Positions 1 to 33,541 of a stretch of 33,541 nt of DNA are shown here, one piece after another. Position numbers and translations under genes: made by a program. Position 1 is the first letter of the stretch, and the number at the start of each line of letters is the position of its first letter. The stretch lies in NCBI GenBank assembly GCA_902579605.1, contig CACHHD010000008.1, positions 1-33,541 on the forward strand, written 5' to 3'. Origin of the DNA: an uncultured Pelagibacteraceae bacterium. GTDB taxonomy: Bacteria; Pseudomonadota; Alphaproteobacteria; Pelagibacterales; Pelagibacteraceae. The notes under the pieces are model-generated. The model worked only from the letters and a program-made list of their open reading frames with translations, had not been told where the DNA came from and did not search any database.

Positions 1-1
1 A

Positions 2-448
2 AGTTTAATCTTTAATATTTTAAAATTAGCGCTAATTTTTTTGCTATCTTATCACATAGTTAATTTCATAAAGATAACACCTTATCATTATACATTTTTA
101 AACTTTCTTTCAGGAGAAAAAGAGTCAAGATATAAAAAATTTGAAAATGACTATTGGTCAGTAAGCTTAAAAGAATTAATTCAAAACTCAAATTTACCCG
201 GAAAAAAAATTAATTTTTTCTCATGTGGTGTTAATCCATCAGTGGTTAAAAATTATATGAAACAAAAATATAAAAATGTTGAATATACAGACATAAAAGA
301 AGCCTCGTATATTATTATGACAAATAGAACATTGTTTTCTGAAAAAAATAAAAGTATTTCAAATTGTTATGATGAATATAATTTAGAAAATATAGCAGAG
401 GTTAAAAGAAACGGTGTGGTATTGTCTGCAATAAAGAGGTTAAGGTAA
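2..448 (+). CDS. Membrane glycosyltransferase, C-terminal part (5' end outside window)
   Basis: The frame is open to the left edge, so the gene starts before the window; the TTG at 41 is only an internal Leu codon. The visible 148 residues begin with a hydrophobic stretch (about residues 1-22), followed by a TPYHYTFLNFL segment and an ENDYWSVSLKEL segment. These match the 'HPY-x-Y-x-x-FN ... DYW-x-x-S-x-K-E' tail typical of multi-pass GT-C glycosyltransferases of the ArnT/PMT (GT39-like) kind, which move a sugar from a polyprenyl-phosphate donor at the periplasmic side. The remainder is a soluble tail of about 100 residues. The stop overlaps the next start as TAATG at 446-450, so it is coupled to the sugar-nucleotide genes that follow. 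The family call rests on the tail motif only; acceptor and donor cannot be told. Confidence 0.6.
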   Translation, partial: SLIFNILKLALIFLLSYHIVNFIKITPYHYTFLNFLSGEKESRYKKFENDYWSVSLKELIQNSNLPGKKINFFSCGVNPSVVKNYMKQKYKNVEYTDIKEASYIIMTNRTLFSEKNKSISNCYDEYNLENIAEVKRNGVVLSAIKRLR

Positions 449-1584
449 TGAATATTAAAAAAAATAGAAATGAAAAACCTGATCTGCTTATAGTTGGTGC
501 TGGTCCTGTAGGATGTGTGATAGCTGAAAGAGCGGCTAAGATTAAAAATTGGTCATGCTTAATTGTTGAAAAAAGAAATCATATTGCCGGTAACTGCTAT
601 GATGAAATTAATAAAAAAGGATTAAGAATTCATAAATATGGGCCGCACTATATGAGGTTTAAAAAAAGAAAAATTTTTGACTATGTAAGTAATTTTACAA
701 AATGGATTAAAGGAAACTATATTGTCAAATCAAGTGTAAAAGGTGAACTATATCCCATTCCTATTAATCTTGATACTATTGAAAAATTTTTCAATAAAAA
801 GTTTAAAAGTAGTAAAGAAGCAAAAAATTTTATCAATACTTTAAAAATAAGAAAAAAAAAAATTAAAAATAGTGAAGACTTTATTTTATCAAAATTAGGA
901 AAAGATATATATGAAAATTTTTATAAAAATTATACAATCAAGCAATGGGGAATTCATCCAAAAAATCTAAATAAAAGCGTTGTTGGTAGACTGCCAATAC
1001 GTTTTAATCGTGATCCGTACTACGTTAATCAAAAATTAAAAGTAATGCCAAAAAAAGGCTATGCTCATCTTTTTAAGAATATGATTAAAAATAAAAAAAT
1101 AAAGGTTTTACTTAATACTTCATATGAAAAAATTAAAAATAATATTTCTCCAAGTATAGCAACAATTTATACAGGTCCACCTGATGTTTTTTTTAATTAT
1201 AAGTATGGAAAGTTAAATTGGAGATCTCTTGATTTTAAATTTAAAACTTTAAAGAAAAATAAAATACAAGAATGTGTACAAATTAATTTTCCTAATGAAA
1301 ATAAATTTACACGAAAGGTAGAAATAAAACATGTAACAAAACAAAAATCTAAATATTCTACAATTTCTTATGAATTTCCAAAATCAAAAGGGGACCCCTA
1401 TTATCCGGTAAATAACAAAAAAAATTCAATTCTCTTTAAAAAATATAAAAAATTAATTAAAAAAATGGAAAATAAAAATATTTATTTTGAAGGTAGATTA
1501 GCAAGTTATAGATATTTAAATATGGATGAAGTTATTGAATGTGCCTTAAATTTATTTAATAAACTAAAAAAAAAATATAAATGA
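448..1584 (+). CDS. glf: UDP-galactopyranose mutase-like flavoprotein
   Basis: Predicted FAD enzyme interconverting UDP-galactopyranose and UDP-galactofuranose in the cytoplasm. The 378 residues match the family's usual length. An FAD Rossmann loop GAGPVG lies at 17-22, the EKRNHIAGNCYDE block at 41-53, and HKYGPH at 62-67. The substrate region NYTIKQWG (161-168), the arginines in GRLPIRF (R181, R185), Y192, R289 and the C-terminal GRLASYRYLNMDEV (349-362) all fit. One oddity is that the usual GPHIFHT loop reads GPHYMRF here, so the second conserved His is missing and an Arg is present; substrate or redox behaviour may differ. It begins in a TAATG overlap with the glycosyltransferase, and galE starts 1 nt after its stop. 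The gene is very Lys/A-rich, with an A11 run at 852-862. The family is secure, the exact substrate less so. Confidence 0.8.
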   Translation: MNIKKNRNEKPDLLIVGAGPVGCVIAERAAKIKNWSCLIVEKRNHIAGNCYDEINKKGLRIHKYGPHYMRFKKRKIFDYVSNFTKWIKGNYIVKSSVKGELYPIPINLDTIEKFFNKKFKSSKEAKNFINTLKIRKKKIKNSEDFILSKLGKDIYENFYKNYTIKQWGIHPKNLNKSVVGRLPIRFNRDPYYVNQKLKVMPKKGYAHLFKNMIKNKKIKVLLNTSYEKIKNNISPSIATIYTGPPDVFFNYKYGKLNWRSLDFKFKTLKKNKIQECVQINFPNENKFTRKVEIKHVTKQKSKYSTISYEFPKSKGDPYYPVNNKKNSILFKKYKKLIKKMENKNIYFEGRLASYRYLNMDEVIECALNLFNKLKKKYK

Positions 1585-1585
1585 A

Positions 1586-2554
1586 ATGAATAATATCTTA
1601 ATTACTGGTGGCGCTGGTTATATAGGTAGTCATATTGTAGAGCAATTAATAAAAGCAAAAAAAAAAGTTTTTGTTGTTGATAATCTTTCAACTGGTTATA
1701 AAAGATTAATTCATAAGAAAGCAAATTTTTTCTTATGTGATATAAGAAATTTTAAAAGATTGAATATAATAGTTAAGCAAAATAAAATACATTCTATCAT
1801 TCATCTAGCCGCCTGTTTAAGTGTTGGTGAAAGTGAAAAAAAACCAAAAAAATATTTTTCAAACAATGTCATTGGAACTAGAAATGTGATTAATTGCTGT
1901 AAAAAAAATGATATTAAAAATTTAATTTTTTCTTCTACTTGTGCTGTTTATAAAGACAAAATTAAATTTGTAAAAGAAAATTCTAAACTTGAGCCAAAAA
2001 GTGTTTATGGAAAAACTAAATTAAAAGGTGAAAATATAATTAAAAAAAATTTATTTAAAAATAAAACTAATTACGCAATTTTGAGATATTTTAACGTTGC
2101 CGGAGCTAGTGAAAGTGGAAAGATAGGACAAATTTCTATTGGTGATCAATTATTTAAAAATTTATCTATATGCTCTAAAAAAATGAATCCTAACATAAAC
2201 GTATATGGTAGTGACTATAAAACAAAAGACGGTACTTGCGTTAGAGATTACATCCACGTGTCAGACATAGCAAAAATTCATATAATGGTACTAAAAAAAA
2301 TTAATAATGAAAATAAAAATATTATTTTAAATTGTGGATATGGAAATGGTGTGTCAGTACTTGATGCAATATACGAATTTCAAAAACAATTAGGAAAAAA
2401 AATAAAAGTTAAAGTTAAAGATAGACGAAAAGGAGATATGGAAGAAATAATAGCAAATAATAAAAAAATTAAACGTTTTTTAAAGTGGAGACCTAAAAAA
2501 AATATTCTAAGCAAAATAGTCAAAAGTTGTATTAAATGGGAAAAAAAAATTTAA
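1586..2554 (+). CDS. galE: UDP-glucose 4-epimerase
   Basis: Short-chain dehydrogenase/reductase-type epimerase interconverting UDP-glucose and UDP-galactose with bound NAD. The 322 residues show the NAD loop GGAGYIGSH at 8-16, a Ser/Thr of the catalytic triad in FSSTCAVY (115-122), and the catalytic Tyr and Lys in YGKTK (Y141, K145). The substrate-loop region RYFNVAGA and the late RDYIHVSDIA motif are also present. It starts 1 nt after the mutase-like gene, so the pair could convert UDP-Glc to UDP-Gal and then UDP-Galf for surface polysaccharide. The stop codon shares the palindrome TTAA (2551-2554) with the stop of the convergent trkA. A related sugar-nucleotide epimerase is possible, but GalE is the best fit. 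Confidence 0.88.
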   Translation: MNNILITGGAGYIGSHIVEQLIKAKKKVFVVDNLSTGYKRLIHKKANFFLCDIRNFKRLNIIVKQNKIHSIIHLAACLSVGESEKKPKKYFSNNVIGTRNVINCCKKNDIKNLIFSSTCAVYKDKIKFVKENSKLEPKSVYGKTKLKGENIIKKNLFKNKTNYAILRYFNVAGASESGKIGQISIGDQLFKNLSICSKKMNPNINVYGSDYKTKDGTCVRDYIHVSDIAKIHIMVLKKINNENKNIILNCGYGNGVSVLDAIYEFQKQLGKKIKVKVKDRRKGDMEEIIANNKKIKRFLKWRPKKNILSKIVKSCIKWEKKI

Positions 2555-3918
2555 ACTATACTAAAAATATTTTCTATCTCATTCAATTGATCTCTACTAA
2601 CTAAAAGAACTACTAGGTCATCCTTTTCAAACATAAAATCACTTCTTGGTATAATAACTTGTTTTTCTCTAACAACAGCTCCAACCCTTGTATTTTCTGG
2701 TAAGTTACTCTCTTTAATTTTTTTATTTACGAGTTCAGACTTTTCCAAAACTTTTGCTTCTATGAATTCAAATTCACCATCTAATAATGAATAAACAGTA
2801 GCTATAGTGCCTCTATGAACATGCTCCATTATTCTGGAGACAGTAGTCATTCTCGGATCAACTAAATCATCTATATTTAAAGAGCTTTGTAATAAACTGT
2901 AATTTGACTTATTTACAATTGCGATTGTTCTTTTTGTTTGACCAGTCTTCTCTGCTAAAACACATGCCATAATATTATTTTCATCATCGTTAGTCAAAGC
3001 TAGCACAGTCTCTGACTCTTCTAAATTAGCTTCTTTTAAAATTTCTTCATCTAAAGCATCACCATTTATTACAATTGAAGAAGTAAGATCTGAAGCAATT
3101 TCTTCAGCTCTTGATTTGTCTTTTTCAATGATTTTTACTCTTGCTCCTTCAAAATTTTCTTCAACCATTTTTGCTAGATGAAAACCAATATTTCCTCCTC
3201 CAATTATTAAAATTTTTTTAGAGGTTTTTTCTTCATGACCAAAAGCCTTTAAAATTTGATTTAATTGATCACTGCTTACAACCACGTAAACGTTGTCACC
3301 TTCTATTAATTTATCGTCCTTTTTTAAAAACTGAAATTTCTCATTTCTTACCAAACCTACAATGTTGGCTCTAAAATTTGGGTATTTTTCTGTTAATTTT
3401 TTTAAAGGTGTATTTATTATAGGGCATTTTTTTTCTATGGCTATTTCAAGCATTTTTACCTTATTATTAACAAATGGAACATTATCAAGAGCTCCGGGTG
3501 CCTCTAATCTTCTAAATAATGATTTAGCGACCTCTTTCTCAGGAGAAATTATTACATCAATTGGAATATTTGATTTATTATAAAGTTTACTCCATTTACC
3601 TTCTAAAAAGTCTTTTGTTCTTATTCTCGCAATTTTTTTTGAAATATTAAACAAAGAACTCGCTAGCTGACATACAATCATATTTGTTTCGTCATTTCTT
3701 GTGACAGCAATAATCATGTCAGCATTTTCTGCGCCTGCATTTTCTAAAACAGAAGGCAGTGTGGCTCTACCTACAATACCTTTAACATCCTGAGTATCAT
3801 TAATTTTTTTGATATCTTCTGACGACTGATCAATGACAGTGACCGAATGGCCTTGCGACGATAATTGTTTACTAATTGAAAAGCCGACTTTTCCGGCACC
3901 GCAAATTATTATATTCAT
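2551..3918 (-). CDS. trkA: Trk potassium uptake regulator TrkA
   Basis: Cytoplasmic NAD(H)-binding subunit that gates the TrkH/KtrB-type K+ channel; the channel gene is not in this window. The 455 residues form two RCK repeats: a first Rossmann domain from CGAGKVG (6-12) with an acidic strand end at VID (28-30), a small RCK-C domain about 145-228, a second Rossmann domain from IGGGNIG (239-245) with EKD at 265-267, and a last RCK-C domain about 372-455. Full length and domain duplication match the family. It lies 3 nt after ntrX in the ntrY-ntrX-trkA unit, a neighbourhood common in Alphaproteobacteria. It meets galE tail to tail with overlapping stop codons, leaving no room for a separate terminator between the two transcripts. 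Confidence 0.94.
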   Translation of the reverse strand: MNIIICGAGKVGFSISKQLSSQGHSVTVIDQSSEDIKKINDTQDVKGIVGRATLPSVLENAGAENADMIIAVTRNDETNMIVCQLASSLFNISKKIARIRTKDFLEGKWSKLYNKSNIPIDVIISPEKEVAKSLFRRLEAPGALDNVPFVNNKVKMLEIAIEKKCPIINTPLKKLTEKYPNFRANIVGLVRNEKFQFLKKDDKLIEGDNVYVVVSSDQLNQILKAFGHEEKTSKKILIIGGGNIGFHLAKMVEENFEGARVKIIEKDKSRAEEIASDLTSSIVINGDALDEEILKEANLEESETVLALTNDDENNIMACVLAEKTGQTKRTIAIVNKSNYSLLQSSLNIDDLVDPRMTTVSRIMEHVHRGTIATVYSLLDGEFEFIEAKVLEKSELVNKKIKESNLPENTRVGAVVREKQVIIPRSDFMFEKDDLVVLLVSRDQLNEIENIFSIV

Positions 3919-3921
3919 TTT

Positions 3922-5292
3922 TTAGTTTATACCTTTAATGCCCAGTTGCTTCAATTTCCTGTGGAGTGCTGAACGTTCCATGCCGATAAAATCAGCTGTT
4001 TTTGATATGTTTCCATGGTTTTTTTTTAATTGAATAGTAAGGTATTCTTTCTCAAAATGTTCCCTTGCCTCTTTTAATGGAGAAGCAAATGTGTCTTGCA
4101 GAATGGCATCTTTATTTAGAGAGTCTTTATTAGAAAGTATGTCGTTAATTGATTTGTTTATATTCTCCTTAGATTCATTGGCAGAGAGAATAGTTATTCT
4201 CTCAATTAAATTTCTTAGCTCCCTGACGTTACCTGGCCAATTGTATGTGTATAGTTGGTCATTATTTGTATCAATTTCAACCTCTTTCACGCCATTAATT
4301 TCAGAAATCTTTTTTTTAAAATAATTTATTAATTCAGGAATATCCTCTGTTCTTAAAGTTAAGGGGCTTATTTCAATTGGTACAACGTTAAGTCTATGAA
4401 ACAAGTCTTCCCTAAATTTGCCAGTTGAAACTTTTTCGTTTAAATTTTTTGATGAAGATGAAATTATTCTTATATTAACGTTAATATCTTTTTTTCCATT
4501 AATTCTTTTAAATTTTTGATCAATTAAAACTCTTAAAATATTTGCTTGTATTTCAATTGGCATTTCTGTCACCTCATCTATTAGCAAAGTTCCTTTATTT
4601 GCTCGATCAAGAGCACCAAAAGAAATAGTACCATCTTCGAACTCTTGACCAAAAAGTTCCTTTTCATAGGTTGTCTCTTTTAATGAAGCTGCATTAATTA
4701 CTACAAATGGTTTTTTATTGCGTGGTGAAAATTTGTGAATTTTTCTAGCGACTAATTCTTTACCTGAACCAGTTGGTCCTGAAATTAAAACTCTACTTTC
4801 GGTATTAGACAATTTTTCAATTATTTTTTTTACTTTGAGGATTGATTGGCTTTTACCAATAAGGTCAAAGGAATGAAATAGTTTATTTTCAATTATGTCT
4901 TTTTCTTGCTTTAAATTAGCTGCCTCTATAGCTCTATTTACATAGTTTAATAATTTATCTTTTGAAAAGGAAGCGCCTTTTTCAATGAACTCATACGCAC
5001 CTAATCTAATAGACTCTAAAGCAATTTGGACCGAAGCGTGGCCAGAAATCATTATAACTGGAATTGTATTGTTTTTTTTTAAGATAAGTTTTAATAAATC
5101 TATACCATCTTTATCTGTTCTGTCTAATTTAATATCAATTATAGCTAGATCAGGTAATTTTTTGTTAATTTCTAATTCAGCTTGACCAAAGTTAGCCGCT
5201 GGCCTTACATTAAAGTTTTTTTCCTTCAAAATGTTACAAATTAAATATCTTATATCTGGATTGTCATCTATAACTAAAATTTCTTTATTCAT
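3922..5292 (-). CDS. ntrX: Response regulator NtrX (AAA+ domain lacking GAFTGA)
   Basis: DNA-binding response regulator paired with NtrY. The receiver (about 1-120) has acidic D9/D10, phospho-acceptor D53, S83 and K105. The AAA+ domain has Walker A GPTGSGKE at 172-179, Walker B LLIDE at 236-240 and an Arg-finger region FREDLFHRLNV. A Fis-type helix-turn-helix lies at about 426-450. The loop after ELFG (212-215), where sigma-54 activators carry GAFTGA, reads EFEDGTISFGALD instead, so contact with sigma-54 is unlikely; I recall the same for other alphaproteobacterial NtrX. It is therefore more likely a regulator acting with the housekeeping sigma factor. The gene sits 3 nt downstream of ntrY and 3 nt upstream of trkA, so the three are probably one transcript. 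Its targets cannot be read from the sequence. Confidence 0.92.
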   Translation of the reverse strand: MNKEILVIDDNPDIRYLICNILKEKNFNVRPAANFGQAELEINKKLPDLAIIDIKLDRTDKDGIDLLKLILKKNNTIPVIMISGHASVQIALESIRLGAYEFIEKGASFSKDKLLNYVNRAIEAANLKQEKDIIENKLFHSFDLIGKSQSILKVKKIIEKLSNTESRVLISGPTGSGKELVARKIHKFSPRNKKPFVVINAASLKETTYEKELFGQEFEDGTISFGALDRANKGTLLIDEVTEMPIEIQANILRVLIDQKFKRINGKKDINVNIRIISSSSKNLNEKVSTGKFREDLFHRLNVVPIEISPLTLRTEDIPELINYFKKKISEINGVKEVEIDTNNDQLYTYNWPGNVRELRNLIERITILSANESKENINKSINDILSNKDSLNKDAILQDTFASPLKEAREHFEKEYLTIQLKKNHGNISKTADFIGMERSALHRKLKQLGIKGIN

Positions 5293-5295
5293 ATG

Positions 5296-7062
5296 CTAAA
5301 TGCTTGGTAACCAAATTTCAATAATTGTACCTTTTTCTTTTTTAATGAAGATTTCTCCTGAGTGTTCATTAATTATTTTATTTACTATTGGTAGACCTAA
5401 GCCAGTCCCGTTTTTTTTTGTTGTGAAATAGGGTGTCATTGCTTTTTTTGTGTCTGGAATTCCTTCGCCATTATCTCTTATAATAGTGACTATATAATCA
5501 TTATTACGAAGAATTTCTATCTCAATTTTACCTTTATAATCTGGCTTTTTATTTAAAATTTCAGCTATAGACTCATCGGCATTTTTAATGATGTTGATAA
5601 AAACTCTATATAATTGATCTTCATCTCCCATAATAAAATTTTCATGTTTATTTTGACTCAGTGAAATTTTGCTTTTTAAAGAAACTTCCAAAAATTTTTT
5701 TGATCTCAAGACAACCTCATTTAAATTAATCTTTTTTATCATGGGCCTTGGCATTCGAGCAAAGTTTGAAAATTCATTAACAAGTTTTTCAATATCCTTA
5801 ATTTGACGATTTATAGTTAATAAATAGTCATTAAATTGAGATTTATCCTCATTGATTTTTGAGGAGTATTTTTCTTTTAGTCTATCGATTGATAATTGTA
5901 TTGGAGTGAGTGGGTTTTTAATTTCATGTGCCAGTTTTCTTGCTACAACTTCCCAAGCTTCATACCTCTCAGTTACTAAAAGTTTGTCTTGTTGTTTTTT
6001 TAACCTTGTTATCATATTATTAAAATTTATATTAAGTTTTTTAAATTCTTCGTCTGATTCTATTTCAGGAACTTTTATATCAAGTTCACCTTTACTTATA
6101 CTTTCTGATGCGCTTATCAAATTAATAATAGGTTTTGTTAATCTTCTAGCAAAAGTAATTGCTATAGCAGTAGAAAGGAATAATAATAAAGTTATCACTA
6201 TTATGTATATAATCGCAAAAGTAATTTTTATACCGGTCTGACTATTTTCTATAGAATAATAAAAATCTACTGCTTTTTCAGTCTCATTAAGATATTTTAA
6301 AATTTCAGGTTCAATATTTCTTGAAATGTAAAGATAGGTATCAATTAGAGAATTAAGTTTTATCATTGCAGAAGTCTTGTTCTCTAAATTGCCGGAAATT
6401 ATAACAGGAGCCCCAGCTAATGCAGCATCAAAAGTTTCTTCACCAGGAATATAAAAATTATCTACGGATCCACTTGTCTCTGAAATTAATATGTTTCCTG
6501 CACTGTCTATGAGAAAAACTTCATCAATTCTTCTTAAAAGCTTTTCAGCGTTTATAACTCTTAAAAATTGTTTTTGATTAGAATAAAAAAAATTTGATGC
6601 CCTATTTAATCCAACACTCATTAATATAACATCAGACTTAACATTTTTTTTACTTTCTTCTAAATAATTTTTAGCTACATCATTGGAATTATTAACAGCT
6701 TGTGTAATTTTATCATCAAAGTATTTTTGTAAACCAAAATTAAATATAAAAAGGGAAAAAATTGCGACTAATAATGATGGTATTAATGTAAATAAAGAAA
6801 GCAATGAAATATATTTTAAATTAGTTTGAGAGCCAGATTTGTTTTTTTTTCCAGCAGCATAAAATCTCAAGAAATTTCTGAATATTAAATAAAAGAAAAT
6901 AATTAATAAAATAATATCAAATGATAACAATAATAGTAAATTTTTCTCTGTTAAAGGTATAAAACCCTCGTTTATAAAAGTAAGAAATGTTAAAATTCCA
7001 AGTAAAATACAGGTAATAGAGGATAAAATAATCCAATTGAAATTTTTAATTATCTTAAACAT
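5296..7062 (-). CDS. ntrY: Membrane sensor histidine kinase NtrY, PAS-less short form
   Basis: Sensor kinase phosphorylating NtrX, linked in other Alphaproteobacteria to nitrogen, redox or envelope control. The 588 residues hold three N-terminal membrane helices (about 9-31, 42-62, 84-109), an extracytoplasmic domain about 110-276, a fourth helix (277-302) and a HAMP segment (about 303-355). The dimerisation domain has H379 in KLAHEIKNPLTPIQ, and the ATPase domain has N494 (IIKNADES), DNGEGIP (530-536) and GTGLGL (552-557). HAMP runs almost directly into the His domain, so the PAS domain usual in NtrY seems absent; this would explain a length well below the roughly 700-plus residues I recall for the family. 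The gene is divergent from ispDF over a 40-nt gap and is followed closely by ntrX and trkA. Confidence 0.92.
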   Translation of the reverse strand: MFKIIKNFNWIILSSITCILLGILTFLTFINEGFIPLTEKNLLLLLSFDIILLIIFFYLIFRNFLRFYAAGKKNKSGSQTNLKYISLLSLFTLIPSLLVAIFSLFIFNFGLQKYFDDKITQAVNNSNDVAKNYLEESKKNVKSDVILMSVGLNRASNFFYSNQKQFLRVINAEKLLRRIDEVFLIDSAGNILISETSGSVDNFYIPGEETFDAALAGAPVIISGNLENKTSAMIKLNSLIDTYLYISRNIEPEILKYLNETEKAVDFYYSIENSQTGIKITFAIIYIIVITLLLFLSTAIAITFARRLTKPIINLISASESISKGELDIKVPEIESDEEFKKLNINFNNMITRLKKQQDKLLVTERYEAWEVVARKLAHEIKNPLTPIQLSIDRLKEKYSSKINEDKSQFNDYLLTINRQIKDIEKLVNEFSNFARMPRPMIKKINLNEVVLRSKKFLEVSLKSKISLSQNKHENFIMGDEDQLYRVFINIIKNADESIAEILNKKPDYKGKIEIEILRNNDYIVTIIRDNGEGIPDTKKAMTPYFTTKKNGTGLGLPIVNKIINEHSGEIFIKKEKGTIIEIWLPSI

Positions 7063-7102
7063 ATAGTTAATTATTTATATAAATATAATATAAGTTTATA
7101 CA
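7063..7102. promoter_or_regulatory. Divergent ntrY / ispDF promoter region
   Basis: Only 40 bases separate two head-to-head genes, so both promoters must lie here and partly inside the coding ends. On the + strand, TATAAT at 7084-7089 is a good -10 candidate, only 13 nt before the ispDF ATG, which implies a very short leader. A 14-bp perfect AT-only palindrome (TATTTATATAAATA, 7072-7085) overlaps it. I see no convincing -35. Assignment is from base pattern alone. Confidence 0.4.
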
Positions 7103-8248
7103 ATGAGTTTCTGTTTGATCATTCTTGCTGCAGGTAATAGCCATAGATTTAGGTCTAATATAGGTAAACCATATCAAAAAATCGCTGGTAAATCATTAAT
7201 TGAAATAAACATAAATAAAGCAAGGAAGACCAAAGAAATAAAAAAAACAGTTCTTGTTTATAATAAAAAAGACTCAAAAAGAGTGAAATCTTTAAAACTA
7301 AAAAATGTAAAATTAATTGTAGGTGGAAAAAATAGACAACAATCTACTTTGAAGGCCTTAAAATATTTAATTAAAGATGATAGCATAACAAAAGTTTTAA
7401 TTCATGATGTAGCAAGGCCAAATTTTACTCATAAATTACTTAATACAATAATTTCTAAAATGAAAGATGCTAGAGCTGTTGTGCCTAAAATAGATATAAA
7501 TGATGCGATTAAGCAAAAAATTGACTCGAGTTTAAACGAATATATTTTAGGGAAAAGTAGAAAAAATTTATTTTTAACTCAAACACCACAAGCATTTAAT
7601 CTTAAAGAGATTTATCATTTACATAAAACTAACTCAGAAAAATATAAAGACGATGATATTTCTCTATATATGGATTTAAATAAAGTTAAATTTATTGATG
7701 GTGAAAAAAATAACTTTAAAATAACAGATTTATCAGATTTCGAGAATTTAAAAAAAATATACAGAACAAAACAATATGTTGGTATTGGTTTTGATGTTCA
7801 CCGTCTAGTTCCAAAAAGAAGACTTTACTTAGCGGGATTGAATATTAAATCAAAATTAGGAACTCTTGGTCACTCAGATGGGGATCCTGTTCTCCATTCA
7901 ATCACTGATGCTATTTTAGGTGCTTGTCAATTAGGTGACATTGGACGAATGTTTTCAGATAAAAGTAAAAAATTCAAAAACATAAGATCAACTATTTTAT
8001 TAAAAAAAGTTTTAGATCAAATTAAAGTAAATGGTTATTATGTAAATAATATAGATATAAATATAATCACTCAAACTCCTAAAATTAAAAATTTAAAAAC
8101 TAAGATGATTAAAAATATAGCAAAGCTCTGTGAAATTCCTAAAGACCAAATAAACATTAAAGGTAAAACCACTGAAAAATTAGGTGTTATCGGAAAAGAA
8201 AAAGCTATAGCATGTGAAGTCATAGTCTCGGTAGTAAAATATGATTAA
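7103..8248 (+). CDS. ispDF: Bifunctional IspD/IspF of the MEP isoprenoid pathway
   Basis: Fusion enzyme of non-mevalonate isoprenoid synthesis. The N-terminal IspD half (about 1-222) makes CDP-methylerythritol and shows the nucleotide loop LAAGNSHRFRSNIGKPYQ with HDVARP at 101-106. The C-terminal IspF half (about 224-381) makes the cyclodiphosphate. Its metal ligands D231, H233 and H265 are spaced exactly like E. coli IspF D8, H10 and H42, and the late KGKTTEKLG motif is present. The fusion is a known alphaproteobacterial arrangement. The intermediate step (IspE) is not in this window, while Dxr is encoded at 32011-33195. The stop lies inside pgpA (8-nt overlap), so the two are translationally coupled. 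Upstream it faces ntrY; dusB-ntrBC, which often lie between them in the class, are absent. Confidence 0.95.
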   Translation: MSFCLIILAAGNSHRFRSNIGKPYQKIAGKSLIEININKARKTKEIKKTVLVYNKKDSKRVKSLKLKNVKLIVGGKNRQQSTLKALKYLIKDDSITKVLIHDVARPNFTHKLLNTIISKMKDARAVVPKIDINDAIKQKIDSSLNEYILGKSRKNLFLTQTPQAFNLKEIYHLHKTNSEKYKDDDISLYMDLNKVKFIDGEKNNFKITDLSDFENLKKIYRTKQYVGIGFDVHRLVPKRRLYLAGLNIKSKLGTLGHSDGDPVLHSITDAILGACQLGDIGRMFSDKSKKFKNIRSTILLKKVLDQIKVNGYYVNNIDINIITQTPKIKNLKTKMIKNIAKLCEIPKDQINIKGKTTEKLGVIGKEKAIACEVIVSVVKYD

Positions 8249-8747
8249 AACTTTTAATTATTTATTTGTTACTTTTTTTGGAATAGGAACAATAAGATAT
8301 GCTCCTGGAACAATTACTTCCCTAATTACAGCTGTTCTACTTTTTAGTTTATTTCATATTTTAAATTTTTCTAATAATGTAATTCTATTATTTCTTATTA
8401 TAGTTTTTTTATATTCTTTTCATGCTGTAGCTGAGTATATAAAAGGAAATGAAAACAAAGATCCTAAAGAAGTGGTTATAGATGAGGTTATAGGGCAGTC
8501 TATTCCAATTTATCTATTTGAAATTGCTCACGGTTCAGAAAAAAGCTCTCAGGAAGCTATGCTTTTTTATATTTATATTTTTTTATTGTTTAGATTTTTC
8601 GACATTAAAAAACCATTTCCGATCAATATTTTTGATAAAAACTTTAAAAATAGTTTTGGTGTTATTATCGATGATGTTATTGCCGGATTTTATGTTGTTT
8701 TAACCCTAATTGTTTTTATGATTATTAAGTCAAGGTTTTTCACATGA
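8241..8747 (+). CDS. pgpA: Phosphatidylglycerophosphatase A
   Basis: Inner-membrane enzyme removing the phosphate from phosphatidylglycerol phosphate to give phosphatidylglycerol. The 168 residues carry the family's TIRYAPGTITS motif at 17-27, the acidic catalytic stretch DPKEVVIDEVIGQ at 74-86, and FRFFDIKKPFPI (117-128) followed by the second acidic cluster GVIIDDVIAG (140-149). Hydrophobic helices lie at about 23-40, 47-63, 88-95/105-118 and 148-163. Length matches the family. It overlaps ispDF by 8 nt and cinA by 4 nt (ATGA), making a tight three-gene unit. CdsA, an earlier step of the same phospholipid route, is encoded at the right end of the window. Confidence 0.93.
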   Translation: MIKTFNYLFVTFFGIGTIRYAPGTITSLITAVLLFSLFHILNFSNNVILLFLIIVFLYSFHAVAEYIKGNENKDPKEVVIDEVIGQSIPIYLFEIAHGSEKSSQEAMLFYIYIFLLFRFFDIKKPFPINIFDKNFKNSFGVIIDDVIAGFYVVLTLIVFMIIKSRFFT

Positions 8748-9211
8748 GTTTAAATAAAAAAATAGTTTCAATTCTTAAAAAGAAAAAACTTAAGTTAGCT
8801 ATAGCTGAGTCTTGCACTGGTGGATTGCTCTCAGGTTCAATTACTTCTGTAAGTGGCGCTTCTAAGATATTTTCATTAGGTTTAGTCACCTACTCTAATC
8901 AAGCAAAAATAAGTATTTTGAAAGTACCTAAAAAAATTATTCAAAAACATGGTGCTGTTAGCGTTCAATGCTGTTTGTCTATGGTTAATAATTTGAGCAA
9001 AATTAGTAAAAGTAAGTTTTGTATTTCTGTAACTGGTATAGCTGGTCCTACAGGAGGATCAAAGCAAAAACCAGTTGGGTTAGTTTATATTGGTGTTAAG
9101 AAAGATAAGATTGTTAAAGTAAATAAATATGTCTTTAAAAATCGAGGAAGAAATTACATTCAAAAAGCGACGGTAAATGAGGCTTTAAAATTAACTCATA
9201 ATCTTCTCTAA
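8744..9211 (+). CDS. pncC: CinA C-terminal domain protein (nicotinamide-nucleotide amidase)
   Basis: Stand-alone CinA C-terminal (CinA_C/PncC) domain of 155 residues; the family deamidates NMN to nicotinic acid mononucleotide in pyridine nucleotide salvage. The signature AESCTGGLLSG is at 21-31, followed by GASKIFSLGLVTYSNQAK and, near residues 95-111, the VTGIAGPTGG loop and KPVGLVYIG. The N-terminal molybdopterin-like domain of full CinA is absent, which is normal for this short form. It starts within the pgpA stop (ATGA). Its last 21 nt overlap the 3' end of the convergent gene at 9191-9484, so no free terminator space exists. Family call firm; enzymatic role from relatives. Confidence 0.9.
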   Translation: MSLNKKIVSILKKKKLKLAIAESCTGGLLSGSITSVSGASKIFSLGLVTYSNQAKISILKVPKKIIQKHGAVSVQCCLSMVNNLSKISKSKFCISVTGIAGPTGGSKQKPVGLVYIGVKKDKIVKVNKYVFKNRGRNYIQKATVNEALKLTHNLL

Positions 9212-9484
9212 TATTTGAGCTGCTAAAATATTTAATAAGAAGAAGATTGCTATCACGTCAATGTAAAGTAAAAAAACTAATCTATTTCTAAATCGTCTTC
9301 TTTTTAGAATTTTGGGTTTATCAGGGCTAAAATCCTCTTTTTTATTTGGTTTAAAATCGTAAGAAAATTTCCAGTAATTTGTATCTGTTTCGTTTGGGTC
9401 TCCTGTGTTAAAATATTTGATATACTCTACTAAATACCACCAAAATACTAAAAAAATTAATATTAAAGATATTGTACCGATCAT
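9191..9484 (-). CDS. Small two-helix membrane protein of unknown function
   Basis: I do not recognise this 97-residue protein. It has a hydrophobic N-terminal helix (about 2-23, WW-rich), a polar middle with many Asp, Asn and Lys residues (27-60), a basic KRRRFRNR patch (61-68) and a second helix at about 68-91. The basic patch just before helix 2 places the middle loop in the cytoplasm by the positive-inside rule, giving both termini outside; this is a weak inference. It is the last gene of the lipA-coq10 unit and starts at the coq10 stop (1-nt overlap). Its stop lies inside the 3' end of the convergent CinA gene (21-nt overlap). Coding status is supported by tight coupling and typical base composition, but it has no assigned family. 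Confidence 0.65.
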   Translation of the reverse strand: MIGTISLILIFLVFWWYLVEYIKYFNTGDPNETDTNYWKFSYDFKPNKKEDFSPDKPKILKRRRFRNRLVFLLYIDVIAIFFLLNILAAQILEKIMS

Positions 9485-9927
9485 TATTTATACAGCTCTA
9501 AGGCTCTTTTTTCAAAAGCATCTGCGATTTTATTCAAACCAAAATTAAAATATCTTTTCATTATTACATTTAAAAGATTATTTTTTAATTTAAAATCAAT
9601 GTTAAAATCAAGTTGTGTGGAGTTGTTAATTTCTTTAAATTTCCATTCATTTTTTAAATGTGTAAGAGGTCCATCAATATTTGTAACTAGTATTTTATCT
9701 TTTTCTTTATAGTATAATACTAGACTTGTATAAGTTTCGTTAATTATTCTTTTGCCAACTTTTAAATCAGCCTTTATCTCGATTAAATCATTGCTTTCTT
9801 TCCTTGAATGCACTTTACCATTTAAACACCATGGTACAAATTCAGGATATTTTTCAATATCAAGGACCATTTGAATCAATTGATTTTTTTTACAAGGAAT
9901 AATTTTTTTTATTGATGCGGACGACAT
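9484..9927 (-). CDS. COQ10/RatA-like START-domain ubiquinone-binding protein
   Basis: A 147-residue SRPBCC/START-fold protein of the COQ10 (bacterial RatA) family, lipid-binding proteins needed for proper ubiquinone function in respiration. Seen here are the KYPEFVPWC motif at 26-34, the [13 protein letters not shown] strand pair in the middle, [13 protein letters not shown] and the C-terminal amphipathic helix with FEKRALELY. The ATG at 9925-9927 lies inside lipA's last codons (19-nt overlap), giving a natural family N-terminus. Placement after lipA is common in Alphaproteobacteria. The alternative name RatA comes from an E. coli toxin claim; nothing here suggests a toxin-antitoxin pair, as no partner gene is adjacent. 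Confidence 0.87.
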
Positions 9928-10856
9928 TCAAGCTGTTTATTTCTTGCGTCTTGTAATTTTCTAAAATCTTCATCAGCATGGTAAGAAGATCTTGTTAGGG
10001 GAGATGAGGACACAAGTAAAAACCCTTTTGTCTTTGCAATAAGTTCGAATTCTTTAAATTCATCTGGGTGATAATAACGATGTAACGGATGATGTTTTGG
10101 AGACGGTTGTAAATATTGTCCAATAGTTATGAAATCAACTTCAGCGGATCTAAGATCATCCATAACTTGGTATACTTCTTCTTTTTGTTCTCCTAAACCA
10201 ACCATAATTCCTGATTTCGTAAAAACTTTCTGATTAAATTTTTTTGCGTTCTTTAAAAGCTCTAATGAAGCAAAATAACGAGCTCCTGGTCTAACTGTTG
10301 CATATAGCCTCGGAACTGTTTCTATATTGTGATTAAAAACATCAAGATCAGCTTCCAAAACTTTTTTGTAGGCATCGCCTTTTCTTAGAAAATCCGGAGT
10401 CAAAACTTCTATTGATGTTTTGGGGTTTTTATTTCGAGTAGCCTTGACAACATTATAAAAATGCTCTGATCCACCATCCTCTAAATCATCTCTATCTACA
10501 GAAGTGATTACAACATGTTTTAAATTTAAATTTCGAACAGCTTTAGCTATTTTCGCAGGCTCATAAATATCTAGATCAGCAGGTTTGCCAGTTTTGACAT
10601 CACAAAAAGCACACGCTCTAGTACAAGTGTCTCCCATTATCATAAAAGTGGCATGTTTTTTACTCCAACATTCAGTAATGTTAGGACAGTTAGCTTCCTG
10701 ACATACAGTAACTAAATTATTTTGATTAACGACTTGTTTGGTTTGAAAAAATATTTGAGAATCTACTATTTTAGACCTTATCCATTCTGGTTTTCTTTTA
10801 ATAGGGTTAAAAGGTTTTTTTATTTTTTCAGGATGTCTTTTGTCTCTATCAATCAT
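9909..10856 (-). CDS. lipA: Lipoyl synthase
   Basis: Radical-SAM enzyme inserting two sulfurs into octanoyl groups on lipoyl domains of 2-oxoacid dehydrogenases and the glycine cleavage system. The 315 residues contain the auxiliary-cluster cysteines C52, C57 and C63 (Cx4Cx5C) and the radical-SAM cysteines C78, C82 and C85 (Cx3Cx2C). The C-terminal RSSYHADE motif supplies the Ser ligand of the auxiliary cluster. Length and all cluster ligands are normal, so it should be active. It overlaps ftsB by 4 nt and coq10 by 19 nt. In many relatives the pyruvate dehydrogenase genes lie between ftsB and lipA; here they do not, so the lipoylated substrates must be encoded elsewhere. Confidence 0.96.
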
Positions 10857-11149
10857 TGTAATTTAATTATAATTTCATCTTTTTTTCCAAACTTAAACTG
10901 TTCTCTATAAATTGTATCAATGTAATCAGGATCAATATTCGTTGATAAAAGTTTTATTTTTCTTTCAATTTCATCAAGATTTCTTGAAAGATTTATCTCA
11001 ACTCCTATTAAATTTTTTTGTATTTTGTTTTTCTCATAATAAGAGACTAATCCTCTTTCACCTCCAACTAAATTTACACCAATATATAAAGTTAAGAAAA
11101 TATTAAATAAAATAAATTTTCTCTTTTTTAAACTTTCAATAAGTCGCAT
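10853..11149 (-). CDS. ftsB: Septum formation initiator FtsB/DivIC-like
   Basis: Small bitopic division protein (98 residues). A short basic N-terminus is followed by one membrane helix (about 11-28), a periplasmic coiled-coil segment (about 33-70) and the conserved tail [21 protein letters not shown], which matches the 'D-x-E-x-x-ARE-x-L-x-x-x-x-x-DE' end of the FtsB/DivIC family. In the divisome it would link FtsL/FtsQ-type partners to septal wall synthesis. Its position after eno is the normal proteobacterial neighbourhood (eno-ftsB) and strengthens the call. The gap to eno is 3 nt, and it overlaps lipA by 4 nt. Sequence conservation in this family is low, so context carries part of the weight. 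Confidence 0.85.
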
Positions 11150-11152
11150 CAG

Positions 11153-12415
11153 TTAGATTTTAGCCATTTTAACTTGATTGCCAAGTTCTTCTTCAATACG
11201 CAATAATCTGTTGTATTTAGCTACTCTTTCTGATCTTGCCAGCGATCCAGTTTTAATCTGGGAAGACATTGTGGCCACAGCCAAATCAGCAATAAAAGTA
11301 TCTTCTGAGTCGCCTGATCTATGCGAAATGATAGTCGCAAAATTATTATCCTTTGCGAGACTTATTGATTCAAGAGTTTCACTTATTGTCCCTATTTGAT
11401 TAGGTTTAATTAAGATGGAATTTGCTGATTTTTCTTTAATCCCTTTTTCTAACCTTTTTTTATTAGTTACAAATAAATCATCACCAACAATTTGACAATT
11501 GATTTTTTGAGTTAACTTTTTCCAATTATCCCAATCATCTTCTGCAAATGGATCTTCTATGGATTTTATCGGATATTTATTAGTTAAATCTAAAAAGTAT
11601 TCAACATTTTTTGGCTCGTTTAACTCATTGGCAGCTACATCTAAACAAATTGATATATCTTTACCTGGTCTGAGCCCTGCAGAGGATATTGACTTCATGA
11701 TTATTTCTATAGCTTCTTCATCGGAGTCTAATGAGGGTGCGAAACCACCTTCATCACCTACGCTCGTAGAAATCTTTTTTCCCTCTAAGTATTTTTTTAA
11801 ATTTTGAATAACTAAAAAAGACATTTGCATACATTCTTTAAAACTTTTTGCTCCATCTGGTCTGATCATAAATTCTTGGATTTCTAGTGAATTGTTTGCA
11901 TGAGCTCCTCCATTGATAATATTCATCAATGGATAAGGCATATTAAAAACAGGTTTAGTTGCTCCAATACTTTTTAATTTTTCCCCATAATTAATATTGT
12001 TTATATCACTATTATTTATATATCTATATATTTCCTTTTTTGAAAATTTAGCTGCAGCTTTTAAATTTGCTATTGATGCTGCTAATATGGCATTAGCGCC
12101 GATTTTTGATTTATTTTCTGTCCCGTCTAAATTAATTAAAATTTCATCTATTTTGCTTTGATGCGTTGAAACTTTATTTATAAGTGCTTTTGAAATTTTA
12201 GTATTTATATTATTTACAGCATCAAACACACTTTTGTTTAAATAATCACTATTTTTATCTCTAAGCTCATGTGCCTCATGTTTGCCAGTTGATGCACCGG
12301 ACGGAACTATTGATGTTCCAACTGAGCCGTTTTGTAAAATTATCTCTGCTTCAACAGTTGGGTTGCCTCTACTATCAAAGACTTGTCTGCCTTTTACACT
12401 TTGAATTATTGACAT
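11153..12415 (-). CDS. eno: Enolase
   Basis: Glycolytic/gluconeogenic enzyme interconverting 2-phosphoglycerate and phosphoenolpyruvate with Mg2+. The 420 residues show the mobile-loop SGASTGKHEA motif near 39-48, the INGGAHANN segment, GDEGGFAPS with the catalytic Glu, the metal-site SIEDPFAEDDW, and the signature LIKPNQIGT containing the catalytic Lys. ISHRSGDSED and the KTGS strand near the C-terminus complete the active site. Length is at the short end of bacterial enolases but nothing essential is missing. It lies 2 nt after kdsA and 3 nt before ftsB in a compact unit; its product PEP is a substrate of the neighbouring KdsA. Confidence 0.97.
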   Translation of the reverse strand: MSIIQSVKGRQVFDSRGNPTVEAEIILQNGSVGTSIVPSGASTGKHEAHELRDKNSDYLNKSVFDAVNNINTKISKALINKVSTHQSKIDEILINLDGTENKSKIGANAILAASIANLKAAAKFSKKEIYRYINNSDINNINYGEKLKSIGATKPVFNMPYPLMNIINGGAHANNSLEIQEFMIRPDGAKSFKECMQMSFLVIQNLKKYLEGKKISTSVGDEGGFAPSLDSDEEAIEIIMKSISSAGLRPGKDISICLDVAANELNEPKNVEYFLDLTNKYPIKSIEDPFAEDDWDNWKKLTQKINCQIVGDDLFVTNKKRLEKGIKEKSANSILIKPNQIGTISETLESISLAKDNNFATIISHRSGDSEDTFIADLAVATMSSQIKTGSLARSERVAKYNRLLRIEEELGNQVKMAKI

Positions 12416-12417
12416 CT

Positions 12418-13239
12418 TTATTTTACTAGTTCGTCGATTTTAATTAATTTTTTTAATAAATCTTTCAATTCATTTAATGGAACCATATTGGGTCCATCCG
12501 ATGGTGCATTATCTGGATCCTCGTGTGTTTCAATAAATATTGCACCTACGCCGACTGCTATCGCAGCTCGAGCAAGGTGAGGAACAAATTCTCTTTGACC
12601 ACCACTTTTTTCTCCCATCCCACCAGGTTGTTGAACCGAATGTGTTGCATCAAATACTACAGGAAAACCAAATTTTGACATTATGGGTAAAGCTCTCATA
12701 TCAGAAACAAGGGTGTTGTATCCGAAACTTGCTCCTCTCTCTGTTATAAGAATGTTTTTGTTTCCTGAATCTTCTATTTTTTTTATGACATTTTTTATAT
12801 CCCAAGGAGCTAAGAATTGTCCTTTTTTAACATTAACTATTTTTCCTGTTTTTGCTGCAGCTATTAATAGATCCGTTTGTCTACATAAAAAAGCCGGAAT
12901 TTGTAAGACATCTACATGTTTTGCAACTACAGAACATTGTTCGGCTGTATGGACATCGGTTAAAATCGGGACACCAACTTCTTTTTTTATTTTATCAAAA
13001 ACTGGAAGAGATTTATCTAAACCTAATCCCCTTTTACCTGTAAGACTTGTTCTATTAGCTTTATCAAATGATGTTTTATAAATAAGATTAATACCTAGTT
13101 CGCTAGTAATTTTTTTTAGTTCAGTTGACATCTTTATAGCATGCTTCTCATTTTCGAGCTGACATGGGCCAGCTATTAAAGTAAAAGGTTTATCATTTCC
13201 TATTTCAAAATTATTGCATTTCACTTTTTGATTTATCAT
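12418..13239 (-). CDS. kdsA: KDO-8-phosphate synthase, metal-dependent type
   Basis: Condenses phosphoenolpyruvate and arabinose-5-phosphate into KDO-8-phosphate, precursor of the lipopolysaccharide inner core. The 273 residues carry AGPCQLEN at 23-30, [11 protein letters not shown] (55-65), GQFLAPWD (140-147), [10 protein letters not shown] (166-175), [10 protein letters not shown] and the C-terminal [13 protein letters not shown]26, H200, E237 and D248 match Aquifex aeolicus metal ligands C11, H185, E222 and D233 at a constant offset of 15. This marks the metal-dependent class, in contrast to the E. coli enzyme, which has Asn at the Cys position. It overlaps pyrG by 4 nt (ATGA). Together with the lpx operon it supports a KDO-bearing LPS. 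Confidence 0.96.
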
Positions 13240-14858
13240 TTTTTCGAATTGATTTTTGCTGCCTTTATAAACGATGAGAATAGAGGATGTGGTACCAAAG
13301 GTCTAGATTTAAATTCTGGATGAAACTGAACACCAATAAACCATGGATGATCCTTTAGCTCAATTGTTTCTGGTAACTTTTTGTCTGGTGATAAACCTGA
13401 AAAAATCATTCCTTTATTTTCAAATTTTTCTTTAAAATTAATGTTAACTTCATATCTATGTCGATGTCTTTCTTCAATTTTTAAAGTTTTATATATTTTA
13501 CTTATTTTTGTGTCTTTTTTAAGTCTAGCTTCGTAACTGCCTAATCTCATAGTGCCTCCTAAATTTTTATCAGTGCCTTTGATTAGTTGACCATCTTTTG
13601 ACCATTCACTCATTAAACCCACTACGGAAGCTTTAGAAGGTCCAAATTCACTTGAAGTAGCTTTTTTAATATTAAGTTGATTTCTTGCAAACTCTATAAT
13701 AGCCATTTGCATACCAAAACATATTCCAAAAAAAGGAATTTTATTTATTCTTGCATAATTTATAGCTGCTATTTTACCTTCAGTACCTCGCTTACCAAAC
13801 CCTCCAGGTATAAGAATGCCGGAAACACTATTTAGTTTTTGCTTGATTTGTTTTGGATTTAAATGATCCGACTCAATTCTTCTAAGATTTACCTTTAAGT
13901 TATTTGCTATCCCTCCATGAGTTAATGCTTCATCCAAAGATTTATAAGCATCTTTTAGTTCAACGTATTTTCCAATTACAGCAATATTTACTTGATCTCT
14001 TGAATTTAATACTAATTTGGTAATTTTTTTCCAAGGGTTAAGATTTGCTTTTTTTTTAGAATGAATTTTGAAAAATTTTAATACTCTTTTATCTAATTTT
14101 TCTTTATTAAAACTAATTGGAGCCTCATATATTGTTTTAACATCAACTGTCTCTATAACATCTTCAATATCTACATTGCAAAATAAAGAAATTTTTTTTC
14201 TTTGGTCAATAGGTATAGTTCTTTCAGATCTACAAATTATAATATCCGGCTGAATACCAATGCTTCTCAGTTCTTTAACTGAATGTTGAGTTGGTTTAGT
14301 TTTTATTTCATCCGATGCTTTCATATATGGAACTAATGTGAGGTGAATGAACAAAGTGTTGTTTCTTCCAATCTCGTTTGAAAATTGTCTAATAGCCTCT
14401 AAAAAGGGCAAACTCTCAATATCACCAACTGTACCTCCTATTTCACAAATTACGAAGTCCTCTTTTACAACATCATTTTTGATAAATTCTTTTATCCTAT
14501 TTGTAATATGTGGAATAACTTGAACAGTTTTACCTAAATATTTTCCTTGTCTTTCTCTTTTTAAAACATCACTATAAATTTTTCCTGTGGTTATATTGTC
14601 TGATTGTTTTGCTGTAATACCCGAAAATCTTTCATAATGACCTAAATCTAAATCTGTTTCGGCACCATCATTTGTTACATAAACTTCTCCATGTTGAAAT
14701 GGACTCATTGTTCCTGGATCAACATTTAAATATGGATCAAGTTTTCTGATTCTAACTTTATAACCTCTTGACTGTAATAAATATGCTAAAGAAGCAGATG
14801 ATAATCCTTTTCCTAAAGATGAAACCACGCCGCCAGTTACGAATATGTATCGCGCCAT
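13236..14858 (-). CDS. pyrG: CTP synthase
   Basis: Makes CTP from UTP using glutamine nitrogen and ATP. The 540 residues have the N-terminal synthetase domain beginning [20 protein letters not shown], with the phosphate loop and [13 protein letters not shown], then [19 protein letters not shown]. The C-terminal class I glutamine amidotransferase (about 290-540) contains the oxyanion region PGGFGKRG, the nucleophile Cys in GICFGMQMA, and the His/Glu pair in QFHPEF. The length equals the usual 535-550. A 40-nt gap holding a 6+6 inverted repeat separates it from secG; kdsA overlaps its end by 4 nt. CTP is also the activated donor consumed by CdsA, IspD and KDO activation (KdsB). Confidence 0.98.
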
Positions 14859-14860
14859 GG

Positions 14861-14875
14861 AAGTATGTTATACTT
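14861..14875. promoter_or_regulatory. Inverted repeat just upstream of pyrG
   Basis: AAGTAT-GTT-ATACTT is a perfect 6-bp inverted repeat with a 3-nt centre, ending 2 nt before the pyrG ATG (minus strand). It overlaps a TATAAC hexamer on the minus strand (14872-14867) that could be a -10. It may be an operator or a small hairpin over the ribosome binding site; chance is possible in AT-rich DNA. Confidence 0.3.
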
Positions 14876-14898
14876 TAAATTTGTCTAAAAAAAAAGAT

Positions 14899-15201
14899 TT
14901 ATTTATTTGATTCTGGAATTTGAGGCAAATCTGAGTCTTGATTTTCTTCAAGCTCTAAAACTGATTGTGTTTTTCTAATTTCATCTCTATTGATTGCCAC
15001 TAACGATATACTACAAATTATGAATAAAGTTGCAACTATGGCAGTTAGTTTTGTTAAAAAAGTGCCTACTGATCTGGATGACGTGAAATTATCTTGTGAA
15101 ACACCAAGTCCAAGTGCACCACCTTCAGATCTTTGAAGTAAAACTACTATTACCAGGATGATCGCCAATATAATATTTATTACTACAATTATATTTTCCA
15201 T
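14899..15201 (-). CDS. secG: Preprotein translocase subunit SecG
   Basis: Small accessory subunit of the SecYEG translocon in the inner membrane. The 100 residues have two membrane helices (about 3-22 and 51-71) joined by the family's hallmark loop LLQRSEGGALGLG (21-33) with the following FTSSRSVGTFLTK segment. A charged Glu/Asp/Asn-rich tail (77-100) is typical in being poorly conserved. It lies 5 nt after tpiA, a pairing (tpiA-secG) found across proteobacteria, and 40 nt before pyrG. Confidence 0.94.
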   Translation of the reverse strand: MENIIVVINIILAIILVIVVLLQRSEGGALGLGVSQDNFTSSRSVGTFLTKLTAIVATLFIICSISLVAINRDEIRKTQSVLELEENQDSDLPQIPESNK

Positions 15202-15206
15202 GATGC

Positions 15207-15950
15207 TTATCTATAGTAATTCTTTATTATATCAATAAATTTTTTGGATGATTTTGAAGCTCCACCAATTAAAAAACCATCAATTTCATCAATTTCTTTA
15301 AACTTTTTAACGTTGACCTCATCTACTGATCCTCCGTAAAGGACCGCAGGACTATTCTGCTTAAAAATATTTTTTAAGACTTTCTTTATAAATTTGATTG
15401 TCTTATTGAGTTCTTTAGCTTTAGGTGTTCTGCCTGTGCCTATAGACCAAATTGGCTCATAAGCTACAATTATTTTTTTTTTATTAAATTTCCTCTCTAA
15501 AGCTTTTTTTAATTGTTTTTTCAAAACACGAAAAGTTTTATTTTTTCTTTTTTCTAATTTGTTTTCTCCAATACAAAAGACAACTTTTAAATTATTTTTT
15601 AAGGCAAATTTGATTTTATCTTTAAGAATAACATCTGTATCTCCCTCAGCTCTATTATCTGAATGGCCGATAAGAGTATATTCCGCTCCTACTTTTTTTA
15701 TCATGTAAGAGCTTATTGCGGCAGTATTGGATGAAAATTGATCTTTTTGATAACAGTTTTGTGAACCTATAGATAAATATTTTTTTTTAAAAAACTGAGA
15801 ATATGACTCTAAAAGTGTAAATGGTGGAGTAAAGATTACTTTGTATTTGTTTCGATTTTTGTCAATTGAGTAAAATGAGTTAATCTTTTTTAAAATACTA
15901 ATAGACTTGGGAATTCCAAACATTTTCCAATTTCCAATAAAATATTTCAT
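15207..15950 (-). CDS. tpiA: Triosephosphate isomerase
   Basis: Interconverts dihydroxyacetone phosphate and glyceraldehyde-3-phosphate. The 247 residues show N7 and K9 in FIGNWKMFG, catalytic H96 in TLIGHSDNRAEG, catalytic E165 in VAYEPIWSIGTGRTP, and the phosphate loop LYGGSVDEVN near the end. The usual GHSERR reads GHSDNR, so the conserved Glu after His-Ser is Asp; this is conservative but worth noting because that Glu affects catalysis in other TIMs. It is the first gene of the leftward tpiA-secG-pyrG-kdsA-eno block and is divergent from the ppiD-like gene across 64 nt. Confidence 0.95.
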   Translation of the reverse strand: MKYFIGNWKMFGIPKSISILKKINSFYSIDKNRNKYKVIFTPPFTLLESYSQFFKKKYLSIGSQNCYQKDQFSSNTAAISSYMIKKVGAEYTLIGHSDNRAEGDTDVILKDKIKFALKNNLKVVFCIGENKLEKRKNKTFRVLKKQLKKALERKFNKKKIIVAYEPIWSIGTGRTPKAKELNKTIKFIKKVLKNIFKQNSPAVLYGGSVDEVNVKKFKEIDEIDGFLIGGASKSSKKFIDIIKNYYR

Positions 15951-16014
15951 TGTTTTTTTATATTGAGTTTGATCTATCTGAATTAATAATTTATTAATTA
16001 TTTAAAATAATAAT
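15951..16014. promoter_or_regulatory. Divergent promoter region tpiA / ppiD-trp with long palindrome
   Basis: This 64-nt head-to-head spacer must serve both tpiA (leftward) and the ppiD-like/trp genes (rightward). On the + strand TTGAGT (15963-15968), 16 nt, AATAAT (15985-15990) or TTGATC (15969-15974), 17 nt, TATTAA (15992-15997) are plausible promoters. A perfect 9-bp inverted repeat with a 1-nt centre (15981-15999) covers both -10 candidates and could be an operator. No terminator, attenuator or leader peptide is seen. Confidence 0.45.
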
Positions 16015-17466
16015 ATGTTAAATTCAATAAAAAAATATTCAAAAACTTTCTTTTTCAAAGTCCTTGTGGGCATAATTATATTACCCTTTTTATTTTGGGG
16101 AATGGGTGATGTATTTAGTGGAGGAAGTCAAAATGTAGTTGCAAAGATAGACTCAGAAAAAATAAGTACCCGCGATTTTATAAATTATTTAAATATTTTA
16201 AATTTGAGCGATCAAGAACGTAAAGATTTACCAGAAACTACTTTAGCCGAAAAAATTCTATCTGAATATATTGGTAAAAAAGTTCTTATTTTAGAATTAG
16301 AAGATTTGGACGTTGTTCTTGAGGATTCATCTCTCAAAGAATTGATCATAAATGATAAAACTTTTTTTAAAGAAAATAAATTTTCAAGAACAGAATATGA
16401 AAAATTTTTAATTACTAGTGGCTTGAACGCTGCTTTGTTTGAAAGTAATATGGCTGAGCAAGAAAAAAAACGACAGTTATTAAATTTTTTATCTGGAGGA
16501 ATTGAAATTCCTCATTTTCTAGTTCAACATGAGTTCAATAAAGAAAATCAAATAAAAAAAATAGAATTTATTAATTTAAAAAATTTATATAACAAACCAA
16601 TCTCAGAAAAAAAAATTGAGGAAGTTTTCAACAAAAACAAAGAATTTTTCACTGAAGATTTTAAAGATTTTAAATATGCAGAATTAACTCCTTTAAATAT
16701 AATTGGAGAAAATGAATATAATGAGAGCTTTTTTAACAAAATTAACCTAATCGAAAATGAAGTTTTAGATAATGTTGAATTTAATAAATTGGCTTCAGCT
16801 TATAATTTAAATATAAATAATACAGGACTTGTAAATAAAAAAAATAAAAATATAGACAAAAAAATTAGTACAAAATTAAATGAAAAAATCGTTGATCGAT
16901 TTTTTAAGATAAAACAACAAAATATTGTTGAATTTATTAACCTTGATAAAAAATATTTTATAGTTGAACTAACAAAAAAAACACTTATTCAAAAAGATAA
17001 AAACAGTAAAGAAGTCAGAGACTCTATCAAAGCTCAGATTAACATAGAAAATAAAATCACAGAAAACAGTAAATTAGCAAAAGATATTGCTGGTAAAAAA
17101 TTTACAAAATCAAATATGGAAATTTTTGCAAAAGAAAATAATCTTAATATTGATTCAATAACTTTAAATAATCTAGAAGATAACAATACATTTAGTCCTG
17201 GAGTTGTTAAAAGAATATTTGAAACAGATGATAAATCAATTAATTTAATTACTGATAATATGCTTAAAGATAATTTTATTATATATACAAAAGAAACTAA
17301 ACTACCAACGATAAAAAAACAAAATAAAGATTATGAAAATTTTAAATTAAAAGCAAAACTGAATCTTGCTAACTCAATCTACAATATCTATGACCTAAGT
17401 TTAAATAGAAAGTATAATGTCGAGATCAATAATAAAACTTTGAACCGTATAAAAAATTCTTTTTAA
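16015..17466 (+). CDS. PpiD/SurA-like periplasmic folding factor
   Basis: Membrane-anchored periplasmic chaperone of the PpiD/SurA N-terminal family. The 483 residues start with a short basic tail and one membrane helix (about 12-30, containing ILPFLFWGMGDVF), then VVAKIDSEKISTRDF (41-55), the typical start of the SurA_N chaperone domain, and a long Lys/Asn-rich periplasmic region. I cannot find the parvulin signature (HIL-type strand and GGDLG-like turn), and the protein is shorter than the roughly 600-plus residues of full PpiD. The isomerase domain is therefore degenerate or absent, and a chaperone role is more likely. The same anchor-first layout upstream of trpE is known in other Alphaproteobacteria. 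Its stop overlaps the trpE start (TAATG). Confidence 0.75.
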   Translation: MLNSIKKYSKTFFFKVLVGIIILPFLFWGMGDVFSGGSQNVVAKIDSEKISTRDFINYLNILNLSDQERKDLPETTLAEKILSEYIGKKVLILELEDLDVVLEDSSLKELIINDKTFFKENKFSRTEYEKFLITSGLNAALFESNMAEQEKKRQLLNFLSGGIEIPHFLVQHEFNKENQIKKIEFINLKNLYNKPISEKKIEEVFNKNKEFFTEDFKDFKYAELTPLNIIGENEYNESFFNKINLIENEVLDNVEFNKLASAYNLNINNTGLVNKKNKNIDKKISTKLNEKIVDRFFKIKQQNIVEFINLDKKYFIVELTKKTLIQKDKNSKEVRDSIKAQINIENKITENSKLAKDIAGKKFTKSNMEIFAKENNLNIDSITLNNLEDNNTFSPGVVKRIFETDDKSINLITDNMLKDNFIIYTKETKLPTIKKQNKDYENFKLKAKLNLANSIYNIYDLSLNRKYNVEINNKTLNRIKNSF

Positions 17467-18923
17467 TGAAAATAAACTTAAGTTTTGAAAATTTTAAAAA
17501 AAACCATGAAAAAAAAAAGAGTCAGATACTTTTCATTGAAGAGAAATGTTTGAATTATAAAAAAGTTGAGAATATATTTAATTTAATTTTATCTAAGAAA
17601 AATAGTTTTATATTCGAGTCTGTAGAAAAGGGAAAAAATAGAGGTAGATACACTATCATAGGTTACAATCCAGATAAAATTTGGGATTTTAAAAAAAATA
17701 ATTTAAAAATTTATAATAATTCCAAGATTAAAAACTTAAAGGTAAATCCTTTGAAATATATAAATGATTTAACAAAAAATTTTAGAATTAATTTACCGAA
17801 AAAAATACCCTCGATGTCTTCAATGTTAGTAGGTTATTTCTCTTACGATATTATAAGATATATTGAGAAAATCCCCGATCGTTGTAAAGATGATCTTAAA
17901 ATACCTGATGTAAGGATACTAAGGCCAAAAAATTTAATAATTTACGATAATTTAAAAAAGAAAATTTTTTATTTATGTAACGTTTTTTCTGATAGTAAAA
18001 TTTCAAATTATTTTGAAGAATACGACACTATAAAAAATGAATTTAAAATACTAAATTTTTACGGTGAAATTAATTTACCTAAGAAACTGACTTTTAAAAC
18101 TAACAAAAATAAAATCAAATCGAATATAACAAAAAAACAATTTAAAAATAAAGTTCTTAAGGCAAAAGCATATATAAAAAAAGGAGATATTTTTCAGGTA
18201 GTATTAAGTCAAAGATTTGAACGAAAATTTGAAAAGAAACCTATCGAAATTTATAATTACTTAAGGGAGTCTAACCCATCTCCTTTTATGTTTTATTTTA
18301 ACTTTGACGACTTTAAAATTTTAGGTAGTAGTCCTGAAATTTTAGTAAGATTAAGAAATGACTTCATTACAGTTAGACCAATAGCAGGTACTAGACCTAG
18401 AGGAAAAAATATAAATCAAGACAAAAAATTCAAATATGATTTAATTAAAGACAAGAAGGAGTTAGCAGAACACTTAATGTTATTAGATTTAGGTAGGAAT
18501 GATGTTGGTAAAGTTTCAAAAATAAATAGTGTAAGAGTTACAGAGAGTTTCAAAGTAGAAAAGTATTCTCATGTAATGCACATTGTTTCAAACGTTGTAG
18601 GCAAATTTAATAAAAAAGTTTCTTCATTTGAGGCATTATTAGCTGGTTTTCCTGCTGGAACTGTAAGTGGAGCACCAAAAATAAGAGCTATGGAAATTAT
18701 TGATGAATTAGAAAAAAATAGAAGAAATTTATATGCCGGAGGCATTGGGTATTTTACACCAAATAATGAATTTGATACATGTATAGCTTTAAGAACAGCT
18801 TTAATTAAAAATAATAAACTTTTTGTACAAGCTGGAGCGGGTATTGTTGCTGATAGTAAACCAGAAAAAGAATTTGCCGAAACTGTAAATAAAGCAAAAG
18901 CATTAATGAGAGCTGTTGATTAA
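17466..18923 (+). CDS. trpE: Anthranilate synthase component I
   Basis: Converts chorismate to anthranilate with ammonia from TrpG, the first committed step of tryptophan synthesis. The 485 residues have an N-terminal regulatory part with FESVEKGKNRGRYTIIG, where the ES pair corresponds to the Trp feedback site. The chorismate-binding domain shows VVLSQRFE, SPSPFMFYF-like NPSPFMFYF, RPIAGTRPRG, DLGRNDVGKV, FPAGTVSGAPKIRAMEII and YAGGIGYFTP. TrpE and TrpG are separate here, unlike the fused TrpEG of rhizobia. Translation starts in a TAATG overlap with the ppiD-like gene, so no trp leader peptide or attenuator can sit directly upstream. Aminodeoxychorismate synthase (PabB) is the main alternative, but the trpGDC neighbours decide. 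Confidence 0.95.
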   Translation: MKINLSFENFKKNHEKKKSQILFIEEKCLNYKKVENIFNLILSKKNSFIFESVEKGKNRGRYTIIGYNPDKIWDFKKNNLKIYNNSKIKNLKVNPLKYINDLTKNFRINLPKKIPSMSSMLVGYFSYDIIRYIEKIPDRCKDDLKIPDVRILRPKNLIIYDNLKKKIFYLCNVFSDSKISNYFEEYDTIKNEFKILNFYGEINLPKKLTFKTNKNKIKSNITKKQFKNKVLKAKAYIKKGDIFQVVLSQRFERKFEKKPIEIYNYLRESNPSPFMFYFNFDDFKILGSSPEILVRLRNDFITVRPIAGTRPRGKNINQDKKFKYDLIKDKKELAEHLMLLDLGRNDVGKVSKINSVRVTESFKVEKYSHVMHIVSNVVGKFNKKVSSFEALLAGFPAGTVSGAPKIRAMEIIDELEKNRRNLYAGGIGYFTPNNEFDTCIALRTALIKNNKLFVQAGAGIVADSKPEKEFAETVNKAKALMRAVD

Positions 18924-19490
18924 ATGAAAATTTTATTAATAGATAATTATGATAGTTTTACTTACAATTTATATCATTATATTTCTAAATTTAATAAAAA
19001 CGTAGACGTAGTTAGAAATGACAAAATTAATAGTAAAACTATTTTAAAAAAAAAATATAAAAAAATAGTTATATCGCCAGGTCCTGGTAATCCAAATCAG
19101 GCCGGAAACTGTATTAAAATCGTAAAAGATGTTTACAAAAAAATTCCAATTCTCGGTGTATGTTTAGGTCATCAAGTAATCGGGCAAGCTTTTGGTGGAA
19201 AGATAGTTAATGCAAACAATTTGATGCATGGGAAAACAAGTAAAATTAAACACACAAGAAAAGGATTATTTAAAAATATAAAAAATAATTTTGAAGCCAC
19301 TAGATACCATAGTTTAGTAGTTGATCGCAAAAGACTGTCAAAAAACCTAATAATTACTGCTGAGACAAAAAATAAGACTATTATGGGTCTGATGCATAAA
19401 TACTACAATATTCACGGCTTTCAATTTCATCCTGAGAGTATTAATACTAAAGTAGGAATGAAATTAATTGAAAATTTTATAAAAAATTGA
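18924..19490 (+). CDS. trpG: Anthranilate synthase component II (glutamine amidotransferase)
   Basis: Glutaminase subunit supplying ammonia to TrpE. The 188 residues form a class I amidotransferase: IDNYDSFTYNL at the N-terminus, the SPGPGNPNQAG oxyanion strand (51-61), nucleophile C80 in GVCLGHQVIGQAFGG, and the catalytic pair H169/E171 in GFQFHPES. The ATG immediately follows the trpE stop with no spacer, and trpD starts 1 nt after its own stop. In organisms with a single copy this subunit can also serve PabB for folate; no pabB is in the window. Confidence 0.95.
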   Translation: MKILLIDNYDSFTYNLYHYISKFNKNVDVVRNDKINSKTILKKKYKKIVISPGPGNPNQAGNCIKIVKDVYKKIPILGVCLGHQVIGQAFGGKIVNANNLMHGKTSKIKHTRKGLFKNIKNNFEATRYHSLVVDRKRLSKNLIITAETKNKTIMGLMHKYYNIHGFQFHPESINTKVGMKLIENFIKN

Positions 19491-19491
19491 A

Positions 19492-20487
19492 ATGTCAAAT
19501 ATCAAAGAAAAGTTAAAAAAAGGTCAAAACCTTTCTTTTGAAGAAAGTAAAATTCTTTTTTCAGAGCTTATGGAAGGAAAACATGATGAAAGTTCAATAA
19601 TAGATATTTTAGAAAATCTTTTAGCAAAAGGAGAAACAAAAGATGAGCTCGCAGGTGGTATCTACGTACTCAGAGAAAAAGCAAACAAAGTAAATACAGA
19701 TGAAAATACTATAGATACATGCGGCACTGGTGGTGATGGTCAAAATTCACTTAATATTTCAACTGCTGCAGCTATAGTTTTAGCAAGTATGGGTGTAAGA
19801 GTTGCTAAGCATGGTAATAAGGCAGTCTCATCAAATTGTGGTTCAGCAGATGTGCTTCAAGCTTTAAAAATCAACATCAATTTAAGCCCCAAAGAAATTG
19901 AAGAAAATATTAAAAAATTCAATTTTGCTTTTATGTTTGCTCCAAATTATCACGCTGCAATGAAATATGTGGGACCTGCTAGAAAAAAAATGGGAAAAAA
20001 AACAATATTTAATTTAATCGGCCCTTTGAGTAGTCCTGCGCAAGTAAAAAGACAGGTGATTGGAGTATTTGATAAAAAATGGATGAAGCCGTTTGCGGAA
20101 GCTTTAAAAGAAAACGGTGTTGTTCATGCGTATATCGTGCATAGCGAAGATGGAATGGATGAAATTTCGCCATTTGAAAAAACAAGTGTGGTAGAACTAA
20201 AGGGCAGTAGTATAACGCAATTTTCAATAGATCCAAAAAATCTTGGCTTAAATTCTACTAACAGAGAAAATTTAAAAGGAAAAAATGCAGAATATAATTC
20301 TGAAAAAATTATTGAAATTTATAAAGGTAAAAATAACGAATTTTCTCAATCTGTAGCTTTAAATGTTGCTGCAGGTTTAGTTGTTTCTGGTAAAGAAATT
20401 GATTTTAGAAAAGCTTTTGAAAATGCCACGAAACATTTAAATTCAGGTAAAGTGTTTCAACATTTAGTTAAAATTCAATCTAATTAA
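19492..20487 (+). CDS. trpD: Anthranilate phosphoribosyltransferase
   Basis: Transfers the phosphoribosyl group of PRPP to anthranilate, the second step of tryptophan synthesis. The 331 residues contain the PRPP-binding DTCGTGGDGQNSLNISTA motif near 76-93, KHGNKAVSSNCGSADVLQ, FMFAPNYHAAMKYVGPAR with the anthranilate-binding Arg, and FNLIGPLSSPA. Length and motifs are standard. It sits between trpG (1-nt gap) and trpC (1-nt overlap, TAATG). Confidence 0.96.
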   Translation: MSNIKEKLKKGQNLSFEESKILFSELMEGKHDESSIIDILENLLAKGETKDELAGGIYVLREKANKVNTDENTIDTCGTGGDGQNSLNISTAAAIVLASMGVRVAKHGNKAVSSNCGSADVLQALKININLSPKEIEENIKKFNFAFMFAPNYHAAMKYVGPARKKMGKKTIFNLIGPLSSPAQVKRQVIGVFDKKWMKPFAEALKENGVVHAYIVHSEDGMDEISPFEKTSVVELKGSSITQFSIDPKNLGLNSTNRENLKGKNAEYNSEKIIEIYKGKNNEFSQSVALNVAAGLVVSGKEIDFRKAFENATKHLNSGKVFQHLVKIQSN

Positions 20488-21278
20488 TGAAAAATATATT
20501 AGAAAAAATTGTTAACAATAAAAAACAATCTTTAGAATTAATCAAAAAAGATAAATCTTTAGATACGCTAGAAAAAAATATTAAATATCAAAATTTTTAT
20601 AATTTTAAAGCTGCAATTCAAAAAAATAAAGGTATTTCAATAATATCTGAAATAAAAAAAGCAAGCCCTTCAGCAGGCACTATTGTTGAAAATTTCAATC
20701 ATTTAGAGATAGCAAAAATGTATATTGAAAATGGTGCTACTTGTCTTTCAGTATTAACAGAGGAAAATTACTTTTTGGGTAAGTTAGAACATATTCGAGA
20801 TATTAAAAAAAAGTTTCAAATACCTATTTTGGCTAAAGATTTTTTTATAGATCCTTATCAAATACCTTTAGCAAAAAGTTTCGGAAGTGATTGTATATTG
20901 ATAATTATTGCTGCTCTAAATGGCAGTCAAGCTGATGAAATATATTCAGAGGCTTTAAAACATAATCTTTCTGTTATAGTAGAAGTGCATGATCTGAAAG
21001 AGGCTGAGATGGCATTAAAATATGATCAAGCTTTGATTGGAATTAATAATAGAAATTTAAAAACTTTGGATGTTTCTATTAATAATACGATTTCAATTTT
21101 TGAGGTAGTTAAAGCACATAAAGGACCTCTTTTATCTGAAAGCGGAATAAAGAATGAAAAAGATGCAAAATACATCTACGAAAAAACAGGTATTAAAAAT
21201 TTTCTGATTGGAGAATCACTTTTAAAATCTGACAAACCTGAGGAATTAATGAAAAAATTAATTCAAATAACCCAGTAA
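20487..21278 (+). CDS. trpC: Indole-3-glycerol phosphate synthase
   Basis: Ring-closing fourth step of tryptophan synthesis. The 263 residues form a TIM barrel with IISEIKKASPSAG (catalytic Lys), ILAKDFFIDPYQI, the VEVHDLKEAEMAL strand, IGINNRNLKTLDV and LLSESGI near the C-terminus. It is the monofunctional form, without the fused TrpF found in enteric bacteria. trpF, trpB and trpA are not here and are expected in a second locus, as in other Alphaproteobacteria. It is the last gene of the ppiD-trpEGDC unit; the 70 nt that follow hold the lexA control region. Confidence 0.96.
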   Translation: MKNILEKIVNNKKQSLELIKKDKSLDTLEKNIKYQNFYNFKAAIQKNKGISIISEIKKASPSAGTIVENFNHLEIAKMYIENGATCLSVLTEENYFLGKLEHIRDIKKKFQIPILAKDFFIDPYQIPLAKSFGSDCILIIIAALNGSQADEIYSEALKHNLSVIVEVHDLKEAEMALKYDQALIGINNRNLKTLDVSINNTISIFEVVKAHKGPLLSESGIKNEKDAKYIYEKTGIKNFLIGESLLKSDKPEELMKKLIQITQ

Positions 21279-21311
21279 AAATAACACTTATTTGAAGTTG
21301 TAATTTAAAGA

Positions 21312-21326
21312 GAACTTTTATAGAAC
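21312..21326 (-). promoter_or_regulatory. LexA operator (alphaproteobacterial SOS box)
   Basis: GAAC-N7-GAAC on the + strand reads GTTC-N7-GTTC on the - strand, which is exactly the direct-repeat LexA box described for Alphaproteobacteria. It ends 22 nt before the chosen lexA ATG and overlaps a TATAGA hexamer (21319-21324) that could be the -10, so LexA binding would block its own promoter. Location before lexA makes autoregulation very likely. Confidence 0.85.
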
Positions 21327-21332
21327 ATAGAT

Positions 21333-21347
21333 GTACGAGGTTTGTTC
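21333..21347 (+). promoter_or_regulatory. Second, imperfect LexA half-site pair over the lexA RBS
   Basis: GTAC-N7-GTTC differs by one base from the GTTC-N7-GTTC box. It begins 21 bp (two helical turns) after the start of the perfect box and covers the ribosome binding site. Two boxes on the same DNA face could bind LexA together; with one mismatch it could also be chance. Confidence 0.4.
21337..21340 (+). promoter_or_regulatory. lexA ribosome binding site
   Basis: GAGG lies 8 nt before the ATG at 21349 and decides the lexA start: the upstream in-frame ATG at 21331 has no such site and would add six residues absent from relatives. Confidence 0.65.
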
Positions 21348-21348
21348 T

Positions 21349-22023
21349 ATGCTTACAAAAAAACAAAAAAACTTATTAATTTTTATTAATAAAAAAATTA
21401 GATCCTCAGGTATTTCCCCGTCTTACGAAGAGATGAAAAACTCACTCAACTTGAAGTCGAAATCTGGTATTCACAGATTAATTAGCGCCTTGGAAGAAAG
21501 GGGTTTTGTAAAAAGATTAGCTCACAAAGCAAGAGCTTTGGAAGTAGTAAAACTCCCAGAAAATGCTAGTGCTAACGATATTTTTAATTCTTTTACTCCA
21601 AGCGTAATCAAAGGTGGTTTAGATAAATCAAAAAGTAACTCTTTTAAAGTTTCTGTGCTAGGAAGCATTGCAGCGGGCACCCCAATAGAAGCTATACAAC
21701 ATGAAGTTGATAAAGTTGCTCTACCAGAGGATTTGCAGAAAAATGGTGAATATTTTGGTTTAAAAGTTAAAGGTGACTCTATGATTGAAGCTGGAATAAA
21801 TAATGGTGACACAGTAATTATAAAAAAAACATCTACAGCTGACACAGGGCAAATTGCTGTAGTGCTAATTGATGAACAAGAAGCTACCCTTAAAAGAATA
21901 AGAAAAAAAGGAAACACAATTGCTTTAGAGGCTGCTAATAAAAATTACGATACTAAAATATACGCCTCAAATAGAATAAAAATCCAAGGAAGATTAATTT
22001 CTTTATATAGAAACTTTCACTAA
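21349..22023 (+). CDS. lexA: SOS repressor LexA
   Basis: Repressor of DNA-damage genes that cleaves itself when RecA filaments form. I start it at 21349 (224 residues) because MLTKKQKNLL is the family N-terminus and GAGG is correctly spaced. The in-frame ATG at 21331 lies within the operator region. The N-terminal winged helix-turn-helix (about 1-65) contains SYEEMKNSLNLKSKSGIHRLISALEERG as in alphaproteobacterial LexA. The cleavage bond is A109-G110 in GSIAAGTPIEA, and the catalytic dyad is S144 (KGDSMIEAG) and K182 (ATLKRI). A perfect GTTC-N7-GTTC-type box lies upstream, so it is autoregulated. gltX follows after 19 nt, suggesting a shared transcript. Confidence 0.96.
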   Translation: MLTKKQKNLLIFINKKIRSSGISPSYEEMKNSLNLKSKSGIHRLISALEERGFVKRLAHKARALEVVKLPENASANDIFNSFTPSVIKGGLDKSKSNSFKVSVLGSIAAGTPIEAIQHEVDKVALPEDLQKNGEYFGLKVKGDSMIEAGINNGDTVIIKKTSTADTGQIAVVLIDEQEATLKRIRKKGNTIALEAANKNYDTKIYASNRIKIQGRLISLYRNFH

Positions 22024-22042
22024 AATAGTCTAAAAATATTGA

Positions 22043-23434
22043 ATGTCTTTTAATTGTAGGTTTGCTCCATCCCCTACTGGTCCACTTCATATTGGAGGGG
22101 TCAGAACAGCGTTATTTAATTGGTTGTTGGCTAAGAAAAATAAAGGAAAGTATTTTTTGAGAATAGAAGATACTGATAAAGAAAGATCTAAGGACGAGTT
22201 TAAAAAACAAATTATTTCATCATTAGCGTGGTTAGGTATTGAATATGAGGGCGAAGAATATATTCAGTCAAAAAATATTTCTAAACATGTGGCTGTGGCG
22301 GAAGATCTTATAAAAAAAGGTTTTGCATACGCATGTTATTGCTCAGAGGAAGAAATAAATGAACAAAAAGAAAAATGTAAAAAACAAGGAATACCGTATG
22401 TATACAATAGAAAATGGAGAGACGCTGAAGATCTTAAAATACCAAAAGATATAAAACCAGTAATAAGGTTCAAAAGTAAAATCTCTGGCAATACAATTAT
22501 AAAAGATTTGGTTCAAGGAGAAAGAAATATATCAAACTCTACTATTGAAGATTTTGTCATATTAAGAAAAGATAAATCTCCTACCTATCAGCTATCCGCA
22601 ACTGTAGATGACCATGAAATGAAAATAACTCACGTGATAAGAGGTGATGATCATATGATTAATTCTTTTAAGCAAAAACAAATTTACGATGCAATGGAAT
22701 GGGAAGTTCCAAAATTTGCTCATATACCTTTAATTCATAGTGAGAAAGGTAAAAAACTTTCCAAGAGAGATAATGCATCGACAATAAATGATTATATAAA
22801 AATTGGTATCATTCCAGAAGCTTTAAGAAATTATTTATTAAGATTAGGTTGGTCCTACAAAGATAAAGAAATTTTTTCACTTAAAGAAAGTATAGAGTTA
22901 TTTAATTTTGAGGGAATAGGTAAATCACCCTCTAAATTAGATATGTCTAGAATTTTATCAATAAATGAAACTTATATAAAATCTATGAACGAAAAAGAAT
23001 TGTTCGATAAACTGTTAGAATTTTCTAATAAATTCAAAATAAATATTGATAAATCTAAAGAAAGCATAATATTAAAGTCATTAAATTTTTTAAAAAATAA
23101 AGCAAAAACACTCGAAGATATCTATAATAACTCAGGCTATATACTTAATGATAACTTAAAGATATCAAGTGAGGATAAATCTTTAATTGATAAAAAATCT
23201 CAAGATATTATCAAAAATTTTATCGAAGACTTTGATGCATTAAAAGATTTGAATAAGACGAGCTTAGAGCAAATCATTAAAAATTTGATTGATAAACACA
23301 AAACTAACTTTAAAGGAGTTGGGCAACCATTAAGAATTGGCTTGGTTGGTACAAAGTTTGGGCCTGGCATTTATGACATTATTTTATCTTTAGATAAAGC
23401 TACTGTAATAAACAGGTTAAAAAAATTAGTGTAA
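22043..23434 (+). CDS. gltX: Glutamyl-tRNA synthetase
   Basis: Class I synthetase charging tRNA-Glu (and, in many bacteria lacking GlnRS, tRNA-Gln, later amidated by GatCAB). The 463 residues have the HIGH-type motif PLHIGG (14-19), the KMSKS-type motif KKLSKRDNA (237-245), a CYCSEEE segment at 98-104 and the C-terminal anticodon-binding helical domain with GPGIYDIILSL. Length is normal. It follows lexA by 19 nt with no visible terminator or promoter, and its stop overlaps the start of the nuclease gene (TAATG). A housekeeping synthetase thus seems to share the SOS-controlled transcript, unless a promoter lies inside lexA. Confidence 0.96.
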   Translation: MSFNCRFAPSPTGPLHIGGVRTALFNWLLAKKNKGKYFLRIEDTDKERSKDEFKKQIISSLAWLGIEYEGEEYIQSKNISKHVAVAEDLIKKGFAYACYCSEEEINEQKEKCKKQGIPYVYNRKWRDAEDLKIPKDIKPVIRFKSKISGNTIIKDLVQGERNISNSTIEDFVILRKDKSPTYQLSATVDDHEMKITHVIRGDDHMINSFKQKQIYDAMEWEVPKFAHIPLIHSEKGKKLSKRDNASTINDYIKIGIIPEALRNYLLRLGWSYKDKEIFSLKESIELFNFEGIGKSPSKLDMSRILSINETYIKSMNEKELFDKLLEFSNKFKINIDKSKESIILKSLNFLKNKAKTLEDIYNNSGYILNDNLKISSEDKSLIDKKSQDIIKNFIEDFDALKDLNKTSLEQIIKNLIDKHKTNFKGVGQPLRIGLVGTKFGPGIYDIILSLDKATVINRLKKLV

Positions 23435-24096
23435 TGTCGAAACCATATTTATTTAGTCCAAGTGAATTTGCGTTTGGATACTCAGGTTGCAAAAGATGTT
23501 ACTACGATCTAAAGGTAAACGATGTAAGAATAAATTTTGGTTTTCCGACTATATTTTCAAAGATAGATTCAATTCAAAAAAAATTTTATCACAATAAACC
23601 CTCAAAATTTTTAAATTCTAATAAAGTGCCTGAGGGAATAATAAAAACAGATTACGCCAAGCTACATAAATCTGAAGTCCTTTATGATCATAAAGATAGA
23701 GCATTTCAATTAAGAGGTAAAATCGACGCTTATATTGATCATAAAGATTTTTTTTCAATAATAGATTTTAAGGTAACAAACATAAATGAAAAAAAATCAT
23801 TAACATATATGACACAATTAAATAGTTATGCAATTATGTTTGAAAAACCAGATCAAAACTATTTAAAATTAAATCCAGTAAAAAACCTAGGAATTTTTTG
23901 TTTTGAGCCAGAAAATTTAATATTAAAAAATACACCAGCACTTGAAATGTCTACACAATATTTTGAAATTAAAAGAAATGATGATTTATACTTAAAATTT
24001 ATAACTGACGTAATAGATTTTTTAGAAAGTGATATCCCAGGTTTAAATAACGAATGTAGTCTTTGTAATTTAAAATTACAGACTTTTCCTAAGTGA
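23434..24096 (+). CDS. PD-(D/E)XK nuclease-superfamily protein with two CxxC pairs
   Basis: A 220-residue protein of the Cas4/RecB-like nuclease superfamily, judged from the core LRGKIDAYID-x(n)-FSIIDFKVT. D98 (in GKID), D111 and K113 (in IDFK) fit the metal-binding D...D-x-K triad, and QLNSY (128-132) resembles RecB motif Q-x-x-x-Y. C19 and C22 (GCKRCYY) near the N-terminus and C208/C211 (CSLC) at the C-terminus could hold an iron-sulfur cluster or zinc, as cysteines flanking the core do in Cas4 and AddB. No helicase or cas gene is adjacent. It starts inside the gltX stop (TAATG), downstream of lexA, so it is probably co-transcribed and damage-responsive. Its last 21 nt overlap lpxB. Substrate and role are unknown. 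Confidence 0.72.
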   Translation: MSKPYLFSPSEFAFGYSGCKRCYYDLKVNDVRINFGFPTIFSKIDSIQKKFYHNKPSKFLNSNKVPEGIIKTDYAKLHKSEVLYDHKDRAFQLRGKIDAYIDHKDFFSIIDFKVTNINEKKSLTYMTQLNSYAIMFEKPDQNYLKLNPVKNLGIFCFEPENLILKNTPALEMSTQYFEIKRNDDLYLKFITDVIDFLESDIPGLNNECSLCNLKLQTFPK

Positions 24097-25206
24097 GTCC
24101 GCAGCCAGGTCGGTTGGCAGGTTTTTGGTTCTAAAACTTTCTAAAACTTTTTCAGTATTAGAAATTTGTTTTTTTATTTTATTTTGATCTTCTAAAAAAC
24201 TAGAAACTAATTTATAAATTTCTTTAGGGTTACATTTTGATTGTAATAATTCAGGAATAATCATCTGTCCTGCAGCTATATTTAATATATTTGCATATTT
24301 TATTTTTACTAACATTTTTACAATTAAAAAATTTATAAAATTCATCTTATAAATAATTATTGAAGGTATTTTTCTTTTACTTATTTCAAGAGAAATGGTA
24401 CCAGATTTTGAAACAGCAAAAATTGATTTTTTTAGTATGTGATCTTTAATTTTATCATCAGAAATAATTTCTGTATTATTAATTTTGCTTTTACTAATTA
24501 TTTTTTCTAAATTAGATCTTTGGGCTTTTGTAGTGTGAAAAACATATAAAAAGTCTTCATACTTTTCATTCATGAGTTTAATAAACTGCAATAATATTGG
24601 AGTAAGTTTTTTTACTTCGCTATCTCTACTTCCTGGAAAAACGGAAATTATTGCTTTATTTTTTTTGATAACTTGATTAAGTTCAATCTTGTCTTCCTTG
24701 TTGTTTTCTAAAAGTGGATGGCCAACAAACTCACAACTTACATTTTCCTTTTCCCAATATTTTTTTTCAAATTTGAATAGAAGCAAAATATGATCGATAA
24801 ATTTTTTAATTTTCTTTACTCTTCCCTCTCTCCACACCCAAACCTGTGGGGCTACAAAATGTATTGTTTTTATATTAGGTGAATTATTTTTTACCTTTTC
24901 AGCAACTCGTAATGTGAAATCTGGACTGTCTACTGAAAACAAAATATCTGGTTTAAACTCTAATATTTTTTGAACAGTTTCATTTATTTTTCTCTTAATT
25001 TTAAATAAGTTTAGTAATACCCGAGTAAAACCCAAGTATGTTACTTCGCTAAGTTTTGAGATTGAATTTATTCCTAAAGATTTAAGTTCTTCTCCACCCA
25101 AACAAAGATAGGTGATGCTTGGGTCTTTGATTTTTAGTTTTGAAATGATTTTAGCGGCTAATTTGTCGCCTGAAGGTTCGCCTGTTAAAATAAAGATTTT
25201 CTTCAT
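24076..25206 (-). CDS. lpxB: Lipid A disaccharide synthase
   Basis: GT19 glycosyltransferase joining 2,3-diacylglucosamine-1-phosphate and its UDP form into the lipid A disaccharide at the inner membrane. The 376 residues show the N-terminal LTGEPSGDKLAAKII motif, SVDSPDF (71-77 region), FVAPQVWVWREGRVKKI, CEFVGHPLLE and the UDP-binding VFPGSRDSEV strand. Length is standard. It is the last gene of the leftward lpx operon, starts in a 4-nt overlap with the PQQ dehydrogenase gene, and its stop lies inside the convergent nuclease gene (21-nt overlap). Confidence 0.95.
   Translation of the reverse strand: MKKIFILTGEPSGDKLAAKIISKLKIKDPSITYLCLGGEELKSLGINSISKLSEVTYLGFTRVLLNLFKIKRKINETVQKILEFKPDILFSVDSPDFTLRVAEKVKNNSPNIKTIHFVAPQVWVWREGRVKKIKKFIDHILLLFKFEKKYWEKENVSCEFVGHPLLENNKEDKIELNQVIKKNKAIISVFPGSRDSEVKKLTPILLQFIKLMNEKYEDFLYVFHTTKAQRSNLEKIISKSKINNTEIISDDKIKDHILKKSIFAVSKSGTISLEISKRKIPSIIIYKMNFINFLIVKMLVKIKYANILNIAAGQMIIPELLQSKCNPKEIYKLVSSFLEDQNKIKKQISNTEKVLESFRTKNLPTDLAADSLRKSL
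24104..24126 (+). terminator. Possible intrinsic terminator of the lexA-gltX-nuclease unit
   Basis: A GC-rich inverted repeat GCCAG-GTCGG-TTGGC (24104-24118; five pairs including one G-U) is followed by AGG and five T's, 8 nt after the nuclease stop. It is the most GC-rich spot nearby. It lies within the 3' end of lpxB, so the bases also code for protein, and the stem is short; tentative. Confidence 0.3.
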
Positions 25207-26264
25207 TTAAACATTCTCCAAATACTGCCATTATCAGAAATTAAGTAAATTTCTCCTGTTTTTTTATGAATTTTAATATCTCTTATTCTTCCAATATTTC
25301 CCTTGAATATTATTTGTTCAACAACAAATGAGTCTTTAAAACTAATTTTTCTTAATGACTGATCTTTTAAAGCTGTAACAAGTGCATCTCCGTTCCATTC
25401 CTTAAATTCTTCACCTTTGTAAATTGCAATCGCACTTGCTGCTATAGATGGTACCCAGTATTTTATAGCCTTGGTAAATCCTGGCTTCCATTTTGGACCA
25501 ATTTTTGTTCCACTATAATTTGTTCCTCCCCATCCTAATATTTTCCAACCATAATTTTCACCATAGTTTGCTGTACCAAACCAATCACCTCCTTTTGCAC
25601 CATGATTACTTAAATAAATTTTATCATCAAATGGTGATAAAGCCATTCCTTGAGGATTTCTTACACCTATCTGATAGATTTCAGGTAACCAATTTTTTTT
25701 ATCTTTAAACTTTGGATTATCTTTTGGAATAGAACCATCTAAATTTATTCTAATAATACTGCCAGGATGTTTTTGAGGATCCTGAGCAATCATACCCTCG
25801 CCTCTTTCTCCAGCTGTTATAAATAGTTTGTCTTTCTTTATAACTAATCTTGAACCAAAATGGTATCCAGAATTTATGGGGGGTTCAGCTCTAAAAATAT
25901 TTTTAAAATTTATATTCTTATTATTAAATCGTCCTCTCGCAACAGAGGTGCTAGATTGCCAATTTCCTCTATTTTCAGAATATGAAACATAAACATGTTC
26001 ATCATGAAACAAAACATCTAACAAGCCGCCTTGCCCGTCTTCCAAAACAGATAAATTATGTTTAATAACTGATTTTGTTTTATCTTTTAAATTTACGATC
26101 AAAAGATTTCCAGGTTTTTCTGTTATCAAAATATTATTTTCGTCAATAAAAGATAAACTCCACGGTTTGTTCAATCCATCAAATATTTTTAAAAGTTTTA
26201 TTTCTAAAGAATGTGAGGAGGAAAAGGTAAAATATATTAAAAGTGATATAAGCGTTTTTTTCAT
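25203..26264 (-). CDS. PQQ-dependent aldose sugar dehydrogenase (YliI/Asd-like), exported
   Basis: Predicted periplasmic six-bladed beta-propeller quinoprotein oxidising aldose sugars with pyrroloquinoline quinone. A signal peptide (about 1-19, MKKTLISLLIYFTFSSSHS) is followed by NKPWSLSFI, DGQGGLLDV, the catalytic-His segment SGYHFGSRLVI (H135), GERG, the RNPQG loop (R202-Q205) and HGAKGGDWFG. The 353 residues match the soluble YliI/Asd group. It lies between lpxI and lpxB with 4-nt ATGA overlaps on both sides, so it is translated as part of the lipid A operon; I know of no standard reason for this. PQQ synthesis genes are not in the window, so the cofactor may be scavenged. The family is firm, the substrate unknown. 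Confidence 0.87.
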   Translation of the reverse strand: MKKTLISLLIYFTFSSSHSLEIKLLKIFDGLNKPWSLSFIDENNILITEKPGNLLIVNLKDKTKSVIKHNLSVLEDGQGGLLDVLFHDEHVYVSYSENRGNWQSSTSVARGRFNNKNINFKNIFRAEPPINSGYHFGSRLVIKKDKLFITAGERGEGMIAQDPQKHPGSIIRINLDGSIPKDNPKFKDKKNWLPEIYQIGVRNPQGMALSPFDDKIYLSNHGAKGGDWFGTANYGENYGWKILGWGGTNYSGTKIGPKWKPGFTKAIKYWVPSIAASAIAIYKGEEFKEWNGDALVTALKDQSLRKISFKDSFVVEQIIFKGNIGRIRDIKIHKKTGEIYLISDNGSIWRMFK

Positions 26265-27055
26265 TTTGATAAAATAAACATTTTATTTTTATTTGCGAAA
26301 TTAATACATTTTTTTCTCTCTAAAAAAATATTTTGTTTATTCTTTACAACAATACCTTTTAGACCTACTAACTTACATTGTTTTAGAGTTTTCAATCCAA
26401 CAGTTGGTAAATCAACTCTTAAATCTTGTTTTTTTTTTGGAAATTTGACTAGTACCCCATTATTTTTCAATCCCTTTTTTTTCAATTTTTTAAGTAAACT
26501 TTGAGTACCTTCTCTTCCTTCAATAGCTAGCAGTTTTTTATTTCTGACTACTGTACCTTGGCTGAAGTTATATTTATTCAATTTATTTAATATAAAAATT
26601 GCTTTATTAATATCAGCATTATCATGACTGCTCGGTTTAATTTTTGTATAGAGACCTTTTTTTAAAGTTAACTCTGGATTAAAAAACAAAGAGCTTATGG
26701 TAGTAATCTTTTCTCTTTTAAAAATCTCAATTAATTCTTTTAAAATAGCTGCATCACCTATTCTAGAGCTTCTTATAATTCGTGGCATATAATAAACACC
26801 CTTAAAATCAAGTCTTAATTTAGAAAATTTTGGTTTTTTTACTTTACCTGCAAATAATATCTTTTTACATTTATTTTCTTTAAGTAAATTTATAATTTTT
26901 CCAAATTGACCTATGGATACTCTTTTAGAGTTTTTATCTTTTTTAAACGAACTATTTTTACTTAAATCTACAATTAGATATTTTAATTTTTTTCTTTTAA
27001 TTTTTTTTAGTATTTCCTTTGGAAAATCAGTATCTCCGAATATTAGTCCAATCAT
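26261..27055 (-). CDS. lpxI: UDP-2,3-diacylglucosamine pyrophosphatase LpxI
   Basis: Hydrolyses UDP-2,3-diacylglucosamine to lipid X and UMP, the step done by LpxH in E. coli; LpxI (formerly DUF1009) is the usual alphaproteobacterial enzyme. The 264 residues begin GLIFGDTDFPKEI, then show the IGQFGKIINLLK block, FAGKVKKP, the RIGDAAILKELI motif, and the C-terminal catalytic region with GREGT, VKFPKKKQDLRVDLPTVG and LKGIVV. The Asp residues in QDLRVDLP match those reported as important in Caulobacter LpxI. The lpxA-lpxI order is as in other Alphaproteobacteria; it overlaps lpxA by 1 nt and the PQQ gene by 4 nt. No lpxH is seen here. Confidence 0.94.
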   Translation of the reverse strand: MIGLIFGDTDFPKEILKKIKRKKLKYLIVDLSKNSSFKKDKNSKRVSIGQFGKIINLLKENKCKKILFAGKVKKPKFSKLRLDFKGVYYMPRIIRSSRIGDAAILKELIEIFKREKITTISSLFFNPELTLKKGLYTKIKPSSHDNADINKAIFILNKLNKYNFSQGTVVRNKKLLAIEGREGTQSLLKKLKKKGLKNNGVLVKFPKKKQDLRVDLPTVGLKTLKQCKLVGLKGIVVKNKQNIFLERKKCINFANKNKMFILSK

Positions 27056-27837
27056 TATTTAGATAGTGGTGTGCAAATAGGCCTTTTTTTGTCTTTTGCT
27101 ATAAAATCAATTACCTCTTTAACTAAATCATTCTCTCTAAGTTCACCGTTAATTTTAGCTAAATTTTCATGAAGTTTCTCTGATGAGAAGATTTTTTTAT
27201 AAGCAGTATCTAATTCTAAAATTTTTTTATTCTCATATTTTTTTCTTCTTAGTCCAATTAAATTGATACCTTGCAAGTAATTTCTATTACCAAATGACAA
27301 ACCAAAAGGAATTACATCTTTAAGCACTCCAGTCATTCCTCCAATCATCGCTAATCTTCCTATTCTTGTAAATTGTTGAACTGCTGAGTTTCCACCAATA
27401 ACAACTGAGTCTTCCAATGTAACATGACCTCCTAAAGGAACGTTGTTCGCTATAACAACATTGTTACCGACTTTGCAATCATGAGCTATATGTGAAGAAA
27501 TCATAAATAAGCAACTATTTCCAATAATTGTTTTGCCCCCTCCTCCTTCTGTCCCTGGATTTATTGTTACATATTCTCTAATCATATTATTTTCACCAAT
27601 TAGCACACTATTTGACTCTCCTCTATATTTTAAATCTTGAGGCATTGTTCCGATACTTGCAAAAGGGAAAATTTTTGTACCTATACCAATTTTAGTATTT
27701 CCCTCTATATGAACATTAGAAATTAATTCTACATCTTGTTGTAGCTCCACATTTGGACCAACATAACAAAACGGACCAATCTTAACATTATTTCCTATTT
27801 TTGCTTTTTTATCTATTACGCTTGAACTATGTATCAT
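27055..27837 (-). CDS. lpxA: UDP-N-acetylglucosamine acyltransferase
   Basis: First enzyme of lipid A synthesis, transferring a hydroxyacyl chain from ACP to UDP-GlcNAc. I use the ATG at 27837-27835 (260 residues) rather than the upstream TTG at 27852, which would reach back into fabZ; MIHSSSVID is a natural family start and begins 1 nt after the fabZ stop. Left-handed parallel beta-helix hexapeptides (GNNVKIG, GPFCYVG, GNTKIG and more) fill residues 10-190, the catalytic His is H119 in SSHIAHDC, and a helical C-terminal domain follows. The operon order lpxD-fabZ-lpxA is universal in proteobacteria. Confidence 0.95.
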   Translation of the reverse strand: MIHSSSVIDKKAKIGNNVKIGPFCYVGPNVELQQDVELISNVHIEGNTKIGIGTKIFPFASIGTMPQDLKYRGESNSVLIGENNMIREYVTINPGTEGGGGKTIIGNSCLFMISSHIAHDCKVGNNVVIANNVPLGGHVTLEDSVVIGGNSAVQQFTRIGRLAMIGGMTGVLKDVIPFGLSFGNRNYLQGINLIGLRRKKYENKKILELDTAYKKIFSSEKLHENLAKINGELRENDLVKEVIDFIAKDKKRPICTPLSK

Positions 27838-27838
27838 T

Positions 27839-28294
27839 TTATTTCCTATCAACTATAGTTGCTGACCACTCGGCATCTGCCATTCTTTTTCCGTCTACTT
27901 TAGCTGTTCCTTTATATTTCCAAACTTTTCCATGAGACCTTATTGCCTCTATTTCTAAATGAAGTTCACAATCAGGTAAAACCGGATTTCTAAATTTAGC
28001 TTTTTCTACGCTCATTAAATAAACTAATTTATTATCATACTCTTTAGGATCAATTCCGTATGCTGTTAAAGCTGCTGCTGCTTGACCAAATGCCTCAACA
28101 ATTAAAACACCTGGCATTACTGGTTGCCCAGGAAAATGACCTTGAACATAAAAACCATCCTTTTTTACATTCATTATTGCTGTAGCAGATTTTAAGTGAA
28201 CAATTTTAGTAAGTTTATCTATAAGTAACATAGGTGATCTATGGGGAAGTAGTCGCTCAATTTCTTTTCTGTCAATAAAATCTTTTTTTATCAT
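27839..28294 (-). CDS. fabZ: 3-hydroxyacyl-ACP dehydratase FabZ
   Basis: Hot-dog-fold dehydratase forming trans-2-enoyl-ACP in fatty-acid elongation; it competes with LpxA/LpxD for the same hydroxyacyl-ACP pool. The 151 residues contain LLPHRSPMLLIDK (15-27), catalytic H53 in GHFPGQPVMPGVLIVEAFGQ and catalytic E67, and the late KAKFRNPVLPDCEL strand. Length is standard. It abuts lpxD with no gap (starts at 28294, lpxD stop at 28295) and precedes lpxA by 1 nt, so the three are coupled. Confidence 0.97.
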   Translation of the reverse strand: MIKKDFIDRKEIERLLPHRSPMLLIDKLTKIVHLKSATAIMNVKKDGFYVQGHFPGQPVMPGVLIVEAFGQAAAALTAYGIDPKEYDNKLVYLMSVEKAKFRNPVLPDCELHLEIEAIRSHGKVWKYKGTAKVDGKRMADAEWSATIVDRK

Positions 28295-29254
28295 TTAATT
28301 TTTTTTTAAAAATTCTTTGAACGGTACCGCGGGATATCCCATTACAGTAGTGTTATCAGGTATATCTTTAACTACACCGCTACCTCCTCCAATTTTAACA
28401 TTGTTTCCGATTTTTAAGTGGCCTGAAATTCCAGCCTGACCTCCAATTGAAACGCTATTACCTAATGTGGAGCTCCCAGCAAATCCTACTTGTCCTGCTA
28501 TCATACAATTTTCTCCAATTTTAACATTGTGCGCCATATGTACTTGATTATCTAAAAAAGTATTTTTTCCAATTGTGGTATCGCCAATTGAACCTCTATC
28601 AATAGTGCAAGAAGCACCAATTTCAACATTGTCTTCTAAGACTACTTTTCCTATGTGTGGAATTCTATAATTTTTATCTTTTAAAGGGATAAATCCAAAT
28701 CCTTTAAGACCGATTTTTGATCCGTCTTGAATAACAACATTATTGCCAATAACTGAATTTTTAATCATAATTTGCGATCCAATAATACAATTTCTGCCTA
28801 TTAACACATTCTGCTCTATAATTGTGTTACTTCCGACTTCTGATGATTTACCTATTTTAACATTTTTTCCAACTAAAACATTATTACCAAATTTTACTCC
28901 AGGAAATTTTGATTTATTTGGTTTTTTTAAGGAATTATCAGGATAATCAATTTCAGCATTTGGGTAAAACTTGGATGCAACTTTTGCTAGTTCAAACAAT
29001 ACACTTTGAACACATATTGCCTCACAGGATTTGGGAAGATATTTTTTTAAATTTTCTCTTGTTATACAAGTGCTAGCTTTTGTTTTTAATGCAAAATTTT
29101 TGTAATTTATTGAGTCAAAAAAAGTTAAGTCCGACTTTTCAGCTTTTTCTAAAGTTTTGATATCTTTTATAGTGATATTCAAATTAGTTTCTTTAGGGAA
29201 TAGTGCATTTAATTTAAAAGGACCTTTACTTTTAAAAAAAATATTTTTTGACAT
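28295..29254 (-). CDS. lpxD: UDP-3-O-acylglucosamine N-acyltransferase
   Basis: Third step of lipid A synthesis, N-acylating UDP-3-O-acylglucosamine with hydroxyacyl-ACP. The 319 residues have a uridine-binding N-terminal domain (about 1-100) with SDLTFFDSINY, then hexapeptide repeats of a left-handed beta-helix (about 120-300; for example VGKNVKIG, IGRNCIIG). The catalytic His falls at H239 in VHMAHNVKIG, the same number as in E. coli LpxD. The gene ends in VMGYPAVPFKEFLKK, as in relatives. It lies directly after the skp gene, overlapping by 1 nt, and directly before fabZ. Confidence 0.96.
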   Translation of the reverse strand: MSKNIFFKSKGPFKLNALFPKETNLNITIKDIKTLEKAEKSDLTFFDSINYKNFALKTKASTCITRENLKKYLPKSCEAICVQSVLFELAKVASKFYPNAEIDYPDNSLKKPNKSKFPGVKFGNNVLVGKNVKIGKSSEVGSNTIIEQNVLIGRNCIIGSQIMIKNSVIGNNVVIQDGSKIGLKGFGFIPLKDKNYRIPHIGKVVLEDNVEIGASCTIDRGSIGDTTIGKNTFLDNQVHMAHNVKIGENCMIAGQVGFAGSSTLGNSVSIGGQAGISGHLKIGNNVKIGGGSGVVKDIPDNTTVMGYPAVPFKEFLKKN

Positions 29255-29781
29255 TAATTTAAATTAATTGATTTTAATTCATTATTTAAAATTTCAATTA
29301 TTTTTGAAGTAAGTTCAAATTTTTTATTACCCATTAAGACATGTTTTTTGTCAATTACTAGCGGGATATTATTTTCCTCCATATATTTACCTAGAATAGG
29401 ATTTAATTTTTTAAATAATTCATCTTTTGCATTTTGCCGTTTTTTTGCTATCGACTGAATAGATTTCTGACGTTCTTTGTTAAGATTAAATACTTTATTT
29501 CTTAACTCATCAGCTTTTTTTCTGTAGTCTTCTTTATTAAGGGCGTTTTTTTGACTTATAAGTTTATTTTCTTCCTCCTTCAATTTTTTTGCTGTCTCAT
29601 TAAACTTTTTATTTGAATCCTTTAAAAGTTTTTTAAGTGTATCTTGAGCCTTTTTACCTGCCTTGCTCTCATTCATAACTTTTGAAAAATCTAAAAAATA
29701 CACTTCGTTTGCAAATAAATTATTTCCTGCAAAAGCAATTAAAATTGTGAAAATTAAGAAAAATTGTTTCAATTTTGGCAT
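29254..29781 (-). CDS. skp: OmpH/Skp-family periplasmic chaperone
   Basis: Periplasmic holdase carrying unfolded outer-membrane proteins to the BAM complex. The 175 residues have a signal peptide (about 1-24, cleavage probable after LFA), then VYFLDFSKVMNESKAGKKAQ, a long Lys/Glu-rich coiled-coil region (about 40-120, the 'tentacles'), and the returning IPLVIDKKHVLMGN segment. Length is typical. It is located between bamA (1-nt gap) and lpxD, as in E. coli. Trimeric assembly is expected from the family, not visible here. Confidence 0.9.
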   Translation of the reverse strand: MPKLKQFFLIFTILIAFAGNNLFANEVYFLDFSKVMNESKAGKKAQDTLKKLLKDSNKKFNETAKKLKEEENKLISQKNALNKEDYRKKADELRNKVFNLNKERQKSIQSIAKKRQNAKDELFKKLNPILGKYMEENNIPLVIDKKHVLMGNKKFELTSKIIEILNNELKSINLN

Positions 29782-29782
29782 T

Positions 29783-32014
29783 TTAAAAGGTTGTTCCTAA
29801 CCTAAAATTAAAACTTTGGTCAACATCTGTTGTTGCTTTGGTTATATTTTTTGAGAAAATAAATGATAAAGGCCCTGCGGGTGAAAGCCAACTAGTGTTA
29901 ATTCCTATAGTTGATCTAATTTTACTTGAATCATCAATACTGTCGCTGTAATCCACTCCCCAGATATTACCTGCATCTAAAAACATTCCTATATCAGCAT
30001 TACTTTTTTCAGGAAAAAAATTTGGAAAATTAGCTTCAAGGTTAAGTGAAGTTGCATAATTACCTCCAATAAAGTCATTACCATCTTTAGGGCCTACTTT
30101 ACCTGGTTCAAATCCTCGTAAGTTGTTACTACTAATTGTTAATCTTTTACTTAAACGCACATCTTCGTCTGCAATACCGTTTATTGCAGTAGCACTAAAT
30201 TTTAGTGCTCCTACAACGTTTTCGCTTAATTCTTTATAATGTCTTGTAGAGACATTATTTTTCAAATATGGCTGATCTGCATACAATGGTAATTCTTGAT
30301 AAAAAGATGTTAAGTATCCTGATGTAGGCATAAATGACCTATCTCTTTTATCTGTAGATAAAGAATAATCAAACATAAAATCTGTTGCGGTGCCGGCTTG
30401 TTTTTTTAATAATGTAGAGGCTGAGCTATCTGTTTTTAAATTATCATGAGTTATATTTAAACCTGGGGAAAAATATATATTTTTAAATTTTTCATAAGAT
30501 AATCCAATACCAGCACCAAATATATTATTTTCATATCCTGAAGTGTCAGATTTGTCATTTTTTATATTTTTGACATTATATGAAAGAGTTTTTCCAGTGA
30601 AATTATAATTTGGTTCTGTAAAGGACAATGAGCCTCTGACAGAATCAGCACTCACATCAGCATTTGCAGATAGAGTAATACCTTTACCTAGCCAATTATT
30701 TTCTTTAATATTAAATGCTAAAGAACCGCCATTAGTACCAATTCCAGCTCCGGCACTTATCTCACCTGTTGGCATTTCTTCAACAGTAATTTTTATATTT
30801 TTTGAGTTTGGTGTAGAACCGTCAGTGATACTTTCTTTTACGGATGCAAATATTCTTTTACTTTTAATATTTGATATAGATTTATCGACCTTAACTCGAC
30901 TGTATGGATCACCCTCGTCTAATAAAAGTTCACTTCTTATTACTGTCTCATTAGTCACTGAATTTCCTAATATCTCAATCTTTTCTACAATAATTTTATT
31001 TCCTTCAATTACATTTATTACAACTTCAATTGTATCGTCTTTTATTATCTCATTGACGTTATGTTCAATAAATTGTAAATCTTCATTGCTTATAATTAAA
31101 TCAAGCTCATCAAGTAATTTTTTTACAGTAAATGGAGAGTAATAGCTGCCAATTACTTCTGAATAAACTTTGTTTAGTGGTAAAAATAATTTTTTATCTA
31201 ATACATTATCAACATTTGTACTAATTTTACTGATTTTATATCTTGTTCCTGCATCTATATTAAAAGTTAAATCAGCGCTAAAATTTTCATCCAATTCAGC
31301 TATTTCTGATAATACCTTTACATCGTAATAACCAATGGACTTGTAATAATTTGTTAATAATCTTTTATCTAATCTAATATTAGCCTGGTTTAAATAAATA
31401 TTTTTTGTTAGGACTTTCCAGAACTGTGCTTCCTGTGAAGTTATTATATCTCTTAATCTTCTATCCCTAAGTTTTCTATCACCTTTAAAATTTATCTTAG
31501 AAATTTTTGTTTTTTCACCTTTTTCTATTTCAAAAAAAACATTTACTCTTTTTTTTGGAAAACTCTCAATTTTAGACTTAACGTTTAAAAAATTAAAACC
31601 TAATGAACCATACAATTTTTTAATTATTATCTCATCATCAGCAATTAATGATTTTACGAATGGTCCATTTTTTTTCGATTTTATATTTTCTATGATCGCT
31701 TTTTTATATTTATTAGCCTTTTCTCCTATGATTATAATTTCATTGATCACAGGATACTCTGTTAAATTAACAAATAATGTATTGTTTGAAACCGAAACTT
31801 CGATATCTTCAAAAAAATTAGTAGAATATAAATCTTTTATTATCTTATTTATTTTTAAATTATCTATATTTTGATTAATTGAAAAATTTCCATAAACTTT
31901 AATTGTTTCATCACTTATTCTCTCATTACCCGTTATTTCAATTTTTTTTATCACCTCTGCCGATAAAATATTTGTAAATAATGTTATAGATATAATTAAT
32001 AAAATTTTTTTCAT
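29783..32014 (-). CDS. bamA: Outer-membrane protein assembly factor BamA
   Basis: Core of the BAM machine inserting beta-barrel proteins in the outer membrane. The 743 residues have a signal peptide (about 1-19), five POTRA repeats (about 20-395; the first opens VIKKIEITGNERISDETI), and a 16-strand barrel (about 400-743). The lid-loop motif is LRGF (632-635), a Leu variant of the usual VRGF, and the last strand ends in Phe (FRLGTTF), the C-terminal signal for barrel assembly. It overlaps dxr by 4 nt, leaving no room for rseP, which usually sits between them in Alphaproteobacteria. skp follows 1 nt later. Confidence 0.96.
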   Translation of the reverse strand: MKKILLIISITLFTNILSAEVIKKIEITGNERISDETIKVYGNFSINQNIDNLKINKIIKDLYSTNFFEDIEVSVSNNTLFVNLTEYPVINEIIIIGEKANKYKKAIIENIKSKKNGPFVKSLIADDEIIIKKLYGSLGFNFLNVKSKIESFPKKRVNVFFEIEKGEKTKISKINFKGDRKLRDRRLRDIITSQEAQFWKVLTKNIYLNQANIRLDKRLLTNYYKSIGYYDVKVLSEIAELDENFSADLTFNIDAGTRYKISKISTNVDNVLDKKLFLPLNKVYSEVIGSYYSPFTVKKLLDELDLIISNEDLQFIEHNVNEIIKDDTIEVVINVIEGNKIIVEKIEILGNSVTNETVIRSELLLDEGDPYSRVKVDKSISNIKSKRIFASVKESITDGSTPNSKNIKITVEEMPTGEISAGAGIGTNGGSLAFNIKENNWLGKGITLSANADVSADSVRGSLSFTEPNYNFTGKTLSYNVKNIKNDKSDTSGYENNIFGAGIGLSYEKFKNIYFSPGLNITHDNLKTDSSASTLLKKQAGTATDFMFDYSLSTDKRDRSFMPTSGYLTSFYQELPLYADQPYLKNNVSTRHYKELSENVVGALKFSATAINGIADEDVRLSKRLTISSNNLRGFEPGKVGPKDGNDFIGGNYATSLNLEANFPNFFPEKSNADIGMFLDAGNIWGVDYSDSIDDSSKIRSTIGINTSWLSPAGPLSFIFSKNITKATTDVDQSFNFRLGTTF

Positions 32015-33195
32015 TTGATATTGTTATTTAAAATCTTCATTGCTTTGTTTCTTGTCCATTTATCGATAGTTAAAATAGTTCTCAAATTTGAGGGTTTTTT
32101 TATAGCATATTTTATCAATTTTGGGTCTTTTAAAAGAGCAAACATATATTTAATTATTGAGCAAAAACTCATATTTTTTTTTAAAAATTGATCAACAAAT
32201 ATTTCATTTGCTGCATTTAATATTATAGGTGTTGAAGCATGTTTGTTCAATATAGGTTTTAACTTAATCGCAGGAAATTTTTTTTTATCTACTTTGAAAA
32301 AATTTAAATGATTAATAAACTCATTTTTTTTTACTCTATAATTAATTTTTTTTATTTTTTTAACCTCAAAATTATCTCCAAATATTGCATTTCCAATAGG
32401 AACGGCCATGTCAGTTTCAAAATACAAAAATTTATACAATCCACTTTTAAATTTGACTATTGCATGGACTAAAGATTGTGGATGTATTAAAATTTCAATC
32501 TTATTCAGTTCTATTGAAAATAACTTGCTAGCTTCAATAACTTCAAAAATTTTATTCATTAATGTTGCAGAATCTACTGATATTTTTTTTCCCATTTTCC
32601 ATTTAGGATGTTTAATAGCATCTTCCGGCTTTATTTTACTCATTTTATTAAGTGGATGATTCAAAAAAGGACCACCAGAAGCGGTTAAATATATTTTTTC
32701 TATATTTCTTTTTTTTGTATTTTTAATTAAATTCATTATCGAAAAATGTTCTGAGTCTACAGGTATAATTTTAATACCTTTTTTTTTTACTAATTTATCA
32801 ATTAGGTGCCAACCGCAAATAATTGACTCTTTGTTAGCAATTAGAATTTTTTTACTCATTTTTATAAGATTTAAGGTAGGTTCAAGACCTGCTATACCCG
32901 GTATTGCTGAAATTGATAGATCAGTTTTTTTAAATTTATATTTAAAATAATTTTTTGAATTTAAAATCTTAGTTTTTTTTACTTTTAATTCGCTTTTAAT
33001 TTTAAAATAAGTTTTTTGATCAAAAATTATAAAAAATTCAGGTTTATAATTTTTAATTAGATATTTTATCTTTTTAAGATTTCTATATCCTGTAAGTATA
33101 TAAAATTTATATTCTTTATTATTTTTGTTGAATAACTTAAATGTAGTATCTCCAATCGAACCAGTGCATCCAAATATTGAAAGTTTTTTTTTCAT
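32011..33195 (-). CDS. dxr: 1-deoxy-D-xylulose-5-phosphate reductoisomerase
   Basis: IspC/Dxr: first committed step of the MEP isoprenoid pathway, NADPH-dependent. The 394 residues have the NADPH loop FGCTGSIGDTT (8-18), AISAIPGIAGL-like SAIPGIAGLEPT, IANKESIICGW, the metal-site PVDSEHFSI, ASGGPFLNHP, KHPKWKMGKKISVDSATLMNK with EVIEA, and HPQSLVHAIV. All active-site blocks are intact. It overlaps cdsA by 4 nt and bamA by 4 nt. Its pathway partner IspDF is encoded at 7103-8248. Confidence 0.96.
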   Translation of the reverse strand: MKKKLSIFGCTGSIGDTTFKLFNKNNKEYKFYILTGYRNLKKIKYLIKNYKPEFFIIFDQKTYFKIKSELKVKKTKILNSKNYFKYKFKKTDLSISAIPGIAGLEPTLNLIKMSKKILIANKESIICGWHLIDKLVKKKGIKIIPVDSEHFSIMNLIKNTKKRNIEKIYLTASGGPFLNHPLNKMSKIKPEDAIKHPKWKMGKKISVDSATLMNKIFEVIEASKLFSIELNKIEILIHPQSLVHAIVKFKSGLYKFLYFETDMAVPIGNAIFGDNFEVKKIKKINYRVKKNEFINHLNFFKVDKKKFPAIKLKPILNKHASTPIILNAANEIFVDQFLKKNMSFCSIIKYMFALLKDPKLIKYAIKKPSNLRTILTIDKWTRNKAMKILNNNIK

Positions 33196-33541
33196 TTCGC
33201 AAAAACTAATATAAGTAAATAAATTAATCCAATAGGAACACCTAAAAGAATTCCATCGATTCTATCAAGAATACCTCCGTGGCCAGGTAAGATATTGCCT
33301 GTATTTTTGATTGAAGATTTTCTTTTTAAATAAGAAAAAATTAAATCTCCTGTCTGAACACTTAAAGAAACAATTATTCCAAATAATAAATTATTAATTA
33401 TTTCAGTATTAAATAAATAACCCAAAATAAAATTTCCCATTAAAATTGAAAACAAGAATGATCCTAAACTACCAGTTAAAGTTTTGTTAGGACTAATTTT
33501 CGTAAGTTTTGGACCTTTAAAGATTTTACCAAAGACCAACC
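33192..33541 (-). CDS. cdsA: Phosphatidate cytidylyltransferase, C-terminal part (5' end outside window)
   Basis: Makes CDP-diacylglycerol from CTP and phosphatidate in the inner membrane. The frame is open to the right edge; the TTG at 33539 is an internal Leu, so the start lies beyond the window. The visible 116 residues show ISPNKTLTGSLGSF, membrane helices, a QTGDLIFSYLKRK stretch and the family signature end NILPGHGGILDRIDG. In the signature, the usual K-D after R-x4 is K-N here, a change worth confirming. It heads the visible part of the lpx/bam operon and overlaps dxr by 4 nt; in relatives uppS and frr lie upstream. Confidence 0.92.
   Translation of the reverse strand, partial: LVFGKIFKGPKLTKISPNKTLTGSLGSFLFSILMGNFILGYLFNTEIINNLLFGIIVSLSVQTGDLIFSYLKRKSSIKNTGNILPGHGGILDRIDGILLGVPIGLIYLLILVFAK

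Follow-up and report, generated by a model that had tools for sequence, protein, structure and literature searches.

A conserved LexA box and a constrained lexA–gltX junction suggest how a putative nuclease gene may be controlled in a Pelagibacteraceae bacterium

Does a LexA box in front of lexA bring the two genes that follow it, gltX and a gene for a putative nuclease, into the response to DNA damage? In the window, the whole stretch of 33,541 nucleotides that was analysed from an uncultured Pelagibacteraceae bacterium, the plus strand carries lexA (21349..22023; 224 amino acids), gltX for glutamate–tRNA ligase (22043..23434; 463 amino acids) and a type-B PD-(D/E)XK nuclease gene (23434..24096; 220 amino acids). 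The convergent lpxB (24076..25206, minus strand), whose 3' end overlaps the end of the nuclease gene, forms the far border of the slot in which the nuclease lies. LexA has PF01726 and PF00717 above cut-off and scores 166.2 bits with TIGR00498 (against 110.95), and GltX, of which one gene copy was found in the source genome (80.5% complete), scores 474.2 bits with TIGR00464 (against 289.95). An alternative in-frame ATG at 21331 would lengthen the LexA product by 6 amino acids. The initial annotation had read the three genes as a single SOS-controlled unit, and its account of the layout was borne out: a spacer of 19 nt separates the end of lexA (22023) from the start of gltX (22043), the TAA of gltX (23432-23434) and the ATG of the nuclease gene (23434) have 1 nt in common in a TAATG overlap, and a terminator scan found no terminator-like sites between the three genes. 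Such a co-directional run with short conserved spacers and no internal terminator-like sites has the form of an operon. Two overlapping terminator-like sites form a hairpin after the nuclease stop (24102..24118, plus strand), which is weak evidence because 0.9 sites are expected by chance in shuffles of the scanned stretch.

The box itself, GTTCTATAAAAGTTC on the minus strand (21312-21326), is a perfect match to GTTC-N7-GTTC, which we take to be the LexA box typical of Alphaproteobacteria, and lies 22 nt upstream of the lexA start. As the initial annotation had stated, it stands before lexA, and it was conserved in all readable leaders examined: in 26/26 loci of the same genus (g1), 25/25 of the main sister genus (g6), 5/5 of the sister genera g5, g7 and g8, and 14/14 of a second family, for which 18 loci were fetched and four without a readable lexA were left out. 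The box is therefore real and old, conserved deeply over two families. The same genome encodes the LexA DNA-binding and S24 peptidase domains in one repressor, the box is close to the gene that it would control (with the gene start as a proxy for the promoter), and umuD of umuDC in the source genome is also preceded by a GTTC-N7-GTTC-type box (site C13). LexA self-control through this box is thus supported, with LexA binding itself predicted from sequence. The arrangement resembles alphaproteobacterial LexA autoregulation in the type of box, its place before lexA, the domain make-up of LexA and the umuD box, and differs in that gltX closely follows lexA throughout the family searched, whereas the wider alphaproteobacterial gene order is not known to be of this type.

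The number of boxes was rejected as evidence for SOS control. The bare pattern occurs twice in the window against 0.49 expected (8 of 100 shuffles reach two) and at 10 sites genome-wide against 14 for the reversed control; there was no excess over that control in the source genome, nor in 32 of the 37 genomes compared. Because the bare pattern is weak on its own, the operator call is based on position and conservation. When eight source-genome sites were viewed in context, five (L002-L006) lay within a reading frame, L001 overlapped a gene start downstream of a RuvC-like gene and L007 was the lexA box. The last site, L008, is situated 92 nt upstream of a ribonucleotide reductase gene.

The initial annotation had proposed a unit that couples lexA, gltX and the nuclease, and the linkage was compared across genomes. 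lexA and gltX are adjacent in all 26 same-genus genomes in which both were found and in 30/30 other genomes searched from the same family, and the 25 g6 genomes with this pair all lack a nuclease at that place. Judged by gene order, the lexA–gltX adjacency is an old synteny and not a new coupling. In Sargasso Sea contigs lexA lies next to trpC and downstream of it, an arrangement counted 92 times in Table 7 of that report, whereas gltX has 0 occurrences in its main text (PMC2395257). We recognised no study of lexA–gltX–nuclease linkage or of SAR11 start sites in the open-access literature.

What complicates a single LexA-controlled transcript is a hyperconserved element at the lexA–gltX junction (22000..22033, plus strand), which runs across the stop of lexA into the leader of gltX and consists of TCTTTATATAGAAACTT followed by the core AAATAGTCTAA at 22023-22033. 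Over the last eight lexA codons synonymous diversity was 0.068 in g1, where 0.394 is expected, and 0.082 in g6, where 0.401 is expected; in both genera 0 of 20,000 resamplings reached so low a value. The junction block is invariant or almost so across 51 loci, unlike the trpD–trpC junction. In the second family the core is retained in 14/14 readable loci, where it lies upstream of gltA and gltX is located elsewhere. The plain identity of the junction (0.748) is only slightly above that of the controls trpG (0.735) and secG (0.709) in a comparison of 14 leaders, a further seven having too few sequences. In g1 constraint is also seen at the other end of lexA, in its first ten codons (0.115 against 0.330, P 0.00015), so low synonymous diversity near gene ends is not specific to the junction; in g6 the effect is not clear (0.294 against 0.356, P 0.13). 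Plain identity of this degree is not unique to the junction, and the case for the element is built on synonymous-site constraint together with retention in the second family.

A consensus scan, which found 18 sigma-70-like sites overall against 15.7 expected, listed no match at the element, and the core shows no genome-wide enrichment (9 sites against 26 for the reversed control), so a general promoter motif was rejected. An RNA hairpin was also rejected, as the single-strand fold is unremarkable (z 0.88). Without a sigma-70-like match or enrichment of the core, the element may also be a signal for translation, a site of RNA processing or some other kind of site; the pattern of constraint nevertheless points to a promoter or regulatory site belonging to gltX itself as the most likely role. 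The initial annotation had itself named a separate strong promoter before gltX or the nuclease among the observations that would count against its single unit, and the conserved element looks like a promoter or other regulatory site of this sort, albeit with no sigma-70-like match listed. As the element persists whether gltX or gltA lies downstream, it offers a concrete case in which to test how essential genes can avoid the repression of a neighbour.

We propose, with somewhat better than even confidence, that expression of gltX and the nuclease gene is constitutive and that damage adds read-through from lexA, a form of control predicted from the sequence. LexA would repress its own promoter through the box, and the lexA transcript probably runs into gltX and the nuclease gene because the three form one co-directional unit. 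As the sole glutamyl-tRNA synthetase gene found, gltX cannot rely on a repressed promoter, and the junction element would most likely give it a promoter of its own or some other control. Because of the start–stop overlap, the nuclease would be translationally coupled to gltX and follow its expression, giving a steady basal level plus extra read-through once LexA is cleaved after DNA damage. gltX and the nuclease gene may therefore not be simple damage-response genes.

The alternative closest to the initial annotation is one LexA-controlled transcript, through which damage would strongly induce gltX and a nuclease acting as an SOS repair enzyme in place of missing recombination nucleases. It fits the box, the short spacers, the absence of internal terminator-like sites and the finding that two distantly related nucleases, types A and B, share the place abutting gltX as if the position were selected; AddB (TIGR02786), moreover, was detected in 0/61 genomes, the source genome included. 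We nonetheless consider it rather unlikely, given the conserved element upstream of gltX, the g6 genomes that have lexA–gltX and no nuclease at that place, and the single gltX copy found, whose product is needed at all times. A transcriptome study of SAR11 infection, on a host strain whose gene order may differ, gives recA, lexA, umuD and umuC in its main text as the complete SOS system, and the terms 'gltx' and 'glutamyl' are absent from that text (PMC12753301). What stands of the single SOS-controlled unit is a plausible co-directional run, against which the element resembling a promoter or regulatory site of gltX's own has to be set. The suggestion that the nuclease fills in for lost recombination genes agrees with the AddB result, but in a sample of 397 genomes from the order, many of them incomplete, 312 had no match to A or B, which indicates no general need.

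The initial assignment of the third gene to the Cas4/RecB-like PD-(D/E)XK nucleases agrees with the profile, the motifs and the predicted fold. PF12705 (PDDEXK_1) scores 25.1 bits against a gathering score of 22, and D98, D111-x-K113, Q128-x3-Y132 and four cysteines (C19, C22, C208 and C211) are invariant in 21/21 sequences, so that the D...D-x-K and QxxxY motifs are intact; the four cysteines might hold a 4Fe-4S cluster. A search of solved structures by sequence gave nothing useful (best E 0.44). The predicted model (pLDDT 88.0), from which alone the overall RecB/Cas4-like fold is taken, has Cas4 7mi5 as its best solved match (Z 13.9 over 176 residues, rmsd 4.1) and also resembles the AdnA nuclease domain (Z 12.8), SSO0001 (4ic1; Foldseek E 4.5e-6) and Exo5 (Z 10.5). 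On these grounds we infer a Cas4/AddB-type DNA exonuclease. It shares catalytic motifs, QxxxY, the four invariant cysteines and predicted fold with the Cas4, AddB–AdnA and Exo5 class and differs in being short, stand-alone and without a helicase domain; its cysteines are paired 2+2, with a CxxC near each end, whereas the usual Cas4 layout is different. It is not placed in the CRISPR Cas4 family TIGR00372 (17.5 bits against a cut-off of 65), no cas1 or cas2 was recognised by eye among the 41 ORFs of the window, and at 220 amino acids it does not correspond to AddB, for which the TIGR02786 model has 1024 positions. Median dN/dS was 0.083 for the nuclease (103 of 120 pairs used, the other 17 having a dS that was very low or very high), 0.071 for gltX and 0.013 for lexA. 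Strong purifying selection thus acts on type B in the slot.

Among the 28 same-genus genomes found by gltX, a nuclease abuts gltX in 25 (type A in 22, type B in three), starting −4 to 0 nt from the gltX stop whichever the type; the other three have an inverted nuclease, an island or nothing there. This count is restricted to genomes found by gltX, whereas a wider tally of the slot, over 60 distinct loci of the genus, includes loci fetched by searches with A or B; loci L132 and L076 of that tally belong to g1. The type-A protein (255 amino acids) shares slot, gltX coupling and motif layout with B, and profile comparison gives homology at 97.3% probability, yet the two are only about 20% identical. 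Type A had no match in the seven genomes with B in the slot (7/7, several incomplete). By sequence comparison the slot is variable: the distant type A is usual in the genus, and one lineage carries type B in its stead. The tight junctions could be taken to mean that the nuclease works with GltX in a task linked to translation or RNA and that the coupling itself is the point. We regard this as very improbable: the motifs and predicted fold are of the DNA exonuclease type, tight gene overlaps are commonplace in streamlined genomes and the g6 genomes again do without a nuclease there.

Another explanation for the variability is that the gltX–lpxB slot is a small spot of gene exchange or defence, the nuclease being a defence or mobile gene whose proximity to lexA has nothing to do with repair. 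Four other loci of the genus have an MT-A70 methyltransferase in the slot (a Pfam match in two, a look-alike in two), in some with a BglII-type endonuclease or ResIII-type helicase, together with a distant B homologue facing gltX. The slot nuclease families were also found inverted, in restriction–modification islands and elsewhere beside ligase genes, B homologues outside the slot adjoining an ATP-dependent DNA ligase gene. Relatives of A occur on 8 viral contigs, and B has a PHROG match (E 2.5e-8). Set against this, the co-directional, start–stop-coupled form is the rule (the 25 of 28 above), slot type B is under strong purifying selection, tblastn searches of 50,697 phage records with the B protein of the window and with one type A protein gave no match, and no B relative was confirmed on viral contigs. 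A defence spot is possible in our judgement, if doubtful, and on the same records and contigs the slot genes may or may not have come from phages. In the constitutive reading that we prefer, the nuclease would have entered the variable slot between gltX and lpxB and been kept by strong purifying selection. A further reading we think unlikely: in one SAR11 genus the old lexA–gltX unit would have recruited a Cas4/AddB-type nuclease at least twice as its last, translationally coupled gene. Lineages with no AddB found would thereby have gained a damage-boosted nuclease for DNA processing, tied to their sole glutamyl-tRNA synthetase, and the conserved element would act as a switch that sets the basal level.

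SAR11 bacteria are very abundant and their regulons small. As a natural experiment, the slot shows one nuclease swapped in place for a distant relative. Were the nuclease damage-boosted, this would bear on how broken DNA is handled in cells without detectable AddB, and would add an end-processing enzyme to an SOS system of the kind described for HTCC1062 as recA, lexA and umuDC (PMC12753301). In one genome (L164) a B nuclease lies near umuDC. This proximity was not counted as an independent SOS linkage, because the 231-nt gap between them contains an apparent small frame on the opposite strand and promoter-like sites, with 6 against 2.7 expected in a 501-nt stretch on both strands.

The nuclease gene stands last in a plus-strand run, ppiD-trpE-trpG-trpD-trpC-lexA-gltX-nuclease (ppiD, trpE, trpG and trpD named by eye), that faces lpxB on contig 8 of a genome of 974,097 bases in 29 contigs (80.5% complete). 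The initial annotation had placed a GTTC-N7-GTTC box at 21312-21326, 19 nt between lexA and gltX and a one-base overlap of gltX with the nuclease gene, and these coordinates were correct. It had also proposed that DNA damage would raise GltX and the nuclease together as an SOS unit; one unit with a possible damage boost is retained, but strict SOS control is not, given an element at 22000-22033 that spans the lexA stop and the gltX leader. Separate control of gltX is to be expected because this gene must be expressed while LexA is bound, and the junction element would fit that expectation. The nuclease would then have basal expression at the gltX level, plus any post-damage read-through from lexA.

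Across 51 loci from the window's genus and its main sister genus, the DNA of the junction element hardly varies, in contrast to GltX, which is only about 65% identical between the two. In a synonymous diversity test that controls for amino acid, the last eight lexA codons scored 0.068 versus 0.394 expected in the window's genus and 0.082 versus 0.401 in the sister genus, with 0 of 20,000 resamplings as low in either; two mid-gene blocks showed no drop, and the trpD-trpC junction held no comparable conserved block. The first ten lexA codons, just past the operator, were also low in the window's genus (0.115 versus 0.330 expected) and not clearly low in the sister genus (0.294 versus 0.356). By plain identity the gltX leader ranked second of 14 leaders, behind the lexA operator and with trpG and secG close. 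The core of the element, AAAT(A/C)GT(T/C)TA, lies 10 nt upstream of gltX in the window and is kept before gltA in all 14 readable loci of a second family of the order (L071-L074, L271-L275, L278 and L280-L283), despite their different lexA 3' end and downstream gene. Since the core stays 10-15 nt upstream of the gltA start while its distance to the lexA stop varies, the element appears tied to the downstream gene rather than to lexA coding. A first guess is a promoter whose leader would be very short, with a hexamer of the form TAnnnT; it may instead be a translation signal or a protein site. The element is not a frequent motif in the genome.

The bare GTTC-N7-GTTC motif is frequent by chance in this AT-rich genome (two sites in the window versus 0.49 expected; 10 in the whole genome versus 14 for the reversed control). 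The box before lexA is taken as real because of its position and conservation: it was present in 26/26 loci of the same genus, 25/25 of the sister genus, 5/5 of three other genera of the family, and 4/4 and 10/10 readable loci of the second family (the latter from 14 fetched, four being unreadable). Both expected domains of LexA were found by profile search. A second perfect match, at 16522-16536 within the ppiD-like gene, is probably chance. The same type of box lies directly ahead of umuD in the umuD-umuC operon of the window's own genome (G000:C13:16499-16513; L075:1019-2675), and just upstream of umuD in 10/10 second-family genomes among the matches listed. Another, at G000:C10:4103-4117 (L008:1501-1515), is 92 nt ahead of a ribonucleotide reductase alpha gene, a candidate further LexA target. 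A SAR11 transcriptome study reports recA, lexA, umuD and umuC raised during infection by one phage (PMC12753301), and an earlier array study groups lexA, recA and mucA in late iron stress (PMC2864753). At 21331-21348, between the operator and the likely lexA start, an in-frame ATG stands six codons ahead of the usual start; such an ATG is also present in many same-genus loci.

gltX follows lexA in 26/26 same-genus genomes where both genes were found, and within about 75 nt in 30/30 other searched genomes of the family. Convergent lpxB comes directly after gltX in 25/25 sister-genus loci, and the citrate synthase gene gltA follows gltX in four loci read from two other genera (three confirmed by Pfam). 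In the second family a gltA-like gene follows lexA in 14/14 readable loci (one Pfam-confirmed, the rest by eye), and gltX is located elsewhere and distant in sequence (about 35% identical). Together these gene orders point to trpC-lexA-gltX-gltA as an ancient synteny with losses; a 2008 paper already notes the trpC-lexA adjacency (PMC2395257). With the synteny old, the lexA-gltX coupling is inherited and the nuclease is the later arrival.

Among 28 same-genus genomes in which the gltX search succeeded, the gltX-lpxB slot holds a 255-aa nuclease (type A) in 22 and a 220-aa nuclease (type B) in three, the window's genome included; in these 25 the nuclease gene lies on the gltX strand, with a junction of -4 to 0 nt between the gltX stop and its own start. 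The exceptions have type A inverted (G007), an island facing gltX (G013), or lpxB directly after gltX with type A pieces elsewhere in the genome (G024). Type B also occupies the slot in 15 of 33 named loci, a set overlapping the unnamed one, and the one-base overlap is kept in 15 of 16 such loci including the window, the sixteenth abutting. By nuclease gene, the best-matching named records come from uncultured Pelagibacteraceae isolates and one Candidatus Pelagibacter MAG, so the window's genome is taken as SAR11. The two types are homologous (97.3% probability, E 1.9e-11 over 204 columns in a profile comparison) and only about 20% identical. That either one is found here, directly against gltX, may reflect selection for the expression context, which the uniform gltX coupling favours, or simple exchange through conserved flanks, which is favoured by islands in the same slot. 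In four same-genus loci, distant B homologues face gltX within islands that also hold an MT-A70-type methyltransferase and, in some, a BglII-type endonuclease or ResIII-type helicase. At L285:5374-7362 (genes assigned by Pfam) and L171:9598-10810 (by likeness), the methyltransferase and BglII-type endonuclease sit in the slot with a distant type B nuclease nearby, a restriction-modification island in that position.

The type B protein is a predicted RecB/Cas4-class nuclease. It scores just above the cut-off for Pfam PDDEXK_1, and D98, D111, K113, Q128, Y132 and cysteines 19, 22, 208 and 211 are invariant in 21/21 aligned sequences. Its AlphaFold2 model (mean pLDDT 88.0, pTM 0.84) has as best solved relative Cas4 (7mi5; Z 13.9, 176 residues, rmsd 4.1), others being the AdnA nuclease domain, SSO0001, phage exonucleases and human Exo5. 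By the curated model it does not class as a CRISPR Cas4, scoring 17.5 bits versus 65 needed. Across the window and the 15 named slot loci, median dN/dS was 0.083 for the nuclease, 0.071 for gltX and 0.013 for lexA, and the nuclease had no internal stops, so selection acts on type B at this slot. AddB was detected in 0/61 genomes, 16 of them at least 90% complete, by a search whose control was positive in 6/14 and above the cut-off in one.

Across the order, the B profile matches 61 of 397 genomes: 32 have E-values under 1e-17, and the other 29 are weak matches in genomes that all match type A as well. The A profile matches 54, either type occurs in 85, and one genome is common to the 32 and the 54. 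Several genomes carry B homologues outside the slot, next to an ATP-dependent DNA ligase gene. At L164:5989-8624, L165:5998-9311, L166:2544-6219 and L078:6750-10173 the two are accompanied by small proteins without clear Pfam family, a recurring SAR11 cassette that is possibly a repair or mobile module. In one genome (L164:4074-6645) a type B nuclease lies 231 nt past umuDC, with recA nearby on the other strand; a small opposite-strand frame seems to intervene.
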